Positions 1 through 64,000 of a stretch of 64,000 nt of DNA are shown here, one piece after another; within the stretch, counting starts at the first letter, position 1, and the number at the start of each line of letters is the position of its first letter. Both the position numbers and the translations under genes were made by a program. The stretch is from NCBI GenBank assembly GCA_029961745.1, contig CP124680.1, positions 2,542,001 through 2,606,000 of the forward strand, written 5' to 3'. The notes under the pieces are model-generated. The model was not told where the DNA came from and did no database searches. It worked only from the letters and a program-made list of their open reading frames with translations. Source of the DNA: Nocardioides sp. L-11A (lineage in GTDB: Bacteria; Actinomycetota; Actinomycetes; Propionibacteriales; Nocardioidaceae).

Positions 1-1544
1 CCGAGGCCGGCCTGGTGTCGGCCGCGATGGACGAGTCGGTCGGCGGCGGGCAGCTGCCGCGCGTCGTCCAGCAGGCCTGCTTCGCCTGGTTCCAGGCGGC
101 GAATGTGGCGACGTCGGGCTACCCGATGCTCACCATGGCCAACGCCAACCTGCTGCTCGCGCACGCCGCGCCCGAGCAGGTCGCGCGGTTCGTGCCGCCG
201 ATGCTCGACGGCCGCTGGTCCGGCACCATGTGCCTCTCCGAGCCGCAGGCCGGCTCCTCGCTGGCCGACGTCGCGACCCGCGCCGTACGCCAGGAGGACG
301 GCACCTTCCGGCTGTTCGGCAACAAGATGTGGATCTCCGGCGGCGACCACGAGCTGGGGGAGAACATCGTCCACCTGGTCCTGGCCCGGGTCGAGGGCGC
401 GCCGCCGGGCGTGAAGGGACTGTCGCTGTTCGCCACGCCGAAGTACGTCGTCGACGGGTCCGGCGCTCGCGGTGAGCGCAACGACGTCACCCTGGCCGGC
501 CTCAACCACAAGATGGGCTTCCGCGGCACCGTCAACACGGTCCTCAACTTCGGCGAGGGCCGGCACCTGCCCGGCGGGGCTCCCGGCGCCGTCGGCGAGC
601 TGGTCGGCGAGGAGGGCCGCGGCCTGGCCGTGATGTTCCACATGATGAACGAGGCCCGCATCGGTGTCGGCGCAGGCGCCGTCGCGCTCGGCTACACCGG
701 CTACCTCCGCGCCCTCGACTACGCGCGCCAGCGGGTCCAGGGGCGTCCGCTCGCCGCCAAGGACCCGGCCGCCGCACCGGTCCCGATCGTCGAGCACGCC
801 GACGTGCGCCGGATGCTGCTGGCCTCGAAGTCGTACGTCGAGGGCGGGCTCGCGCTCGTACTGCGCGCCGCCCTGCTCCTCGACGACCAGCACACCCACC
901 CCTCCGCCGAGACCCGAGCGCGGGCGGGCGCCCTGCTCGACGTACTCACGCCGATCGTGAAGAGCTGGCCCTCCCAGTGGTGCCTGGCCGCCAACGACCT
1001 CGCGATCCAGGTGCACGGCGGCTACGGCTACACCCGGGAGTACGGCGTCGAGCAGCTCTACCGCGACAACCGCCTCAATCCGATCCACGAGGGCACCCAC
1101 GGCATCCAGGCGCTCGACCTGCTGGGCCGCAAGCTCGTGATGAACCGCGGCGCCGGCCTGCAGTTGCTCGTCGAGACCGTCCACGAGACCGTCGAGCGGG
1201 CCCGCGTCACCGGTGACGACGTGCTGCGCGGCCACGCCGACCACGTCGGCGCCGCCATCGACCGGCTCGCGGCCGCCGTCGCGGCCGCCTGGGAGTCCGG
1301 CGACCCGCGGACCGCCCTGGTCAACGCCGCCACCGGCCTGGAGGCGGCCGGCCACATCGTCGTCGCGTGGCTCTGGCTCGACCAGCTCGTCGCCGCCCAC
1401 GGCAAGGAGGGTGCGTTCTACGACGGCAAGCGAGCCGCGGGCCGGTACTTCCTCACCCACGAGCTGCCGAAGACCGGACCGATGCTCGACCTCCTCGCCA
1501 GCGGCGACCAGCTGTTTAACGAGGTCGGCGCCGCCTCGCTCTGA
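1..1544 (+). CDS. Acyl-CoA dehydrogenase, 5' end outside window
   Basis: This is an FAD-dependent acyl-CoA dehydrogenase that would oxidise an acyl-CoA to the 2-enoyl-CoA. The reading frame is open from base 3, with no convincing start, so the N-terminus lies outside the window. Just over 510 codons are visible. The segment MCLSEPQAGSSLADV matches the middle-domain T/S-E-P-x-A-G-S-D motif. AIQVHGGYGYTREYGVEQLYRD is the C-terminal signature, seen here as its GGYGYTREYG core, followed by the IHEGTHGIQALDLLGRK segment. The long C-terminal extension resembles the 3-methylmercaptopropionyl-CoA dehydrogenase (DmdC)-like subgroup of about 590 aa. That subgroup is my inference from length and motif. 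It is separated by 150 nt from the next gene and need not belong to the same operon. Confidence 0.9.
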   Translation, partial: EAGLVSAAMDESVGGGQLPRVVQQACFAWFQAANVATSGYPMLTMANANLLLAHAAPEQVARFVPPMLDGRWSGTMCLSEPQAGSSLADVATRAVRQEDGTFRLFGNKMWISGGDHELGENIVHLVLARVEGAPPGVKGLSLFATPKYVVDGSGARGERNDVTLAGLNHKMGFRGTVNTVLNFGEGRHLPGGAPGAVGELVGEEGRGLAVMFHMMNEARIGVGAGAVALGYTGYLRALDYARQRVQGRPLAAKDPAAAPVPIVEHADVRRMLLASKSYVEGGLALVLRAALLLDDQHTHPSAETRARAGALLDVLTPIVKSWPSQWCLAANDLAIQVHGGYGYTREYGVEQLYRDNRLNPIHEGTHGIQALDLLGRKLVMNRGAGLQLLVETVHETVERARVTGDDVLRGHADHVGAAIDRLAAAVAAAWESGDPRTALVNAATGLEAAGHIVVAWLWLDQLVAAHGKEGAFYDGKRAAGRYFLTHELPKTGPMLDLLASGDQLFNEVGAASL

Positions 1545-1694
1545 CCGGCCGGGCCGAGAGGTGTCGTCGAGCAGGCCCGGCCTGGTCCTCGGCGGCGTCG
1601 GGCGCGTGCGTCGTGCCCCTCTTGCGCGCCGTCGCATGCGCAGCTACATTCTCCCCTAATACTCGTTATTCGGGAGTGATCGGAAGCGCACGAG

Positions 1695-2897
1695 GTGGTT
1701 CGAGGAATGAACGGCAAGGCACGCAGCGGACTCTCGTCCGTCTCCCGCGTCCTGATTCCGGCACTGATGTTCCAGGCGGTGGCGATCGGGGGCGCGTACG
1801 CGACAGGACGGGAGATCATCGAGTTCGGCGCCGCGTACGGCGCTCTGGGGTGGGCGGCGGGCGCCGCGATGGCCGCGGTCGGAGCGCTGTTGGCGTTCCT
1901 CGTCTACGAGACCGCACGTCGCCACGGGCTCTTCGACTACCGGGCGATGACCCGGCATCTGATCGGCCGGGCCTACTGGCTCTTCGACGCGATCTACATC
2001 CCGTTCGCGCTCGCGATCCTGGCAGTCCTCACGTCGGCGACGGGGAACATCCTCGATGACACGCTCGGCGTTCCGTACTGGGGCGGAGTCCTGATCATCG
2101 TCGCCATCGCCGCCTGGGTCATCTTCCAGGGTACCGAGATGATGGAGCGCTTCAACGGGATCGGCACGATCGCCCTGATGGCCGGCTACGTGCTGTTCGC
2201 GATCCTCGTCATTGCCGCCCGGTGGGACCACATCGGTGACGTCTTCTCCTCTGGTGACCACGCGCTGAAGCCGGATGCCGGCATCGGTGACGCAGTCATC
2301 CTCGGTGCCGTCTATGTCGGGCTCGGCTTCGTCATCTATCCCTCGACACTCATCACCGTTCGCCACCTGCGCAGTCGGCGCGAGGCGGCTGTCTCCGCCC
2401 TGCTCACCGGCGGCCTGTATGTGGTCCCGTGGTTCCTCACCTATGTAGCCCTGATGGGCTACTACCCGCAGGCACGGGTCTTCGACGCGCCTGTCCCGTG
2501 GCTGACCATGCTCAGCGACGCGGATCGCTGGGTCGTCGTCCTGTACGGCGTACTCGTGGGCTGGACCCTGGTGGCCACGGCCGTCGGCCTGATCCAGTCC
2601 GTGCTGGTCCGCATCGACCTCAACCTCGCCGAGCTACAGCGTCCGGCGATCGGCGCGTCCGTGCGGACCGCCGTGATCTTCGCCGCGCTCGGAACGGGGG
2701 CGCTGCTGTCGGCGATCGGCATCATTGACCTGATCGCGATCGGCTACCTGGTCGGCGCGGTCGCGCTGATCGTGGTGTTCGGTATCCCCCTCTTCGTGCG
2801 GAGCGCGAAGTACCTGTGGCGGGAGGACCCGGAGACGCCCACACCTGCCCCCGATGCCGCCCGAGCCAGGACGGGGAAGGGGACGGGGAGATCATGA
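1695..2897 (+). CDS. YkvI-like multi-pass membrane protein, putative transporter
   Basis: A 400-aa integral membrane protein with about ten hydrophobic segments, starting at LIPALMFQAVAIGGAYATG and ending before a charged Pro/Ala-rich tail. The arrangement GGAYATGREI in the first helix and the overall pattern recall the YkvI family, which has a LeuT-like fold and no experimentally settled substrate. The GTG at 1695 has a GGAAG about 8 nt upstream. An ATG four codons later (1707) is an alternative. The stop codon overlaps the next start (ATGA). As the first gene of a run of acyl-CoA genes it could bring in the acid that the downstream ligases activate. That role is inference from position only. 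Confidence 0.75.
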   Translation: MVRGMNGKARSGLSSVSRVLIPALMFQAVAIGGAYATGREIIEFGAAYGALGWAAGAAMAAVGALLAFLVYETARRHGLFDYRAMTRHLIGRAYWLFDAIYIPFALAILAVLTSATGNILDDTLGVPYWGGVLIIVAIAAWVIFQGTEMMERFNGIGTIALMAGYVLFAILVIAARWDHIGDVFSSGDHALKPDAGIGDAVILGAVYVGLGFVIYPSTLITVRHLRSRREAAVSALLTGGLYVVPWFLTYVALMGYYPQARVFDAPVPWLTMLSDADRWVVVLYGVLVGWTLVATAVGLIQSVLVRIDLNLAELQRPAIGASVRTAVIFAALGTGALLSAIGIIDLIAIGYLVGAVALIVVFGIPLFVRSAKYLWREDPETPTPAPDAARARTGKGTGRS

Positions 2898-3316
2898 CCG
2901 CGACGCCCGCGCCCGCCTGGCGCAGATCCGTGCCGCTGAGGTTCCGGGACTTCGACTACCTGGGACACATGACCGCTTCGTCGTACCTCGCGCTGTTGGA
3001 GGAGAACCGGGTCGAATGGCTCGCAGGGACGGATCCGGACGGTCGGCCCGGCTATGTGGTCGCCACTCAGGAGCTGACCTTTCACCGGGAGATCCTGCCC
3101 GCGGACGGCCCGGTCGCGATCACCGTGACCGGACGACCGGTCAGTGCCCGGAGCTACGAGGTCCACGAGACGATCGCCGGCGCCACCGGTCACCTGCACG
3201 CCACGTCACGAGCCCGCCTGGTCGGCTGGGACCGCGAACGCCGGGCCCCCCGCCCGCTCACGCAGGTCGAGCTCGCTCTTCTGGAGGGTCGCGCCGAGAT
3301 TCGGACCGGCGTCTAG
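2894..3316 (+). CDS. Hot-dog fold acyl-CoA thioesterase (4HBT-like)
   Basis: A 140-aa hot-dog thioesterase, the usual size for the 4HBT/FadM group. PLRFRDFDYLGHMTASSYL gives the D-x-D-x-x-G-H-M catalytic segment on the first strands, followed by the long helix LALLEENRVEWL. It would hydrolyse a small acyl-CoA or recycle CoA for the pathway. The ATG at 2894 overlaps the stop of the membrane protein by 4 nt and is preceded by GGGGAG. The gap to the TetR gene is 44 nt, so all three probably share a transcript. Confidence 0.8.
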   Translation: MTATPAPAWRRSVPLRFRDFDYLGHMTASSYLALLEENRVEWLAGTDPDGRPGYVVATQELTFHREILPADGPVAITVTGRPVSARSYEVHETIAGATGHLHATSRARLVGWDRERRAPRPLTQVELALLEGRAEIRTGV

Positions 3317-3360
3317 GACCATGGTTGCGCCCACGAATAGCGATTCTTAGAGGGAGCAGC

Positions 3361-4002
3361 ATGAACCGGCCTGCCAAGCCCACCGACTCCGAGACGAAGG
3401 ACGCGATCGTCACGGCGTCAGCCCGCCTCTTCTCCGAGCGGGGTTACGCCCGTACGAAGGTCATCGACATCGCGAAGGCGGTCGGGATCACCCCGCCCTC
3501 GCTGTACTGGCACTTCGGTTCCAAGGAGGAGATCCTCTTCGAGTACCTGCGCAGTCGGCTCGAGCTGTTCGACACGCGCATGGAGTCCGTTCTCGACGGG
3601 ATCGACACCCCGACCGATCGTCTCCGGGCCGTGGCCACGGCCCATACCAGCGCCCAGATCGAGTTCCGCGACCAAGCTCAGGCCGTGCTCTCCATGACTC
3701 ACTCGTCGACCCAGTTGGCTTCGGATCTGTCGCCGGAGCATCTCGAGGAGGTCCGCGCCCTGACCCGGCGGCACATCGACCGCGCTCGAGAGATCGTGCG
3801 CGCCGGCGTCGCATCCGGCGAGTTCCGTGTCCCCGACGTCACCGCACTCGCTTTCGCCGTGCTCAACGTCTGCGAATACACCGCGCTGTGGTTCCGGCCC
3901 GAGGGCGGGACCACAGCAGCCACGGTGGCAGCGGCCAACGGCGAGTTCGCCGTCCGCATGGCCACCGGTGGCTCCGACCGAGAAGGCTCAGGATCACCAT
4001 GA
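3361..4002 (+). CDS. TetR/AcrR family transcriptional regulator
   Basis: A 213-aa TetR-type repressor. The N-terminal DNA-binding domain (about residues 10-57) is clear: AIVTASARLFSERGYARTKV, then the helix-turn-helix IDIAKAVGITPPSLYWHFGSKEEI. The C-terminal ligand domain looks like the fatty-acid-responsive KstR2/FadR-like group (TetR_C), which often binds an acyl-CoA intermediate of the pathway it controls. AGAGGGAGCAGC upstream of the ATG is a good ribosome site. The stop overlaps the following ligase start (ATGA). It probably regulates the surrounding carboxylase/ligase operon. The ligand is unknown. Confidence 0.88.
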   Translation: MNRPAKPTDSETKDAIVTASARLFSERGYARTKVIDIAKAVGITPPSLYWHFGSKEEILFEYLRSRLELFDTRMESVLDGIDTPTDRLRAVATAHTSAQIEFRDQAQAVLSMTHSSTQLASDLSPEHLEEVRALTRRHIDRAREIVRAGVASGEFRVPDVTALAFAVLNVCEYTALWFRPEGGTTAATVAAANGEFAVRMATGGSDREGSGSP

Positions 4003-5567
4003 CCCCCACCACTACTGCGACGCACGACCACTCGTCCGCGCCTGAACCGCCGCGGGGCGAGCTCGGACCGCTGCACGACCTCGCCCACGCCGAGGCCACC
4101 GCCCCCGACCGTCCGCTCCTGGCCTGGCGTGAGGGGGAGTGGACCGTAGCCGAGTTCGCGGCCGCGGCCCGGTCCGCGGCCGCGGAGCTGCACGACGCCG
4201 GAGTCCGCGCCGGGGACCGCGTGGCGCTGATGGCGACCAACAGCGCGGCGTCCCTGGCCGCCACCTACGGCGTGTGGATGCTCGGCGCCGTAGAGGTCGC
4301 CGTCAACGCCGAGCTGAAGGGGCCGCTCCTGGCGCACGTCCTCAGGGACTCCGCCCCGGCGCTCCTGGTCGTCTCCGCGACGCTGGCCGACACGGCGGCC
4401 CTCCAGGCGCCCCAGCTGAGCACACTGGTCCTCGAAGAACTGCGCCTGGACCGCTCCTGGACTCCGCCGGGGACATTGCCCGGTCCAGGGGACCTGGCGA
4501 GCCTGCTCTACACCTCAGGCACGACCGGACCGTCCAAGGGCGTGATGATCCCCCACGGCTACTTCTCGTACTTCGCCTCGGTGCTCGCCTCGGTGCTCGA
4601 GCTCGGGCCGGACGACACCTGCTACTTCACACTGCCGTTCTTCCACGTCGACGCCCACATCGCCGTACCGACGAGCCTGCGTCGCGGCTCCCGGATGGCG
4701 TTCGTGGAGAGGTTCAGCGTCCGTCGGTTCTGGAGCGACGTCGAGCACTTCGGCGCCACCTGGTTCGGCGCCGTCGGTTCGATGCTCTCCGCCCTGGCCA
4801 CGCAGGACGCGCCACCGGCTGCGGCGCTCGACCGGCTGCGCGTCATCCTGGCCGCGCCGATCCCGAGCGACGCGTATGCCTTCTTCGAGGACACCCTTCA
4901 GGTGCCGTTGCTGCAGATGTACGGCCAGACCGAGGCCAACGGGCCCATCTACTCCACGCTGGACCGCCGCCGCCGCGGGGCGATGGGCTGGGCCCGGGCC
5001 GACTTCGACCTGCGCGTGGTCACCGTCGAGGGTGCCGATGTCGAACCCGGCCAGGTCGGCGAGCTGCTGACGAGACCACGCCGGGAGCACATCCGGGCCC
5101 AGGGGTACTGGCGGGCCCCCGAGGCGACCGCCACAGCCTTCGCGGACGGATGGTTCCGCACGGGTGACCTGGTCCGCTGCGATGCCGACGGCTTCTGGTA
5201 CTACGCCGGCCGCTGCTCGGACAGCCTGCGCCGGCGTGGTGAGAACATCTCCGCCTTCGAGCTCGAGGCGGTCATGCGGACCGCCCCCGGCGTGCGTGAG
5301 TGCGCCGCGGTCGCGGTCCGAGACGAACTGGGCGGCGAGGACGACATCAAGGCCGTCCTGGTCGCGAGCGACGGATTCGATCCCGGCACGTTCGTCGCCC
5401 ACTGCCGTGCCCAGCTCCCGCGTTTCGCCCTCCCCCGCTATCTGGAGCTGGTCGACGAGCACCGACTCGTCCGCGGCCCCGGCACCGGCGCGGTGCAGAA
5501 GCACCTCCTGCCTTCCGGGCTGACCGCCGCCACGGTCGATCTCGAGGACCTCGGCACACCGAACTGA
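3999..5567 (+). CDS. AMP-forming acyl-CoA ligase (ANL superfamily), first copy
   Basis: A 522-aa ATP-dependent acid:CoA ligase. The adenylate-forming P-loop LLYTSGTTGPSKGV is at residues 169-182, and MYGQTEANGP is the A5 motif. WFRTGDLVRCDADGFWYYAGR is the A7 motif, seen around its TGDL, and RRRGENISAFELE is A8. A lysine near residue 501 (GAVQKHLL) takes the place of the catalytic A10 lysine. The closest familiar types are the CaiC/DhbE-like ligases. The substrate cannot be read from the sequence. The start is fixed by the 4-nt overlap with the TetR gene. The same operon holds a second ligase of the same type at 8699, suggesting that two different acids, or an acid before and after modification, are activated. 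Confidence 0.87.
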   Translation: MTPTTTATHDHSSAPEPPRGELGPLHDLAHAEATAPDRPLLAWREGEWTVAEFAAAARSAAAELHDAGVRAGDRVALMATNSAASLAATYGVWMLGAVEVAVNAELKGPLLAHVLRDSAPALLVVSATLADTAALQAPQLSTLVLEELRLDRSWTPPGTLPGPGDLASLLYTSGTTGPSKGVMIPHGYFSYFASVLASVLELGPDDTCYFTLPFFHVDAHIAVPTSLRRGSRMAFVERFSVRRFWSDVEHFGATWFGAVGSMLSALATQDAPPAAALDRLRVILAAPIPSDAYAFFEDTLQVPLLQMYGQTEANGPIYSTLDRRRRGAMGWARADFDLRVVTVEGADVEPGQVGELLTRPRREHIRAQGYWRAPEATATAFADGWFRTGDLVRCDADGFWYYAGRCSDSLRRRGENISAFELEAVMRTAPGVRECAAVAVRDELGGEDDIKAVLVASDGFDPGTFVAHCRAQLPRFALPRYLELVDEHRLVRGPGTGAVQKHLLPSGLTAATVDLEDLGTPN

Positions 5568-5580
5568 CTTACCCCGCCGA

Positions 5581-5598
5581 GCACCGCCAGCGCGGTGC
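5581..5598 (+). terminator. Hairpin in the ligase/reductase gap
   Basis: A perfect 7-bp inverted repeat (GCACCGC / GCGGTGC) with a 4-nt loop lies 13 nt after the ligase stop, in a 114-nt gap. It has no T-run. It may be a weak or factor-dependent terminator, or an RNA-processing site separating the front half of the operon (transporter to ligase) from the carboxylase half. Confidence 0.4.
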
Positions 5599-5681
5599 CG
5601 TGGCGGAGCCGTGCCCGGACGAGGTCCGTGACGCCCAGTACCGGCGCCGTCCCGTCCCGCAACCCACCAGAGGAGAACACC

Positions 5682-6851
5682 ATGCATGTCGTCGTCATCG
5701 GAGGCAGCGGCCGGGTCGGCCGCCGTTTCGTCAGCGAGATCGCCCGGCACGAGTCGGTCACGACCACGGTCGCCGACCGCGAGCGGCCCGCCGACCCCGA
5801 GCAGCGCTATGTCGAGCTCGACCTGGCCGACCCGGTCTCTCTGCGCCGAGCAGTGGAGGGAGCCGACGTGGTCGTCAACACCTCTGGCCCGTTCGACCGC
5901 TGGGGCACCGTCGTCCTGGACGCGGCCATCGAGTGCGGCGTCGACTATGTCGACGTCTGTGACGATCCCGTCCCCACGCTGGCCCTGCTGGAACGTGACG
6001 CGGCCGCCCGGGCCGCCGGCGTCCGCGCCGTCGTCGGGCTCGGCGTCAGCCCCGGACTGACCAACTTCCTGGCCGTGGTCGCCGCACGCGAGCTGCAGGA
6101 AGTCGACCTGCTCGCCACGTTCTGGGGTGACTCCCGGGAGGGCATGGAGGCGGCCGAGGCGACGGCGCTCGCCCACGGACTCGCCGCCGCTTTCCGCACC
6201 GGCCGGGCGGCGTACACCCACCTGATCGTGCAGACCTCCTCGCTGGTCCCCGTCTGGCGCTCGGGCGGGCTGGTCGACGAGCGCGCCTGGCGCACCGCCT
6301 ACCGGGTGTCCACCTCGCGTGGCGAGACCGGCGTCTACCGGGTCATCGGACACCCCGAGCCGGTGACCGTGCCGCAGACCGCGCGCGCCCGGGACTGCAT
6401 CAACATCGGCACCGTCAACATCGGCACCGACCGGCTGATGCTGCCCTTCCTGGAGCAGGTCGCGGCCGGCGAGCTGAGCGTCGAGGCTGCGCTCGACGGG
6501 ATCGCCGAGGCACTGGAGGCCGCGCCCGAGTATCTCGCCACCCCCCGGTGGGGCGAGCGCCTGCCCCGCAACATCGGGGCCGCGGCCGTGGGGCGTCGTG
6601 ACGGCGTCGCCGACGGCGTGGTCGTGTTCCCGGGCGGTCCGGTTGACGGCTCGATGAGCCTGGAGACCGCGCGCCCGGCCGTGGTCGGCGTCCTGCACCT
6701 CGACGAGGCCCTGGTCGGCGTCCATGCCCCCGAGGCCGCCTTCGGCGCCGACGCCTATCTCGCCCACTACGCGGCCGAGTACTGGGAGGGAGGCATGCCC
6801 TTCCTGCTCGACGCCGCCGGTGCCGACGCGGTCGTCGAGGTGGAGCGATGA
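5682..6851 (+). CDS. Saccharopine dehydrogenase-like NAD(P)-binding protein
   Basis: A 389-aa member of the saccharopine dehydrogenase / trans-acting enoyl-reductase-like Rossmann family. It opens with HVVVIGGSGRVGRRF (nucleotide-binding G-x-x-G-x-x-G) and continues with the family pattern DVVVNTSGPFDRWG and GVDYVDVCDDP. Such proteins reduce or oxidise C=N or C=O bonds, but most members are uncharacterised. The ATG at 5682 has AGAGGAGAA upstream. The stop overlaps the carboxyltransferase start by 4 nt, so a linked role in the carboxylase pathway is likely. A distant relative sits at 24717 beside the polyamine genes. Confidence 0.78.
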   Translation: MHVVVIGGSGRVGRRFVSEIARHESVTTTVADRERPADPEQRYVELDLADPVSLRRAVEGADVVVNTSGPFDRWGTVVLDAAIECGVDYVDVCDDPVPTLALLERDAAARAAGVRAVVGLGVSPGLTNFLAVVAARELQEVDLLATFWGDSREGMEAAEATALAHGLAAAFRTGRAAYTHLIVQTSSLVPVWRSGGLVDERAWRTAYRVSTSRGETGVYRVIGHPEPVTVPQTARARDCINIGTVNIGTDRLMLPFLEQVAAGELSVEAALDGIAEALEAAPEYLATPRWGERLPRNIGAAAVGRRDGVADGVVVFPGGPVDGSMSLETARPAVVGVLHLDEALVGVHAPEAAFGADAYLAHYAAEYWEGGMPFLLDAAGADAVVEVER

Positions 6852-8416
6852 GCTTCACCTGGCAGCGGGCCCTCGAGCGCCTCGACGAGCACCGGCAGGT
6901 CGCGCGTGCCCTCGGCGGCGAGGAACGGGTCGGGCGCCAGCACGAGCAGGGGCGTCTGACGATCCGGGAGCGGATCGCCACGATCGCCGAGTCCTTCACC
7001 GAGGTCGGCGAGTTCGCCAGCTTCCCCGTGCGGGACGCCAGCGGCGCCGACGTCGGCCGGCTCTCGTCGAGCTATGTGTGCGGCCTGGCGACCGTCGACG
7101 GCCGGCAGGTGGCGATCGGCGGCGAGGACTTCACGGTCCGCGCCGGCGCCCCGCAGACCTACCTGGACCGCTACAAGGGGGGCATGGGCGGCTTCGTGGA
7201 GGACCTCGCCCATCAGTACCGGATCCCGCTGGTCCTGTTCATGGAGGGCATCGGGGGAGATGTGTCGGCGCAGGACGAGGTCGGGCACTCCTACCTGGTC
7301 AGCTCTATGAGCTGGAAGCGCAGCCTCGAGCTGATGGGTGAGGTTCCGGTGCTGGTCGCCGTTCTCGGCTCGGCCGCCGGCGGCACGGCCGGCCGGACGG
7401 TGCTGAGCCACTTCAGCGTGATCAGCGAAGGCAGTGTCCTGTTCGCCGGAGGACCTCCGGTGGTACGTCGCGCCCTCGGCCGCGACGTCGACAAGCACGA
7501 GCTCGGCGGCGCCCGGATGCACACGTCGGTCTCGGGAGCCGTCGACAACCTGGTGGGCGACGAGGAGGCCGCGATTAGCCAGATCCGCACGGTGCTCGGC
7601 TACCTGCCGCAGAACGTGTGGGAGCTGCCGCCACGAGGCGGCAGGACCGATCCGGTGGATCGCCCCTGCGACGCGATCTTGGAGATCGTGCCCGAGAACC
7701 GGCGCCGGCCCTACCGGATGAAGGACGCGATGGCCGAGGTGGTCGACCGCGGCTCCTTCTTCGAGATGGGAGTCGACTGGGGACGGGCCGTCATCACCGC
7801 ATTCGCGCGCATCGACGGCATTCCCGTCGGTCTGGTGGGCAACAACCCGATGCACCTCGCCGGGGCCCTGGACGCCAGTGCCGCGGAGAAGCAGATCCGA
7901 TTCACCGACCTCTGCTCCACCTTCCACCTGCCGATCGTGCACTTCGTGGACGTGCCCGGCTTCATGGTCGGTCCCGAGGCCGAGCGGGGCAACGTGGTCC
8001 GGTGGGGGATGCGTGCCATCCAGGCGCTGGTGGAGGCCGAGGTCCCGGTGGTCACGATCCACGTCCGCAAGGCGTACGGGATGGCCGTGTCGGCGACCTC
8101 CGACCCCGACGCGCTCGGGCTGCGGATCGCCTGGCCCAGCTCCGAGTGGGGTGACATGCCGATCGAGGGCGGCGTCGAGGCAGGCTTCCGCCGCGAGATC
8201 GAGCAGGCCGAGGACCCCGAGGCCTTCCGCCGCGAGGTCGAGGAACGGCTGTTGGAGGCATCGGATCCGTGGAAGACCGTCGAGGCGTTCGGGATGGAGA
8301 TGATGATCGACCCCCGCGAGACCCGGCGGGTGGTCGCGGAGTTCCTCAACGCCTCTCTCCACGGCATGCGTACCCGTCTGGGACCACGCCAGAAGCCGTG
8401 GAGCATGCGTCCCTGA
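6848..8416 (+). CDS. Acyl-CoA carboxyltransferase (propionyl-CoA carboxylase beta-like)
   Basis: A 522-aa biotin-dependent carboxyltransferase subunit that moves CO2 from carboxybiotin to an acyl-CoA. The N-terminal half has RQHEQGRLTIRERI, the crotonase-fold core and the oxyanion-region GSAAGGTAGRTVLSH. The C-terminal half has DVPGFMVGPEAERGNVVRWG and VRKAYGMAVSAT, which are typical of PccB/MmdA. Length and layout match free-standing beta subunits. The real acyl-CoA substrate is unknown: the family covers propionyl-, acetyl-, methylcrotonyl- and geranyl-CoA. Biotin carrier and biotin carboxylase genes follow, so the enzyme would be complete within this operon. Confidence 0.9.
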   Translation: MSFTWQRALERLDEHRQVARALGGEERVGRQHEQGRLTIRERIATIAESFTEVGEFASFPVRDASGADVGRLSSSYVCGLATVDGRQVAIGGEDFTVRAGAPQTYLDRYKGGMGGFVEDLAHQYRIPLVLFMEGIGGDVSAQDEVGHSYLVSSMSWKRSLELMGEVPVLVAVLGSAAGGTAGRTVLSHFSVISEGSVLFAGGPPVVRRALGRDVDKHELGGARMHTSVSGAVDNLVGDEEAAISQIRTVLGYLPQNVWELPPRGGRTDPVDRPCDAILEIVPENRRRPYRMKDAMAEVVDRGSFFEMGVDWGRAVITAFARIDGIPVGLVGNNPMHLAGALDASAAEKQIRFTDLCSTFHLPIVHFVDVPGFMVGPEAERGNVVRWGMRAIQALVEAEVPVVTIHVRKAYGMAVSATSDPDALGLRIAWPSSEWGDMPIEGGVEAGFRREIEQAEDPEAFRREVEERLLEASDPWKTVEAFGMEMMIDPRETRRVVAEFLNASLHGMRTRLGPRQKPWSMRP

Positions 8417-8420
8417 CCCG

Positions 8421-8470
8421 GGGCACGCCACGAGGCGTGCCCGTCATTGCCGACCCGAGTGTCGTCGGCA
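8421..8470 (+). other. Two consecutive hairpins between carboxyltransferase and biotin carrier genes
   Basis: The 70-nt gap holds a perfect 9-bp stem (GGGCACGCC at 8421-8429, GGCGTGCCC at 8434-8442, loop ACGA). A 7-bp stem follows (TGCCGAC at 8448-8454, GTCGGCA at 8464-8470). Neither has a T-run. The ribosome site AGAGGAGA of the biotin carrier gene begins directly afterwards. They may stabilise or partly terminate the transcript and so set the ratio of the subunits. Confidence 0.5.
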
Positions 8471-8486
8471 CGAGAGGAGAACCGAC

Positions 8487-8702
8487 ATGAGTGAGCTGCG
8501 AGCAGAGTTGACCGGCAGCGTCTGGAAGATCCTGGCCGAACCGGGGACCGAGGTGACCCGGGGCCAGGAGATCATGGTCCTGGAGTCGATGAAGATGGAG
8601 ATTCCCATCGAGGCGCCCCACGACGGGACCGTGACAGACGTCGACGTGGCTGAGGGCGAGGCGGTCGAGGCCGGGACGTTGCTGGCTCGGATGAACCCGT
8701 GA
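8487..8702 (+). CDS. Stand-alone biotin carboxyl carrier protein, 71 aa
   Basis: A minimal biotinyl domain of 71 aa with the biotinylation motif ESMKMEI. The biotin-accepting lysine is K36, placed as usual about 35 residues from the C-terminus. The flanking glycine hairpins are visible (LAEPGTEVTRGQ before, APHDGTVTDVDVAEGEAV after). It would carry CO2 between the biotin carboxylase (10286) and the carboxyltransferase (6848). In most actinomycete acyl-CoA carboxylases this domain is fused to the biotin carboxylase (the AccA3-type alpha subunit), so a free carrier encoded between the other subunits is uncommon. Its last codon overlaps the next GTG start by 4 nt. Confidence 0.93.
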   Translation: MSELRAELTGSVWKILAEPGTEVTRGQEIMVLESMKMEIPIEAPHDGTVTDVDVAEGEAVEAGTLLARMNP

Positions 8703-10264
8703 CCGACGGTGGCCTGCCCGGCCTGCTGCACGGGCGCGCCGCAGCCGGCCCGGAGACGCCGTTCCTGACCTGGCAAGGAGAGGTGCTGACCTACGGACAC
8801 GCGGACGAGCTCGTCCGCGTGCTGGCCAGCGCCCTCATGCTTCACGACTCGCGCGGAGGTGGGAGCGGACGGATTGCTGTCTACGCCGCCAACTCGCCTG
8901 GGGCGGTGCTGGTATGGCTGGCGAGCCAGGCGGCCGGTCTGGTGCCCGTCACGCTCAACCGAGCACAGCTCGGCCGGCCTCTGGCAGAGGCGGTCCGCCG
9001 CTCGCGGGCCTCGGTACTGATCGCGGATCCGGACGGCGCCCCGACCCTGCAGGGGGCAGCCGGACCCGAGACGCGGGTGCTGGTGCTGGACGGTGACCAC
9101 GGGGTCGGCTCGCTGATCGGCTCCGCGGCGGGCTCCGGCGTGGACGCGGCGACGAGGCAGGGACCGGTCGCGCTGCCGGCTCCCGTCGAGGTCCAGCCCG
9201 GAGACGCGGCGACCATCATGTTCAGCTCCGGGACCACAGGTACCGCCAAGGGCGTCGTGATCCCGCACGGCATGTTCGTCTCCTCCTCGCGCCGCCTCGT
9301 GGAGGCGTGGGGAATCGGACCGGACGACGTCCTGCACTGCTGGGCACCGTGGTTCCATGTCGCGGCCCAGGTCGACGTCTTCGCCTTGGCACTGCAGGCG
9401 GGAGCGTCGGTCGCCCTGTTCGAGGGATTCTCCGCCAGCCGGTTCTGGCAGCAGATCCACGACAGCGGGGCCACGGTCTTCGGCGGGTTCGTCTCGGTGC
9501 TGGAGATGCTCAACGCCCGCCCACCCGGCGATCTGGACCGGGCCCACCGCCTGCGCCTCGGCGTGGCCGGACACGTTCCGCGCGCGCTGCGGCGTACTTT
9601 CGAGGAGCGCTTCGGCGTACCCCTACTCGACGCCTACGGGATGAGCGAGGCGGAACCCCTCACGATGCCACGGGTGGAGCTCGACCTGCCGGACGGCAGC
9701 TGCGGCCCCGCGAACCCGGACTTCGAGATCCAGATCCACGACGCCCACGGCATCCTCTGCCCTCCCGGCGTCGAGGGTCAGATCGTCTTCCGCCCCCGGC
9801 GGGAGCACGTCATGATGCTGGGCTATCTCGACGATCCGGAGCGGACCGCCGCAGCGTGGCGGGACGGCTGGTTCCTCACCGGCGACCTCGGGACTCTCGA
9901 CGAGCGGGGCTGGCTGTCCTTCCGGGACCGGATGGCCGAGTTCATTCGGGTCCGCGGTGAGAACGTCTCGCCGCAGGAGGTGGAGTCGGTGCTCATGGAG
10001 CACCCCGGGGTCGCCGAGGTCGGCGTCGTCGGTGTCGCATCCGAGCTCGGCGAGCACGACGTCAAGGCCGTCATCGTCCCCCGCCCGGGGACCTCGCTGG
10101 CCGGGCTCACCGACTGGTGCTCGACGCGGATGGCGCCGTTCATGGTGCCGCGCTGGGTCCAGGTGGTCGACGTACTGCCGCGCACCCCGACGTCGAAGGT
10201 CCGTCGCCCCGAGTTGCGGGACCTGGCGGGGCCTGTCCAGCTCGCCGCCGACCTTCCGTCCTGA
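8699..10264 (+). CDS. AMP-forming acyl-CoA ligase (ANL superfamily), second copy
   Basis: A 521-aa acid:CoA ligase with the P-loop IMFSSGTTGTAKGVV (about residues 173-187), LLDAYGMSEAEPLTMP as A5, GWFLTGDLGTLDERG as A7 and VRGENVSPQEVES as A8. The A10 catalytic lysine lies in PRTPTSKVRR near residue 500. It resembles the ligase at 3999 in size and motifs and is probably an older duplicate with a different acid specificity. The GTG start overlaps the biotin carrier stop, and a biotin carboxylase gene follows after 21 nt. A ligase embedded between two carboxylase subunit genes strongly suggests that it makes the acyl-CoA which the carboxylase uses. That link is inference. Confidence 0.87.
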   Translation: MTDGGLPGLLHGRAAAGPETPFLTWQGEVLTYGHADELVRVLASALMLHDSRGGGSGRIAVYAANSPGAVLVWLASQAAGLVPVTLNRAQLGRPLAEAVRRSRASVLIADPDGAPTLQGAAGPETRVLVLDGDHGVGSLIGSAAGSGVDAATRQGPVALPAPVEVQPGDAATIMFSSGTTGTAKGVVIPHGMFVSSSRRLVEAWGIGPDDVLHCWAPWFHVAAQVDVFALALQAGASVALFEGFSASRFWQQIHDSGATVFGGFVSVLEMLNARPPGDLDRAHRLRLGVAGHVPRALRRTFEERFGVPLLDAYGMSEAEPLTMPRVELDLPDGSCGPANPDFEIQIHDAHGILCPPGVEGQIVFRPRREHVMMLGYLDDPERTAAAWRDGWFLTGDLGTLDERGWLSFRDRMAEFIRVRGENVSPQEVESVLMEHPGVAEVGVVGVASELGEHDVKAVIVPRPGTSLAGLTDWCSTRMAPFMVPRWVQVVDVLPRTPTSKVRRPELRDLAGPVQLAADLPS

Positions 10265-10285
10265 GAACGCACAGAGGAGAAGAAC

Positions 10286-11620
10286 GTGTTCAACAAGCTG
10301 CTCGTCGCCAACCGTGGCGAGATCGCGGTCCGCGTACTGCGTACCGCGCAGGCGATGGGGATCCGCACCGTCGCCGTCTACTCCGACGCCGACCGCGACG
10401 CTCTGCATGTCCGGATGGCCGACGAGGCGGTGCGAGTCGGCCCTGCCGCGGTGCAGGATTCCTATCTGAATCTCGACAAGGTGCTCGACGTCGCGCTCGC
10501 GGCCGGGGCCGAGGCGGTGCATCCCGGTTACGGGCTGCTCAGTGAGAATGCGGAGTTCGCCCGCCGGGTCGGGGCCGCGGGCCTGGTGTGGGTGGGTCCC
10601 GGCCCGGACGTGATCGAGGCGATGGGCGACAAGATCCGGGCGCGGGCCACCATGCTGGCCGCCGGCGTGCCCGTGTCCCGGGGGAGCGGGGAGGCGCCAC
10701 GCACCGTCGAGGAGGCCCTGGACGCGGCGGCATCCGTGGGCTACCCGTTGATGCTGAAGGCCGCGGCGGGTGGCGGCGGCATCGGGATGTCGTCGGTGAG
10801 CGGACCAGCCCAGCTGGCCGCCGCCTTCGACCAGGCCCGAGGCCGCGCCGAGCGCATGTTCGGATCGCCGGACCTGCTGCTCGAGCGGCTGGTGAGCCCG
10901 GCGCGTCACGTCGAGGTCCAGGTCGTGGGACTGGCGAAGGGAAGGGTCGTGGCGCTGGGAGAGCGCGATTGCTCGGTCCAGCGTCGCTTCCAGAAGGTGG
11001 TCGAGGAGTCGCCGGCACCCGGGCTGAGCGCGCGGACCAGAGCCGCCTTGCATGCCGCCGCCGTTGCCGCCGCCGAGGCGGTGGGCTACTGCGGCGCCGG
11101 CACCGTGGAGTTCCTGCTCGATCCGGCGACGGAGGAGTTCGTCTTCTTGGAGATGAACACCCGGCTCCAGGTCGAGCACCCGGTAACGGAACTCGTCACG
11201 GGTCTGGACCTGGTCGAGCTGCAGCTCCGGATCGCCGCGGCGGAGGACGTCGACCTGGGCACCGTCGTACCCGAGGGCCATGCGCTCGAACTGCGTCTGT
11301 ATGCCGAGGACCCGCATCGGTTCCTCCCGGCGCCCGGAGCGATCGAGACCTGGAACGTGCCGGACCGGCCCTGGCTGCGCGTCGACACAGGCTATGTCGC
11401 CGGCGACGAGGTGACGCGCCATTACGACCCACTGGTGGCGAAGATCTGCGTCCTCGGCGCCGACCGCGCCGAGGCCCTCGCTCGTGCCGCCGAAGCTCTT
11501 GAGGAGATCGCTGTCGCGCCGCTGGTGACCAACCTGCCGTTTCTCGTGGAGGTGCTGGCCGAGCCGGGTTTCGCCGCGGGGGGCTATGACACCGCCCTGG
11601 TCGACCGGATGACCCGCTGA
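10286..11620 (+). CDS. Biotin carboxylase subunit
   Basis: A 444-aa ATP-grasp biotin carboxylase, which carboxylates biotin on the carrier protein using ATP and bicarbonate. It begins FNKLLVANRGEIAVRVLRTA, has the glycine-rich ATP loop KAAAGGGGIGM at residues 158-168 and ERDCSVQRRFQKVVEE. EMNTRLQVEHPVTE contains the catalytic Glu/Arg cluster. It ends about where the biotin carboxylase C-terminal domain ends, with no biotinyl domain fused, which agrees with the separate carrier at 8487. AGAGGAGAA precedes the GTG start. It is the last gene of the run, and a strong hairpin follows. Confidence 0.92.
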   Translation: MFNKLLVANRGEIAVRVLRTAQAMGIRTVAVYSDADRDALHVRMADEAVRVGPAAVQDSYLNLDKVLDVALAAGAEAVHPGYGLLSENAEFARRVGAAGLVWVGPGPDVIEAMGDKIRARATMLAAGVPVSRGSGEAPRTVEEALDAAASVGYPLMLKAAAGGGGIGMSSVSGPAQLAAAFDQARGRAERMFGSPDLLLERLVSPARHVEVQVVGLAKGRVVALGERDCSVQRRFQKVVEESPAPGLSARTRAALHAAAVAAAEAVGYCGAGTVEFLLDPATEEFVFLEMNTRLQVEHPVTELVTGLDLVELQLRIAAAEDVDLGTVVPEGHALELRLYAEDPHRFLPAPGAIETWNVPDRPWLRVDTGYVAGDEVTRHYDPLVAKICVLGADRAEALARAAEALEEIAVAPLVTNLPFLVEVLAEPGFAAGGYDTALVDRMTR

Positions 11621-11634
11621 GCGGACGACCGTGG

Positions 11635-11658
11635 TCTGACGACCGACCGGTCGTCAGA
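11635..11658. terminator. Bidirectional terminator hairpin
   Basis: A perfect 10-bp inverted repeat (TCTGACGACC / GGTCGTCAGA, loop GACC) lies between the convergent biotin carboxylase gene and the GST-family gene. It overlaps the stop codon of the latter (11654-11656). It lacks T-runs, as many actinomycete terminators do, and would serve both strands. Confidence 0.65.
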
Positions 11659-12619
11659 GCACGTCGCGCCCGTGCGGGGTGTGCCAGCCGGACTCGTCGG
11701 GGCCGACGGGCACGATCTGCGTCGGGTTGATGCCGGTGTGGACGACGTAGTAGTGCCGTTTGATCTGTTCGAAGTCGATGGTCTCGCCGAAGCCGGGCGT
11801 CTGGAACAGGTCGCGGGCGTAGGCCCACAGCACCGGCATCTCGCTCAGCTTGTTGCGGTTGCACTTGAAGTGCCCGTGGTAGACCGCGTCGAAGCGCGCC
11901 AGCGTGGTGAACAGCCGCACGTCGGCCTCGGTGATCCGGTCGCCCATGAGATAGCGCCGGTCCGCGAGCCGCTCCTCGAGCCAGTCCATCGCCACCCAGA
12001 GTCGCTCGTACGCTGCCTCATACGCCTCCTGCGACCCGGCGAACCCACACCGGTACACGCCGTTGTTCAGCTCGGTGAAGACCCGCTGCATCACCTCCTC
12101 CATCTCCTCGCGGCACTCGTCGGGCCACAGGTCCGGTGCGTCGGGGCGATGGTGGTCGCGCCACTCGAAGAAGAGGTCGTGGGTGATCCACGGGAAGTCG
12201 TTGGTGACCACCGACCTCGTCGGCACGTCCACCATCGCCGGCACTGTGATGCCCCGCGGATAGTCGGGGAAGCGCGCGAAGTAGGCCTGCTGGATCCGCT
12301 CGTACCCCAGCACGGGGTCCACCCCGTCCGGGTCGAGGTCGAAGGTCCAGCTCCGCTCGTCGTGGGTCGGCCCGGTCAGTCCCATCGAGACGACCTCCTC
12401 GAGCCCCAGCAGCGAGCGCACGATGATCGCGCGGTTCGCCCACGGGCACGCCCGCGCCGCCACCAGCCGGTACCGTCCCGGCTCCACCGGCCACGTCGGC
12501 ACGTCGAGCTCGCTGCCGCCGTACGGATCCTGGCTGCGACCCTCGACCTTCGTGATCCGGTCCGGGATGTAGTTCATGTCCCGTTCGAAGGCCTGGGTCT
12601 TCTTCGTGTCCGTCGGCAC
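11654..12619 (-). CDS. Xi-class glutathione transferase / glutathionyl-hydroquinone reductase-like protein
   Basis: A 321-aa protein of the ECM4/YqjG type, which removes thiols from thiolated hydroquinones. The active-site motif is ACPWANRA, with the catalytic Cys, matching the C-P-W-A-H-R of the family except that His is replaced by Asn. The C-terminal helical domain carries GDRITEADVRLFTTLARFD and the family ending HYYxVHTGINPTQIVPVGP. I chose the GTG at 12619 because AGGAGG sits 6 nt upstream. The ATG of MNYIPDR 15 codons later is possible. Actinomycetes make mycothiol rather than glutathione, so the natural thiol is probably mycothiol (inference). Confidence 0.88.
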   Translation of the reverse strand: MPTDTKKTQAFERDMNYIPDRITKVEGRSQDPYGGSELDVPTWPVEPGRYRLVAARACPWANRAIIVRSLLGLEEVVSMGLTGPTHDERSWTFDLDPDGVDPVLGYERIQQAYFARFPDYPRGITVPAMVDVPTRSVVTNDFPWITHDLFFEWRDHHRPDAPDLWPDECREEMEEVMQRVFTELNNGVYRCGFAGSQEAYEAAYERLWVAMDWLEERLADRRYLMGDRITEADVRLFTTLARFDAVYHGHFKCNRNKLSEMPVLWAYARDLFQTPGFGETIDFEQIKRHYYVVHTGINPTQIVPVGPDESGWHTPHGRDVL

Positions 12620-12782
12620 GTGTCCTCCTCGTGGTGGGCTCTGCGCCGAGCCTAGGCGGCGGTCCTGGGGCGACCTGGTCGTCCCCCTGCCGTTTCCGAG
12701 TCGGGGAAGCGGATCGTCGGGCAGGATGCGCGGTACGTCGCGCGGTGCCGCACCGCGGTCCGACGCCCTGACAGGAGACCCC

Positions 12783-13121
12783 ATGCCCCAGGACCCGAGC
12801 CGGTCGCAGCCCGTGCGCCCCTTCACCCGCCAGTCCACCGTGCTCGAGCTGTCCTCGACTCTGCCCGGGCGCGCGTTCAAGGCGATGATCGTGCGCCAAC
12901 TCCCTCCGACCGCTACCGAGAAGGAGCGTCAGGAGCTGGAGGACCTCACCGTCGGTCTTCCGCTGGAGACCCTGGTGGAGCTGTCCGAGGGCAAGCTCAC
13001 CTGGGGGATCGCCGACTCCCTCCTCGATCTGGCGAACCGCAAGCCGCATCGCGTGATCGCTCGCGGTGCCGGCGCCGGTGCGGGCGTGCTGAAGAAGGTC
13101 GCGAGCTCGGTTCGCCGCTGA
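12783..13121 (+). CDS. Hypothetical protein, 112 aa
   Basis: I do not recognise this protein. It is 112 aa, with no signal peptide or membrane segment. It is basic at both ends, with an acidic amphipathic middle (TATEKERQELEDLTVGLPLE) and a glycine/alanine stretch (RGAGAGAGVLKKV) before an Arg-Arg tail. CAGGAGACCCC before the ATG at 12783 is a good ribosome site. It is divergent from the GST-family gene, and the 163-nt region between them should hold both promoters. Codon use and GC-rich third positions look native. No neighbour suggests a function. Confidence 0.65.
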   Translation: MPQDPSRSQPVRPFTRQSTVLELSSTLPGRAFKAMIVRQLPPTATEKERQELEDLTVGLPLETLVELSEGKLTWGIADSLLDLANRKPHRVIARGAGAGAGVLKKVASSVRR

Positions 13122-13212
13122 CGGCGCGCACGCTCGCCCTCCGCATCCAGGGCCTCGCGCCGGGGAGCGACGCGCGGCCTGGGTAGGCCCGGGACCGAGT
13201 CGGGTCGCGGGC

Positions 13213-13692
13213 CTAGAAGCCTCGGAAGACTCCGTCATCGTCCACGGCATCCGCGAACTCAGCGAAGTCCATGTTCGCGATCGACAGGTTGTCGTCGATC
13301 GAGGCGACCGCGGTAGCAACGCACCGGAACGCTTGACCGAAGACCCATCCGAACTCCTCCTCATCCTCATCCTCAGCGCTCAGGTCCACGAACACCACCG
13401 TCGGATCGTCGCCCGACGTCGCCTCTCGCATCGAGCGGTGGTCCGCGAGGACGACATAGCCGGGGTGCTCCCTGGGCCAAACGCTCGCGAGGGTCTCCGG
13501 AGTGACGGCATCGAAGCCCAGATCTGAGATCGCCGCTTGATGTGCAGCGTATTCGTCCCCGTCAGCGACGCCGTCGGACTCCTGAGACACTGCTTCGACC
13601 ACGCGCTGCCAGGCATCGTCCGCTGAGAAATCGGTGCGGATGAGCGGCATCAGGCCGTCGGCGACGAGTTGAGCAATGCGGTCGAGGTTCAT
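13213..13692 (-). CDS. DUF6924-like small acidic protein
   Basis: A 159-aa strongly acidic protein. The N-terminal LIRTDFSADDAWQRVVEAV and the ending LSIANMDFAEFADAVDDDGVFRGF, seen here around NMDFAEFADAVD and GVFRGF, match my memory of DUF6924, a family found mostly in Actinomycetota and of unknown function. The middle holds HPGYVVLADHRSMREA and a very acidic SAEDEDEEEFGW loop. It is a single gene, with neighbours on the same strand 80 nt away (DUF222-HNH) but no overlap. Family assignment is from recalled motifs, not a search. Confidence 0.7.
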   Translation of the reverse strand: MNLDRIAQLVADGLMPLIRTDFSADDAWQRVVEAVSQESDGVADGDEYAAHQAAISDLGFDAVTPETLASVWPREHPGYVVLADHRSMREATSGDDPTVVFVDLSAEDEDEEEFGWVFGQAFRCVATAVASIDDNLSIANMDFAEFADAVDDDGVFRGF

Positions 13693-13771
13693 GGCGGGAT
13701 CCTTGCCGAGCTCGTCTCAGCGCGCACCACTTCCTTCAGATCCGGTGGCCGACCGTCCGAGACTCCGAGCG

Positions 13772-15220
13772 TCACCTACGCCCGAACGCGGCCTCATCCA
13801 GGATCAGCTCGTAGCGCGCGGGGTAGACCTCGCCGATCAGGGTGCCGTCGGGGTCGCGTAGTCCCTCGACGAGGGTGGTGCCGTAGCGGGTGACCACCCG
13901 GACCAGCCCATGCGGGGACTCCCAGCGGTAGGCGCCGAGGCCGAGTTGCCGGGTGCGGTAGGGGAGATGGGTCTTGGTGCGGTGATGTCGGCGGGTGAGG
14001 GGTGCGTCGTTGTGGTCGCCGGTCTGGCCGGGAGGGCCGTGGGAGTCGTAGGGGGCGACGTGGTCGTGGTCGAGGCGCCGGGTGCGGGAGGTGGAGTGGG
14101 GGAAGACGTCGCCTCCGGTGCGGAGCAGGGTGCGCTCCCGGCAGGCGGCGGGGTGCTCGTAGGCGTCGACGGCGGCGCCGAGGTTGAGGTCGATGACCGG
14201 CTTCAGGTCGATCCGTCGGTGGCGCAGGAGGGCGGCGAGCTGCTCGAGGAGCATCGGGCCGAGGTCCTCGACCCGGGCGACGCCCTGCGCGTGACCGGCG
14301 AGGACGGCGGCGTTGAGATGGACGTAGACGACGCCCTTGCGCTCGGCGCCCGACCGCGGGGGCGGCGAGTCTGTGGCTGCGGTGTCCTCCGGATCCGGCT
14401 CGGGACTGCGCGCACCTTCGAGGAAGCGGACGGCGGCGTAGGGGTCGGCGAGCAGCTCGGCGGCGCGGGCGCGGAACTGGTCCATGGTCGGGACGTCGTC
14501 GTCGTGCTCGGGGACGTGTTGGTCGGCGAGGGCGGTGGCGATCTCCTCGACGGTGGTGGTGAACTCGACGGCGCCGGCGGTGGGGAGGCGGAGGGTGATC
14601 GGCTGGACGTCGGCCTGACCGTCGATGGCCGCGATCGCCTGGCCGGGTCGGCGTCGGCGGGCGAAGACGCCGGTCCGCGCCTCCTCCGCGGCGATCCGCG
14701 CGCGGTGGGCGTCGGGGTCGGCCTCGATGATCCGGGCCTCGGCGAGCTCGATCAGCTTGCCGGCGGGCAGGTCGTGGGCTGCGGCGAGGGATGCGTCGAC
14801 GAGGGCGGCGGCGTCCTTGGCGAGGGGCCGGGACAGGTCGGCGATCTTGCGTGCCACCCAGACCTCGACGTCGAGGCTCTGCACCCGCTGCCACAGGAGG
14901 GGGAGGCGGTGACGCAGGTCGAGCGCGGCGGCCGCGCGGTGGGTGGTCGCGATCGTCCCGGCCCGGCCGGCGATCGCGAACTCGGCGAAGCAGAGCTCCG
15001 CGACCTGCGGTGTGCCCTCGCCGCCGAGCCGGCAGAGCCGGTCGCCGCCCAGCCGCACCGGCACCGCCCCGGGTTGGGACTGCGGGTCGACGGAGTGTAG
15101 ATCGCACCAGGCGAGCAGGCGCAGCAGCTCGTCGACATCGCTCCGGCGTCGCTGGCGCACCCCGGACTCCTCAGCGGCGAGCAGTGCCGCCGCGTCGAGA
15201 TCCGAGAAGTCCGTCACCAT
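13772..15220 (-). CDS. DUF222 / 13E12-repeat family HNH endonuclease, SOS-controlled
   Basis: A 482-aa protein with an N-terminal DUF222 (13E12 repeat) region covering most of the chain and a C-terminal HNH nuclease domain. The domain is recognisable from LDHDHVAPYDSHG, then NDAPL and RRHHRTKTH (His, Asn, His metal/catalytic pattern). Function is unproven in the family, and association with mobile DNA and the SOS response is known for several mycobacterial members. The ATG at 15220 lies exactly 6 nt after a TATGAT -10 box, so the mRNA is probably leaderless. A perfect LexA box fills the promoter spacer. It is divergent from the Wadjet operon. The GC-rich shadow frames in this gene are not genes. 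Confidence 0.9.
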   Translation of the reverse strand: MVTDFSDLDAAALLAAEESGVRQRRRSDVDELLRLLAWCDLHSVDPQSQPGAVPVRLGGDRLCRLGGEGTPQVAELCFAEFAIAGRAGTIATTHRAAAALDLRHRLPLLWQRVQSLDVEVWVARKIADLSRPLAKDAAALVDASLAAAHDLPAGKLIELAEARIIEADPDAHRARIAAEEARTGVFARRRRPGQAIAAIDGQADVQPITLRLPTAGAVEFTTTVEEIATALADQHVPEHDDDVPTMDQFRARAAELLADPYAAVRFLEGARSPEPDPEDTAATDSPPPRSGAERKGVVYVHLNAAVLAGHAQGVARVEDLGPMLLEQLAALLRHRRIDLKPVIDLNLGAAVDAYEHPAACRERTLLRTGGDVFPHSTSRTRRLDHDHVAPYDSHGPPGQTGDHNDAPLTRRHHRTKTHLPYRTRQLGLGAYRWESPHGLVRVVTRYGTTLVEGLRDPDGTLIGEVYPARYELILDEAAFGRR

Positions 15221-15226
15221 CCACTC

Positions 15227-15254
15227 ATCATAGTCGAACAGATGTTCGAGTCAA
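15227..15254 (-). promoter_or_regulatory. SOS promoter: LexA box between -35 and -10
   Basis: Reading the minus strand, a near-consensus promoter TTGACT (15254-15249), 16-nt spacer and TATGAT (15232-15227) ends 6 nt before the DUF222-HNH start. The spacer contains the palindrome at 15234-15249, TCGAACAGATGTTCGA on the plus strand. It fits the Bacillus/Mycobacterium LexA consensus TCGAAC-N4-GTTCGA perfectly. LexA bound here would block RNA polymerase, so the gene should be switched on by DNA damage. The box is 142 nt upstream of jetA, in the same divergent region. Confidence 0.9.
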
Positions 15255-15390
15255 GGTCGCATGGCATGCCTGTGGAGAAAGCAGCCCGACCTGGCCTGTC
15301 TACCCGTGGCCGGGGGTGGTCCCGGGATCCGTCGTACCCCTCTGGAATGCTGTTCCCTCCCCCGAGAGCCAGGAGGAAGGTGGGGACGAC

Positions 15391-16881
15391 GTGAGCGAGA
15401 TCGCCGGTGAGCTGGCGCGGGTCAAGGGCGCCTTCGCGCAGCCGACCCTGACCCTGCTCCATCAGCGCCAGGCGCCGGTCGTGATCACGATCTTCCGCGC
15501 GGCGTTCGGGCGCAACAACAAGCCCATTCCGACCGCCCGGCTGCACACCCAGGTGGAGGAGCACCTCGCCGAGATCGCCCTCGCCGGTGAGGGCGAGGTG
15601 CCCGCCGGCAGCGGCCGCGACATCTGCCAACGGTGGATGCGGGGGCAGTGGCTGGTGCGCTCGCTCGACGAGCAGGGCAACGAGGTCTACTCGCTGACCT
15701 CCCATGCCCAGCAGGCGCTCGAGCTGGTCAAGAACCTCGCCCGCGACCGCGCCACCCTCAGCGAGCACCGGATCGCCACGATCCTGGGCACCGTACGCCG
15801 CTTCAACTCCGAGGCGAACCCCGACCGTGGCGCCCGGGTGAGCCTGCTCAACGAGGAGATCGCCCGGCTCAAGGCCGAGCGTGACCGGCTCGTCGACGGC
15901 GCGGAGCTGGTGAGCGCCACCGAGGACTACATGGTCGAGGGGTTCACCGAGCTGCTGTCGCTGATCAGCGCGCTGCCCAGCGACTTCGCGCGGGTCGAGG
16001 AGCGGTTCGCCACGATCCGTGGCGAGATCCTGGCCGCCTTCCGGGCCGAGGACCGCCCGGCCGGCGAGGTCATCGACGAGTACCTCGCCCGCGCCGACGC
16101 CCTGATCACGGCCACCCACGAGGGGCGGGCGTTCGAGGGGGCGTTCGCGCTGCTGCGCGACGACGCGCTGGTGACCCAGCTCCGCGAGGACCTCACCGCG
16201 CTGCTGGAGCACCCGCTGTCCGACGGGATCCTCGGGGACGCCGACCGGGCCGAGCTGCGCGGCACCGTCCGGTTGGTGCGCGACGGCCTCGACCGGGTGC
16301 TGGCCCAGCGCAGCCGGGTGACGGCGACGCTGAAGGAGTACATCGTCTCCCACGACGCCGCGCGCGACCGCGAGCTGGAGCAGACCCTGCGCCAGGTCGA
16401 GTCGGAGCTGATGACGTGGATGGCCGAGACCGGCCCGCGGGCGACCCACGACGTCTCGCTGCTCCCGGGCCGGGTCGGCGTCGACCACCTGCGTGAGCGG
16501 TTCTACGACCCCGCCGACGACGTCCTGCCCGACCGGATCGCCGACGCCGACCCGGCCGACGCGCCCGCCCTGTCCCTCGCCGAGCTGATGGCCCAGGGAG
16601 GTCCCCAGCTCGGGTCCCTGCGGCAGCGGCTCGACGACGCGCTGCGCGACCTGCTGCCCGCCGCGTCCCTGGGCGAGCTGTTCGACACCCTCGAGCCGTC
16701 GCTGCGGCGGCCGGTGGAGATCTTCGGCCTGCTGCACCTCGCCGCCAACCGCGATCTGGCCACCGAGGACGCGGTCGAGTCGTTCGCCGCGGTCCGCCCC
16801 GACGGGTCGCAGCGGACCTTCGCGGTGCCGCGCACGCCCCTGCCCGACCCCGACCTCGACCGTCAGGAGTCCACCGCATGA
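15391..16881 (+). CDS. jetA: Wadjet protein JetA (DUF3375, kleisin-like; MksF)
   Basis: A 496-aa DUF3375 protein, the kleisin subunit of the Wadjet/MksBEFG condensin. It begins ARVKGAFAQPTLTLLHQRQAPVVITIFRAAF and LHTQVEEHL, seen here through its winged-helix-like start, continues with RWMRGQWLVRSLDEQGNEVYSLTSHAQQAL, of which QWLVR and YSLTSHAQQAL are typical. A long helical middle follows (LSEHRIATILGTVRRFNSEA), then a C-terminal LGELFDTLEPSLRRPVEIFGLL. The GTG at 15391 follows AGGAGGAAGG. It would bridge the JetC ATPase heads and bind JetB. Its stop overlaps the JetB start by 4 nt, and the four genes form one tight operon. Confidence 0.93.
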   Translation: MSEIAGELARVKGAFAQPTLTLLHQRQAPVVITIFRAAFGRNNKPIPTARLHTQVEEHLAEIALAGEGEVPAGSGRDICQRWMRGQWLVRSLDEQGNEVYSLTSHAQQALELVKNLARDRATLSEHRIATILGTVRRFNSEANPDRGARVSLLNEEIARLKAERDRLVDGAELVSATEDYMVEGFTELLSLISALPSDFARVEERFATIRGEILAAFRAEDRPAGEVIDEYLARADALITATHEGRAFEGAFALLRDDALVTQLREDLTALLEHPLSDGILGDADRAELRGTVRLVRDGLDRVLAQRSRVTATLKEYIVSHDAARDRELEQTLRQVESELMTWMAETGPRATHDVSLLPGRVGVDHLRERFYDPADDVLPDRIADADPADAPALSLAELMAQGGPQLGSLRQRLDDALRDLLPAASLGELFDTLEPSLRRPVEIFGLLHLAANRDLATEDAVESFAAVRPDGSQRTFAVPRTPLPDPDLDRQESTA

Positions 16882-17600
16882 GCATCGACACCGACCCCGA
16901 CCTCACGTCCGGGTACGACGAGGTCGAGGACTTCGAGGTCGTCGACGACCGCTCGGTGTCCCTCTTCGAGGGAGACGAGGGCGGCCTGGAGTACGCCCAG
17001 CGCCAGGCGCTGGTCGCGCTGCTCAAGCAGCGGTTCATCAGCGCCCGCACGCACCCGCGCGACTGGCAGGTGCTGGTCGAGCACGAGCGGGTCTTCCGCT
17101 CCCGGCTCAACGACCTCTTCCTCGACCTGCAGGTCGACCGCGACCGTGAGGTCGCGTGGAAGCGCCAGGCCACGGCCGAGGGGGGTGGCCGGTTCCCGAC
17201 CCTCCTGCACGACACGGCCTGGTCGCGTGAGGAGACCCTGGTCCTCGTGCACCTGCGCGACCGCCTCCGCGCCGGGGTCGCCGGCGGTGACGCCCGGGTG
17301 TACGTCGACCGCGAGGACATCGTCGACTACGTCGCCAGCTACCGACCCGTCCACGCGACCGACGAGTCGGGTGACGAGAAGCGCGCCCGCAACGCGGTGA
17401 CCGCCATCGTCAAGGCGGGCCTGCTGATCGCGACCGCGTCCGAGGAGCGCTTCGAGATCAGCGAGGCCGTCGAGCCGCTGCTGCCGCTGGAGCTGCTCCA
17501 GGAGCTCCTGGAGGCACTGCAGCAGGCCAACGGCACCACGGTGGCACCGGAGACGCCCGCGACCGCGGAGGCCGATCTGTTCGAGGAGGACGGCGCATGA
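16878..17600 (+). CDS. jetB: Wadjet protein JetB (DUF4194, KITE-like; MksE)
   Basis: A 240-aa DUF4194 protein, the KITE-type winged-helix partner of the JetA kleisin. The order is an acidic N-terminus, YAQRQALVALLKQRFISARTHPRDW with the typical start of the domain, then LNDLFLDLQVDRDREVAWKRQA, LLHDTAWSREETLVLVHLRDRL and AVTAIVKAGLLIATASEERFEIS. Both ends overlap neighbours by 4 nt (ATGA with jetA, GCATGA with jetC), indicating translational coupling and fixed subunit ratios. Length is normal for the family. It has no catalytic residues, and its role is structural and DNA-binding. Confidence 0.92.
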   Translation: MSIDTDPDLTSGYDEVEDFEVVDDRSVSLFEGDEGGLEYAQRQALVALLKQRFISARTHPRDWQVLVEHERVFRSRLNDLFLDLQVDRDREVAWKRQATAEGGGRFPTLLHDTAWSREETLVLVHLRDRLRAGVAGGDARVYVDREDIVDYVASYRPVHATDESGDEKRARNAVTAIVKAGLLIATASEERFEISEAVEPLLPLELLQELLEALQQANGTTVAPETPATAEADLFEEDGA

Positions 17601-20600
17601 GCATCGACGAGGCCGAGCAGATCGAGGGCGCGGCCGCCGACGGGCTTTTCGCCGAGCAGACCGTCGCCGCACCCGTCGACGACACCGTGCAGTGGCGCGC
17701 GTCGCTGTTGCAGCTGGTCAACTGGGGCGGCTTCGGCGGGCTCACCACGGTGCCGCTCGCCGGCGACGCCACGATGATCTCCGGCGCCTCGGGGGTCGGC
17801 AAGAGCACCATCCTCGACGCCTACACCGCGCTGATGATGCCGTCGGACACCAAGTTCAACGGCGCCTCCAACGACGCCGTCGCGGGTCGGGCGCGCAGCG
17901 CCGGGCAGCGCAACCTGCTGTCCTACCTCCGCGGTGCCGTCGACGTCGTCGACGACCCCAAGACCGGGCGGCCGGTCGAGAAGCTGCTGCGCGGCAAGGG
18001 CGCGGACACCTGGGGCGCGGTCGCGATGACCTTCGTCTCCGACCAGGGCGGCCGGTTCACCGCCCTGCGCACCTACTACGTCCCCCGCCGCGCGGCGCGC
18101 TCCGGCGACGTGCTCATGCAGATGTGGACCCACGAGGGCGCGCTGCCGCTCGACAAGCTCGAGGCGGCGGTCCCCGAGAAGTTCCACGCCCACACGATCA
18201 AGAAGCTCTTCCCCGGCATCCGCGTCCACCGCACCTACGCCGACCTCTCGGCCGTGCTGCACGCCCGCCTCGGCATCGGCGCCAACGGCGACGGCTCCAA
18301 GGCGCTGCGCCTGCTGGCCCGCATCCAGGCCGGCAACCAGGTCCGCAGCGTCGACGAGCTCTACAAGGACATGGTCCTCGAGCGCCCCGCGACCTACGCC
18401 GCCGCCGACCGCGCGATCGAGCACTTCGACGACCTCGACGCGGCGCATGCCGCGATGCGCACCGAGCAGCAGAAGCTCGAGCTGCTGGAGCCGATCACCG
18501 AGATGCACGAGCGTCGTACGGCGGCAGCGGCACGTCTCGCCGAGCTCGATTCCTACGGCATCACGCTCACCGGAGACCAGACGCCGCTGCGCTACTGGCT
18601 GTTGCGCACCCACCTGCGCCTGATCGAGACCGCCGTCACGGTCAACCGCGAGGCCCGGTCCTCGACCGTGCAGGCGCTGGCCGCGGCCCAGGCCGCCGAG
18701 CTCCAGCTGACCGGCGACCTCGACGCTGCGAAGGAGGCCCACCGGGACGCCGGTGGTGGCGACCTGCAGCGGCTGGCCGCGCTCGCCGATGCGGAGCGCA
18801 ACCTGAGGGTGGAGCGCGGCAACCGGCTCGCCGAGCTCGAGGAGCGGGTCTATCCCTTGATCGGTCTGCCCGACATCGACCCGCCGGACCTGGAGTCCGC
18901 GCTGGAGGATGCCGGCGCGTTCACCGTCCTGCAGGAGCAGGCCCGTGAGCGGGTGGCCGCGGGGGAGAAGGAGCAGAAGCGGCTCCAGGCCGAGCGGGAG
19001 ACCGTGCTGCGCGAGCAGCAGTTCCCGCTCACCCAGGAGCAGGCGGTGCTCAAGCAGGAGCGGGCCTCGCTGGAGAGCCGAGCCGGCCGGGTGCCGTCCT
19101 ACCTCCACGACCTGCGCACCGCCGTCGCCCGCGCCAGCGGGCTGTCCGTCGACGAGCTGCCGTTCGTCGCGGAGCTGATCGACGTCGCGCCCGACGAGGT
19201 CCGCTGGCGCACCGCGGTCGAGACCGTTCTCGGCGGCAGTGCCCGGATGATGCTGGTGCCGCTCGACCGGCTGTCCGACTTCTCGGCCGCGATCGACGAG
19301 CTGCGGCTGCCGGCGCGGCTGACCTTCCAGGGCGTCGAGCTCGACCTGCCCGGCACCGGCCCCTCCGACCCCGAGCGGATCGCCGGCAAGCTGCTCTTCA
19401 AGGACTCGCCGTTCGCCGGGTGGGTCCAGCAGCACGTCGAGGAGCCCGCCCGCAACGCGCTCTGCGTCGCCAGCGCCGCCGAGCTCGACGGGCCCGGCTT
19501 CCGGGTGACACTGGCCGGCCAGACCCGCAACGGCCGTCGGGGCGCGCACGGGCGCAACGACGTCCGCAACATCATCGGCTTCTCCAGCGAGGATGCGATC
19601 GCCGAGATCGACGCGCAGCTGGCCGACGTCGAGCGCCGGCTCGGCGAGATCGACGGCCGGCTGGCCGAGCTGGGTCGCCGCTCCGGCCTGATCGACCTCC
19701 AGCGCAAGGCGTACGACGCCATCGTCATGGTCCGCTTCGACGACGTCGACGTCGCGGGCAGTGACCGGCGGATCGCCGATCTGGAGGAGCGGCGGGCGGC
19801 CATCCTCGCCTCCGACGACCGGCTCCAGGTGCTTCAGGAGCAGATCGACGACCTGGAGGAGCGGCTCGGCCAGGCACGGAAGGAGCGCTTCTCGCTCGAC
19901 CAGCGCAAGGACCGGCTCCACGACGACCAGCGTGAGCTCTATGACGCCGAGGACGCCATCAAGGACCGGGTCTTCGCGATCGAGGAGGCCGGTGCGGTGG
20001 TCCTCGACGAGGAGCAGGAGGCCGCGCTGGCCGCCGACTTCGCCGCGGCGGCTGCGCCGGACGACCCGGAGGACCTGGACCGCTTCAACAACAACTCCCA
20101 GCGTCTCGGTGAGCGGCTGCGCACCGCACTCGCCGACGCGGAGGCCGAGATCCGGCGCTGCGACGACGATCTCGGCACCATCTTCCGCAGCTACAAGTTC
20201 GCCTGGGACTCGCCCAACCTCGGTGCGACCGCCGAGTCGTACGCCGACTACGCCCGTATCCTCGACGAGATCCGCGGCAAGGGTCTCGCCGACCGCCGGG
20301 CCGAGTGGCGCCGGCGGCTCACCGAGTGGAGCGGCCAGGACCTCGTCCCGCTGCTGGGCGCGATGTCGTCGTCGGTCGAGGAGATCGAGGACCGCCTGGA
20401 GCCGATCAACGCGATCCTGCGCCGGCTCGAGTTCGGCGCCTCCGGCGACCGGCTGCGGATCCGACTGCGCCGCCTCGCCCCGGCTCACGTCCAGGTGTTC
20501 ATGAAGGAGCTGCGCGCGCTGTCCGCCGGCGCCACCACCGAGCTGAAGGAGGAGGACCTGGAGAAGAGGTTCACCGAGCTCAGCCGGTTCATGCGCCAGC

Positions 20601-21079
20601 TCCGCAAGGCGGACCAGGGTGCCGGCGAGGCGGCCGGATCCGGCGACCGCGACCGGCTGCTCGACGTACGACGGCACGTGGAGATCAGCGCCGAGCGCTA
20701 CGACCACCTCACCGGCGAGCTGCGCGCGACGTACCGGACCCTCGGGGAGAAGTCCGGCGGCGAGAGCCAGGAGCTGGTGGCCTTCATCGTCGGCTCGGCG
20801 CTGCGTTTCCGGCTCGGCGACGAGATGCGCTCGCGGCCGAGGTTCGCGCCGGTGTTCCTCGACGAGGGCTTCGTGAAGGCCGACTCCGAGTTCGCCGGTC
20901 GCGCCGTCGAGGCGTGGAAGGGCCTCGGGTTCCAGCTGATCGTCGGCGTCCCGCTCGACAAGGTGACCGGCCTCGAGCCGCACATGGACGAGCTGCTCGC
21001 GATCACCAAGAACACCACCACCCATCAGTCCTGGATCACGCCGATCACCGATGCGCTGGAAGGCGCCGACCCGGAGTAG
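17597..21079 (+). CDS. jetC: Wadjet protein JetC (SMC-like ATPase; MksB)
   Basis: A 1160-aa SMC/condensin-type ATPase, the loop-extruding motor of Wadjet. Walker A GASGVGKS is at residues 63-70, preceded by QLVNWGGFGGLTTVPL. Two long coiled-coil arms (roughly 270-560 and 640-880) flank a hinge-like region with VETVLGGSARMMLVPL. The ABC signature KSGGESQ is at 1052-1058 and Walker B VFLDEGF at 1086-1092 with catalytic E1090. The motifs look intact, so the enzyme is probably active. Its size fits the shorter arms of Mks/Wadjet compared with chromosomal SMC. It overlaps jetB by 4 nt and ends 2 nt before the JetD start. Confidence 0.95.
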   Translation: MSIDEAEQIEGAAADGLFAEQTVAAPVDDTVQWRASLLQLVNWGGFGGLTTVPLAGDATMISGASGVGKSTILDAYTALMMPSDTKFNGASNDAVAGRARSAGQRNLLSYLRGAVDVVDDPKTGRPVEKLLRGKGADTWGAVAMTFVSDQGGRFTALRTYYVPRRAARSGDVLMQMWTHEGALPLDKLEAAVPEKFHAHTIKKLFPGIRVHRTYADLSAVLHARLGIGANGDGSKALRLLARIQAGNQVRSVDELYKDMVLERPATYAAADRAIEHFDDLDAAHAAMRTEQQKLELLEPITEMHERRTAAAARLAELDSYGITLTGDQTPLRYWLLRTHLRLIETAVTVNREARSSTVQALAAAQAAELQLTGDLDAAKEAHRDAGGGDLQRLAALADAERNLRVERGNRLAELEERVYPLIGLPDIDPPDLESALEDAGAFTVLQEQARERVAAGEKEQKRLQAERETVLREQQFPLTQEQAVLKQERASLESRAGRVPSYLHDLRTAVARASGLSVDELPFVAELIDVAPDEVRWRTAVETVLGGSARMMLVPLDRLSDFSAAIDELRLPARLTFQGVELDLPGTGPSDPERIAGKLLFKDSPFAGWVQQHVEEPARNALCVASAAELDGPGFRVTLAGQTRNGRRGAHGRNDVRNIIGFSSEDAIAEIDAQLADVERRLGEIDGRLAELGRRSGLIDLQRKAYDAIVMVRFDDVDVAGSDRRIADLEERRAAILASDDRLQVLQEQIDDLEERLGQARKERFSLDQRKDRLHDDQRELYDAEDAIKDRVFAIEEAGAVVLDEEQEAALAADFAAAAAPDDPEDLDRFNNNSQRLGERLRTALADAEAEIRRCDDDLGTIFRSYKFAWDSPNLGATAESYADYARILDEIRGKGLADRRAEWRRRLTEWSGQDLVPLLGAMSSSVEEIEDRLEPINAILRRLEFGASGDRLRIRLRRLAPAHVQVFMKELRALSAGATTELKEEDLEKRFTELSRFMRQLRKADQGAGEAAGSGDRDRLLDVRRHVEISAERYDHLTGELRATYRTLGEKSGGESQELVAFIVGSALRFRLGDEMRSRPRFAPVFLDEGFVKADSEFAGRAVEAWKGLGFQLIVGVPLDKVTGLEPHMDELLAITKNTTTHQSWITPITDALEGADPE

Positions 21080-21081
21080 CG

Positions 21082-22227
21082 GTGAAGACGCCTGAGGATG
21101 CACGTCGAGCCGTCGCGCGGCGACTCGACGACGACTGGCACAAGGTCGCCGCCGGCACCGGCACCTGGCGATCGGACGTCAACCTGGGCAGCTCGCAGCT
21201 CAAGGGCGCCCTGTTGGCGGCGCGATGGGACGACGTCTTCGCGGTCCGCATGCAGTGGTGGGACTGGGAGCAGGAGCCGATCCCCGGCGTCCGGCTCGAC
21301 TGGCGGGACGTGTCGCCCACCCAACGGCTGCCCGCACGCCTGGTCGTCGACGACGTCGACGCGGCCGCGCGGCTGGTGGGCGGCGACTGGGTGGACCGAT
21401 TGGCGCGCGCCCGTGATCGGCGGGTGGTCCTGGCCGAGCGGTTCCCCGGGCTGGCCGACCCGGCCCGGCTGCTCAAGGCGGTCGACGGCTACACCGACGC
21501 CGACTTCGACGTGGCCTGTCGCGCGGCCGCCTGGTTCGTCGCGAACCCGACCAGTGGCAGGACGGCCCGCCAGGTCGGCGTCGAGGGCATGGGGACGAAG
21601 TGGCTGGCCCGACGTGGCGCCGTCGTCCGTCATCTCGCCGCTCTCGACGATCTCGGTCTCGTCCCCGGACGGCCGTCGCGGGTCCATGTGACCTATCTCG
21701 ATCCCGACCACAACGCCCGTGCGGGCACCCGGCGGCACGATGTGGTCACGGTCGGCGACCGTGACGTGCTGGCCTATCGGCCGCGCGTGGTCGTGATCTC
21801 CGAGAACCGGGACACCGCGCAGTTCTTCCCGCCCGTCGACGGTGGCATCGCGGTCGAGGGTGACGGCAACGGTCCGGGCGCGATCCCCGACCTCGAGTGG
21901 CTCAGGGACGCCGCGGTGGTCTGGTACTGGGGCGACATGGATGCCAAGGGGCTCGAGATCCTCGACAGCTACCGCGTGCGCGGGGTGCCGGCCCGCTCGC
22001 TCTTCATGGATCTGGCCGCCTACGAGCGATGGGGGCGCTACGGGGTCGACGACAACGACGACGGTTCGCGGATCGAGCCGAAGGAGCCGCGCCGGCTCGA
22101 ACGGCTGGAGCCGCAGGAGCAGGCGCTCTACCTCGCGCTGTGCTCCTTCGTCTGGGCCGGACACCGCCGGGTGGAGCAGGAGCCGATCCCGCTGGAGGTG
22201 GCCGCCGCGGTCGTCCGAGCGGACTGA
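21082..22227 (+). CDS. jetD: Wadjet nuclease JetD (DUF3322 + DUF2220 Toprim-like; MksG)
   Basis: A 381-aa protein with an N-terminal DUF3322 part (about 1-200) and a C-terminal DUF2220 Toprim-like nuclease part. Key residues are present: VVVISENRDTAQFFP, with the Toprim Glu at residue 241, and WYWGDMDAKGLEIL, with the D-x-D at 285 and 287. In Wadjet and MksBEFG this subunit cuts circular plasmid DNA after JetABC extrusion. The GTG at 21082 follows GGAGTAGC and starts 2 nt after the jetC stop. All four subunits are complete, so the locus should be a working plasmid-defence system. Confidence 0.93.
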   Translation: MKTPEDARRAVARRLDDDWHKVAAGTGTWRSDVNLGSSQLKGALLAARWDDVFAVRMQWWDWEQEPIPGVRLDWRDVSPTQRLPARLVVDDVDAAARLVGGDWVDRLARARDRRVVLAERFPGLADPARLLKAVDGYTDADFDVACRAAAWFVANPTSGRTARQVGVEGMGTKWLARRGAVVRHLAALDDLGLVPGRPSRVHVTYLDPDHNARAGTRRHDVVTVGDRDVLAYRPRVVVISENRDTAQFFPPVDGGIAVEGDGNGPGAIPDLEWLRDAAVVWYWGDMDAKGLEILDSYRVRGVPARSLFMDLAAYERWGRYGVDDNDDGSRIEPKEPRRLERLEPQEQALYLALCSFVWAGHRRVEQEPIPLEVAAAVVRAD

Positions 22228-22241
22228 CCGGGTCAGACCGC
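22219..22241. terminator. Bidirectional hairpin after jetD
   Basis: An inverted repeat spans the last codons of jetD, its stop and the end of the opposing gene. CTGACC/GGTCAG and an outer GCGG/CCGC pair, separated by an A-A mismatch. There is no T-run. It fits a shared terminator for the convergent pair. Confidence 0.45.
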
Positions 22242-22880
22242 CTTGCCCGCGAGGTCGGTGAGGTGCACCCCGCCCGACCCGGCGACCGTCAGCCAGGCGT
22301 CGCCGGTACCCGGCAGCGGCCGGCCGGCGAGGACGGTGCAGCTGGCCGGCTCGTTGCCGCACAGGGGCGCCAGCACCGCGCCGTCGAGGTCGGCGAGATC
22401 GAACGGCTTGCGTGGCGAGACCCCGCCCGCGGCGGCCGTCATCGACACGCCGTCCCACAGCAGCGTCCGTGGACCGCCGTCCCCGGGGACGGTCAGCACG
22501 GCGTTGCCCTGGAAGAGCACGACCTCGTACGCCCAGGTGGACCCGCTCTCCTTCGCCAGGGCCTCGACCATCGCCGCGGTGCCCTCGGTGGTGAACAGGT
22601 CGGCCCCGCCGCCGCGGGTCGTGATCTCGGTGCGGTCGGTGGTGATCGTCGTGGTCGTGGTCGACCTGGTCGTGCCGCTGTCGCCGTCGAGGGCGTTCAC
22701 GACCAGGGCCGTGATCCCGGCGCCGGTGCCGCCCAGCACGACCAGCGCCCCGGCCACCAGCACACCGGCCCGGCGTCGTACCCGGCGCCGCTCGGCGGCC
22801 GGGTCGTAGGCCGGGTAGTCCGCATCACCGCCCGGCGCGTCGTAGCGACGCCAGGCGTCCGGTCCGGCGTCAGGCCTCAT
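22233..22880 (-). CDS. Hypothetical single-pass membrane protein, Thr-rich linker
   Basis: I do not recognise the family. The 215-aa protein has a short cytoplasmic N-terminus with a basic stop-transfer patch (ERRRVRRRAG), one hydrophobic segment at about residues 38-61, and a threonine-rich linker (TTRSTTTTTITTDRTEITT). An outer domain follows, ending GSGGVHLTDLAGKAV. The outer part has two cysteines close together (PLCGNEPASCTVL), which could form a disulphide. The topology fits an anchored extracytoplasmic sensor or anti-sigma-like protein, but no sigma-factor gene is nearby. It converges on jetD and its start region overlaps the possible upstream start of the next gene. Confidence 0.7.
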   Translation of the reverse strand: MRPDAGPDAWRRYDAPGGDADYPAYDPAAERRRVRRRAGVLVAGALVVLGGTGAGITALVVNALDGDSGTTRSTTTTTITTDRTEITTRGGGADLFTTEGTAAMVEALAKESGSTWAYEVVLFQGNAVLTVPGDGGPRTLLWDGVSMTAAAGGVSPRKPFDLADLDGAVLAPLCGNEPASCTVLAGRPLPGTGDAWLTVAGSGGVHLTDLAGKAV

Positions 22881-22904
22881 GGACGGAGTATCGCAGTGCC
22901 TGCC

Positions 22905-22910
22905 TAGGCT
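22905..22910 (+). promoter_or_regulatory. -10 box TAGGCT of a leaderless promoter
   Basis: TAGGCT lies 7 nt before the GTG at 22918, matching the TAnnnT-N6-8-start layout seen at several other genes here. No ribosome site precedes the GTG, which supports leaderless translation from 22918. Confidence 0.55.
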
Positions 22911-22917
22911 GGTCGCC

Positions 22918-23349
22918 GTGGACGAGGAGACCTACCGCGAGCGGCTCGGCCGGGTCCTGGCCGACCACACCGAAGACCTGGCCGCGCGGCTGCGCACCAT
23001 CGCCGAGGTGGCCGCCGGACCGGCCGGGGAGCCGGTGGCCGGTATCGCCGTCGAGGTCTTCCCCGGCGACGACGACGAGGGGGCCTTCGATGTCTGGGCC
23101 CGGTTCGACGGTCCGGACGCGTTCGCGCTCAACCGGCCGATCGACGACGTGCGCCACCTCTTCGGTGTCACGTACGGCGAGCACGGATTCGAGCCCGACG
23201 TGCCTGCTCCCGGACTCGGTCGGCCCGGCTTCGACGTCGGCGAGGTGATCGTGGAGGTGGTGGCCTCCTGGGTCGCGCCGGTCTGGGCGGACCTGGCGCC
23301 GCCGGCGCTCCCGCCGTTCGAGGTCACCCGTGCCGGCGGCTGCTCATGA
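22918..23349 (+). CDS. Hypothetical acidic protein, 143 aa
   Basis: An acidic, soluble protein with no membrane segment. Features seen are YRERLGRVLADHTEDLAARL, an amphipathic helix; GIAVEVFPGDDDEGAFDVW, strands with an acidic turn; and RFDGPDAFALNRPIDDVRHLFGV. I suspect one of the small actinomycete DUF families (DUF6389-like), but this is from memory and weak. The GTG at 22918 is chosen over the ATG at 22879 because a TAGGCT box sits 7 nt before it and the upstream ATG would overlap the divergent gene. It converges tightly with the flavin oxidase gene, overlapping its end by 6 nt. Confidence 0.65.
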   Translation: MDEETYRERLGRVLADHTEDLAARLRTIAEVAAGPAGEPVAGIAVEVFPGDDDEGAFDVWARFDGPDAFALNRPIDDVRHLFGVTYGEHGFEPDVPAPGLGRPGFDVGEVIVEVVASWVAPVWADLAPPALPPFEVTRAGGCS

Positions 23350-24720
23350 GTCGAAGCCGAGTCCCAGCCGGTCCATGGTCCGCAGCCACAGGTTGCGGCG
23401 GCCGGTCTCGTCGGCGCGTGCCGACGCCCACCGGGTGAGCTGGATGCCGACCCAGGCGAAGGGCTCGGGCGGGAAGGGCAGCGGCTTCTCGCGCACCATG
23501 GCCAGCCGGGTCCGCTCGGTCGGCGTGCCCTCGAGCAGGTCGAGCATCACGTCCGCGGCGAACCGCGAGGCGCCCACGCCGAGCCCGGTGAACCCGGTCG
23601 CGTAGGCCACCCTGCCGCGGTGGGCGAGCCCGTAGAACGCGCAGAATCGGGTGCAGGTGTCGATCACCCCGCCCCACCGGTGGGTGAACCGCACCTCCGA
23701 CAGCTGGGGGAAGGTCGCGTAGAAGTGCTCGGCGAGGAGTCGGTGTGTGGCCGGGCGCTGCTCATGCCCGGGCGCCATCCCGCGCCCGAAGTGGTAGACG
23801 GCGTCGTACCCGCCCCACAGGATCCGGTCGTCCGCGGTCAGCCGGTAGTAGTGGAAGAGGTTGCCGCTGTCGGCGACCCCGAAGCGTGCCGTCCAGCGGA
23901 GTGCCGCACGCTGCTCGGCGGTGAGCGGCTCGGTCGCCAGCACATGGTCGTAGACGGGGACGACCCGCGCCCGCATCCGTCGCAGCAGCGAGGTGAACAC
24001 GTTCGTCGCGAGCACGACCTGCCGGGCCCGTACGACGCCGTGGGAGGTCGTCGCCTCGACGGACGTGCCTCGGCGGCGCAGGCGTAGGACGGACGTGTCC
24101 TCGGCGATCCGCGCCCCGAGGGACTCCGCAGCGGCGGCCAGGCCCCACGCCAGCCGGGCGGGGTCGACCATCGCGCAGCCCTCGGCGTCCAGGCGTCCGG
24201 CGAGGTAGGTGGGGGAGTCGACCGCCGCCTGCACCGCCGTCGCGTCGAGGAAGCCGGGCACGGAGGGCTCGAGCAGGTCGACCTCGTGCGTGCGGGTCGC
24301 GACCGAGAGCTGGCCGGTGCGCTCGAAGCCGCAGGAGATCCCGTACCGGGCGACGGTCGCCTCGATCTCGTCCAGGTTGGCCAGGCCCATCCGCTCCAGC
24401 GCCGCGTACTCGTCGGGCCAGCGCTCCTGCCCGTTGGCCTCGCCGTGGGTCAGACTGGCCTCGCAGAAGCCGCCGTTGCGCCCGGTGGCGTGCTCGGCGA
24501 GCCGGTCCCGCTCGACGACCAGCACCGAGCGTCCGGGATCGCGCTCGAGCGCGCGCAGCGCCGTCCAGAGGCCGGTGAAGCCGCCGCCCACCACCAGCAG
24601 GTCGACGTCCGCATCGCCGACGGGCACCCGCGCGTCGGGACGGTCGGGGGAGTCGAGCCAGAGCACGGCGGGCGCGGCGGCATCCGCCCGCGCGTGGGCC
24701 TCCCGGGGCGTGAGGGTCAT
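23344..24720 (-). CDS. FAD-dependent oxidoreductase (DAO / PuuB-like)
   Basis: A 458-aa flavoprotein of the D-amino-acid-oxidase fold. VDLLVVGGGFTGLWTALRAL near residue 40, seen as VVGGGFTGLWTAL, is the FAD Rossmann motif. ATGRNGGFCEASLTHG resembles the substrate-side motif of gamma-glutamylputrescine oxidase (PuuB) and sarcosine-oxidase relatives, and the C-terminal YATGFTGLGVGASRFAADVM is the closing FAD-contact motif. It probably oxidises an amine or amino acid, giving an aldehyde or imine, H2O2 and ammonia. Its start overlaps the saccharopine-dehydrogenase-like gene by 4 nt, and polyamine genes follow, so a polyamine-derived amine is the likely substrate (inference). Confidence 0.85.
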   Translation of the reverse strand: MTLTPREAHARADAAAPAVLWLDSPDRPDARVPVGDADVDLLVVGGGFTGLWTALRALERDPGRSVLVVERDRLAEHATGRNGGFCEASLTHGEANGQERWPDEYAALERMGLANLDEIEATVARYGISCGFERTGQLSVATRTHEVDLLEPSVPGFLDATAVQAAVDSPTYLAGRLDAEGCAMVDPARLAWGLAAAAESLGARIAEDTSVLRLRRRGTSVEATTSHGVVRARQVVLATNVFTSLLRRMRARVVPVYDHVLATEPLTAEQRAALRWTARFGVADSGNLFHYYRLTADDRILWGGYDAVYHFGRGMAPGHEQRPATHRLLAEHFYATFPQLSEVRFTHRWGGVIDTCTRFCAFYGLAHRGRVAYATGFTGLGVGASRFAADVMLDLLEGTPTERTRLAMVREKPLPFPPEPFAWVGIQLTRWASARADETGRRNLWLRTMDRLGLGFDS

Positions 24721-25952
24721 TGCTCGCGCTGACCCCACGGGGCGCCGTACGCCGTCAGCAGGTCGAGGAAGGGCACCGCATCGAACGCCTCGGGGCCGAG
24801 CACGCCGGTGCCCTGCCAGGTGCCGGTCGCGAGCAGCTCGAGCGCGACGACGGGGTTGACCGCGGTCTGCCAGACCACGCACTGGTGGCCGTACTCCGCC
24901 ATCGACCAGGCGTTGTCGACCACGTGGTAGAGGTAGGTCGAGCGCGGGCCGGTCGGATGGCCCTCGGCGTCCTTGCCCGTGCCGGTGACCCACAGGCCCG
25001 CACAGGTCTTGCCCGTCATCCGCGGCCCCACCGTCGCCGGGTCGGGCAGCACCGCCGCCACGACGTCGCGCGGCGAGACCTCGACTCCCTTGACCCGCAC
25101 CTTCTCGGTCCGGTCGAGGCCGAGCGTGTTGAGCACGCGCAGCATCGTGATGAACTCCTCGCCGAGGCCGTACTTGAAGGTCACCCGCCTGCAGTCGACC
25201 CAGCGCGGCATGAGGAGCACCTCCTCGTGCTCGACGTTGACGCATTCGACCGGGCCGATCCCCTCCGGGAAGTCGAAGACCTCGGGCTCGCTGAACGGGG
25301 CGGTGGTGAACCAGCCGCGCTCGACCTCCCAGATCACCGGCGGGTTGAGACACTCCTCGATCGTGGTCCACATGGAGAACGACGGCGCGAAGATCTCGTT
25401 GCCGTCGTCGTCGGTCACGACCAGGTTGGCGCCGTCGCGGGTGCCGAGCTCGTCGATCTCGGCGAACAGGTGGTCCGCGGCGTAGCGGGCGAACACGTCG
25501 GAGAGACCCGGCTCCACGCCGATCCCGACCAGTGCCAACCGCCCGGCGGCCTCCCAGTCGCCGGCGCGGGCGAACTGCTCGTCGCCGAGCTTCACCCCCG
25601 TCGTCTGGTACGGCGTCTCGGGGTGCGGCCGCGAGAGCGACATCGCCATGTCGAGATAGTCCGCGCCCGCCGCGAAGGCCCCCTCGAAGACGGGCATGTC
25701 GAAGACCGGGTCCACGGCGTTCATGACGTGGGTGATGCGGTGCTCACGGCACAGGGCGGTCACCGCTGCCGCGGACGAGGCGTCCACCCGGGCCGCGGTG
25801 AACCGAGTGTCGACGGCGGCGGCCTGCTCGGCGCGGGCCGGGTCGTGGTCGGCGACGACGATCGTCTCGAAGAAGTCGCGGCGGGCGGCGATCGCGGCGA
25901 AGGCACCGCCCACACCGCCGGCGCCCACGAGGAGGATCCGCATCCCGGTCAT
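24717..25952 (-). CDS. Saccharopine dehydrogenase family protein
   Basis: A 411-aa protein with an N-terminal NAD(P) motif ILLVGAGGVGGAFAAIAAR, then AGADYLDMAMSLSRPH. The large catalytic domain contains GIGVEPGLSDVFARYAAD, the family's G-x-x-P-G-x-x-x motif. It is clearly in the Lys9/saccharopine dehydrogenase superfamily, whose members join or split amino acids through a secondary amine. In bacteria related proteins occur in polyamine metabolism (for example carboxyspermidine dehydrogenase), which fits the surrounding polyamine genes. The exact reaction is unknown. Overlaps with its downstream partner (4 nt) and a 7-nt gap from the aldehyde dehydrogenase indicate one operon. Confidence 0.82.
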   Translation of the reverse strand: MTGMRILLVGAGGVGGAFAAIAARRDFFETIVVADHDPARAEQAAAVDTRFTAARVDASSAAAVTALCREHRITHVMNAVDPVFDMPVFEGAFAAGADYLDMAMSLSRPHPETPYQTTGVKLGDEQFARAGDWEAAGRLALVGIGVEPGLSDVFARYAADHLFAEIDELGTRDGANLVVTDDDGNEIFAPSFSMWTTIEECLNPPVIWEVERGWFTTAPFSEPEVFDFPEGIGPVECVNVEHEEVLLMPRWVDCRRVTFKYGLGEEFITMLRVLNTLGLDRTEKVRVKGVEVSPRDVVAAVLPDPATVGPRMTGKTCAGLWVTGTGKDAEGHPTGPRSTYLYHVVDNAWSMAEYGHQCVVWQTAVNPVVALELLATGTWQGTGVLGPEAFDAVPFLDLLTAYGAPWGQREQ

Positions 25953-25959
25953 CGCCGGA

Positions 25960-27399
25960 TCACGCCCCCGTGTAGGACATCACGTGCTTGATGCGCGTGT
26001 AGTCCTCCAGGCCGTACATGGACAGGTCCTTGCCGTAGCCGGAGTGCTTGAAGCCGCCGTGCGGCATCTCGGAGACGAAGGGGATGTGGGTGTTGATCCA
26101 GACCACGCCGAAGTCGAGCCGGCGCGACATCCGCATCGCGCGGCCGTGGTCGCTGGTCCACACGCTCGACGACAGGCCATAGCGCACGTCGTTGGCGTTG
26201 CGTACCGCCTCCGCCTCGTCGGCGAAGTGCTGCACGGTGATGACCGGGCCGAAGATCTCGTCCTGGACCACCTCGTCGTCCTGGCGGAGCCCGGAGACGA
26301 CCGTCGGGTCGTAGTAGTAGCCACCCTCGCCGCCGGTGACCGTGGGCCGGGTGCCGCCGGCCTCGATCCGGGCGTGGTCGGGCAGCCGGTCGACCATCCC
26401 GGCGACGCGGGCGAGCTGGTCGGGGTTGTTGAGCGCGCCGTAGAGGATGTCGGGGTCGTCGGGGAGCCCGGTGCGGGCGGCGCGGGCCTGCTCGGCGAGT
26501 GCGGCCACCAGCTCGTCGTGGATGCCCCCGGCGGCGAGCACCCGGGTAGCGGCCGTGCAGTCCTGGCCGGCGTTGAAGTAGCCGGCGGTCGCGATCGCCT
26601 CCGCGGCCGCCGCGACGTCGGCGTCGTCGAACACCACGACCGGCGCCTTGCCGCCCAGCTCCAGGTGCACCCGCTTGAGATCGGTCGCCGCGGCCCCGGC
26701 GACCTCGATGCCGGCCCGCACCGAGCCGGTGATCGCGACCAGCTGCGGCGTACGGTGCTCGATCAGGGCGCGGCCGGTGTCGCGGTCGCCGCACACGACG
26801 TTGAGCACGCCGGGCGGCAGGATTTCCGCGGCCAGCTCGGCCAGCCGGACCGTGCTGGCGGGCGTCGTGTCGCTCGGCTTGAGGACCACGGTGTTGCCGG
26901 CGGCGAGGGCGGGCGCGATCTTCCAGATCGCCATCATCAGCGGGTAGTTCCACGGGGTCACCTGGGCGACCACCCCGATCGGCTCGCGCCGTACCCAGGA
27001 GGTGTGGTCCTTGAGGTACTCGCCCGCGCTGCGCCCCTCGAGGACGCGGGCCGCACCGGCGAAGAAGCGGAACTCGTCGACGCTCGGCGGCAGCTCCTCG
27101 TCGGCGGTCAGACCGAGCGGCTTGCCGGTGTTCTCGGACTCCACGCGGACGAACTCGTCGGCACGGTCCTCCAGCGCCTGGGCGATGCGCAGCAGTGCCT
27201 CCTGCCGCTCCTTGGGGGTGGTGTCACCCCACGCCTCGAAAGCGCGCTCGGCGGCCCGCATCGCCCGGTCGACGTCCTCGGCGCCGCTGGCGGGTGCGGT
27301 CGCGTAGGCACGGCCGGTCGCGGGGTTGACGATGTCGTAGGTGGCTCCGGAGGCGGCGTCGACGGACGCGCCGTCGATGACGTTGCGCAGGGGGGTCAT
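25960..27399 (-). CDS. Aldehyde dehydrogenase, gamma-aminobutyraldehyde dehydrogenase-like
   Basis: A 479-aa NAD-dependent aldehyde dehydrogenase. WNYPLMMAIWKIAPALAAGN is the cofactor-side segment, VHLELGGKAPVVVFDDAD holds the general-base Glu, and FNAGQDCTAATRV carries the catalytic Cys in the pattern typical of PatD/YdcW (GQDCTA). It would oxidise 4-aminobutanal (1-pyrroline), the product of putrescine transamination, to GABA. Adjacent divergent genes encode exactly that transaminase type. The ATG at 27399 lacks a clear ribosome site, but a TACGCT box lies 8 nt upstream. The shared Lrp-type operator at 27444-27460 is just behind its -35 region. Confidence 0.9.
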   Translation of the reverse strand: MTPLRNVIDGASVDAASGATYDIVNPATGRAYATAPASGAEDVDRAMRAAERAFEAWGDTTPKERQEALLRIAQALEDRADEFVRVESENTGKPLGLTADEELPPSVDEFRFFAGAARVLEGRSAGEYLKDHTSWVRREPIGVVAQVTPWNYPLMMAIWKIAPALAAGNTVVLKPSDTTPASTVRLAELAAEILPPGVLNVVCGDRDTGRALIEHRTPQLVAITGSVRAGIEVAGAAATDLKRVHLELGGKAPVVVFDDADVAAAAEAIATAGYFNAGQDCTAATRVLAAGGIHDELVAALAEQARAARTGLPDDPDILYGALNNPDQLARVAGMVDRLPDHARIEAGGTRPTVTGGEGGYYYDPTVVSGLRQDDEVVQDEIFGPVITVQHFADEAEAVRNANDVRYGLSSSVWTSDHGRAMRMSRRLDFGVVWINTHIPFVSEMPHGGFKHSGYGKDLSMYGLEDYTRIKHVMSYTGA

Positions 27400-27442
27400 G
27401 GCTGGCGAGCGTAGTCACCATGTCGTCGCCGCGAAAGCCCGA

Positions 27443-27460
27443 TGCAACGAAATCCGTTGC
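27443..27460. promoter_or_regulatory. Probable Lrp/AsnC operator between aldehyde dehydrogenase and aminotransferase genes
   Basis: GCAACGAAATCCGTTGC at 27444-27460 is a perfect inverted repeat (6-bp arms, 5-nt spacer). Together with the T at 27443, its first 14 bases TGCAACGAAATCCG recur unchanged at 33200-33213 in front of the Lrp/AsnC gene. It lies in the middle of the 123-nt divergent region, upstream of both promoters' -35 sites, a position suited to activation. Assignment to the local Lrp protein is inference. Confidence 0.7.
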
Positions 27461-27487
27461 GATTTGCTCAGATCACAACTGATTCAC

Positions 27488-27516
27488 TTGCTGTTTCTGA
27501 GGTGAAGGGCCAAGAT
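27488..27516 (+). promoter_or_regulatory. Promoter of the aminotransferase gene
   Basis: TTGCTG (27488-27493), 17-nt spacer, CAAGAT (27511-27516), then only 6 nt to the GTG at 27523. The geometry equals that of the lrp promoter and supports a leaderless mRNA starting at this GTG. Confidence 0.5.
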
Positions 27517-27522
27517 GGAGGG

Positions 27523-28917
27523 GTGGTAGACACAACGACGCACGACGCCCTCCAGCAGTCCGCCCGGGATCACCTGTGGATGCACTTCACCCGCATGTCG
27601 TCGTACGACACCGCGGAGGTGCCGGTCATCGTCCGCGGTGACGGCGCCTACGTGTGGGACGCCCACGGCCGCAAGTACCTCGACGCCCTCGGCGGACTCT
27701 TCGTCAGCCAGCTGGGCCACGGCCGCACCGACCTCGCCGAGGCCGCCGCGAAACAGGCCGCGGAGCTCGCGTTCTTCCCGCTGTGGTCCTACGCCCACCC
27801 GACGGCGATCGAGCTGGCCGCGAAGATCGCCGGGCACGCGCCGGGCGACCTCAACCGGGTCTTCTTCACCTCCGGCGGCGGCGAGGCCGTCGAGTCGGCG
27901 TGGAAGCTCGCCAAGAACTACTTCAAGCTGGTCGGCAAGCCGATGAAGCACAAGGTGATCAGCCGCTCCATCGCCTACCACGGCACGACCCAGGGCGCCC
28001 TGTCGATCACCGGCCTCCCGGGGCTCAAGGCGCCGTTCGAGCCGCTGGTGCCCTCGACCTTCCGGGTGCCCAACACCAACATCTACCGCGCTCCCTCGTT
28101 CCTGGAGGGCGCCGACGGCGCCGTCGACCCGGAGGTGTTCGGCCGCTGGGCCGCCGACCAGATCGCCGTCGCCATCGAGAACGAGGGCCCCGAGACCGTC
28201 GCGGCCGTCTTCCTCGAGCCGGTGCAGAATGCCGGTGGCTGCTTCCCGCCGCCGCCGGGCTACTTCCAGCGGGTGCGCGAGATCTGCGACCAGTACGACG
28301 TCCTGCTGGTCTCCGACGAGGTGATCTGCGCCTACGGCCGGCTGGGCCACATGTTCGGCGCCGAGCGCTACGGCTACCAGCCCGACATCATCACCTCGGC
28401 GAAGGGCATCACCTCCGGCTACGCGCCGCTGGGTGCGATGATCGCCAGCGACCGGGTCTACGAGCCCTTCGCCCACGGCACGGAGACCTTCCTGCACGGC
28501 TACACCTTCGGTGGGCACCCGGTCTCCACGGCCGTGGCGCTGAAGAACTTCGAGATCTTCGAGGACGAGAAGGTCCTCGAGGGCGTGCGCGAGAACGAGG
28601 GAGCCTTCCGGGGCACCCTGGAGCGGCTGCTCGACCTGCCGATCGTCGGCGACGTGCGCGGCGACGGGTACTTCTACGGCATCGAGCTGGTCAAGGACAA
28701 GGCCACCAAGGAGACCTTCGACGAGGAGGAGTCCGAGCGGCTGCTGCGCGGCTTCCTCTCCAAGGCGCTCTACGACGCCGGCCTCTACTGCCGCGCCGAC
28801 GACCGCGGCGACCCGGTCATCCAGCTCTCCCCGCCGCTGATCTGCGGCCAGGAGCACTTCGACGAGATCGAGCAGAAGCTCCGCGCGGTCCTCACCGAGG
28901 CGGCAGGGCTGCTGTAG
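27523..28917 (+). CDS. Class III aminotransferase, putrescine/polyamine--pyruvate type (SpuC-like)
   Basis: A 464-aa PLP-dependent omega-aminotransferase. It begins with QQSARDHLWMHFTRMSSYD, typical of the SpuC/YgjG-like omega-transaminases, and has FFTSGGGEAVESAWKLAKNY, the cofactor-phosphate loop. LLVSDEVICAYGRLG contains the PLP-ring Asp, and DIITSAKGITSGYAPLGA the Schiff-base Lys. It would move the amino group of putrescine, cadaverine or a related diamine to pyruvate, giving 4-aminobutanal for the neighbouring dehydrogenase. The GTG at 27523 is favoured because it lies 6 nt after a CAAGAT box. An upstream ATG at 27442 falls within the operator. A repeat-rich region of about 250 nt follows. 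Confidence 0.9.
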   Translation: MVDTTTHDALQQSARDHLWMHFTRMSSYDTAEVPVIVRGDGAYVWDAHGRKYLDALGGLFVSQLGHGRTDLAEAAAKQAAELAFFPLWSYAHPTAIELAAKIAGHAPGDLNRVFFTSGGGEAVESAWKLAKNYFKLVGKPMKHKVISRSIAYHGTTQGALSITGLPGLKAPFEPLVPSTFRVPNTNIYRAPSFLEGADGAVDPEVFGRWAADQIAVAIENEGPETVAAVFLEPVQNAGGCFPPPPGYFQRVREICDQYDVLLVSDEVICAYGRLGHMFGAERYGYQPDIITSAKGITSGYAPLGAMIASDRVYEPFAHGTETFLHGYTFGGHPVSTAVALKNFEIFEDEKVLEGVRENEGAFRGTLERLLDLPIVGDVRGDGYFYGIELVKDKATKETFDEEESERLLRGFLSKALYDAGLYCRADDRGDPVIQLSPPLICGQEHFDEIEQKLRAVLTEAAGLL

Positions 28918-28990
28918 CAACCGGGGACGCTCGGCAGCAACCACCGCATCCAGCGGCGGTCCGGGAGGTGGGGAACCCGGGCCGCCGCTT

Positions 28991-29092
28991 CGTCGTTGAG
29001 TTGCCGCTAACTCACCGTTGAGTTGCCCCTTCCTCGTCGTTGAGTTGCCCCTTCCCCACCGTTGAGCTGCCGCGTCCTGACGTGCGAGCTGC
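28991..29092 (+). repeat. Five tandem 22-bp repeats with GTTGAGTTGCC core
   Basis: The core G-T-T-G-A-G-T/C-T-G-C-C recurs with exactly 22-bp spacing: its GAG triplets begin at 28998, 29020, 29042, 29064 and 29086. The flanks alternate between CGTC- and CACC- before the core. The fifth unit is degenerate. The array starts 74 nt after the aminotransferase stop and contains no good coding frame. It is not a CRISPR array, because units are contiguous and spacers are short and similar. Confidence 0.8.
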
Positions 29093-29164
29093 CCGACTCG
29101 CAAGGAGACGGGCACTCAATGACGAGAAAGGGGAAACTCAACGGTGAGTTAGCGGCAACTCAAC
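28995..29164. repeat. 51-bp near-perfect inverted repeat between convergent genes
   Basis: The left arm 28995-29045 and right arm 29114-29164 match at all but three of 51 positions when one is reverse-complemented, with a 68-nt centre. The left arm consists of the first 22-bp units, so the right arm is an inverted copy of part of the tandem array. The right arm ends 1 nt before the stop codon of the permease gene. A transcript from either side would fold into a very long stem. It may act as a bidirectional terminator, but length and repeats exceed what a terminator needs. Confidence 0.8.
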
Positions 29165-29165
29165 G

Positions 29166-29981
29166 TCAGACTGCAGCCCGCTTGCGGGTGACCAGCATGT
29201 TGCCGACGACGAGGAACAGCGAGATCAGGAACATCACGGTCCCGACCACGTTGACCTGCATCGGGATGCCACGCTGCGCGACGCCCCACACGAACATCGG
29301 GAAGGTGACGGTCTGGCCCGCGTTGAGGTTGGTGATGATGAAGTCGTCGAAGGACAGCGAGAAGCTCAGCAGCGCCGCGGCGGCGACACCGGGGAACACC
29401 AGCGGGAAGGTCACCCGCCAGAAGGTCGTCCACTCGCTGGCGTAGAGGTCCATCGCGGCCTGCTCGAGATTCTGGTCCAGCCCGGACAGTCGGGCCTTCA
29501 CCGTCACGATGACGAAGGACAGGCAGAACATCACGTGCGCGATGAAGATCGTCACGAAGCCCAATCGGCCGCCGAATCCGCCGGCGACGAACAGGGCGAG
29601 CAGCGAGGAGCCCATCACGATCTCGGGTGAGGCCATCGGCAGGAAGATCACCGTGTTGGCGACCGAGCGGCCGAGGAAGTCGTGGCGGACCAGCGCGAAG
29701 GCGGCCAGGCTGCCCAGGATGGTCGCCACGAGGGTCGCGAGCAGCCCGATCTCGATGCTGCGGACCACCGCCTCGCACATGCCGTCGGGTCGGCAGGGGT
29801 TGGCCCAGTTGCTCCAGGTGAAGTCCCGGAACGCATAGACGTTGCGCGACTCGCTGTTGTCGTTGAAGCTCATCAGCATCACGACGGCGATCGGCACGAA
29901 CATGTAGACCAGCACGAGCAGACCGGCCGCCAGCACGAGGTGCTCGCCGATCCATCGCCCGGCCCGCTGCAGTCCCGTCAT
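29166..29981 (-). CDS. potC: Polyamine ABC transporter permease, PotC-like
   Basis: A 271-aa inner-membrane permease with six likely membrane helices. The EAA loop that contacts the ATPase is visible (EQAAMDLYASEWTTFWRVTF...PG) as AAMDLYASEW followed by TFPLVFPG. The order of genes (binding protein, ATPase, PotB, PotC) and SFDDFIITNLNAG, typical of PotC, support the assignment. The ATG at 29981 overlaps the PotB-like gene by 4 nt. It is the last gene of the transporter operon, and a 51-bp inverted repeat begins 1 nt after its stop. Confidence 0.88.
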   Translation of the reverse strand: MTGLQRAGRWIGEHLVLAAGLLVLVYMFVPIAVVMLMSFNDNSESRNVYAFRDFTWSNWANPCRPDGMCEAVVRSIEIGLLATLVATILGSLAAFALVRHDFLGRSVANTVIFLPMASPEIVMGSSLLALFVAGGFGGRLGFVTIFIAHVMFCLSFVIVTVKARLSGLDQNLEQAAMDLYASEWTTFWRVTFPLVFPGVAAAALLSFSLSFDDFIITNLNAGQTVTFPMFVWGVAQRGIPMQVNVVGTVMFLISLFLVVGNMLVTRKRAAV

Positions 29982-30826
29982 ACCAGCTCCTCCGTCCCGG
30001 CCGTGCGGATGTAGAGCATGACCATCGCGACGATGATCACCATCAGGATCACCGACAGCGCTCCGGCGGTGGCGTAGTCGCCGGTGCTGGTGAACAGGTT
30101 CTGGATGACATTGCCCACCATGCGCTGGTTGGGGCTGCCCAGCAGCGCGGCGTTGATGTAGTCGCCGGCCGCCGGGATGAAGGTGAGCAGGGTGCCCGCC
30201 ACGACCCCCGGCTTGGAGAGCGGCAGGGTCACCTTGAGGAAGCCGCGGGTCGGCGAGGCGTAGAGGTCGCCGGCGGCCTCGATCAGCCGCCCGTCGATCT
30301 TCTCCAGGCTGGCGTAGAGCGGCAGCACCATGAACGGCAGGAAGTTGTAGACGAGCCCGGCGATCACCGCGACCGGCGTCGCGAGGAGCCGCCCGTCGTC
30401 GCCGAGGATCTGCAGGAACTGCAGAGTGTCGACCACGAACCCGTCGTCGGCCAGGATCAGCTTCCAGGACAGCGTGCGGACCAGGAAGCTGGTGAAGAAC
30501 GGGGCGATCACCAGGACCAGCAGCAGGGTGCGCCACCTTCCGGCCTTGAACGCGATCGCGTAGGCGAGGACGTAGCCCAGCACCAGGCAGATCGCGGTGG
30601 CGACCGCGGCGTACCACAGCGACCGGACCAGGGGCTCCCAGAACTGCTGGAGCGCGTCGACGAAGTTCGCGAACCGGTAGTCGACGTCGTAGCCCGTCAG
30701 CACCGAGCCCTGCGGGTCGAACAGGCTGGTCGCGAGCAGCGAGTAGAACGGGATGACGAAGAAGAGGGCGAGCCACAGGCCCGCCGGCAGCATCAGCCAG
30801 TAGCCGGTGAACCGCCCGCGCCGCAT
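29978..30826 (-). CDS. potB: Polyamine ABC transporter permease, PotB-like
   Basis: A 282-aa permease with six hydrophobic segments. The first is LMLPAGLWLALFFVIPFYSL, and the typical PotB segment is SFLVRTLSWKLILADDGFV, with the EAA loop AAGDLYASPTRGFLKVTLPLSKPG seen around EAAGDLYAS and LSKPG. It pairs with the PotC-like permease to form the channel. The start ATG at 30826 overlaps the ATPase stop by 1 nt and the gene's end overlaps potC by 4 nt. Substrate class (putrescine, spermidine or another diamine) follows from the neighbouring catabolic genes. Confidence 0.88.
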   Translation of the reverse strand: MRRGRFTGYWLMLPAGLWLALFFVIPFYSLLATSLFDPQGSVLTGYDVDYRFANFVDALQQFWEPLVRSLWYAAVATAICLVLGYVLAYAIAFKAGRWRTLLLVLVIAPFFTSFLVRTLSWKLILADDGFVVDTLQFLQILGDDGRLLATPVAVIAGLVYNFLPFMVLPLYASLEKIDGRLIEAAGDLYASPTRGFLKVTLPLSKPGVVAGTLLTFIPAAGDYINAALLGSPNQRMVGNVIQNLFTSTGDYATAGALSVILMVIIVAMVMLYIRTAGTEELV

Positions 30827-31962
30827 CAGGACTCCTCGACGACGCCGGCGTTGACGTCCTGGCTGGCCGGCAGCAGGAAGGCGAACTCCGGTCGCCAGGA
30901 GACGTCCACCTTCGTGCCCGTCGCGAGGACGGCGCGCCGGCCGGTGTTCTGCTCGAAGGACATCAGCTCCTGGCCCCACGGCATCATCACGAGGTACTGC
31001 GTGCTGACGCCGACGAAGCTGACGTCGGTGATCACGCCGCCGGTCATGTGGTTGCCGGGCGCGTCGATCGGCTCGCCGACGGGGGCGACCAGCACCTTCT
31101 CGGGGCGGATGCCGACCCAGCCCGCGCCGCTGTGCACGTGGGCGCGGTCGGCGGGGATCGAGACCTGGGTGCCGTGCATGTCCACCCGGACGACGTCGCC
31201 CTCGGCGCTGGTCACGGTGCCGGGGATCAGGTTGGACTGCCCGAGGAAGTTGGCGACGAAGGTGGTGCGCGGGTTCTCGTAGAGCTCCGCGGGGGATCCG
31301 AGCTGCTCGATGAGGCCGCCGTTCATCACCGCGATGGTGTCGGCCATCGTCATCGCCTCCTCCTGGTCGTGCGTGACGTGCACGAAGGTGAGGCCGACCT
31401 CGGTCTGGATCCGCTTGAGCTCGATCTGCATCGAGCGGCGCAGCTTGAGGTCCAGCGCGCCGAGCGGCTCGTCGAGCAGGAGCACCTCGGGACGGTTGAT
31501 GAGGGCCCGTGCCAGCGCGACCCGCTGCTGCTGGCCGCCCGACATCTGCGGCGGCTTCTTGCGGGCCTGGGCCTCGAGCTCGACCAGCGCGAGCATCTCC
31601 CGTACCTGCTGGTCGACGTCCTTGACCTTGCGGCGGCGCAGCCCGAAGGCGACGTTCTCGTGGATGTCGAGATGGGGGAAGAGCGCGTAGTTCTGGAAGA
31701 CGGTGTTGACCGGCCGCCGGTACGGCTTCTCGTAGGTGATCTCGCTGTCGCCGAGGTGGATCGTGCCGGAGGTCGGCGTCTCGAGGCCGGCCACCATCCG
31801 CAGCGTGGTCGTCTTGCCGCAGCCGGACGGGCCGAGGAGGGCGAAGAAGGTGCCCGCGGGGATCTCCAGGTCGAGGGAGCGCACGGCCGTGAAGGTGGCG
31901 AACTCCTTGGTGAGCGCGGCGAGCCGAAGACTCCGGCCCCCGCTGTCAGCCGCCAATGACAT
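30826..31962 (-). CDS. potA: Polyamine ABC transporter ATPase, PotA-like
   Basis: A 378-aa ABC ATPase. Walker A GPSGCGKTT is near residues 44-52, the Q-loop is NTVFQNYALFPH, the signature MSGGQQQR and Walker B LLLDEPLGALD are intact, and the H-loop is VHVTHDQEEAM. A C-terminal TOBE regulatory domain starts about residue 280 (WVGIRPEKVLV). Length and TOBE domain match PotA/CysA-type importers. The ATG at 31962 lies inside the end of the binding-protein gene, a 17-nt overlap, so translation is coupled. Confidence 0.92.
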   Translation of the reverse strand: MSLAADSGGRSLRLAALTKEFATFTAVRSLDLEIPAGTFFALLGPSGCGKTTTLRMVAGLETPTSGTIHLGDSEITYEKPYRRPVNTVFQNYALFPHLDIHENVAFGLRRRKVKDVDQQVREMLALVELEAQARKKPPQMSGGQQQRVALARALINRPEVLLLDEPLGALDLKLRRSMQIELKRIQTEVGLTFVHVTHDQEEAMTMADTIAVMNGGLIEQLGSPAELYENPRTTFVANFLGQSNLIPGTVTSAEGDVVRVDMHGTQVSIPADRAHVHSGAGWVGIRPEKVLVAPVGEPIDAPGNHMTGGVITDVSFVGVSTQYLVMMPWGQELMSFEQNTGRRAVLATGTKVDVSWRPEFAFLLPASQDVNAGVVEES

Positions 31963-33112
31963 CGGCGAAATCTCCTTCGTAGGCGCGGATCTGGAACTCC
32001 TCGAGTGCCATGAACGAGTGCATCGTCTTCAGTGACTCGGCGGAGGGGAAGATCAGCTGGTTGTCGACGAGGCTCGGGTCGACCTTCTCCATCGCCTCCT
32101 GGGCGCCCTTGACCGGGCAGATGTACCAGACGTACGCCGCGAGCTTCGCGGCCACCTCGGGCTCGTAGTAGTAGTTGATCCACTCCTCGGCGTTGCCCTG
32201 GTGGGTGGCGAGATTGGGCACCAGCATGTTGTCGGACCAGATCATCTGGCCCTCCTCGGGCGAGACGAAGACCAGGTCCTCGTTCTCCGCCGCCGCGACG
32301 TCGCCCGACCAGGCCTCGCAGGCCAGGATGTTGCCGGCCGAGAGATCCTGGATGTAGTCGTTGCCGGTGAACGCTCGGATCTGGCCGTCGTTGCGGGCCT
32401 TGCGCAGCCGATCGATCGCGTTGTCCCAGTCGTCCTGGCTGAAGTCGGCCGGGTCGGCGCCCTGCGCCAGCATGATCAGGCCCATCGTGTCGCGCATCTC
32501 GGTCAGCAGCGAGATCCGTCCGCGCAGGTCGTCGCGGGAGAGCAGCTCCTCGAAGGAGCGGACCTCGTCGACCTTCGACCTGTTGTAGGCGATGCCGGTC
32601 AGGCCGCTCTGCCACGGTGCCGAGTAGGTGCGCTCGGGATCCCACCCGACGCCCTGGAGCGAGTCGATCAGGTTGGTGTGCAGGTTGGGGACCTTCGCGG
32701 CGTCCAGGGGCTGGATCCAACCGACCTGGATCATCCGCGCCGCCATCCAGTCGGTGAGCATGAACAGGTCGCGCTTCGACGACTGGCAGGAGCCGAGCTG
32801 GTTGACGACCTTCGCGAAGAACTCCAGGTTGTCGTTGACGTCGGCGGTGTAGCTGACCTGGATCCCCGTGCGCTCCTGGAACTCGGTGAGCGTCGAGAGG
32901 TAGTCACCGTCGTCCTCATCGATATAGCCCGGCCAGTTCGAGACGACGAGCTGCCGGTCCGAGGCGGACAGGTCGCGGGTCCGGCAGGAGGCGGGATCCT
33001 GCTTGCGGTCGGGCGTGCCGAACAGGGGGAGGACGCCGAGACTGGCGCCGCCGACCAGGAGCCCGGCACCCCCGCGGAGCGCCGCTCTGCGACTCAGACG
33101 GGCAGAAACCAC
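31946..33112 (-). CDS. potD: Polyamine-binding periplasmic-type protein, PotD-like, Tat signal
   Basis: A 388-aa solute-binding protein that captures the polyamine outside the membrane. The N-terminus RLSRRAALRGGAGLLVGGAS carries twin arginines and a hydrophobic stretch, so export by the Tat pathway is likely. The mature part has LVVSNWPGYIDED, the usual N-terminal strand of PotD/PotF. WQSGLTGIAYNRSKVDEV and LACEAWSGDVAAA are other PotD-like motifs. I place the start at the GTG at 33112, because GGGAGGAGG lies 6 nt upstream. In-frame starts farther out (33154, 33166) have no ribosome site. The promoter region faces lrp. Confidence 0.9.
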   Translation of the reverse strand: MVSARLSRRAALRGGAGLLVGGASLGVLPLFGTPDRKQDPASCRTRDLSASDRQLVVSNWPGYIDEDDGDYLSTLTEFQERTGIQVSYTADVNDNLEFFAKVVNQLGSCQSSKRDLFMLTDWMAARMIQVGWIQPLDAAKVPNLHTNLIDSLQGVGWDPERTYSAPWQSGLTGIAYNRSKVDEVRSFEELLSRDDLRGRISLLTEMRDTMGLIMLAQGADPADFSQDDWDNAIDRLRKARNDGQIRAFTGNDYIQDLSAGNILACEAWSGDVAAAENEDLVFVSPEEGQMIWSDNMLVPNLATHQGNAEEWINYYYEPEVAAKLAAYVWYICPVKGAQEAMEKVDPSLVDNQLIFPSAESLKTMHSFMALEEFQIRAYEGDFADVIGG

Positions 33113-33147
33113 CGATCGCCTCCTCCCAGGAACGGAACCAGGCGATC

Positions 33148-33172
33148 GTGACATGACATAGGTCACATGACA
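33148..33172. promoter_or_regulatory. Repeat-containing operator candidate upstream of potD
   Basis: ACATGACA occurs twice, at 33151-33158 and 33165-33172, and GTGAC (33148-33152) faces GTCAC (33162-33166) as an inverted repeat. The cluster is 36-60 nt upstream of the potD start and about 65 nt from lrp, within their divergent promoter region. The binding protein is unknown. Confidence 0.4.
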
Positions 33173-33198
33173 AGCGATTCCGAAGGGAAGTTAGGTGA

Positions 33199-33227
33199 TT
33201 GCAACGAAATCCGCACTTGCTTAGGAT
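33199..33227 (+). promoter_or_regulatory. lrp promoter overlapped by the Lrp-type operator
   Basis: TTGCAA (33199-33204), 17-nt spacer and TAGGAT (33222-33227) lead to the GTG at 33235 after 7 nt, a leaderless layout. The -35 is buried in TGCAACGAAATCCG (33200-33213), the same 14 bases found in the aminotransferase region. That position would give autorepression. Confidence 0.65.
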
Positions 33228-33234
33228 CGGAGCC

Positions 33235-33699
33235 GTGTCCAAGCCGAAGCCGACGCCCCTCGACGACGTCTCGAAGGCGATCATCGCCGAGCTCCAGGAG
33301 GACGGCCGGCGCTCGTACGCCGCCATCGGCAAGGCGGTCGGTCTGTCCGAGGCCGCGGTGCGCCAGCGGGTGCAGCGGCTGGTCGACAGCGGCGTGATGC
33401 AGGTCGTCGCGGTCACCGATCCGACCGAGATCGGCTTCGCGCGCCAGGCGATGATCGGCATCCGCGCGACCGGCGAGCTCGAGCCGATCGCCGACGCCCT
33501 CGCGGAGGTGAAGGAGGTCGACTACGTCGTCATCACCGCAGGCTCCTTCGACCTGCTGGCCGAGGTCGTCTGCGAGAGCGACGCGCACCTGCTGGAGATC
33601 ATCTCGAGCCGGATCCGCACCATCCCCGGCGTCCTGTCGACCGAGACCCTCGTCTACCTCAAGCTCCGCAAGCAGACGTACTCCTGGGGAGTGCGCTGA
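33235..33699 (+). CDS. Lrp/AsnC family transcriptional regulator
   Basis: A 154-aa Lrp/AsnC regulator. The N-terminal helix-turn-helix is at about residues 9-50 (LDDVSKAIIAELQEDGRRSY, then AAIGKAVGLSEAAVRQRVQR), and the C-terminal RAM ligand domain has VVITAGSFDLLAEVVCESD. It probably senses a polyamine or amino-acid product and controls the transporter and catabolic genes around it. The GTG at 33235 lies 7 nt after a TAGGAT box with no ribosome site. The last 41 nt overlap the end of the convergent oxidoreductase gene, so the two compete at their 3' ends. Confidence 0.9.
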   Translation: MSKPKPTPLDDVSKAIIAELQEDGRRSYAAIGKAVGLSEAAVRQRVQRLVDSGVMQVVAVTDPTEIGFARQAMIGIRATGELEPIADALAEVKEVDYVVITAGSFDLLAEVVCESDAHLLEIISSRIRTIPGVLSTETLVYLKLRKQTYSWGVR

Positions 33700-35326
33700 G
33701 CGCGATCCCCAGTGCGGTGCCGTCCTCGTCGGCGAGGGCGGCCGCGCGGAGTCCGGCCAGCGCGGCCGTGGCGTCGGGTCGGCCGGCGAGCGTGTCGACG
33801 GCCGCCATGAGCAGCCCGAAGCTCTCCTGGCCGTGGTGGTGGGTGGCGCCGTAGCCCTTGAGCACGCGCTGGCACTCGATGATCTCGCGGGCCAGGTCGG
33901 CGTCGGTGGCGGCGGCCTCGACGGCCCGGTCGAGCCAGGCGTCGATGGCGACCTGCTCGCGGCCGAAGCGGAGCGAGCGAGGGCGGAGGGGGCGGAACCG
34001 GGCCATCATCCAGAGCAGGGTGAAGCCGATGATGCCGGTGGTGTTGACCACGATGCCGTTGCGGGTGACCTTGCCGACGATCGTGGCGAAGAGGGACGAG
34101 CCGGCCAGCCAGCGGCCCAGGCGCGTGGGCAGGGTGTCGGTGATCTCCTGGACCTGCGGGTGGAGGTACTCGCGCACGTCGACCAGCTGGCCCGGCGCGG
34201 CCTTGGCCTCGGCGCGTACGCCCTCGATCCGGCGCCGGCGGATCTTCTGCTGCGCGACGTGGATGGTGTCCTGGTAGGTCATCCAGAGCCCGACGTGGCG
34301 GGCCGCCTCGGTGGTCAGGGCGGCCTCACCCTCGGCGTCCGGGTCGACGGCGGCCAGCCGCGCGACGCGGGTGAGGTAGCGGTCGGCGTACGCCGGGTCC
34401 TGGTAGACGGCCGTGCGGACGCAGCCGTGCAGCAGCATCGAGCGGGCGGCGACCGGGAAGGCGTTCGCGACCCGGGAGGCCTGGGGCTGCAGGTGCGGGC
34501 CGACGAGGTGGCCGGGGCGGGTCCGGGCGATCTCGTCGCGGCGGCGCTCCTCCTCGGCGGCGGCCTCCTCGGCCGGGTCGACCGGACGGCGCCGGCCGAT
34601 GGTGATCGGGACCGGGCCGGACCCCGGGGCAGCCGGGGCGGGCTCCGGCAGCGGGACGGGCGCCGGGCGGCCGGCGGCGTCGTACCCGGAGGCGAAGGCG
34701 GCGAGCGAGGCGTCGACGCCCTTGCCGGAGGCGCGGATGGCGTCTTCGAAGGCGGCGCGCTCGAAGGGCAGTTCGCCGGAGCCGGCCAGGGCGCCGAAGA
34801 GGGCGGCGCTGATCACGCTGCGGGCGTCCTCGGCGAGCTTCATGAAGTCGGCCGCGATGAGCCTGCGGGAGCCGGCGTGCGCCGCCTCCAGCAGGCCGAA
34901 GCTGTCGACCCGGCCGTCGCCGAGCGCGAGCCGCTCGTCCATCGAGTAGACCCGGTTGGTCGAGGCGATGAGCGTGGTCCGGTCGGGGGTGGCGAACCCG
35001 CGCTGGACGGCGCGACCGGCCTCCATCAGCTCGGAGGCGATGACGACGTCGACCTCGCCGGGCGTGGGGAACAGGCTCAGCACCGGCTCGGTACGGACGC
35101 CGGCGGGCTGCTCGCCGACCGAGGGTGGGTAGAGCTCGACGTAATAGACGGTCGCGCCGGTGCGCTGCGCGACGCCGGCCACGGACGTGTTCTGCGCGTG
35201 GTAGCCGGCCTTCTCGCCGACCGCGACGATCCAGTCGGCCAGGACGCCGCCGCCCTCGCCGCCCATCGCCAGGATCGCGATCGTGATCGGCCGCCGGCCC
35301 GCGGACCAGCTGCTGGGAGCGGACAT
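33659..35326 (-). CDS. Indolepyruvate:ferredoxin oxidoreductase beta-type subunit with DUF6537-like C-terminus
   Basis: A 555-aa protein. The N-terminal 200 residues are the pyruvate:ferredoxin oxidoreductase gamma-like domain (ITIAILAMGGEGGGVLADWI and NTSVAGVAQRTGATVYYVE). A Pro/Ala linker follows, then a helical C-terminal domain like DUF6537 of large indolepyruvate oxidoreductases, here with QDTIHVAQQKIRRRRIEGVR and RVLKGYGATHHHGQESFG. It works with the 725-aa partner encoded just upstream to convert aryl pyruvates to aryl-acetyl-CoA. The ATG at 35326 shares one base with the partner's stop. The end overlaps lrp by 41 nt. Confidence 0.85.
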   Translation of the reverse strand: MSAPSSWSAGRRPITIAILAMGGEGGGVLADWIVAVGEKAGYHAQNTSVAGVAQRTGATVYYVELYPPSVGEQPAGVRTEPVLSLFPTPGEVDVVIASELMEAGRAVQRGFATPDRTTLIASTNRVYSMDERLALGDGRVDSFGLLEAAHAGSRRLIAADFMKLAEDARSVISAALFGALAGSGELPFERAAFEDAIRASGKGVDASLAAFASGYDAAGRPAPVPLPEPAPAAPGSGPVPITIGRRRPVDPAEEAAAEEERRRDEIARTRPGHLVGPHLQPQASRVANAFPVAARSMLLHGCVRTAVYQDPAYADRYLTRVARLAAVDPDAEGEAALTTEAARHVGLWMTYQDTIHVAQQKIRRRRIEGVRAEAKAAPGQLVDVREYLHPQVQEITDTLPTRLGRWLAGSSLFATIVGKVTRNGIVVNTTGIIGFTLLWMMARFRPLRPRSLRFGREQVAIDAWLDRAVEAAATDADLAREIIECQRVLKGYGATHHHGQESFGLLMAAVDTLAGRPDATAALAGLRAAALADEDGTALGIALSALPRSTSACGA

Positions 35327-37503
35327 CAGGGACTCACCTCGTAGCGTGCGGCCCGGCGCTCGACGCCGGACGTGAGAAGGCCGATCCAGCCGCCGCGCAT
35401 CCGGCTCAGCAGGCGGTCGCGCCAGGTCGGGTTGTAGACCAGGTCGGTCCGGTAGAAGGACGGGCACAGGGACGCCGCGTGCGCGTTGGCGCCACACACC
35501 CCGCACCCGACGCAGGAGTCGAGCACGGTGGCGACCGGGTCGGTGCGCATCGGGTCGGGGTTGGCCTTGATCGTCAGCGAGGGACAGCCGGAGACGCGGA
35601 TGCACGCGTGGTCGCCGGTGCAGGTGTCGGCGTCGACGCCGAAGCGCTCCTTGACGACCCGCTTGCCCTCCTTGATCGCCTTGGCGCGCTGGGGCTTGAC
35701 CCGGCGCTGCCGGTTGAGCTGGCACTCGCTCTGCGCGACGACGACCTTGGGGCCGGCCTCCTTGGTGGTCAGCGCCTTGACGAAGACGTCGCGCAGGGCG
35801 CCGATCTTGTAGGTGTTGCTGACCGTCCTGACCCAGTTGACGCCGACCCCGCGCACGGCCTTCTCGATCGGGTGCTTGGTCGAGCGCAGCACGCTGTCGG
35901 CCTGGGAGGAGAGCACGTCCTGGCCACCGGTGGCCGCGCTGTAGGCGTTGTCGACGACGAGCAGCAGCTGGTCGTTCTGGTTGAAGACCGCGTTGCCGAC
36001 GCCGCTGGTCAGGCCGTTGTGCCAGAAGCCGCCGTCGCCCATCACCGCGATCGTGCGGCGGTCGGCGTCCTTGGAGTTGAGCGCCGCGGCACCCGCCGAG
36101 CCCAGGCCGTAGCCCATCGTGGTGGCGCCGAGGTTGAACGGCTCGTTGATCGCGAACAGGTGGCAGCCGATGTCGGCGCTCACGTGGTGCTGCTTGCCGG
36201 TCTCCTTCTCGGCCAGCTTGAGCGCGCTGAAGATCGGCCGCTCCGGGCAGCCGGTGCACAGCCCCGGCGGCCGAGGCCGTACGACGGCCGCGTCCACGCG
36301 GGTCGCGAAGGGGCTGCGCGGGTCGTCCTCGGGCATGAGCAGCGAGGGGCTGCTCCGCACGACGTCCGGCACGTACTTCTGCAGGAAGGCGTCGAGGCCG
36401 CGGGTGACCGCGGTCGCGGTGTACTCGCCGGCGACCGGGAGCAGGTCCTTGCCGTGCAGCGCCACCGGGGAGCCGGCCCGGCGCAGGATGGCGTTGAGGT
36501 TCTGCTCGATGTAGTCGGGCTGGCCCTCCTCGACGAGCAGCACGGCGCGCTTGTCGGCACAGAAGTCGAGGATCTCGTCGTCGACGACCGGGTAGGTCAC
36601 GTTCATGACGTAGATCGGCACCTGGGTGTTGCCGAAGGCGTCAGAGCAGCCGAGCAGCTCCATCGCCCGGTTGAGCGTGTTGTAGACGCCGCCCTGGACG
36701 ATGATGCCGACATCGGAGGTGCCTGACTCGTCGGGGCCGAGCACCTCGTTGAGGCCGCGGCTCTTGATGAACTCGACCGCGGCGGGCCAGCGGTTCTCGA
36801 TCTTCTCCTTCTCGTGCAGGAAGCTGGCCGGCGGCAGCACGATCCGGTCGAGCTGGCGCGCGGGGTTCTCGATCGCCTCGGTCACCGTCATCGGCGGGCG
36901 CTTGTTGTCCTTGGCGGTGAACGTGCCGTAGAGGTGGCAGGAGCGCAGCCGGAGCTGGAGCATGACCGGGGTGCTGCTCGCCTCGGAGAGCTCGAAGCCC
37001 GCCTCGACGGCGTCCACGATGGCGCTGATGTTGGGGCGCGGGTCGAGCAGCCACATCTGCGACTTCATGGCGAAGGCGTGCGAGCGCTCCTGCATGATGC
37101 TCGAGCCCTCGCCGTAGTCCTCGCCGACGATGACGAGTGCCCCGCCGGTCACCCCGCCGCTGGCGAGGTTGGCGAGCGCGTCCGAGGCGACGTTGGTGCC
37201 GACCGTCGACTTGAACGTGATCGCGCCGCGCAGCGGGTAGTTCACCGACGCGGCGAGCATCGCCGCCGCGGTGGCCTCGGAGGCGCTGTTCTCGAAGTAG
37301 ACCCCGAGCTCCTCCAGAATCTCGTGCGCGTCGCCGAGCACGTCCATGAGGTGCGAGATCGGCGCGCCCTGGTAGCCGCCGACGTAGGCCACCCCGGACT
37401 GCAGCAGGGCCTTGGTGACGGCGAGGATGCCCTCGCCGGAGAAGGACGTGCCCTGCCCGGCGCGCAGCTTGAGCACCTCGTCGGCGAAGGACCGCTCGGC
37501 CAT
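35326..37503 (-). CDS. Indolepyruvate:ferredoxin oxidoreductase alpha-type subunit
   Basis: A 725-aa thiamine-diphosphate and iron-sulphur enzyme subunit. The N-terminal PFOR-type domain includes GVAYVGGYQGAPISHLMD and ENSASEATAAAMLAAS. LCTGCPERPIFSAL is the usual motif before the TPP domain, and VMGDGGFWHNGLTSGVGNAV is the GDG-N TPP site. The C-terminus (626-680) carries cysteines at about 628, 634, 640 and C-x2-C-x2-C near 664-670 plus 680, enough for one or two 4Fe-4S clusters. It would decarboxylate indolepyruvate or phenylpyruvate and pass electrons to ferredoxin. The ATG at 37503 follows GGTGAGGG. Its neighbours link it to aromatic degradation. Confidence 0.9.
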   Translation of the reverse strand: MAERSFADEVLKLRAGQGTSFSGEGILAVTKALLQSGVAYVGGYQGAPISHLMDVLGDAHEILEELGVYFENSASEATAAAMLAASVNYPLRGAITFKSTVGTNVASDALANLASGGVTGGALVIVGEDYGEGSSIMQERSHAFAMKSQMWLLDPRPNISAIVDAVEAGFELSEASSTPVMLQLRLRSCHLYGTFTAKDNKRPPMTVTEAIENPARQLDRIVLPPASFLHEKEKIENRWPAAVEFIKSRGLNEVLGPDESGTSDVGIIVQGGVYNTLNRAMELLGCSDAFGNTQVPIYVMNVTYPVVDDEILDFCADKRAVLLVEEGQPDYIEQNLNAILRRAGSPVALHGKDLLPVAGEYTATAVTRGLDAFLQKYVPDVVRSSPSLLMPEDDPRSPFATRVDAAVVRPRPPGLCTGCPERPIFSALKLAEKETGKQHHVSADIGCHLFAINEPFNLGATTMGYGLGSAGAAALNSKDADRRTIAVMGDGGFWHNGLTSGVGNAVFNQNDQLLLVVDNAYSAATGGQDVLSSQADSVLRSTKHPIEKAVRGVGVNWVRTVSNTYKIGALRDVFVKALTTKEAGPKVVVAQSECQLNRQRRVKPQRAKAIKEGKRVVKERFGVDADTCTGDHACIRVSGCPSLTIKANPDPMRTDPVATVLDSCVGCGVCGANAHAASLCPSFYRTDLVYNPTWRDRLLSRMRGGWIGLLTSGVERRAARYEVSP

Positions 37504-37516
37504 CGGGCCCTCACCT

Positions 37517-38317
37517 TCAGTTCGGGACGATCGCGAGGGCGCGGGCGGGGGAGCCCGTGCCACCGACGATCGGGAGCGGCGCGACGATGATCACCGCGCC
37601 GGTGCGGGGCAGCCGGTCGAGGTTCTGCAGCTGGGTCAGGCCGTACTTGTCGGCGCCGAGCAGGAAGTGGTGCACCGGGAACGGCGGCTCCAGGCCGCCG
37701 GCCTGGCCGGCGTCGATGCCGACGGTCTCGACGCCGAAGCCGCTGATCGACGACGCGGCGAGCCACTGCGCGCCCGCGGCCGAGACGCCCGGCGTGTGCG
37801 GGCCGTTCTCGTCGGCGTTGGCGAAGGCGACGGCGTCGCGGCTGTACGTGCTCCAGCCGGTGCGGAAGAGCAGCCAGGCGCCCTCGGGCAGCGGGCCGTG
37901 CTCGGCGACGTACGCCTCGAAGTGCTCGGGACCGAGCAGCAGGTCGGGGTCGGCCTCGGCCTCGGCGGTGAAGTCCATGACGACAGCAGGACCGACCAGG
38001 CGGCCCGGCGCGATCTGGTCGACCGAGGCGCCGTCGCGACCGGTGGCCCAGTGGGTCGGGGCGTCGAGGTGGGTGCCGGTGTGCTCGCCGGTGTGGATGT
38101 TGTGCCAGCCCCAGAACGGGCCGTCGGCGTCGAAGTCGCTGACCTTCTCCAGCGAGAGCGGGATCGTGTTGGCGAACGGCTCGGGCAGCTGGAGGATCGG
38201 CGTCTCGGACGAGAGCGGCGCGGTCAGGTCGACGACGGCCGCGGCGCCGGTCGCGAGCGCGGTGAGCAGGCCGTCGAGGGCGGTGCTGCTGGTCGTGGTG
38301 CTGGGGGCGGTGGTCAT
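37517..38317 (-). CDS. Cyclase-family hydrolase (kynurenine formamidase-like fold)
   Basis: A 266-aa metal-dependent hydrolase of the cyclase/KynB family. The signature HTGTHLDAPTHW (H-x-G-T-H-x-D-x-P-x-H) supplies the metal ligands. Family members hydrolyse N-formylkynurenine, isatin or related amides. The context (indolepyruvate oxidoreductase, anthraniloyl-CoA enzymes) makes an indole-derived lactam or formamide an attractive substrate, but this is inference. The ATG at 38317 overlaps the flavoprotein stop by 4 nt. GAAAGG is a modest ribosome site upstream. Confidence 0.82.
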   Translation of the reverse strand: MTTAPSTTTSSTALDGLLTALATGAAAVVDLTAPLSSETPILQLPEPFANTIPLSLEKVSDFDADGPFWGWHNIHTGEHTGTHLDAPTHWATGRDGASVDQIAPGRLVGPAVVMDFTAEAEADPDLLLGPEHFEAYVAEHGPLPEGAWLLFRTGWSTYSRDAVAFANADENGPHTPGVSAAGAQWLAASSISGFGVETVGIDAGQAGGLEPPFPVHHFLLGADKYGLTQLQNLDRLPRTGAVIIVAPLPIVGGTGSPARALAIVPN

Positions 38318-39918
38318 CGGCGGAACCTTTCGGGGAGGCGGCGCAGGCCGCGAGGGGTGAGGAGCTGCTGGGCGACGAGGTGGCCGGAGCCGCCGCCGAG
38401 GCCGGGGCCGGGGTGGGTGAACGCCCCGATGTGGAAGAGCCCGGCCACGCCGGTGCGGTGACCGGTGCCCGTGCCGGGGCGCCACAGGAGCGACTGGTCG
38501 AGCTCAGCGGCGCCGCCGTAGGGGTCGCCGTGCACGGCGTTGGCGTTGGCGGCGCTGAGGGCGGTGGGGGAGATGACGTGGCGGCCGATGACGCTGTCGG
38601 CCAGGCCGGGCGCGTGCTCGGCTACGCGGGCCAGGACCCGGTCGGTGTAGGCGTCGGCGACCTCGGCGCTCCACCCGTCGCTGACGTCGATCTCGCCGGC
38701 GGCGTCGCCGCCCGGTGCCCACGGCACCTCCTGGAGCTGCAGCCACAGCGTGGCCTGCCCCTCGGGCGCGCGGGTCGGGTCGAGCACGCACTGCTGGCCG
38801 ACCACCACGGTGGGTGCCGAGGGCAGCAGCCCGGCCTCGGCCTGGGCGCAGGCGATCGCGGTGCTGTCGGCGCCGTTGCCGACATGGATCAGGGGTACGG
38901 CGTCGAGGCGGCTGTCGCTCCAGCGGACGGGGCGGTCGAGCGCGAGGTGGATCTGCGTGGCCGCACGCCCCGGCCGATGCCGGGAGACGGCCTGCCGGCC
39001 GGCGTCGGTCACCGCGTCGGGGGCGAGGAGCTGCTGGTAGAGCCGCCCGGTCGACGTCGACGCGAGCACCGCGCGCCCGGCGACCAGCCGCTCCCCACCG
39101 GCCTCGACGGCCACGGCCCGCCCGTCGCGGACCACGATCCGGTCGACACTGGTGTCGAGCAGGACGTCGACCCCGCGCTCGGCGAGCAGTCCGGCGAACG
39201 CGGCGACGAAGTTGCGCGCCCCACCCTCGACGACCGGCAGTCCGATCGCGTGCATGGTGAACGCCATCACCGGCAGCATCAGCCCGCCGGTGGCCTGGTC
39301 GGGGGCGAGGCCGGCGTGCAGCAGCCAGGGCGACCAGAGTTGGTCGACCTCGAAGCCGGCGAAGCGCTCGCGGACCAGGCCGCGGCCGGACTGGGTCGAG
39401 ACCCGCATCAGCTCGGTCAGGCCGTCCCGGCCGAGACCGCGCACGGCGCCGTACCCGAGGCGGGCGAGGTCGCCGGTGCGCAGCTCGGAGCCGAGCGCAC
39501 CGAACACGTGCGGGGCCCACTGGTCGAGCTGGCCCAGCAGCTCGGCGTAGGCGCGGGCGTCGGCGGCGTGGGCGAAGTCGACCGCCGTCTTCTCCGGGTC
39601 GCGGTCGGCGATCACGGTGCCCCGCTCGGAGACCGACGCGGTGACCGGTCCCTCGGCGTTGCGGTAGACCAGGCCGTGCCGGTGCAGGTCCGCGCCGAGG
39701 GTGGCGTAGCCGCCGCCCGCGACGAAGAGCGGGTGCCACGAGCTGAACGTGTCGTGCACGAAGCCGGGCGCGGTCAGCTCGTCGGAGGCGATGAAGCCGC
39801 CGAGCCGGTCCCGCTCCTCGACCACCGCGACCTGCCAGCCGGCGCCGGCGAGCTCGGCCGCGGCGACGAGCGCGTTGATCCCGGCGCCGACGACGATCGT
39901 GTCGTAGTGGCGGCTCAT
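38314..39918 (-). CDS. Phytoene-desaturase-like FAD oxidoreductase
   Basis: A 534-aa flavoprotein of the CrtI/amine-oxidase superfamily. The N-terminal dinucleotide motif is YDTIVVGAGINALVAAAELA with VVEERDRLGGF. The C-terminal flavin motif is GLFHIGAFTHPGPGLGGGSG, recognisable through HPGPGLGGGSGH. No carotenoid genes are nearby, so it is probably not a carotenoid enzyme. Members of this group (COG1233) are common in catabolic clusters with unknown substrates. It overlaps the flavin monooxygenase upstream (4 nt) and the cyclase-family gene downstream (4 nt). Confidence 0.82.
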   Translation of the reverse strand: MSRHYDTIVVGAGINALVAAAELAGAGWQVAVVEERDRLGGFIASDELTAPGFVHDTFSSWHPLFVAGGGYATLGADLHRHGLVYRNAEGPVTASVSERGTVIADRDPEKTAVDFAHAADARAYAELLGQLDQWAPHVFGALGSELRTGDLARLGYGAVRGLGRDGLTELMRVSTQSGRGLVRERFAGFEVDQLWSPWLLHAGLAPDQATGGLMLPVMAFTMHAIGLPVVEGGARNFVAAFAGLLAERGVDVLLDTSVDRIVVRDGRAVAVEAGGERLVAGRAVLASTSTGRLYQQLLAPDAVTDAGRQAVSRHRPGRAATQIHLALDRPVRWSDSRLDAVPLIHVGNGADSTAIACAQAEAGLLPSAPTVVVGQQCVLDPTRAPEGQATLWLQLQEVPWAPGGDAAGEIDVSDGWSAEVADAYTDRVLARVAEHAPGLADSVIGRHVISPTALSAANANAVHGDPYGGAAELDQSLLWRPGTGTGHRTGVAGLFHIGAFTHPGPGLGGGSGHLVAQQLLTPRGLRRLPERFRR

Positions 39919-41387
39919 GAGGCCGTCACGCCGAGCCGGCGGGCCAGCCGCGGCGTGATCCTGCGGTAGTTGCTCGGGTTGATCGGCAGCAGCCACTGGC
40001 GGGCCCGGGTGAGCGGGCCGACGTTGAGGCCGACGTCCGAGAGCACCTCGTCGATGTTGTGCACCGAGAACGGGATGATGTTGGTGCCGCGGGCGTGCTG
40101 GCCCTGGGTGCGCTCCCGCATCCAGGTGAGCCGGTCCCGCACGGCAACGTGCATCTGCGTCCTGCTGGGGAGCGTGTGGTTGCCGCCGAGCATCGAGCCG
40201 ATCCAGATCGCCGACACCTCGGCCGAGAGCGGTGAGAAGAACGACGAGTTGTAGCCGGCGAAGCTCAGGTCGGGCAGGTAGATCGGGTGGATCTGCCGGT
40301 AGAGCAGGTAGTCGCCGTTCTCGTCGGTCAGCTTGTCCATGACCTCCTGGGGGAGGAAGGGCAGGTCCTGGGACCAGCCCGTCGCCGCGACGACGACGTC
40401 GACCGGGATGATCGAGCCGTTGCTGAGCTCGGCGAACGGCTTGCCGTCCTGCTCGACGAAGCGCTCGATGATCGTGTCGCGCTGGACGTCGATCCGGCCC
40501 TCGCTGACGCCCTCGAAGAAGCCCTCGGAGGCCAGGGACACCGTGGAGCGGGCGATGTCGGAGAACTGGCCCTCGGGCACCAGCCCGAGGGCCTCGAGCC
40601 CGAGCTGCTTGGTGGTGACCTTCTCGACGCTGCCGAGCATGCCGTTGGCCATCGCCGAGTCCCGGGCGTGGAGCAGGCGCTCCGGGCCGGCCACCGAGCG
40701 GTAGCGGAACAGACCCTCGCCCATCCGGGTGAGCATCAGGTACTTGTAGTTGAGGACGCCCTTGACCTTGCGCGGCATCTTCCAGAGCAGCTCGCGCGCC
40801 ACGACGGTGGTCGACGCGGCGACCTTGGAGATCTCCACGGTGATGTCGCACGCCGACTTGCCGTAGCCGACGACGACGGTGTGCTTGTCGCGCACCTGGT
40901 CGAGCTCGTGCCAGTCGCTGGCCGCCATCACCTCGCCGCCGAGCTTCTCGAACAGGTCGAGGTTCTCGAACGGCGGGATGAACGGGCGGGAGAAGATGCC
41001 GCTGGCCAGCACCAGGTGGTCGTAGTGCTCGGTGCCGGAGGCCGTGGTGACGTCCCAACCGCCGCCGTCGGCCGGGTTGGCCAGCTCGACCTCGGTGCCC
41101 AGCCGCAGGTACGGCGTGAGCCCGAACCGCTCGGCGTACGACGTGAGGTAGCTCTGCACCTGCTCGCCCGAGGGCCACTCGGGGTAGCCCTTGGGCATCG
41201 GCTGGTCGGACAGCGCATAGGTCCCCTTGTTGTTCTGGGTCTTCAGGCCGGGGTAGCGGCGGGTGGCGCTCCACACGCCTCCGACGTCCGGGGTCTTCTC
41301 GAAGACGACGACGTCGTGCCCGAGTTGACGCAGCACCTTGGCGGAGGAGAGGCCGGCGAAGCCGGCGCCGACGATGGCGATCTTCAT
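39915..41387 (-). CDS. Flavin-containing monooxygenase-like protein
   Basis: A 490-aa NAD(P)H- and FAD-dependent monooxygenase-like protein. The first Rossmann motif is MKIAIVGAGFAGLSSAKVL, and the second (VVVGYGKSACDITVEI) sits near residue 170. DVVVAATGWSQDLPFL is the usual A-T-G-Y/W segment. It would insert oxygen into, or oxidise a heteroatom of, an organic substrate. Either the ATG at 41387 (GAGG 9 nt upstream) or the GTG at 41402 that overlaps the SDR stop could be used. I favour the ATG. It forms a gene block with the SDR and the CrtI-like oxidoreductase. Confidence 0.85.
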   Translation of the reverse strand: MKIAIVGAGFAGLSSAKVLRQLGHDVVVFEKTPDVGGVWSATRRYPGLKTQNNKGTYALSDQPMPKGYPEWPSGEQVQSYLTSYAERFGLTPYLRLGTEVELANPADGGGWDVTTASGTEHYDHLVLASGIFSRPFIPPFENLDLFEKLGGEVMAASDWHELDQVRDKHTVVVGYGKSACDITVEISKVAASTTVVARELLWKMPRKVKGVLNYKYLMLTRMGEGLFRYRSVAGPERLLHARDSAMANGMLGSVEKVTTKQLGLEALGLVPEGQFSDIARSTVSLASEGFFEGVSEGRIDVQRDTIIERFVEQDGKPFAELSNGSIIPVDVVVAATGWSQDLPFLPQEVMDKLTDENGDYLLYRQIHPIYLPDLSFAGYNSSFFSPLSAEVSAIWIGSMLGGNHTLPSRTQMHVAVRDRLTWMRERTQGQHARGTNIIPFSVHNIDEVLSDVGLNVGPLTRARQWLLPINPSNYRRITPRLARRLGVTAS

Positions 41388-41398
41388 GGGAGGGGTCC

Positions 41399-42184
41399 TC
41401 ACTCGGTGAGCTGCGGGATGGCGGGGACGGTCTGCTCGGGGCCGAGCGCGGAGTAGCCGCCGTCGGCGGCCCAGTCGGCGCCGGTGACGATCGAGGCGGC
41501 GTCCGAGGCGAGGAAGGCGACGATCTCGCCGATCTCGGCGCCGTCACCGACCCGGCCGGTCAGGTGGAAGGGCGCGGCCACGCGGTCGGTCTTGGCGCGG
41601 TCGCTGCCCGACAGGTCGTCCATGATCTTCGACCAGGTCCAGCCCGGGCTGACCGAGTTGACCCGGATGCCGTCGCCGGCGAGGTCGGTGGCCATCGACC
41701 GGGTGAGCTGGACGATCGCCGCCTTGGAGGCGGGGTAGACCCAGCGCCCCGTCTGGGCGACCTTGCTGGAGATCGAGGTGAAGTTCACGACCGCCGCGTG
41801 CTCGCTGGCCTGCAGGTGCGGGTACGCCGCGCGGACGACCTCGACGATGCTGACCAGGTTGACGTTCAGCGCGGTGAGCCAGTCGGCCCGGTTGGTCGCG
41901 AAGCCCTCGTCGAGGTAGGTCGCGGCGAGATTGACCACGATGTCGATGCCGCCGAAGCCCTCGACGGTGGCGGCCACGAGGTCCGCGACCGCGGCGTCGT
42001 CGGTGATGTCGGTCCGGACGAACCGGACCTCGTCGCCCAGCTTCTCGGCGGCGGTGCCGCCGGCCTCGTCGATGTCGGCCACGACGACGCGGGCGCCGGC
42101 CGTGGCCAGGGCACCGATCACGCCGTGGGCCAGCAGGGTGGCGCCGCCGGTGACGATCGCGGTCCGGCCGGTCAGGTCGGTCAT
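41399..42184 (-). CDS. Short-chain dehydrogenase/reductase (SDR)
   Basis: A 261-aa classical SDR. The catalytic Ser is in NFTSISSKVAQTG and the Y-x-x-x-K in YPASKAAIVQL. RVNSVSPGWTWSKIM follows as usual. The nucleotide motif is TGGATLLAHGV instead of the normal TGxxxGIG, so the glycine-rich loop is unusual and cofactor binding may differ. The ATG at 42184 has GGAGGA upstream. It is the first gene of a five- or six-gene run down to 33659, separated by 121 nt from the regulator. A TAGTGT box (plus strand 42236-42241) lies about 50 nt upstream. Confidence 0.85.
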   Translation of the reverse strand: MTDLTGRTAIVTGGATLLAHGVIGALATAGARVVVADIDEAGGTAAEKLGDEVRFVRTDITDDAAVADLVAATVEGFGGIDIVVNLAATYLDEGFATNRADWLTALNVNLVSIVEVVRAAYPHLQASEHAAVVNFTSISSKVAQTGRWVYPASKAAIVQLTRSMATDLAGDGIRVNSVSPGWTWSKIMDDLSGSDRAKTDRVAAPFHLTGRVGDGAEIGEIVAFLASDAASIVTGADWAADGGYSALGPEQTVPAIPQLTE

Positions 42185-42305
42185 GGGTGGTCCTCCGCTC
42201 CTCGCTGCGACGCACGTCACATCGCGTGGACCGGGACACTAGGCAGCGGCGGCGGCCGCCACTATCCGGAATGCGCGGGCGTCATCCGCGAACCGCGGGA
42301 GGTTC

Positions 42306-43154
42306 TCAGGAGACGGGCCAGTGGCGCGCGGCATGGGCCAGCGCACGGCCCTCCAGGGTCGCCACGAGGCGCTCGAAGAGCGCGGCGGCGTCCGGTCCGC
42401 TCCAGTCCGGGCTGAGCAGCTCGCGGGGCAGGCCAGGGTCGCGGTAGGGGAGCCGGCGCCAGCCGTCCACCGCGGTGAGGTAGGTCGTGAAGGCGCGTTG
42501 CGGGTCGACGACTCCGCTGGCGTCGATCTCATCGGCGACCGGCCCGAACTCGTCGATGAACGCGCGATAGCGCGCGTCGATGCCGGTGAGGTCCCAGCTC
42601 TCGTAGAGCAGCGAGGCGAGGTCCTGACCGGCCACGTGGTCGCCGACGAAGACCGCGCTGTAGCGGGCCAGGCCGAGCTCGGAGATGGCGCGCTCGGCCG
42701 CCGCCTGCATCCGGGCCGGGGCGATCCACATGGCGGTGCCGACGTTGCCGAACCCGAGCGAGGAGAGATGGGCGCGCAACTGCTGGCGTTTGCTGCGCTC
42801 CGCCTCGGGGACGGAGAAGTTGACGATGCACCAGCCGTCCTCGAGGGCCGCGGACTGCCGGCTGTGCCAGATCACCTCGTCACCGGCGGCGAGGGAGCGC
42901 AGCGCCTCGGGGGTGAGTGCGTAGCCGCGACTCCCGCCACGGCTCTCGGACTCGAGCCAGCCGCGCTTCTTGAGCCGGAAGACGGCGGTCCGCACCGACG
43001 GTCCGTCGAGGCCGAGCGGGCCGAGCAGGTCGATGCTGCCGCCGATGGGCATCCAGTTGCCCATCCGGCGCACGACGGCGCCCAGGAAGCTCACGACCAC
43101 GGTCCGGGAACCGCGCCCGCGGGCCTCGGTCGGGGCCGGTTCCGTGGTGCTCAT
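42306..43154 (-). CDS. PaaX family transcriptional regulator
   Basis: A 282-aa PaaX-like regulator. The winged-helix N-terminus is at about residues 15-85 (LDGPSVRTAVFRLKKRGWLE with the recognition helix, then SRGYALTPEA). The central and C-terminal PaaX domains follow, with the typical YESWDLTGIDARYRAFI. PaaX proteins repress phenylacetate or related aromatic-CoA pathways and are released by aryl-CoA thioesters. Placed between the two halves of the aromatic cluster, it probably responds to an aryl-acetyl-CoA or 2-aminobenzoyl-CoA. I take the ATG at 43154. An in-frame ATG three codons upstream (43163) is possible. Confidence 0.87.
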   Translation of the reverse strand: MSTTEPAPTEARGRGSRTVVVSFLGAVVRRMGNWMPIGGSIDLLGPLGLDGPSVRTAVFRLKKRGWLESESRGGSRGYALTPEALRSLAAGDEVIWHSRQSAALEDGWCIVNFSVPEAERSKRQQLRAHLSSLGFGNVGTAMWIAPARMQAAAERAISELGLARYSAVFVGDHVAGQDLASLLYESWDLTGIDARYRAFIDEFGPVADEIDASGVVDPQRAFTTYLTAVDGWRRLPYRDPGLPRELLSPDWSGPDAAALFERLVATLEGRALAHAARHWPVS

Positions 43155-43181
43155 CGGGAGCATTGTGCCCGACGCGCCCGC

Positions 43182-43586
43182 TCAGGTGTCGGCACCCAGA
43201 GCGGCGCGCCAGGCGTCCGGCCAGGCGGCCGCCGTCCCGGCGACGGGGTCGAGGTGCACCGTGACGTAGCGACCCCGCGCGACCCGGACCGCTGGCGTGC
43301 CCGCGGGCCCGCCCCACACCTCGAAGCCGAGGGTGAGGGAGGAGCGGCCCACCCGCTCCACCCGCACCGTCGCGGCGACCTCGTCGCCGAAGCGCAGCGG
43401 GGCCTCGAAGTCGACCTCGTAGCGGACCCGTGGCGCCACGGGGAAGTAGCCGTCGAGGCCGAGGTCGCGGACGAGCGTGGCCTCCGCGGACTCGACGTAC
43501 CGGACGATCGCGGTGTTGTGGTGGATGCCGGCGGCGTCGGTGTCGATCCACTCCACCCGGCCGTGGTGGGTGCCGCTCACCGTCAT
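43182..43586 (-). CDS. 4HBT-type acyl-CoA thioesterase (PaaI/YbgC-like)
   Basis: A 134-aa hot-dog thioesterase. VEWIDTDAAGIHHNTAIVRY carries the D-x-D-A-x-G-I-x-H-x-x catalytic motif of 4-hydroxybenzoyl-CoA thioesterases. Size is normal. The ATG at 43586 overlaps the end of the 2-aminobenzoyl-CoA monooxygenase/reductase gene by 4 nt. That suggests it releases CoA from a product or dead-end intermediate of that enzyme. The gap to paaX is 27 nt, so paaX is probably in the same transcript. Confidence 0.85.
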   Translation of the reverse strand: MTVSGTHHGRVEWIDTDAAGIHHNTAIVRYVESAEATLVRDLGLDGYFPVAPRVRYEVDFEAPLRFGDEVAATVRVERVGRSSLTLGFEVWGGPAGTPAVRVARGRYVTVHLDPVAGTAAAWPDAWRAALGADT

Positions 43587-45937
43587 GGCGTCCAGCGCAC
43601 GTGCACGAGATCGTCGCCGCCGTCGCGCAGCAGCTCGAGCCGGGGCGGGATCTTGTCGGTGCGCGACGTCGGCGGCCGGCGGCGCCCGGCCTTCCACGGG
43701 TCGGGCCACCGCACGGCCGGTCCCTGGTAGTCCTGCTCGACCGCGGCGTGCAGCGTCCACTGCGGGTCGTAGAGGTGCGTGCGCCCCAGCGCGCACAGGT
43801 CGGCGCGCCCGGCGAGCAGGATCGAGTTGACGTCGTCGTACGACGAGATGGCACCGACCGCGATCACGGCGACCCCGGCGGGGGCCGCGACCTCGTGCCG
43901 GATCCGGTCGGCGAAGGGGGTCTGGTAGGACCGGCCGAACGCCGGCCGCTCGTCCTTGCTGATCTGCCCGGACGACACGTCGATGGCGGCCGCGCCGTGC
44001 TCGACGAACGCACGGGCGATCTCGACCGCGTCGTCGTCGGTGTTGCCGTCGGGCAGCCAGTCGTGCGCGGAGATCCGCACGGTGACCGGGATCGACTCCG
44101 GTACGACGGCGCGCACGGCGTCGAAGACCTCCAGCGGGAAGCGCAGCCGGTTCGCCAGCGAGCCGCCGTACTCGTCGGTGCGGCGGTTGGAGACCGGCGA
44201 GAGGAAGGACGAGAGCAGATAGCCGTGGGCGGCGTGCACCTCGACCAGGTCGAAGCCCGCCTCGACGGCCCGGCGCGCGGTGGCGACGAAGTCGGCCACC
44301 ACCTGGTCGAGGTCGGCCCGGGTCGCCTCCCGCGGCAGGTGGCAGTCGGGGCCGTACGCGAGCGTGGAGGGGCCGATGACCTCCCAGTTGCCCTCGTCGA
44401 GCGGCTCGTCCATGCCCTCCCACATCAGCTTCGTCGAGCCCTTGCGGCCGGAATGGCCGATCTGGACGCCGATCCGGGCGTGCGACCGGTCGTGCACGAA
44501 GCGGGTGATCCGCGCCCACGCGTCGCGCTGCTCGTCGGTCCACAGGCCCGGGCAGCCGGGGGTGATGCGGCCCTCCGGCGACACGCAGGTCATCTCGGTC
44601 ATGACCAGCCCCGCGCCGCCCATCGCCTTGCTGCCGAGGTGGACCAGGTGGAACTCGCCGGGCACCCCGTCGACCGCGGAGTACATGTCCATGGGAGAGA
44701 GGATGATCCGGTTGGGCAGCTCCAGCGGGCCGATCCGGGCGGGCTGGAACATCGCGGGCGCGCCGTCCCCGGCGCCGTACCGCTCGGAGAAGGCACGCTC
44801 CACGACGCCGGCGAACCCGGGGTCGCGCTCCTTGAGGTTGTCGAAGGTGATCCGGCGCGAGCGGGTGAGCAGGTTGAACACGAAGGTCGTGGGGTCCTGG
44901 TCGGCGTACCGGCCGATGTCCTCGAACCACTCCAGGGACGCCTGGGCCGCGCGCTGGGTCGACTCCACGACCGGCTTGCGCTCGGCCTGGTAGGCCTCCA
45001 GCGCGGCGGCGACGCTCGGGTGCTCGTGGAGGCAGGCGGCCAGCGCGAGGGCGTCCTCCATGGCGAGCTTGGTGCCCGAGCCGATCGAGAAGTGCGCGGT
45101 GTGCGCCGCGTCGCCGAGCAGAACGACGTTCTCGTGGTGCCAGCGCTCGTTGCGCACGGTGTGGAAGCTGAGCCACTTGGAGTTGTTGGTGAGGATCTCG
45201 TGGCCCTGGAGCTCGCGCGCGAAGATCTCCCGGATCCGCGCGACGGCATGCTCGTCGGACACGCCCGGCGCGAACACTTCGTGCTCGGTGGCGTCGAAGC
45301 CGGCGCGGCGCCACACGTCCTCGTGCATCTCGACGATGAACGTCGAGCCCTGGTCGGAGTAGGGGTAGCCGTGGATCTGCATGGTGCCCCACTCGGTGTT
45401 CTTCACGAAGAACTGGAACGCCTCGAAGACCAGGTCGGTGCCGAGCCAGATGTACTTGTTGTGCCGGCGGTCGAGCGTCGGCCCGAAGACGTCGGCGTGC
45501 TTGGTGCGGATCGTGGAGTTGAGCCCGTCGGCGGCCAGCACCAGGTCGTACGACGCCCGCAGCTCGTCGACGTCGGGCGCCTCGGTGCGGTAGTGCACGG
45601 TGACGTCGAGCTCGGCGACCCGCTCCTGCATGATCTGGAGCAGCTCCTTGCGGCTCATCGCCGCGAAGCCCTGCCCGCCGATCGTGTACGACGTCCCGTC
45701 GATGTCCACGTCGATGTCGGTCCAGCGCGCGAAGCGCGCCTCCATCCGGTCGTGCACGACCTGGTCGGCGCCCTCGATGCTGCCGAGGGTCTCGTCGGAG
45801 AACACGACGCCGAAGCCGAAGGTGTCCTCGGGGGCGTTGCGCTCCCAGACCGTCACCTCGTGGGCCGGGTCGAGCTGCTTCATCAGTGCGGCGAAGTAGA
45901 GCCCCCCGGGCCCGCCGCCGGCGATGGCGATCTTCAT
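43583..45937 (-). CDS. 2-aminobenzoyl-CoA monooxygenase/reductase (salicylyl-CoA 5-hydroxylase-like fusion)
   Basis: A 784-aa fusion. Residues 1-390 form a flavin monooxygenase (MKIAIAGGGPGGLYFAALM; GDAAHTAHFSIGSG at 275-288; LAMEDALALA). Residues 396-784 form an old-yellow-enzyme reductase (PARIGPLELPNRIILSPM, HAAHGYLLSSFLSP, LGRTHLYDP). This architecture is that of anthraniloyl-CoA monooxygenase/reductase, which hydroxylates and then reduces the ring of 2-aminobenzoyl-CoA. Database names often read salicylyl-CoA 5-hydroxylase for the first half. The CoA ligase for the substrate starts its stop 1 nt upstream, and a thioesterase overlaps downstream. Confidence 0.92.
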   Translation of the reverse strand: MKIAIAGGGPGGLYFAALMKQLDPAHEVTVWERNAPEDTFGFGVVFSDETLGSIEGADQVVHDRMEARFARWTDIDVDIDGTSYTIGGQGFAAMSRKELLQIMQERVAELDVTVHYRTEAPDVDELRASYDLVLAADGLNSTIRTKHADVFGPTLDRRHNKYIWLGTDLVFEAFQFFVKNTEWGTMQIHGYPYSDQGSTFIVEMHEDVWRRAGFDATEHEVFAPGVSDEHAVARIREIFARELQGHEILTNNSKWLSFHTVRNERWHHENVVLLGDAAHTAHFSIGSGTKLAMEDALALAACLHEHPSVAAALEAYQAERKPVVESTQRAAQASLEWFEDIGRYADQDPTTFVFNLLTRSRRITFDNLKERDPGFAGVVERAFSERYGAGDGAPAMFQPARIGPLELPNRIILSPMDMYSAVDGVPGEFHLVHLGSKAMGGAGLVMTEMTCVSPEGRITPGCPGLWTDEQRDAWARITRFVHDRSHARIGVQIGHSGRKGSTKLMWEGMDEPLDEGNWEVIGPSTLAYGPDCHLPREATRADLDQVVADFVATARRAVEAGFDLVEVHAAHGYLLSSFLSPVSNRRTDEYGGSLANRLRFPLEVFDAVRAVVPESIPVTVRISAHDWLPDGNTDDDAVEIARAFVEHGAAAIDVSSGQISKDERPAFGRSYQTPFADRIRHEVAAPAGVAVIAVGAISSYDDVNSILLAGRADLCALGRTHLYDPQWTLHAAVEQDYQGPAVRWPDPWKAGRRRPPTSRTDKIPPRLELLRDGGDDLVHVRWTP

Positions 45938-45938
45938 G

Positions 45939-47582
45939 TCAGGACTCCGATCCGAGGAGCTCGCGCAGCTTGAAGTGCTGCAGCTTTCCGCTGGCGTTGC
46001 GGGGCAGTGACGCGACGAAGCGCACGTCCCGTGGGTACTTGAAGGGAGCCAGGAGGCTCTTGACGTGGTCCTGGAGCTCGACGGCCTTGGCCGCATCCCC
46101 GGCCACGCCGTCGCGCAGGACGACGAACGCGCACACCACCGCGCCTCGGTCGTGGTCGGGACGCCCGACGACCGCGGTCTCGACGACGTCCGGGTGCGAC
46201 TCGAGGGCGATCTCCACCTCCGGGCCGCCGATGTTGTAGCCCGAGGAGACGATCATGTTGTCGGTGCGCGCGCGATAGGAGAAGTAGCCGTCCTCGTCGC
46301 GGACGAAGGTGTCGCCGGTGACGTTCCAGCCGTCGACGACGTAGTCGGCCTGCCGCCGGTCGTCGAGGTAGCGGCAGCCGACGGGACCGATCACGGCGAG
46401 CCGGCCCTCGACGCCGGGTCCCAGCTCGTTGCCGTCGAGGTCGAGGATCGCCGCGCGGAAGCCGGGCACCGGGCGCCCGACGGTGTCGGGCCGGATGTCG
46501 GCGCCCGCCGCGGAGATGAAGATGTGCAGCATCTCGGTGCCGCCGATGCCGTCGACCACGTCGAGGCCGGTGGCGGCGCGCAGCTCCTCGCGGGTCGTGC
46601 GGGGCATGTGCTCGCCGGCGGTGACGGCGACGCGCAGCCCGGCGAGCCGGTCGGCGCGCTCGGAGCGGAGGATCTTCTTGTACGCCGTCGGCGCGGTCGC
46701 GAGCACGGTGACGCCGTGGTCGGCGACCAGGTCGGCCAGCTCGGTCGGCGCCGCCGCCTCGGTGAGCAGTGCGCAGGCGCCGGCCCGGAGGGGGAAGACC
46801 ACGAGCATGCCGAGTCCGAAGGTGAAGGCCAACGGCGCCGAGCAGGCGACGAGATCGTCGGGGCCGAGGCCGAGGACGGCGCGCCCGAAGGTGTTGTCGA
46901 TCGAGAGCACGTCGCGATGGAAGTGGGTGGTGATCTTGGGGACGCCCGTGGTGCCGGAGGTAGGCGCGAAGAGGGCCACGTCGTCGGCCGCGGTGTCGAC
47001 GGCGGTGAAGGTGGTCGGCTTGCCCGCGCACCGGTGCACGAGGTCGTCGAGATCGTCGGGGGCGTCGCTGCCGTAGGTGACGACGGTCAGCGCGGGCGCG
47101 GCAGTATCCCGCACGGCGTACACGTCGGTGGCGACGCGATGGTCGACCAGCGCGACGGCCGGCCGGGTCCGTTCCACGATGGGCGTCAGCTCGGCGGCGC
47201 GCAGCGCCGCCATGGTGGTCACCACGATGCCGCCGGCCTTGAGCACGCCGAGCCAGGCGGCCACGGTCCACGGGTTGTTGGGGGAGCGCAGCAGCACTCG
47301 GTTGCCGCTGACCAGGCCGAGGTCGTCGACCAGCACGTGCGCGATCTGGTTGGCCCGGGCCAGCAGCTCGCCGTAGGTCCACACGGTGCCGTCGGGGGTC
47401 CGCAGCGCGGGCCGGTCGGGCGTCCGGGCCGCGGGGACATCGATCAGCTCGGTCGCCGCGTTCAGCCGCGGCGGGTAGGCCAGCTGGGGCGTCGTGAACT
47501 CGAGCACCGGCCACTGGGCCCGCGGCGGCAGGTGGTCGCGGGCGAAGGTGTCGGCGTACCCCGACGGGGTCAGCGGGCTCAC
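45939..47582 (-). CDS. 2-aminobenzoate--CoA ligase-like protein
   Basis: A 547-aa aryl-CoA ligase of the ANL superfamily. The P-loop is LFAPTSGTTGVPKITTHFHR, with VDGIGGTEMLHIF as A5, DGWNVTGDTFVRDEDGYF as A7 and SSGYNIGGPEVE as A8. The A10 lysine is in LPRNASGKLQHFKL. The sequence order and PTSGTTGxPK with THFHRD are typical of benzoate and 2-aminobenzoate ligases (BclA group). It would make anthraniloyl-CoA for the monooxygenase/reductase encoded 1 nt downstream. The GTG at 47582 overlaps the TesB gene by 4 nt. Salicylate or another 2-substituted benzoate cannot be excluded. Confidence 0.88.
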   Translation of the reverse strand: MSPLTPSGYADTFARDHLPPRAQWPVLEFTTPQLAYPPRLNAATELIDVPAARTPDRPALRTPDGTVWTYGELLARANQIAHVLVDDLGLVSGNRVLLRSPNNPWTVAAWLGVLKAGGIVVTTMAALRAAELTPIVERTRPAVALVDHRVATDVYAVRDTAAPALTVVTYGSDAPDDLDDLVHRCAGKPTTFTAVDTAADDVALFAPTSGTTGVPKITTHFHRDVLSIDNTFGRAVLGLGPDDLVACSAPLAFTFGLGMLVVFPLRAGACALLTEAAAPTELADLVADHGVTVLATAPTAYKKILRSERADRLAGLRVAVTAGEHMPRTTREELRAATGLDVVDGIGGTEMLHIFISAAGADIRPDTVGRPVPGFRAAILDLDGNELGPGVEGRLAVIGPVGCRYLDDRRQADYVVDGWNVTGDTFVRDEDGYFSYRARTDNMIVSSGYNIGGPEVEIALESHPDVVETAVVGRPDHDRGAVVCAFVVLRDGVAGDAAKAVELQDHVKSLLAPFKYPRDVRFVASLPRNASGKLQHFKLRELLGSES

Positions 47583-48490
47583 GACGGCACCGCCGCGCGG
47601 ATCATGCCCTCCTGGACGACGCTCGCGACGAGGGTGCCGTCGGTGGTGAAGAACCGGCCGACCCCCGTGCCTCGGCCGTCCTCGACCGAGAGGGCCTCCT
47701 GCGCGTAGAGCAGCCAGTCGTCCATCCGGACCGGCCGGTGGAACCACATCGCGTGGTCGAGGCTCGCCGTGACCAGGCCCTCGTCGGCCCAGGCCAGGCC
47801 GAGCACCCGCAGCGCCGGCTCGAGGATCGTGTAGTCGCAGACGTAGGCCAGCGCCGCGGTGTCGCGCTGCGCGGGCGTCAGTCCCTCGACGTCGCGCAGT
47901 GCGTCGTAGGGGCGCACCCAGAGGGCCTGGTGCGGCGTGCGCTCGCCGTCGACGGTCAGGTAGACCGGGCCCGGCACGTGGCGCATGTCGAAGCTGCGGC
48001 CGTGCTGCCAGTAGTCCTTGGAGGTCGGCGTCATGGTGCCGCCCGAGCGGTCGGCGAGGTACGTCGCCGAGGTCGGCAGCGCCTCCGGGCCGGGCAGCCC
48101 CGCGGGCATCCGCGCCTGGAAGGAGCCGCCCGGCTCGCCGGCCGCGAAGCTCGCCAGGCACACGTAGACCGGCTTGCCGTTCTGGAAGGCACGCACCTGC
48201 CGGGTGCTGTAGCCGCGGCCGTCGCGGAGCACCTCGACCTCGTAGCGGACCTCCGCGCCGATGTCGACGGGACGCATGAAGTAGGAGTGCATCGAGTGCA
48301 TGCTCTTGCCGCCGGGACCACCGGGCACGGTGCGGGACGCGGCGACGAGTGCCTGGGCCACCATGTCGCCGCCGTACGCCTTCGGCCACGGGCAGGGTTG
48401 CGTCGTCGCCGTGAACGCGTGGTCGAAGACCTCGGCGGCGCACTCCTCGAGCGTGACGGCGTCGGTGAAGGTCTGCGAGGTCGGGTTCAC
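47579..48490 (-). CDS. Acyl-CoA thioesterase II (TesB-like)
   Basis: A 303-aa double hot-dog thioesterase, normal length for TesB. SMHSYFMRPVDIGAEVRYEV lies in the first hot-dog, and VRMDDWLLYAQEALSVEDGRG, of which WLLYAQEA is typical, in the second. Catalytic Asp is probably in TASLDHAMWFHRP. It would hydrolyse aliphatic acyl-CoAs made in the lower pathway. The GTG at 48490 and the ligase GTG both use GTGA overlaps, tying three genes (cupin, TesB, ligase) into one coupled operon. Confidence 0.88.
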   Translation of the reverse strand: MNPTSQTFTDAVTLEECAAEVFDHAFTATTQPCPWPKAYGGDMVAQALVAASRTVPGGPGGKSMHSMHSYFMRPVDIGAEVRYEVEVLRDGRGYSTRQVRAFQNGKPVYVCLASFAAGEPGGSFQARMPAGLPGPEALPTSATYLADRSGGTMTPTSKDYWQHGRSFDMRHVPGPVYLTVDGERTPHQALWVRPYDALRDVEGLTPAQRDTAALAYVCDYTILEPALRVLGLAWADEGLVTASLDHAMWFHRPVRMDDWLLYAQEALSVEDGRGTGVGRFFTTDGTLVASVVQEGMIRAAVPS

Positions 48491-48972
48491 GGGCGGTCCG
48501 TCCAGTCGGGAAGCTCACCGTCGGTGACCTGGGCGAGGTTGACGACGATGTTCTCGGGGGTGCGGGTGGTCATCCAGGTGAGCGGGTTGTTGCGGTCGAG
48601 GTTGCACTCGACGTGGGGCATGAACGGCGGCACGAACACCCAGTCGCCCTCGGACATGTCGAGGTAGTCCTCGAACTTCTCGCCGAAGTAGATCCGGGCC
48701 CGGCCGGACAGCACGTAGCCGCCGGTCTCCGCCTCGCCGTGGTGGTGGGGCACCGAGCGGTAGCCGGCGAGGTTGTGCACCTTGCCGAACCAGATCCGCG
48801 TCGCCGGCGTGTGCTGGATGCTGACGCCCGAGACCCGGGTGGCGCCCTCGCTCTGGCCGGTCAGGTCCGGCTCGAAGCCGGCCCGGGTGACGACGGGGAC
48901 GACGATGCCGCTCTCGTCGGCGTAGACCGAGTTGTCCCCGATCAGCTCGTACTTGCTGAGGTCTGGCTCCAT
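48487..48972 (-). CDS. Single-domain cupin protein
   Basis: A 161-aa cupin. The first motif is seen in PHHHGEAETGGYVLSGRARIYFG (H-x-H-x-E, G), the second in GDWVFVPPFMPHVECNLD (P-x-H). Metal binding and a dioxygenase, isomerase or epimerase role are all possible. At 161 aa it is about half the size of gentisate 1,2-dioxygenase, which argues against the salicylate-gentisate route. TAGGAGCCC upstream of the ATG at 48972 is a good ribosome site. It overlaps the TesB gene start by 4 nt and follows the FAH-family gene. Confidence 0.82.
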   Translation of the reverse strand: MEPDLSKYELIGDNSVYADESGIVVPVVTRAGFEPDLTGQSEGATRVSGVSIQHTPATRIWFGKVHNLAGYRSVPHHHGEAETGGYVLSGRARIYFGEKFEDYLDMSEGDWVFVPPFMPHVECNLDRNNPLTWMTTRTPENIVVNLAQVTDGELPDWTDRP

Positions 48973-48980
48973 GAGGGCTC

Positions 48981-49847
48981 CTAGGTGAGGGCGGTGGGGG
49001 CGGGGGCGAGGCGGACGGTGTTGCGCAGGGTGCCGATGCCGGAGACCTCGGTCTCCAGGATGTCCCCGTCGGCGAGGAAGCGCTGTGGGTCGCGGGCCAC
49101 GCCGACGCCGCCGGGCGTGCCGGTGAGCACCAGGTCGCCCGGGCGCAGGGTGGCGAACGTGGAGACGTAGGCGAGCAGGTCCGCGGCGTCGAAGACGAGG
49201 GTCGCGGTGCTGTCGCGCTGCACCTCCTCGTCGTTGACCCGGCAGACCACGTCGACGCCGGCGGTCGGGTCGAGCGCGTCCGGGGTGACCAGGACCGGGC
49301 CGAGGGGCGTGGAGGCGTCCCAGGCCTTGCCCTGCAGCCACTGGAGGGTGCGGTACTGCCAGTCGCGGGCGGAGAGGTCGTTGGCGACCGTGTAGCCCGC
49401 GATCGAGGCCAGCGCCTCGTCGCGACCGGCGCGACGCAGGGTCCGGCCGACGACCACCGCGAGCTCGGCCTCCCAGTCCCACTGCACGCCGGCGGGGAGC
49501 AGCAGGTCGTCGGTGGGTCCGGTCAGGGTGTCGGCGAACTTCGCGAAGAGCGTCGGGTACGCCGGCAGCTCGCGCCCGGTCTCCGCGATGTGCTCGCCGT
49601 AGTTGAGTCCGCAGCAGACCACCTTGCCCGGCCGCGGCAGTGGCAGCACCGGGACGGCGTCCGGCACGACCGCGCCGGCCCGGTCGGCGAGCCGGGCGGG
49701 ATCCCAGCCACCCTCGGCGTCCGCGGCGGCGATCAGCGCCGAGAGGTCGGGGGCGGGCAGGGCGCGCCAGCGGCTGTCGGGGTCGTCCTGGTGCTGGACG
49801 GCGGCGGTCGTGCCCCCGTCGGGGGTCGTGACGCTCGCGAGCCGCAT
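48981..49847 (-). CDS. Fumarylacetoacetate hydrolase family protein
   Basis: A 288-aa FAH-family C-C hydrolase or decarboxylase. GKVVCCGLNYGEHIAETG, YPTLFAKFADTLTGP, then WDWEAELAVVVG give the metal-binding Glu positions. SARDWQYRTLQWLQGKAWD and LLTGTPGGVGVAR are family motifs, the second visible as TGTPGGVGV. It would split a ring-opened dicarbonyl acid of the aromatic pathway. I use the ATG at 49847, which has GAAGGAGCAC upstream. An upstream frame extension to 49919 lies in promoter-like DNA. It is the first gene of the leftward aromatic operon, facing ridA. Confidence 0.88.
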   Translation of the reverse strand: MRLASVTTPDGGTTAAVQHQDDPDSRWRALPAPDLSALIAAADAEGGWDPARLADRAGAVVPDAVPVLPLPRPGKVVCCGLNYGEHIAETGRELPAYPTLFAKFADTLTGPTDDLLLPAGVQWDWEAELAVVVGRTLRRAGRDEALASIAGYTVANDLSARDWQYRTLQWLQGKAWDASTPLGPVLVTPDALDPTAGVDVVCRVNDEEVQRDSTATLVFDAADLLAYVSTFATLRPGDLVLTGTPGGVGVARDPQRFLADGDILETEVSGIGTLRNTVRLAPAPTALT

Positions 49848-49918
49848 CCGGTGCTCCTTCTGCTGAGGTGGGCGTGTGCTGAGATGGCCGAACGGATATT
49901 TCATTCTGCACACGTTCA

Positions 49919-49947
49919 TTGCTGTGATGTCAATAGATTGCTACGGT
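49919..49947 (+). promoter_or_regulatory. Promoter of ridA, in an AT-rich divergent region
   Basis: TTGCTG (49919-49924), 17-nt spacer, TACGGT (49942-49947), 43 nt before the RidA start. On the other strand TTGACA (plus-strand TGTCAA 49928-49933) could be the -35 of the FAH-family operon. The 143-nt region is locally AT-rich, and arms CGTGTGC (49873-49879) and GCACACG (49908-49914) form an inverted repeat that could bind the AraC or PaaX regulator. Confidence 0.5.
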
Positions 49948-49990
49948 GGCGATCGCCCGAAGTTCCCTGTGACTCCTCGAGGAGACCGCG

Positions 49991-50422
49991 ATGCCGACCG
50001 ACCTCATGCCGCTGTCCGTCAACCCCGCCGCCCTGCCGGAGCCGAGTGGCTTCTCGCACGGCACGCTGAGCGGCAACACGCTCTACCTCGGCGGTCAGAC
50101 GGCGCTCGACAAGGAGATGCGGATCGTCCCCGGCGGCATCGTCGAGCAGTTCCGCCAGGCGTTCGGCAACGTGCTCGCGACCGTGCGCGAGGCCGGCGGC
50201 ATCCCGGAGGACCTGGTGAGCATCACCATCTTCCTCACCGACATCCCCGACTATCAGGCCCACGGGCGTGAGATCGGCCGGGCGTGGCGCGAGCTCGCCG
50301 GCCCGGTCTACCCGGCGATGGCCGGCATCGGCACGACCGCGCTGTGGCAGCCGGAGGCGCTGATCGAGATCATGGGCGTCGCGGTCATCCCCGACGAGCG
50401 GCTGGTTCGCCCCAGGGGCTGA
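49991..50422 (+). CDS. RidA/YjgF family enamine/imine deaminase
   Basis: A 143-aa RidA-family protein. Recognisable features are EPSGFSHGTLSGNTLYLGGQTALD near the N-terminus, seen as GNTLYLGGQ, then QAFGNVLATVREAGGIPEDL and the C-terminal QPEALIEIMGVAVI with the conserved Glu. RidA proteins hydrolyse enamines and imines. The product of 2-aminobenzoyl-CoA monooxygenase/reductase is itself an enamine, so this protein could remove its nitrogen as ammonia. That link is inference from position. GAGGAGACC precedes the ATG. The AraC gene follows after 96 nt. Confidence 0.88.
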   Translation: MPTDLMPLSVNPAALPEPSGFSHGTLSGNTLYLGGQTALDKEMRIVPGGIVEQFRQAFGNVLATVREAGGIPEDLVSITIFLTDIPDYQAHGREIGRAWRELAGPVYPAMAGIGTTALWQPEALIEIMGVAVIPDERLVRPRG

Positions 50423-50518
50423 GCCTCGCATTCGTGCCGTGCGACGACCGTGGATCTGTTGACATACCGCGGTTCCGGGTGCGGCAATAGGGCAGCAGCG
50501 ACCCACAGGAGCGTTCCG

Positions 50519-51484
50519 ATGGCCACGACCCTTCTCTCCCGGCACCGCCAGATCGCCACCGTCGAGCTGGAGCAGGCCCGGGACGAGGTCGCGCGCCGGT
50601 TCTGCGCGCACCGGCTCACGCTGACCCGGGCCTCCGGACGGCTGGACATGCTCCACAACGCTGCGGCGATCGGGCGCGACGTGACCCTCAACTACCTGCG
50701 CTACGGCGACGAGGTCCGGATCACGCCGGGACGGTTCGACGACTTCTACCTGGTCCAGGTGCCGCTGGCCGGCACCGCCCGGGTCAGGGTCGGGGAGCGG
50801 GTGGTGGCCTCGGACCGCACGCACGCCTCGCTGGGCTCGCCGACCGAGCCGGTCGACATGCTCTGGAGCGACGGCTGCGAGCAGCTGCTCGTCTATCTGC
50901 GGCGCCAGGCGGTCGAGGAGCTGGCCGGGGAGGGGCAGGGCTGCGCGGCCCCGGTGGTCTTCGACCCGATGATGGACCTGGAGGCCCCGTCCCTGCGGGC
51001 GTGGCTGCGGCTGGTCCACCTCGCCCTCGACGACATCGAGGCCGGGGGAGCGCTGTTCCGCTCGCCGCTGGCCGCCACCCACTTCGAGCAGACGCTCATC
51101 TCCGGTCTGCTGGCCGCCCAGCCCAACAGCAGCGGCACGATCGCACCGGCTCCGGTTCCGGGCTCCCGGGTGGTGCGCGCCGTGGTCCAGTTGATCGAGT
51201 CCGAGCCGGAGCGCGCGTGGAGGCTGGCCGAGCTCGCCGGGCACGTCGGCGTCTCGGCACGCACCCTGCAGGAGGCCTTCCAGCGCGAGCTGGGCACCAG
51301 CCCGCTCGAGCAGCTGCGGCGCACTCGCATGGAGCGGGTGCGCCGCGACCTCGTCGACGCCGACCCGAGCACCACCTCGGTCACGGACGTCGCGGCCCGC
51401 TGGGGGTTCTTCCACCTCGGGCGTTTCTCACAGGCCTACCGCGCGGCCTACCAGGAGCTGCCCTCGCAGACCCTCGCCGGCTAG
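50519..51484 (+). CDS. AraC family transcriptional regulator
   Basis: A 321-aa AraC-type regulator. The N-terminal half is the AraC-binding-like (cupin-6) effector domain, and the C-terminal 100 residues hold two helix-turn-helices. The first reads WRLAELAGHVGVSARTLQEAFQREL and the second TSVTDVAARWGFFHLGRFSQAYR, seen here by AGHVGVSARTLQ and VAARWGFFHLGRFS. Domain layout resembles activators of aromatic catabolism such as those of the XylS/FeaR kind. It probably activates the divergent aromatic operon. CAGGAGCG is a proper ribosome site for the ATG at 50519. Its stop overlaps the convergent membrane-protein gene by 4 nt. Confidence 0.88.
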   Translation: MATTLLSRHRQIATVELEQARDEVARRFCAHRLTLTRASGRLDMLHNAAAIGRDVTLNYLRYGDEVRITPGRFDDFYLVQVPLAGTARVRVGERVVASDRTHASLGSPTEPVDMLWSDGCEQLLVYLRRQAVEELAGEGQGCAAPVVFDPMMDLEAPSLRAWLRLVHLALDDIEAGGALFRSPLAATHFEQTLISGLLAAQPNSSGTIAPAPVPGSRVVRAVVQLIESEPERAWRLAELAGHVGVSARTLQEAFQRELGTSPLEQLRRTRMERVRRDLVDADPSTTSVTDVAARWGFFHLGRFSQAYRAAYQELPSQTLAG

Positions 51485-52032
51485 CGCGACTCGACCGGGA
51501 CCCGCCGGGTCAGGCCCAGTCGGTAGAGCCCGTAGCCGGTCGCCAGCAGCAGGCCCAGCAGCACCGTGATCCGCTGGCCGAACTCCGCGGGCCGGCCCGC
51601 GTCGAGCGCGCCGTAGACGGCGAGATCGCCCCCGACGTACCAGAGCAGGTACGCCGCCGGCGGGACCAGCCATGACAAGGGGTGCCACCACCGCACCTCG
51701 TGGTGGTTGCGCCCCACGAGCACGAAGTCGAGCACGACCAGGGTCGGGGTGACGACATGCTCGAGCAGCGACCAGGGCTGGTCGAGGTTGCCGTTCTGCA
51801 TCGGCACGTAGGCCACGCCGACGAGCACCATCACGGTGGTGAGGGCGCCGCGCAGCCAGGGGGAGCGGGGCTCGCGGAGGGCGAGGCCGAGGAAGCACAC
51901 GGCCACCGTGAGGTTGGCGAGCTGCGAGAGGGCGGTCCACCACACGTCGTACTCCCGGGCGGCGAGGACGACTCCCGACGCCGCGCAGGTCGCGACGAGG
52001 AGGCGCCAGAGCGCCACGGGGACCGTGTTCAC
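51481..52032 (-). CDS. Pr6Pr-like six-helix membrane protein
   Basis: A 183-aa membrane protein with about six hydrophobic segments. It resembles the actinobacterial Pr6Pr family, related to the androgen-inducible FAR-17a/AIG1 proteins, because of LSQLANLTVAVCFLGLAL, SLLEHVVTPTLVVLDFVL and WWHPLSWLVPPAAYLLW, all recalled features of that family. Function is unknown. It stands alone: it converges on the AraC gene and is divergent from the DUF429-RelA/SpoT gene, with 73 nt between the starts. Confidence 0.75.
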   Translation of the reverse strand: MNTVPVALWRLLVATCAASGVVLAAREYDVWWTALSQLANLTVAVCFLGLALREPRSPWLRGALTTVMVLVGVAYVPMQNGNLDQPWSLLEHVVTPTLVVLDFVLVGRNHHEVRWWHPLSWLVPPAAYLLWYVGGDLAVYGALDAGRPAEFGQRITVLLGLLLATGYGLYRLGLTRRVPVESR

Positions 52033-52092
52033 CGGACGATGGTGCCAGGTTCACCTCGTGTTCACCCAGCGGGCGCGGGTGCCGCGGATCGG

Positions 52093-52098
52093 TAGGGT
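52093..52098 (+). promoter_or_regulatory. -10 box TAGGGT of a leaderless promoter
   Basis: TAGGGT sits 7 nt before the ATG at 52106 and no ribosome site is present. This fits leaderless expression of the DUF429-RelA/SpoT fusion and fixes its start. Confidence 0.6.
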
Positions 52099-52105
52099 CG
52101 TGCCC

Positions 52106-53908
52106 ATGGGTGCGGACGGACAGGGCGACGTCGTCGAGCACTTCGTGGGGGTCGACCTCGCCTGGGGCGAGCGCCGGCCGACCGGTCTCGCCGTCGTCGA
52201 CGGTGAGGGGATGCTGCTGACCGTCGCGGCGGCGCAGACCGACGACGAGATCGCGACCGCCCTGGCGCCGTACGTCGAGGGGGCGTGCGTGGTCGCCATC
52301 GATGCGCCCATCGTGGTCGTCAACGCCACCGGCAACCGGCCGGCCGAGGCGGCTCTCAACAGGGACTTCGCACGCTTCGACGCGGGGGCGCACCCCGCCA
52401 ACACCGGGAAGCCGGAGTTCCGCGAGCAACCTCGCGCCGCGCGGGTCGCCGCCCGGCTCGGGCTCGACATCAACCCGCGATCGCGTCGGCCCCGGCGGGC
52501 GATCGAGGTCTATCCGCACCCGGCGACCGTCGCGCTGTTCCGGCTCGGTCGCACCCTGAAGTACAAGAACAAGCCCGGTCGCGACCTGGAGCAGCTGCGG
52601 GCCGAGCTGCTCGTCCTGCTCGGCCTGGTCGAGGGACTCGGCGCCGCTGCGCCGCCGTTGCACGTCGAGGGCCTGGCGGCGTGGACCGCGCTGCGCTCCG
52701 CCGGGGAGACGGCCACCCGCAAGAGCGAGCTGCGGGTCGTCGAGGACCAGGTCGACGCGGTCGTGTGCGCCTATGTCGCGCTGTTCGCCGAGCGACGCCC
52801 CGAGGACACCACGACCTACGGCGACCTCGAGACCGGCTATATCGTCACGCCCACACTGCCCGAGGGCCTCCTGCCGGCGCCGCGACCCGCGCGCGATCCC
52901 GCCGCGGCACCCGACATCGGCGCCGCCGTGCGCCGGTACGCCGAGCTGCAGCCCGCGCTGCGCGACGTGACCGACGGCTTCGTGCGGCTGGTGACCGCGA
53001 TCCTCGACGAGGCCGGCATCAACTACCTCACCGTGACCGGCCGGGCGAAGAGCGTCTCGTCCTTCGCCGCCAAGGCCGCTCGCACCCTGGGCGGCCGTCC
53101 CCTCTACACCGACCCGCTGCGCGAGATCACCGACCAGGTCGGCGTCCGGGTGATCACCTATGTGCAGAGCGACGTGCAGGCCGTGGTCGACCTCCTCGGC
53201 GACCAGGTCGTCGTCCACGACGACCGCGACATGGGCCAGGAGACCGCCAGCGAGGGACGCTTCGGGTACTCCAGTCGCCATCTCATCGTCGGCCTCGACC
53301 CCGCCCGCGCCGGCGACGACGAGACCGACCCGCTCCAGGGGCACCAGGCGGCGATCCAGATCCGCACCGTGCTGCAGCACGCGTGGGCGGAGTTCGAGCA
53401 CGACACCCGCTACAAGGGCGCCGTCCCCGCCGAGCACGTCCTCGAGCTCGACCGCCGGTTCACCCTCGCGGCGGGTCTCCTCGAGCTGGCCGACCGCGAG
53501 TTCTCCACGATCCGTGACCTGCTCCGCGACGGCCCGACGGAGGCCGACGACGACGAGCACGACGAGGGGGACGGCGACCCGCGGATGAGCCCGCGCGAGC
53601 TGGCCGCCTTCCTCGCCGGTCAGTACTCCGACGCCGGCTGGTCGCGCACCGACCACTACACCTGGATCTCCGCGCTGGTCCTCGAGCTCGGCATCACCTC
53701 CCTGGCCGCGCTCGGCGAGTCGCTGCGCTCGGTCGACGACGACGCCCTGCGCGAGCGGATGGGCTACCGCTACCCGCCGGGTGCGGTCCGCCGCCTCGAC
53801 GACGCCCTGCTGTGGGTCTACGGGGAGCGCTACCTCGAGCTGCACGGCAACGCCCACCGGGTGCCGGCCCTGCGGGCCCGGCTGGCGCGGATGCGCGCCG
53901 AGGACTGA
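52106..53908 (+). CDS. DUF429 - RelA/SpoT domain fusion protein
   Basis: A 600-aa fusion of two families. Residues 8-260 look like DUF429, a predicted RNase-H-fold nuclease domain: FVGVDLAWG with D17, VVAIDAPIVV with D67, EVYPHP and EDQVDAVVCAY with D217. Residues 275-440 are a RelA/SpoT nucleotidyltransferase domain: TGRAKSVSSFAAK, ITDQVGVRV with D343, FGYSSRH and QIRTVLQHAWAEFEHDTRYK, seen here as QIRT...HAWAEFEH. The residue where (p)ppGpp synthetases carry Glu before QIRT is Ala416, so synthetase activity is uncertain. The tail (about 495-600) is unassigned. It could be an alarmone enzyme, a stress sensor or a toxin-like defence protein. Confidence 0.85.
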   Translation: MGADGQGDVVEHFVGVDLAWGERRPTGLAVVDGEGMLLTVAAAQTDDEIATALAPYVEGACVVAIDAPIVVVNATGNRPAEAALNRDFARFDAGAHPANTGKPEFREQPRAARVAARLGLDINPRSRRPRRAIEVYPHPATVALFRLGRTLKYKNKPGRDLEQLRAELLVLLGLVEGLGAAAPPLHVEGLAAWTALRSAGETATRKSELRVVEDQVDAVVCAYVALFAERRPEDTTTYGDLETGYIVTPTLPEGLLPAPRPARDPAAAPDIGAAVRRYAELQPALRDVTDGFVRLVTAILDEAGINYLTVTGRAKSVSSFAAKAARTLGGRPLYTDPLREITDQVGVRVITYVQSDVQAVVDLLGDQVVVHDDRDMGQETASEGRFGYSSRHLIVGLDPARAGDDETDPLQGHQAAIQIRTVLQHAWAEFEHDTRYKGAVPAEHVLELDRRFTLAAGLLELADREFSTIRDLLRDGPTEADDDEHDEGDGDPRMSPRELAAFLAGQYSDAGWSRTDHYTWISALVLELGITSLAALGESLRSVDDDALRERMGYRYPPGAVRRLDDALLWVYGERYLELHGNAHRVPALRARLARMRAED

Positions 53909-53914
53909 TCCAGG

Positions 53915-54283
53915 CTAGGCGTCGGCGCCGAGCAGGTCCGCGAGGACCGCGGCCTGGCTCAGGGCGAGGTCCCGCGACGCGGTCATGAGCGTGAGGGGGC
54001 CGGCGGCCAGCAGCGCGCGCAGGCGGGCCAGGGCCGCGGCCTGCTCGCCTCCGCCGAGCTCGGCGCGGTAGCGGCGGACGAACTCGGCATGGCGGTCGGG
54101 GTCGTGGCCGTACCACCGACGCAGGTCCGTCGACGGCGCCACGTCGCGCAGCCACACGTCCCACGGGGCCGCTGCCTTGCTCTGCCCGCGCGGCCACAGG
54201 CGGTCGACCAGGACCGCGGTTCCGGTCGCCGGGCGCCCGTCGCGCACGTGGGCCACGCGGACGGCGGGATGCGCGGCGGCCAC
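53915..54283 (-). CDS. DUF488 family protein
   Basis: A 122-aa DUF488 protein. VLVDRLWPRGQSK and VWLRDVAPSTDLRRWYGHDP are the family's two conserved blocks, and the length is standard. The family is widespread and has no confirmed enzymatic role. It starts 8 nt before the acyltransferase stop on the same strand, and converges on the DUF429-RelA/SpoT gene with only 6 nt between the stops. Confidence 0.88.
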   Translation of the reverse strand: MAAAHPAVRVAHVRDGRPATGTAVLVDRLWPRGQSKAAAPWDVWLRDVAPSTDLRRWYGHDPDRHAEFVRRYRAELGGGEQAAALARLRALLAAGPLTLMTASRDLALSQAAVLADLLGADA

Positions 54284-54290
54284 GGCGGTC

Positions 54291-54959
54291 TCACACCTCG
54301 GCGGGGAGCTCGTTGTAGACGCCCGCGAGCTCCTGGCCGGTGAGCGCGTGGATCGCGGTCATGATCTCATCGGTCGCCTCCCGCCGGGCCCGACCGGGGG
54401 CGAGGCCCTCGAAGCGTCCGGTGAAGTCGATCGGCGCGCCGAACCGCACGGTCACCTTGGCCCGTCGGGGCCAGGTCGCGTCGGGCGGCTGCAGGTCCGC
54501 GGTGCCGAGGAGGCCGACCGGCACCACCGGTACGCCGGCGGTCAGGGCCAGCTGCGCGACCCCGGTGCGGCCACGGTAGAGCCGTCCGTCGCGCGAGCGG
54601 GTGCCCTCGGGATAGATCCCGAACGCCTCGCCCCGGCCGAGTACGTCGAGGGCCACATCGAGCGAGTTGAGGGCGGCGCGGGTGTCGGTGCGGTCGACCG
54701 GCACCATGCCGAGGCCCTCGAACCAGGCCCTGCTCAGCCGTCCCCGGAGGCCGGACCCGGTGAAGTACTCCGCCTTCGCGAGGAACACCACCTTGCGCGG
54801 GGCGACGATCGGGATCACCACGCTGTCGGCGAAGCTGAGGTGGTTGCTCGCGAGCAGCACGGGTCCGGACGCCGGCACGTTCTCGACGCCTTCGATGGTC
54901 GGCCGCCACAGGGCGCGCGCCAGCGGAGGGACCGTCGTGTGGAGGACCTCGTACAGCAC
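54291..54959 (-). CDS. 1-acyl-sn-glycerol-3-phosphate acyltransferase-like protein (PlsC family)
   Basis: A 222-aa PlsC-type acyltransferase that adds an acyl chain to lysophosphatidate or a similar acceptor at the membrane. SNHLSFADSVVIP contains the N-H-x4-D catalytic motif, and FGIYPEGTRSRDGRLY the E-G-T-R acceptor motif. I place the start at the GTG at 54959, because TACGCT (plus-strand AGCGTA 54966-54971) lies 6 nt upstream as in other leaderless genes here. The longer frame to 55190 would run into the divergent oxidase gene. Confidence 0.85.
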   Translation of the reverse strand: MLYEVLHTTVPPLARALWRPTIEGVENVPASGPVLLASNHLSFADSVVIPIVAPRKVVFLAKAEYFTGSGLRGRLSRAWFEGLGMVPVDRTDTRAALNSLDVALDVLGRGEAFGIYPEGTRSRDGRLYRGRTGVAQLALTAGVPVVPVGLLGTADLQPPDATWPRRAKVTVRFGAPIDFTGRFEGLAPGRARREATDEIMTAIHALTGQELAGVYNELPAEV

Positions 54960-54965
54960 GGCATC

Positions 54966-54971
54966 AGCGTA
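54966..54971 (-). promoter_or_regulatory. -10 box TACGCT of the acyltransferase gene
   Basis: On the minus strand, TACGCT is followed by 6 nt and the GTG at 54959. There is no ribosome site. The layout matches the lrp, RpiR, DUF222-HNH and DUF429-RelA/SpoT promoters. Confidence 0.55.
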
Positions 54972-55183
54972 GTGCCGGGCCTCTTCGCACACCGCCCAGC
55001 CTGTCCCGGCGACCGCCCTGACCGCGCTCGGGCGGACCTGCGAGGGCGTCGACGGAGCGATGCGCTGGTTCCACCACGCCGTCTGAGCCGGTGCCGTCGA
55101 CACCTTTCCCCATTCCGTGGGATGCCGCGTGAGCGCAGCCGGAGGAGCGTGGGGGGAGCGGGGAGGCCAGTTCGGAGGTCGAC

Positions 55184-56524
55184 ATGACACGTTGGTGCGG
55201 GCCCGATGACGCCGGGTACGACGAGCAGCGCGCGCTGTTCAACGCGATGATCGACAGGCGGCCGCGGGTCATCGCGGCCTGCACGAGTCCCGCTGACGTC
55301 GCGGAGGCGCTGGACCGCGCTGCCCGCGACGGCCTCGCGGTGGCGGTCCGCTCGGGTGGGCACTCGGTGGCGGGACAGTCCACCAACGACGACGGCCTGG
55401 TGGTCGACGTCCGCCCGCTCAAGGGCGTCGAGATCGACGCGGCCGGCCGACGGGCGCGCGTCGGCAGCGGCTGCACCTGGGGCGAGTTCGATGCCGTCGC
55501 CCAGGAGCACGGACTGGCCACGACCGGCGGTCGGGTCTCCACGACCGGCGTCGCGGGCCTGACGCTGGGCGGCGGTTCGGGCTGGCTGGAGCGCCGGCAC
55601 GGCCTCAGCTGCGACAACCTGCTGGCGGTCGAGCTGGTCACCGCCGACGGGCGCGAGATCCGCGCCGACGAGAACCAGCATCAGGACCTGCTCTGGGCGT
55701 GCAAGGGCGGCGGTGGCAACTTCGGCGTCGTCACCGCGCTGGAGTTCCGGCTGCACCCGGTCGGGCCCACGATCCTCGGCGGCCTGCTGGCCTGGCCGCT
55801 CGCCCGGGGCGCGGAGGTCGCCCGGACCTACCGGGACTGGGCCGACGACGCCCCCGACGAGCTCGGCAGCGGCCTGGTCGTCATCAGCGGTCCACCGGAG
55901 GAGTTCATCCCGCCGTACCTGCAGGGGGAGCCGCTGATCGCCGTCGCTGTCTGCTGGTCCGGGGACCACCGGGTGGGGGAGGACCTGGTCCAGGTCCTGC
56001 GCGACCTGTCCCCGGACGTCGACCTGGTCGGTCCGATGCCGTACGCGCAGCTGCAGTCGATGATCGACGACCCGCCCGGTCTGCGGCAGTACTGGAGCGC
56101 CGACCACCACGACGCCTTCCCCGACGACGCCCTCGATGTCTTCCTCGCCGCCGGCGCGGGGCGTCCCTCCCCGCTGACCCAGCACCTCCTGCTGCCGTGG
56201 GGCGGCGCCGTCGCCCGCGTCGACCCCGACTCCACCCCGCTCGGGCAGCGCGGTGCCCGCTGGGTCAGCCACCCCTTCGCCACCTGGGCGGACGCCGCGG
56301 ACGACGACGCCAATGTCGCGTGGGTCCGCGCCTACCGGCGCGCCAACGCCCCCTTCACCACCGGTGGCGTCTACCTCAACTTCATCGGCGACGAGGGCGA
56401 GGAGCGGATCAGGGCTGCCTTCGGTGCCGAGAAGTACGAGCGCCTCGTCGCGATCAAGTCGGAGTACGACCCGGGCAACGTCTTCTCCGGCAACCAGAAC
56501 ATCCGCCCCCGGGCCACCGTCTGA
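55184..56524 (+). CDS. FAD-linked oxidase, berberine-bridge-enzyme-like
   Basis: A 446-aa flavoprotein of the PCMH/BBE family. The N-terminal FAD domain has AVRSGGHSVAG, whose His normally forms the 8-alpha covalent flavin link. The place where bicovalent members have a Cys (G-x-C-P-T-V-G) reads GRVSTTGVAG here, so only one covalent bond is expected. LGGGSGWLERRHGLSCDNL follows. The C-terminal BBE domain ends YDPGNVFSGNQNI. It would oxidise an alcohol, sugar or alkaloid-like compound with O2. GGAGGTCG precedes the ATG at 55184. A cupin gene follows after 28 nt. Confidence 0.87.
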   Translation: MTRWCGPDDAGYDEQRALFNAMIDRRPRVIAACTSPADVAEALDRAARDGLAVAVRSGGHSVAGQSTNDDGLVVDVRPLKGVEIDAAGRRARVGSGCTWGEFDAVAQEHGLATTGGRVSTTGVAGLTLGGGSGWLERRHGLSCDNLLAVELVTADGREIRADENQHQDLLWACKGGGGNFGVVTALEFRLHPVGPTILGGLLAWPLARGAEVARTYRDWADDAPDELGSGLVVISGPPEEFIPPYLQGEPLIAVAVCWSGDHRVGEDLVQVLRDLSPDVDLVGPMPYAQLQSMIDDPPGLRQYWSADHHDAFPDDALDVFLAAGAGRPSPLTQHLLLPWGGAVARVDPDSTPLGQRGARWVSHPFATWADAADDDANVAWVRAYRRANAPFTTGGVYLNFIGDEGEERIRAAFGAEKYERLVAIKSEYDPGNVFSGNQNIRPRATV

Positions 56525-56552
56525 GCGGCCCCGTTCAGCAGAGGAGAGCCCC

Positions 56553-56906
56553 ATGTCCGACAAGCAGAGCATCGACACACCCCACGAGCGCCGGCCGTTC
56601 CAGGCACACGGCCAGATGGACGTCGTCACCCTCGGCGCCTTCACCCTCGGCCGCGGCACCTTCGAACCGGGGTGGCGCTGGTCGAACGACGTGAAGCCGA
56701 TCGCCGGCACCGAGTCCTGCCAGGTCCACCACACCGGCATCTGCCTCTCCGGCCGGATGACCGTCAAGCCCGACGACGGCGAGGAGATGGAGATCGGTCC
56801 CGGCGACGTCATCGACCTCGATCCTGGCCACGACGCGTGGACGGTCGGCGACGAGGCCTGCGTCATCCTCGACACCGGCGTGGCGGCGTACGCGAGGCCG
56901 AGCTGA
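56553..56906 (+). CDS. Small cupin-domain protein
   Basis: A 117-aa single cupin domain. The first motif is weak (WRWSNDVKPIAGTESCQVHHTGICLSG, seen as VHHTG), the second is GPGDVIDLDPGHDAWTVGDE, recognised by the D-P-G-H-D-A-W ending. Many small cupins of this shape accompany oxidases and may bind the same substrate or act as a sensor. AGAGGAGAG precedes the ATG. The 28-nt spacing from the oxidase gene suggests a two-gene operon. Confidence 0.8.
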   Translation: MSDKQSIDTPHERRPFQAHGQMDVVTLGAFTLGRGTFEPGWRWSNDVKPIAGTESCQVHHTGICLSGRMTVKPDDGEEMEIGPGDVIDLDPGHDAWTVGDEACVILDTGVAAYARPS

Positions 56907-56924
56907 GGCCGCGGGGCGAGCGGG

Positions 56925-58631
56925 TCAGCCACCGTCCTCGGTCAACAGCGTCGCCGGCAGCCAATCCGCGCCGAGGAGTTGGGCGAGGCCGGTGAGGCCG
57001 GTGGTGTCGCTGCCGACGGTGTCGGAGGCGGCGGCGATCCGCTCGACCATCACCTTGCCGACCTGCTCCTCGACGGTGCCCTCGGCGTAGGCGATGTGCC
57101 AGGGCGAGACCTGGTGGTCGCGGTGGGTGCGGCCGGTGACCTGGCGTCCGGCGATGCCTGAGAAGCGGGCCTGGTGGAAGATGCCGACGCGCGGCTCGGT
57201 GCTGGCCGAGCGGCCGTCGGCGAGCGTCTCGCCGGCGTGCAGGCTGATCGAGGCGACGGTGGTGAAGACGCAGACCTTGGCCTGCCCGGTCTGGAAGCGG
57301 AGTCGTTCGGCCTCGGGGTCGAACCGGTCGCGTCCGTAGATCGTGGCGACCTCGATGCCGGACTCGCGTAGCCGGTCGGCGATCGGGTCGGCGGCGGTCG
57401 CGACGAACTCGACGGAGCACGCGACCTGCCGTTCGGCCCGGACCTGCTGGGCGATCCAGTCGACGGTGGAGTCGACGCGGATCAGCCCGGCCTTCTGCCG
57501 GAACCGCAGCAGCGCGGCCCGGCCCTTCGCGACATTGCGGCCGCGGCGGGCGATGTCCATCTCGCGGCAGAACTCGCCCCATTCGGCCTCGTACGCCGTC
57601 CGCTCGGCCGGGGTGAGCGCCACCGGCATCCCGGAGATCGGCACCGGCCCCCACGGTGCGGCACGGTGCAGCATCGCCGGGGGCCGCTCCTCCGCGAGCC
57701 AGCCACGCACCAGCTTGAGGTCGGCGGCGCGGCGTGCCGGATCGGGGGTCCAGGTCGCGCCGTAGCGGCCCTGCTCCACGCCGACACCGTGGCGCTCGAG
57801 CGCCGCCGCGAACGCCGGGCCGGGCTGGGTGGCGGAGGCCCAGTCCCGCATCGGCTCACCGAGCACCTGCGCGTACGCCGGAGCGAGGTACGGCAACTCC
57901 AGCGGCGTGTGGCCGGGCGTCGCGGTGGTCGCGATGACGAACGGGGCCGTGTCGTGCGGCTTCCCGTGCCCGGAGATCCGCGCCCAGTGCTTCCACCGCT
58001 TGGTCGTCGTACGCCGCAGGGCGTGGGCCTCGTCCGCGATGATCACGTCCCAGCCGTGGTCCTTGACCTTCTCCAACCGGTCCCAGGTGATCACGACCCA
58101 TTCGAGACCGCCGTCGCCCAAGGCCGTGATCGTGCGGCACCAGTGGCCGATCGTGATCGCGGCGGGCCGGTCGGCCACGACCAGCACCCGGCGCGCGCCG
58201 CGCAGGTCACCGACCGCCGTCGCCCCGAGGACCGCCGAGATCGTCTTGCCGACGCCGGGCTCGTCGGCCAGCAGGAACATCCGCCCGCCCGCCTCCGCCC
58301 GCGCCGCGATCGCGTCGGCCGCCTCGAACTGGATCCGCCGGGGCTCGAGTGCGTCGGTCGGCTCGGGATTCGGGATCGGGTCGTCGGGGTTGAGGGTGTT
58401 CTCGATGAACCGGCCGAGGGTGTGCGGGCCCGGGGCATAGGGCTGCAGGTGCGCGGGGAGCCGTGCGCCGACGTACAGGTGGGTCTTGACGGCGGAGTGC
58501 CAGCTCGCGCCCTCGACCTGCGTGCCGTAGGGCACGTCCAGCACCCACAGCCGCTCGCCGGGCCCGGTGAACGGCAGCGGTCGCGGGGACGCGCCCCGTC
58601 GACGGGGGCGGGATCGGCGAGGACGGGCCAC
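56925..58631 (-). CDS. SNF2/DEAH-type helicase resembling actinophage helicases
   Basis: A 568-aa superfamily 2 helicase. Residues 1-30 are basic. WVLDVPYGTQVEGASWHS recalls the N-terminus of actinobacteriophage helicases. Motif I is DEPGVGKTIS, motif II IIADEAHALRR, motif III ATTATPGHTP. The C-terminal RecA domain ends with GRQVTGRTHRDHQ, corresponding to motif VI. All ATPase motifs are intact. No other phage gene lies nearby, so it is either a lone phage remnant that was kept or a DNA-repair or defence helicase. The GTG at 58631 is not well supported. It converges on the cupin gene. Confidence 0.82.
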   Translation of the reverse strand: MARPRRSRPRRRGASPRPLPFTGPGERLWVLDVPYGTQVEGASWHSAVKTHLYVGARLPAHLQPYAPGPHTLGRFIENTLNPDDPIPNPEPTDALEPRRIQFEAADAIAARAEAGGRMFLLADEPGVGKTISAVLGATAVGDLRGARRVLVVADRPAAITIGHWCRTITALGDGGLEWVVITWDRLEKVKDHGWDVIIADEAHALRRTTTKRWKHWARISGHGKPHDTAPFVIATTATPGHTPLELPYLAPAYAQVLGEPMRDWASATQPGPAFAAALERHGVGVEQGRYGATWTPDPARRAADLKLVRGWLAEERPPAMLHRAAPWGPVPISGMPVALTPAERTAYEAEWGEFCREMDIARRGRNVAKGRAALLRFRQKAGLIRVDSTVDWIAQQVRAERQVACSVEFVATAADPIADRLRESGIEVATIYGRDRFDPEAERLRFQTGQAKVCVFTTVASISLHAGETLADGRSASTEPRVGIFHQARFSGIAGRQVTGRTHRDHQVSPWHIAYAEGTVEEQVGKVMVERIAAASDTVGSDTTGLTGLAQLLGADWLPATLLTEDGG

Positions 58632-58841
58632 CCCGGGGACGCTACCGGGACCGGCCGGCCCGCCCGGTGTCCGGCACGCCGTCGTGGTCGGGCAGCTCCG
58701 GACCCTGGTGCACGCGATGCTGCGCCGCTCCGACGCGACCCGCCGCTCCTAGGTCGATGGGCTCCCACGCCAGGCCGTGAATGCCGCCACACCCGGTCCT
58801 GAGCAAGCGGCGTGCGCCGTGCAGAACCGCCCTATTGCACC

Positions 58842-58847
58842 TACAGT
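58842..58847 (+). promoter_or_regulatory. -10 box TACAGT of the RpiR gene
   Basis: TACAGT lies 6 nt before the GTG at 58854, with no ribosome site, so this is another leaderless start. The 222-nt region upstream to the helicase gene shows no other feature I can name. Confidence 0.5.
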
Positions 58848-58853
58848 TGCGGG

Positions 58854-59711
58854 GTGCAGCAACCCACCATGGCGTCTTGGCTCGGAGACCTCGTCGAGGC
58901 ACGAGATCTGTCACCGGCGCTCGAGCGCGTGTCGAAGGTGCTGATGACGAATCCCAAGCTCGCCTCGTACGGCGAGGTCGCGAAGATCGCGGACACGGCT
59001 GGCGTCAACGGGAGTTCGGTGGTCCGGTGCGCACAGGCGCTCGGCTTCGCCGGGTGGCCGGCGTTGCAGCGGGAGATCAGGGCGCGATACCTGGCGTCAT
59101 TGACCTCGGAGGAGACGTTCTCGACACACGATTCGTCGGTGTCCGGACCGGGACACAGCGCAGTCCTCCAGGACATCCAGAACCTCAAAGAAGCCCTCGA
59201 GTCCATCGACGCAGAGGAGGTTCGAGCCGTGATCGACGCGATCGCCGAGGCTCGGCAGACACTCGTCATCGGTACGGGGACCTTCACCGCGCCGGGGCAG
59301 GTCCTGGCCCATCTGGGAGCGACGGTCGGATATCCGATCGCCTTCGAAGGCCGCGGGGCGGTACACCTCTCGGCTGCGTTGGCGGGCTTCGGGCCTACCG
59401 ACGTGCTTGTGGTCGTGAACGTCTGGCGGCCGATCCGAGACCTGATCAACGCCGCCCGCGTCGCGAAGGACGCCGGCGCTCGGGTCGTCGTCATCACGGA
59501 CTCCACACGGGGGGTGTTCCGGTCGGTCGCTGACCACCTGCTGGTCGTGCCGAGTGAGGGCGTCTCGTTCTTCCAGTCCGTCACCGCCGCTACATCGTTG
59601 ACGTACGGCATCGTGGACGGATTGGCACAGCGCGACCCGAGCGCCACCCGACAACGGCTGGCCGAGGCCCGACGCCGTTGGGAGGCGCTGCACACCTACG
59701 AACGGGATTGA
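58854..59711 (+). CDS. MurR/RpiR family transcriptional regulator
   Basis: A 285-aa RpiR-type regulator. The N-terminal HTH-6 domain (about 15-85) reads LSPALERVSKVLMTNPKLASYGEVAKIADTAGVNGSSVVRCAQALGF, recognised by VAKIADTAGVNGSSVVRCAQ. The SIS domain (about 125-260) has TLVIGTGTFTAPGQVL and VLVVVNVWRPIRDLINAARV, VVITDSTRGVF. The SIS domain normally binds a sugar phosphate, but in catabolic clusters of actinomycetes other ligands are possible. It converges on the SDR gene and is likely to regulate the operon at 59748-64000. Confidence 0.88.
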   Translation: MQQPTMASWLGDLVEARDLSPALERVSKVLMTNPKLASYGEVAKIADTAGVNGSSVVRCAQALGFAGWPALQREIRARYLASLTSEETFSTHDSSVSGPGHSAVLQDIQNLKEALESIDAEEVRAVIDAIAEARQTLVIGTGTFTAPGQVLAHLGATVGYPIAFEGRGAVHLSAALAGFGPTDVLVVVNVWRPIRDLINAARVAKDAGARVVVITDSTRGVFRSVADHLLVVPSEGVSFFQSVTAATSLTYGIVDGLAQRDPSATRQRLAEARRRWEALHTYERD

Positions 59712-59747
59712 GGCGCCCCGCTCGACTCCACCGATGCGCTGCCCGCT

Positions 59748-60569
59748 TCAGCTACCGCCGTCGAGCCGGTCCCCGAAGTCCATCCAGTGCGAGGTCGCCA
59801 ACCATCCGGCATCGACGGGGATACTCGTACCGGTCACTGCGCTGGCGTCATCGCTCATCAGGAACGCAACGACGGCAGCGACCTCGGCCGGGTCGACGAG
59901 CCGCTGCAGAGCGGCTGCGCTCTCCATCGACGTGGCGTCTCGGGCGCCGACCTTGATCTTCGCCGCCAGCGCCGGAGTGAGGGTGAACCCCGGTGCTACC
60001 GCGTTGACCCGGATCCCGCGGCGCCCGAGCTCTCCCGCTGCGAGCCGGGTGGCGGCATCGAGCGCTGCCTTCACCGGGGCGTAGGCATGCAGGGGGAGCG
60101 GCCGGTGGGCGTTGATGGACGTGATGTTGACGATGGAGCCACCGCCGCGCATCAGGCGCGCGAACTCGACCATGCAACGGTGCGCGCCGAGATAGTTCAC
60201 TGACCAGATCCGCTCGACGAGCGCCGGGTCGACCGCGTCGAGCGCGGTGACATCTTGCAGCAGACCCGCGACGTTCACCAGGCCCGCCACGCCTCGCTCC
60301 TCTTCGGCCAGTCGCGTGGCCACGCGACGTACGGCTTCGGGATCGGCAACGTCCAGCTGCGTGCTCTCCAGGCCCGGCCGGGGCGAGTTCGGGCGGGGAG
60401 GATCTGCGACATCGCCGGCGAGCACGTTCCACCCGTCGTCCAGGAGCCGCTCGACGACGGCGAGTCCGATGCCGCCGGTGCCGCCGGTCACGACCACCAC
60501 GTCACCGTCGGTACGACGGGCCCTCTGGCCACAGCCGAGCAACCCTGCCGGATGAGGTCGAGGTGTCAT
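59748..60569 (-). CDS. Short-chain dehydrogenase/reductase (SDR)
   Basis: A 273-aa classical SDR. The NAD motif is VVTGGTGGIGLAVVERLL, the Ser is in NITSINAHRPLPLHAYAPVKAAL with the Y-x-x-x-K as YAPVK, and RVNAVAPGFTLTPAL follows. Reaction direction and substrate are unknown. Start at the ATG 60569, which overlaps the CoA ligase stop by 4 nt. It is the last gene of the leftward operon, stopping 36 nt from the RpiR gene. Confidence 0.86.
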   Translation of the reverse strand: MTPRPHPAGLLGCGQRARRTDGDVVVVTGGTGGIGLAVVERLLDDGWNVLAGDVADPPRPNSPRPGLESTQLDVADPEAVRRVATRLAEEERGVAGLVNVAGLLQDVTALDAVDPALVERIWSVNYLGAHRCMVEFARLMRGGGSIVNITSINAHRPLPLHAYAPVKAALDAATRLAAGELGRRGIRVNAVAPGFTLTPALAAKIKVGARDATSMESAAALQRLVDPAEVAAVVAFLMSDDASAVTGTSIPVDAGWLATSHWMDFGDRLDGGS

Positions 60570-62119
60570 GGGGCACCGACCTCGAACCGCCGTACCTTGC
60601 CGACGCTGGTGCGCGGAAGATCGGTGATGTGGTGCCACTCGCGCGGACGTGCCGCGGCGGTCAGGTTGCGCGCGGCCCAGGCGTCCAGTTCATCGGGGTC
60701 GGGTGGGCGAGCCGGATCGCGAGGCACGACGTAGGCGACCGTGACGTGGTCACGCACGGGGTCGGGGCGCGCCACGACCGCTGCCTCGAGAACGCCAGGC
60801 GCTTGGGCGACCGCCGCTTCGGTCTCGCTCAGGCTCACGTTCTCACCCCCCACCTTGACCACGTCATCGACCCGTCCGAGGAATCGGAGCTGTCCGTCGG
60901 CCCGCACCGCCACCACATCGCCGGTGGAGAACCAGCACCGGTGCCCTTGCTCCGGCGTCAACACTCGTTCGGTTGTCGCAGGGTCGTCCAGGTACCGCGC
61001 GAAGAGGTCCTGTCCGGGCGTGCCGAGAACGGATAGCTCACCGGTGGCGCCGACCGCCGCGTCATGCAGCCCGACGCCGTCGATCCGGACGGAACGACCT
61101 TCGACCGGTCGACCGATGACGTCGTAGGTGGCTGGTTCACTGCTGTCGATGGTGACGACCGCGACTGTTTCGGTCATGCCGTACAGCTGACGTGGCCGGC
61201 AGCCGACCAGCGTCGCAAAGTCCTCGTAGTGACGGCTTCCGAGGCTCTGGGCGAACCAGACGTGCTCCAGGGTGAGCGGTTGTTCGACAGCCGGGGTTCG
61301 GGCGAGGATCATCCGCATCGGGGCCGCGAACAAGCTCGCGTGCGTCGCTGCGATCGCCCGCGCCTGTGCCACCCACCTCGACGCCGAGAAGGTGGCGGTC
61401 AGGGCAACGCTGGCACCCGCTGCGATGGCCGGCGCGAAACAGTAGTACTGAGCGTTGGCATGGAAGAGCGGCAACGTGACGAACCATCGCGAACGTGGCG
61501 TCGTGCCCGACAGCTCAGCCATCACCGCTGCGACGTGGGCGTAGGAGTGTTGGGTCAACACGACGCCCTTCGGCTGGGCGGTGGTGCCGGACGTGAACAT
61601 CACCGCCAGCCGATCATGCTCGGTACCGCCTCCTGCGCGGTCCACCCGCTGGTCGGTGGCAAGTAGGGCCGACCCGGGGTCGAGGTCGCGCGCGTCCTCG
61701 AAGAGCTCCAGGACGACAAAGACCGAGGTGGCACCCTCGCGGTAGACGTCGGCGCGGCTGGCGGCGCAGATACCGACGACCGGACTGGTCCGCTCACACT
61801 GGTTGCGGATGTCACGGGCCGATGAGGAGGGGTCGACCGGAACGAACCACGCACCGAGCCGGGCGACCGCCAGCCACACGGCGACGAAGCCCGGGCAGTT
61901 GCGTAGTGCGAGGTGGACGCCCGTTCCAGGACCCACACCCGCGGCGCTCAACGTTGCCGCGAGTCGGGCCACGACATCGTCGAAGGCGGCGTATGTCCAC
62001 TGGGTCGTGGTGCCTTTCCCATCGCTGAAGACGAGGAAGGGGCGGTCCCCGGCACGGGCGACGGTCCGGTCCCAGCAGTCGGTGAAGGTGCGGGCACGTT
62101 CGATCTCCGAGCCGCTCAC
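60566..62119 (-). CDS. AMP-forming acyl-CoA ligase (ANL superfamily)
   Basis: A 517-aa acid:CoA ligase. The P-loop is VMFTSGTTAQPKGVVLTQHS, the A5 motif LYGMTETVAVVT, A7 CWFSTGDVVAVRADGQ, and A8 VKVGGENVSLSETE. The A10 lysine lies in LPRTSVGKVRRFEV. It is closest in style to crotonobetaine/carnitine-CoA ligases (CaiC). The GTG at 62119 overlaps the aldolase stop by 4 nt. With an amidohydrolase upstream, a reasonable route is hydrolysis of an amide to a carboxylic acid followed by CoA activation (inference). Confidence 0.87.
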   Translation of the reverse strand: MSGSEIERARTFTDCWDRTVARAGDRPFLVFSDGKGTTTQWTYAAFDDVVARLAATLSAAGVGPGTGVHLALRNCPGFVAVWLAVARLGAWFVPVDPSSSARDIRNQCERTSPVVGICAASRADVYREGATSVFVVLELFEDARDLDPGSALLATDQRVDRAGGGTEHDRLAVMFTSGTTAQPKGVVLTQHSYAHVAAVMAELSGTTPRSRWFVTLPLFHANAQYYCFAPAIAAGASVALTATFSASRWVAQARAIAATHASLFAAPMRMILARTPAVEQPLTLEHVWFAQSLGSRHYEDFATLVGCRPRQLYGMTETVAVVTIDSSEPATYDVIGRPVEGRSVRIDGVGLHDAAVGATGELSVLGTPGQDLFARYLDDPATTERVLTPEQGHRCWFSTGDVVAVRADGQLRFLGRVDDVVKVGGENVSLSETEAAVAQAPGVLEAAVVARPDPVRDHVTVAYVVPRDPARPPDPDELDAWAARNLTAAARPREWHHITDLPRTSVGKVRRFEVGAP

Positions 62120-62907
62120 GAGGCGTACACAGACTCGGCTCGGTCCAGCCGACGCAGCAGCGACGGCCACTCCAGACCTGCCGAGAGCGCTCCGCTCCAC
62201 TGCTGGGCGGTGAGGTCGACAACGGCGTCGTCGGGAATCACGAGTGTCTGGCCAGTGGCCTGGGCCAGCAGTTGGGTGCGAGCCGACTTCTCCAAGTAGT
62301 ACATCTCCACGAACGCCTGGGCGACCGTCCTCCCGACGGTCAACGAGCCGTGGTTGTTGAGGATGAGCACTGCATGGTCGGCGAGGTCTGCGATGAACCG
62401 GAGCCGTTCGTCCTCGCTGAGCGCGATGCCCTCGTAGGCGTGATAGCCGACGCGGCCGTGGAATCGCATGGCGTGCTGCGTCAGCGGGAGCAGTCCGGTG
62501 GCGAGGCAGGACAACGCCATCTGCGCCTCGGTGTGCAGGTGCATGATGCAGCCGGCGTCCTCACGCGCGGAGTGGATCCCGCCGTGGATGACGAAGCCGG
62601 CGTAGTTCGGACGGAAGCCATGGGGGTTGTCACCGATGATGTTGCCGTCGAGGTCGATCTTGATCAGGTTGGACGCGGTGATCTCGTCGAACGCCAGACC
62701 GAGCGGGTTCACCAGGTAGTGGTGGTCGCTGCCCGGCACCCGTGCGGACAGATGGGTGTAGATCAGGTCGTCCCAGCCGAACATCGCGCACAACTGGTAG
62801 GCAGCGGCGAGGTCGGTGCGTACCTGCTGCTCCTCAGCGGTGCGGGGGGTGGTCTCCTGCACCGAGCCGGTGCGCATCTCGAAGGCTTCGTGTACGCCGA
62901 GTGACAT
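62116..62907 (-). CDS. Class II aldolase/adducin family protein
   Basis: A 263-aa class II aldolase-fold protein. The zinc site is HLHTEAQ (two His) plus NNHGSLTVG (third His), and SDHHYLVNPLGLAFDEITAS is the usual substrate-side segment. Such proteins act as aldolases, decarboxylases or dehydratases on hydroxy-acids or sugar phosphates. GGAGAGG lies about 9 nt before the ATG at 62907. The gap to the amidohydrolase gene is only 23 nt, so both are in one operon. Confidence 0.87.
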   Translation of the reverse strand: MSLGVHEAFEMRTGSVQETTPRTAEEQQVRTDLAAAYQLCAMFGWDDLIYTHLSARVPGSDHHYLVNPLGLAFDEITASNLIKIDLDGNIIGDNPHGFRPNYAGFVIHGGIHSAREDAGCIMHLHTEAQMALSCLATGLLPLTQHAMRFHGRVGYHAYEGIALSEDERLRFIADLADHAVLILNNHGSLTVGRTVAQAFVEMYYLEKSARTQLLAQATGQTLVIPDDAVVDLTAQQWSGALSAGLEWPSLLRRLDRAESVYAS

Positions 62908-62930
62908 AGGTGTCTACCTCTCCTAGGGGG

Positions 62931-64000
62931 TTATCGCATCTGCGGGGAGTCGTGCAGTCGATCCAGGGCCGCGGTGGCGAGCACCGCCGCCTGGGCGGCG
63001 AGCACGCTGTCGTCGAAGCGCACATCCGGCGTGTGGACACCGGGAGCTGTCGCAGGATCGAGGTCGGGTGGTGTGGTGGCGACGAACAGCATCGCGCCGG
63101 GCACGCGCTGGAGGATCTTGGAGAAGTCCTCCGATCCCATCAGCGGTTCGTGCGCGGCGTCGACCTTGTCCGGGCCACAGATCGTCCGGGCGGCCGCGAC
63201 GAGTCGGGAGGTCTCGTTCGGATCGTTGACGGTGACCGGATAGCGCTCCACCAGCGTGGTCGCGGCTGCTACCCCGTGCGCGGCCGCCGCAAGACGCACC
63301 GTCTCGACAAGTCCGTCGCGTAGGGAGTCGAGGGACCCGGTGAGGGTGCGGACGGTTCCTCCCAGCCGCGCCACGTCCGGGATGACGTTGATGGCCGAGC
63401 CGGCGTTCATCTGAGTGATCGACACGACCGTCGGCATGAGCGGATCCAAGCGGCGCGGAACGTAGGCGTGGAGGGCGGCCGCGACGTCGACGAGAGCGGC
63501 AACCGGATCGTCGGCCAGGTGCGGCGTCGAACCGTGCCCACCGGACCCCCGGAGCTCCACGTCCAGCTCCGTGAGGCTCGCCAACAACGGTCCTGGTCGA
63601 GTCCACATCGTGCCCGGCTCACCGGCGCCGACGTGGACGGCGTACGCCGCGACCGGATGCCCACCCAGGTGGTCGAACAGGCCGTCGTCGAGCATCACCT
63701 GGGCTCCGTCGTAGCCCTCCTCGCCAGGCTGGAAGACCAGTGCCACCCGGCCGGCCATCGTCTCGCGACGCCGCACGAGGAATCGTGCGGCACCGAGCAG
63801 GCCGGCCATGTGGAGGTCGTGACCGCATGCGTGCATCGCGCCGTTGGTCGCGGCGAAGGGCTCGTCGCTGCGTTCGGAGATCGGGAGCGCGTCCATGTCT
63901 GCGCGCAGCAGCACCGTGGGGCCGGGTTCGGCGCCCTCGATCACGGCGACCACCGAGCTGCAACGGCGTCCGAGCCGGACATCCAACCCGAGCGCGTCGA
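62931..64000 (-). CDS. M20 family amidohydrolase (IAA-amino-acid hydrolase/hippurate hydrolase-like), truncated at window end
   Basis: A metal-dependent amidohydrolase of the M20D group whose N-terminus lies beyond base 64000. The frame stays open to the edge. VLLRADMDALPI and AMHACGHDLHMAGLLGAA contain the metal ligands, FQPGEEGYDGAQVMLDDGLF the catalytic Glu-Glu, and the dimerisation domain (SGGHGSTPHLADDPV) follows, then GSEDFSKILQRVPG. About 356 residues are visible out of the usual 390-420. It would hydrolyse an N-acyl amino acid or aryl-amide. The gene is co-transcribed with the aldolase and CoA ligase. Confidence 0.9.
   Translation of the reverse strand, partial: DALGLDVRLGRRCSSVVAVIEGAEPGPTVLLRADMDALPISERSDEPFAATNGAMHACGHDLHMAGLLGAARFLVRRRETMAGRVALVFQPGEEGYDGAQVMLDDGLFDHLGGHPVAAYAVHVGAGEPGTMWTRPGPLLASLTELDVELRGSGGHGSTPHLADDPVAALVDVAAALHAYVPRRLDPLMPTVVSITQMNAGSAINVIPDVARLGGTVRTLTGSLDSLRDGLVETVRLAAAAHGVAAATTLVERYPVTVNDPNETSRLVAAARTICGPDKVDAAHEPLMGSEDFSKILQRVPGAMLFVATTPPDLDPATAPGVHTPDVRFDDSVLAAQAAVLATAALDRLHDSPQMR

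Follow-up and report, generated by a model that had tools for sequence, protein, structure and literature searches.

Known fusions and related synthetases

The joining of a DUF429 domain to a RelA/SpoT domain is an already known kind of protein fusion, the actRel/RelZ architecture, which was published in 2011 and 2014. Atkinson 2011 (PMC3153485) reported actRel proteins with an N-terminal DUF429 domain from M. gilvum, M. smegmatis and M. vanbaalenii, and the 2014 survey of the RNase H-like superfamily (PMC3985635) recorded DUF429 joined to RelA/SpoT in actinobacteria. For RelZ of M. smegmatis (MS_RHII-RSD, MSMEG_5849), an RNase HII activity is reported (PMC7591505, PMC4429107, PMC4300193). According to one review, the protein cleaves R-loops, makes pGpp, ppGpp and pppGpp with a substrate preference of GMP > GDP > GTP, and is inhibited by pppGpp, and its two domains are inactive when separated (PMC7591505). 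A rel relZ double mutant is described in a review as not free of (p)ppGpp, and a paper citing RelZ terms it “catalytically active” and its role “not certain”.

RelS (cg2324) of C. glutamicum is likewise an actRel synthetase, but has no DUF429 domain. It is reported to be active and Mg-dependent and to deviate slightly from the ExQIRT motif; the same authors cite a Mg-independent activity for MS_RHII-RSD and doubt that the two proteins form one functional subgroup (Ruwe 2017, PMC5566576). More distant small alarmone synthetases (SAS), RelQ/YjbM and RelP/YwaC, have in common with the protein described below the synthetase fold, the RxK motif, the Asp, the GY..H of the G-loop and QIRT, but they keep the Glu of the motif and lack a nuclease half. 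In S. aureus RelP, Asp107 and Glu174 are reported to hold the Mg (PMC5794853).

The gene and its domains

The window is a stretch of 64,000 nucleotides from Nocardioides sp. L-11A, whose chromosome of 5.68 Mb is assembled as a single contig. The relZ-type gene lies on its plus strand (52106–53908), as do all features given below unless stated otherwise, and translates into 600 amino acids with no internal stop. The ORF is supported by domain and homologue matches with the ATG at 52106 as the predicted start, although its first residues are unsure as homology mostly begins at about residue 10–12. Pfam places a DUF429 domain (52139–52798, residues 12–231; E 1.1e-28 over residues 15–231) ahead of a RelA_SpoT synthetase domain (53039–53419, residues 312–438; E 7.4e-15) within the one ORF, which is the order found in RelZ. 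An earlier note on this DNA had described both domains in a single 600-residue chain, and translation and Pfam bear this out; the note knew of no role described for it, but the RelZ/MS_RHII-RSD architecture was already in the literature. The likeness to RelZ consists of the N-terminal DUF429 and C-terminal actRel synthetase in one chain; the host of RelZ is M. smegmatis, while the protein described here belongs to Nocardioides and is known from its sequence. The C-terminus (53573–53905, residues 490–600, about 110 amino acids) is predicted with high confidence to form a six-helix domain, for which a search among solved structures gave no clear relative.

Distribution of the fusion

Among the best 80 of at least 441 relatives from a broad scan, the nearest named homologues of the fusion are from Nocardioides, with 95% identity for the protein of Nocardioides sp. 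LHD-245 and 91% for that of N. carbamazepini, both over residues 1–600. Full-length homologues at 57–95% identity occur in Nocardioides, mycobacteria and other actinobacteria. The loci read, which comprise 42 of the 54 matches listed in the search of the same-genus group and the first 30 listed matches of group g5 plus overlaps, contain 148 fusion ORFs when genomes present in two collections are counted twice. The earlier note had called for a search for homologues with the same fusion and had considered an assembly or frame artefact; full-length fusions across independent assemblies exclude such an artefact.

At least the synthetase half is matched in 33 of the 36 genomes of the same-genus group (E 1e-10). 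By count from the match table, 20 of the 36 carry the full fusion, including G403, whose copy has an internal TAG; in a further 13, the synthetase half stands with no DUF429 joined to it. In one of these 13 (G418), the two halves are adjacent ORFs; the adjoining DUF429 and synthetase ORFs (L198:3083-4875, minus strand) are a natural split of the fusion. Group g5, which is presumed to be Mycobacterium on its resemblance to named mycobacterial sequences, has matches in 161 of 198 sampled genomes at E 1e-30. At least 62 of these matches extend over almost the entire fusion (an internal TGA is present in one), and the remaining matches listed cover DUF429 only, except one that is ended by a contig edge. 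The g5 fusions, which serve here as stand-ins for RelZ, itself known by description, are 57–66% identical to the Nocardioides protein over nearly the full length. In a sample of 396 genomes of the phylum, matches at E 1e-20 occur in 19.

In two mycobacterial loci, the fusion gene is immediately preceded by an ORF of 287 codons, counted from stop to stop, with DUF429 only (L104:7986-8846 and L124:630-1490), which is possibly a tandem duplication. In four loci of group f77 of the same order (L211, L212, L213 and L215), there is a separate stand-alone synthetase which bears the Glu and is 40–43% identical, and some genomes of this group have a separate DUF429 gene besides.

For the comparison of single residues, identical synthetase halves, ORFs below 60 bits, a broken match (L214) and ORFs with DUF429 only were removed before counting. 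This left 178 distinct rows besides the query, namely 122 fusions, among which the window's own copy is counted, and 56 stand-alone synthetases.

The DUF429 half

The first half of the protein is predicted to adopt a RuvC-like/RNase H-like fold with its conserved acids in the first and fourth strands, as is characteristic of RNase H-like DUF429 domains. D17, E134, D214 and D217 are present in 122 of 122 fusions and D66 in 120. The acidic set proposed from the sequence earlier was right for D17, E134 and D217 but not for D67, since position 67 is occupied by Ala and D66 is the conserved Asp. In fold and acidic residues, this half resembles other DUF429 proteins (PF04250), which stand with RuvC, RuvX and Ydc2 in clade D of the RNase H-like superfamily and are, unlike the fusion, reported to be mostly single-domain (PMC3985635). 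In Pfam, DUF429 and RNase HII (PF01351) are separate families; a Pfam scan of the 600 residues to E 1 returned DUF429 and no match to PF01351, and the RNase HII of the same genome is a separate gene.

Absence of the glutamate at position 416

The canonical Glu of ExQIRT is replaced by Ala416 (codon 53351–53353). This residue aligns with the motif Glu in the solved synthetases YjbM and 2be3, in agreement with the earlier reading of the sequence, and it occupies the position of the catalytic or metal-binding Glu of other small alarmone synthetases. The tabulation of this position that had been suggested finds Glu in none of the 122 distinct fusions, which carry Gln (67), Ser (43), Ala (11) or Thr (1), while the 56 stand-alone synthetases have Glu in 38, Ser in 16 and Gln in 2. 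The mycobacterial fusion loci compared have Ser without exception (40/40; 8/8 named and 32/32 from g5, with 33 distinct synthetase halves), as against the Ala of the Nocardioides protein. From this uniformity, it follows that RelZ of M. smegmatis itself very probably lacks the Glu. The relatives in group g296, which is presumed to be Corynebacterium and stands in for cg2324, share the C-terminal helical domain, which thus also occurs in Glu-bearing relatives, but they have Glu at 416 in all 15 rows. The grouping in the fusion, mycobacterial and g296 counts is independent of residue 416. The division into proteins with and without Glu may run along the line drawn by Ruwe between RelS and MS_RHII-RSD, both of which are known here by description. 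The literature searched on RelZ and actRel, which did not extend to the primary RelZ papers, contains no mention of a “catalytic glutamate” or “catalytic Glu”.

On a quick maximum-likelihood tree of 132 rows, the difference between Glu and non-Glu needs one change, on a branch with a support of 90, which becomes a moderate 79 when the trait column 416 is removed. All 96 non-Glu rows, mycobacterial fusions included, fall on one side of this branch (90 and 79, respectively). Architecture would have to change six or seven times, and the identity of the residue at 416 ten or thirteen times over all rows; these trees do not give the direction of change, and long outgroup branches make their deep part unsure. 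The direction is taken as a loss since Glu is the rule outside the RelZ clade. Substitution of the Glu therefore looks like an old trait of the clade and no peculiarity of the Nocardioides protein.

The absence of Glu from every distinct fusion examined and the repeated change of the residue that replaces it are also what could be expected if the synthetase domain were a pseudoenzyme, binding ATP, guanine nucleotides or alarmones so as to control the nuclease half while producing no alarmone itself. The inhibition of RelZ by pppGpp, as reported, makes nucleotide binding as a signal plausible. This explanation is nevertheless unlikely, as RelZ is reported to synthesise all three alarmones, D343, the putative remaining metal ligand, is invariant, and 18 distinct stand-alone synthetases without Glu lack, within their ORF, a nuclease half that they could regulate. 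For the Nocardioides protein itself, alarmone binding without synthesis, as suggested in the earlier note, keeps a small probability.

Conservation of the remaining active site

Apart from the Glu, the canonical set of small alarmone synthetases is present, with RxK, Asp, the Tyr and His of the G-loop and Q-x-R-T. Rows were divided for these columns by residue 416 itself. R313-x-K315 (53042–53050) is found in 140/140 Glu-less and 37/37 Glu-bearing rows, and the earlier statement that this motif and D343 (codon 53132–53134), which is likewise invariant, are kept was right. In the active site, fifteen residues other than position 416 are the same throughout the 140 Glu-less rows, namely R313, K315, S319, K323, D343, R348, G387, Y388, H392, Q418, R420, H425, W427, H432 and K437, which argues against a decaying site. 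By alignment and spacing, D343 and position 416 would be the equivalents of Asp107 and Glu174 in RelP.

Three further residues distinguish the two groups: D373 (codon 53222–53224) is Asp in 140/140 Glu-less but 2/37 Glu-bearing rows, R391 is found in 140/140 versus 2/37, and D301 in 139/140 versus 3/37. As the change happened about once, joint fixation of D373, R391 and D301 is indistinguishable from shared ancestry. D373 is perhaps a stand-in for the Glu, but as a candidate only.

A model for the Nocardioides protein

Judged by sequence and architecture, the Nocardioides protein is probably an orthologue of RelZ, i.e. a dual-domain small alarmone synthetase for which RelZ-like activities can be predicted. 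The two activities of RelZ are taken from the papers cited above, and we infer by analogy that the Nocardioides protein would have them as well. The DUF429 half would then most likely cut RNA in RNA-DNA hybrids or R-loops, while the RelA_SpoT half would most likely transfer pyrophosphate from ATP to the 3'-OH of GMP, GDP or GTP. The observed absence of the Glu throughout the clade would be explained most simply by a single loss of the Mg-holding residue in the ancestor of the RelZ clade, if the direction is as assumed, after which Gln, Ser, Ala and Thr would have replaced one another at position 416 by drift. Such drift implies that the side chain at this position is probably not used. Catalysis would then depend on D343, which is invariant, together with the Arg/Lys set, and the clade-specific D373 might assist. 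The Mg-independent activity cited for MS_RHII-RSD would fit a missing Mg ligand.

A bolder and more doubtful version of this model regards the RelZ clade as a distinct kind of synthetase which has lost one Mg carboxylate and either works with the conserved Asp together with D373 or dispenses with bound Mg altogether. Such a synthetase would explain both the reported independence from Mg and the reported preference for GMP. Neither version accounts for the stand-alone Glu-less synthetases, of which there are 18 distinct ones among the aligned rows, given that the separated domains of RelZ are reported to be inactive. The clade very probably lacks the Glu that binds Mg in RelP and has a new Asp fixed nearby in the sequence, and yet its studied member is reported to be active. 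If alarmone synthesis without this Glu is true, a missing Glu would be a wrong reason for a scan to class the RelA/SpoT domains of the RelZ clade as dead.

Gene neighbourhood

The earlier note had also suggested pyrophosphate transfer to a new acceptor or a role as a defence effector. In this reading, the protein would act in the manner of toxSAS toxins or against phages by pyrophosphorylating tRNA or adenine nucleotides, and DUF429 would be its partner nuclease. The PADLOC candidate models PDC-S44 and PDC-S33 do match 66 of 66 fusions, but these labels denote candidacy only, so the matches show that the family is listed as a candidate and nothing more. No recurrent partner gene was found beside the fusion, with no neighbour family in more than 11 of the 80 named loci; this means that there is no constant adjacent antitoxin gene and that a toxin-antitoxin system is not supported. 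Together with the wide presence of the gene in the genus (synthetase half in 33/36 and full fusion in 20/36 genomes) and the published alarmone synthesis by the one fusion that has been assayed, this makes a toxin or defence role very improbable, and neither of the earlier suggestions is upheld.

Directly downstream of the relZ-type gene, a gene on the minus strand (53915–54283) has a Pfam match to the “inactive DUF488-N3 subclade”. Neighbours of this type occur in 2 of the 80 named loci and adjoin the fusion only in L040. The left flank (43583–52032) encodes an FAA hydrolase, a RidA-like protein, an AraC regulator and an ORF of 837 amino acids which by eye combines a putative FAD monooxygenase with an old-yellow-enzyme domain; this region is perhaps a cluster for the degradation of aromatic compounds.
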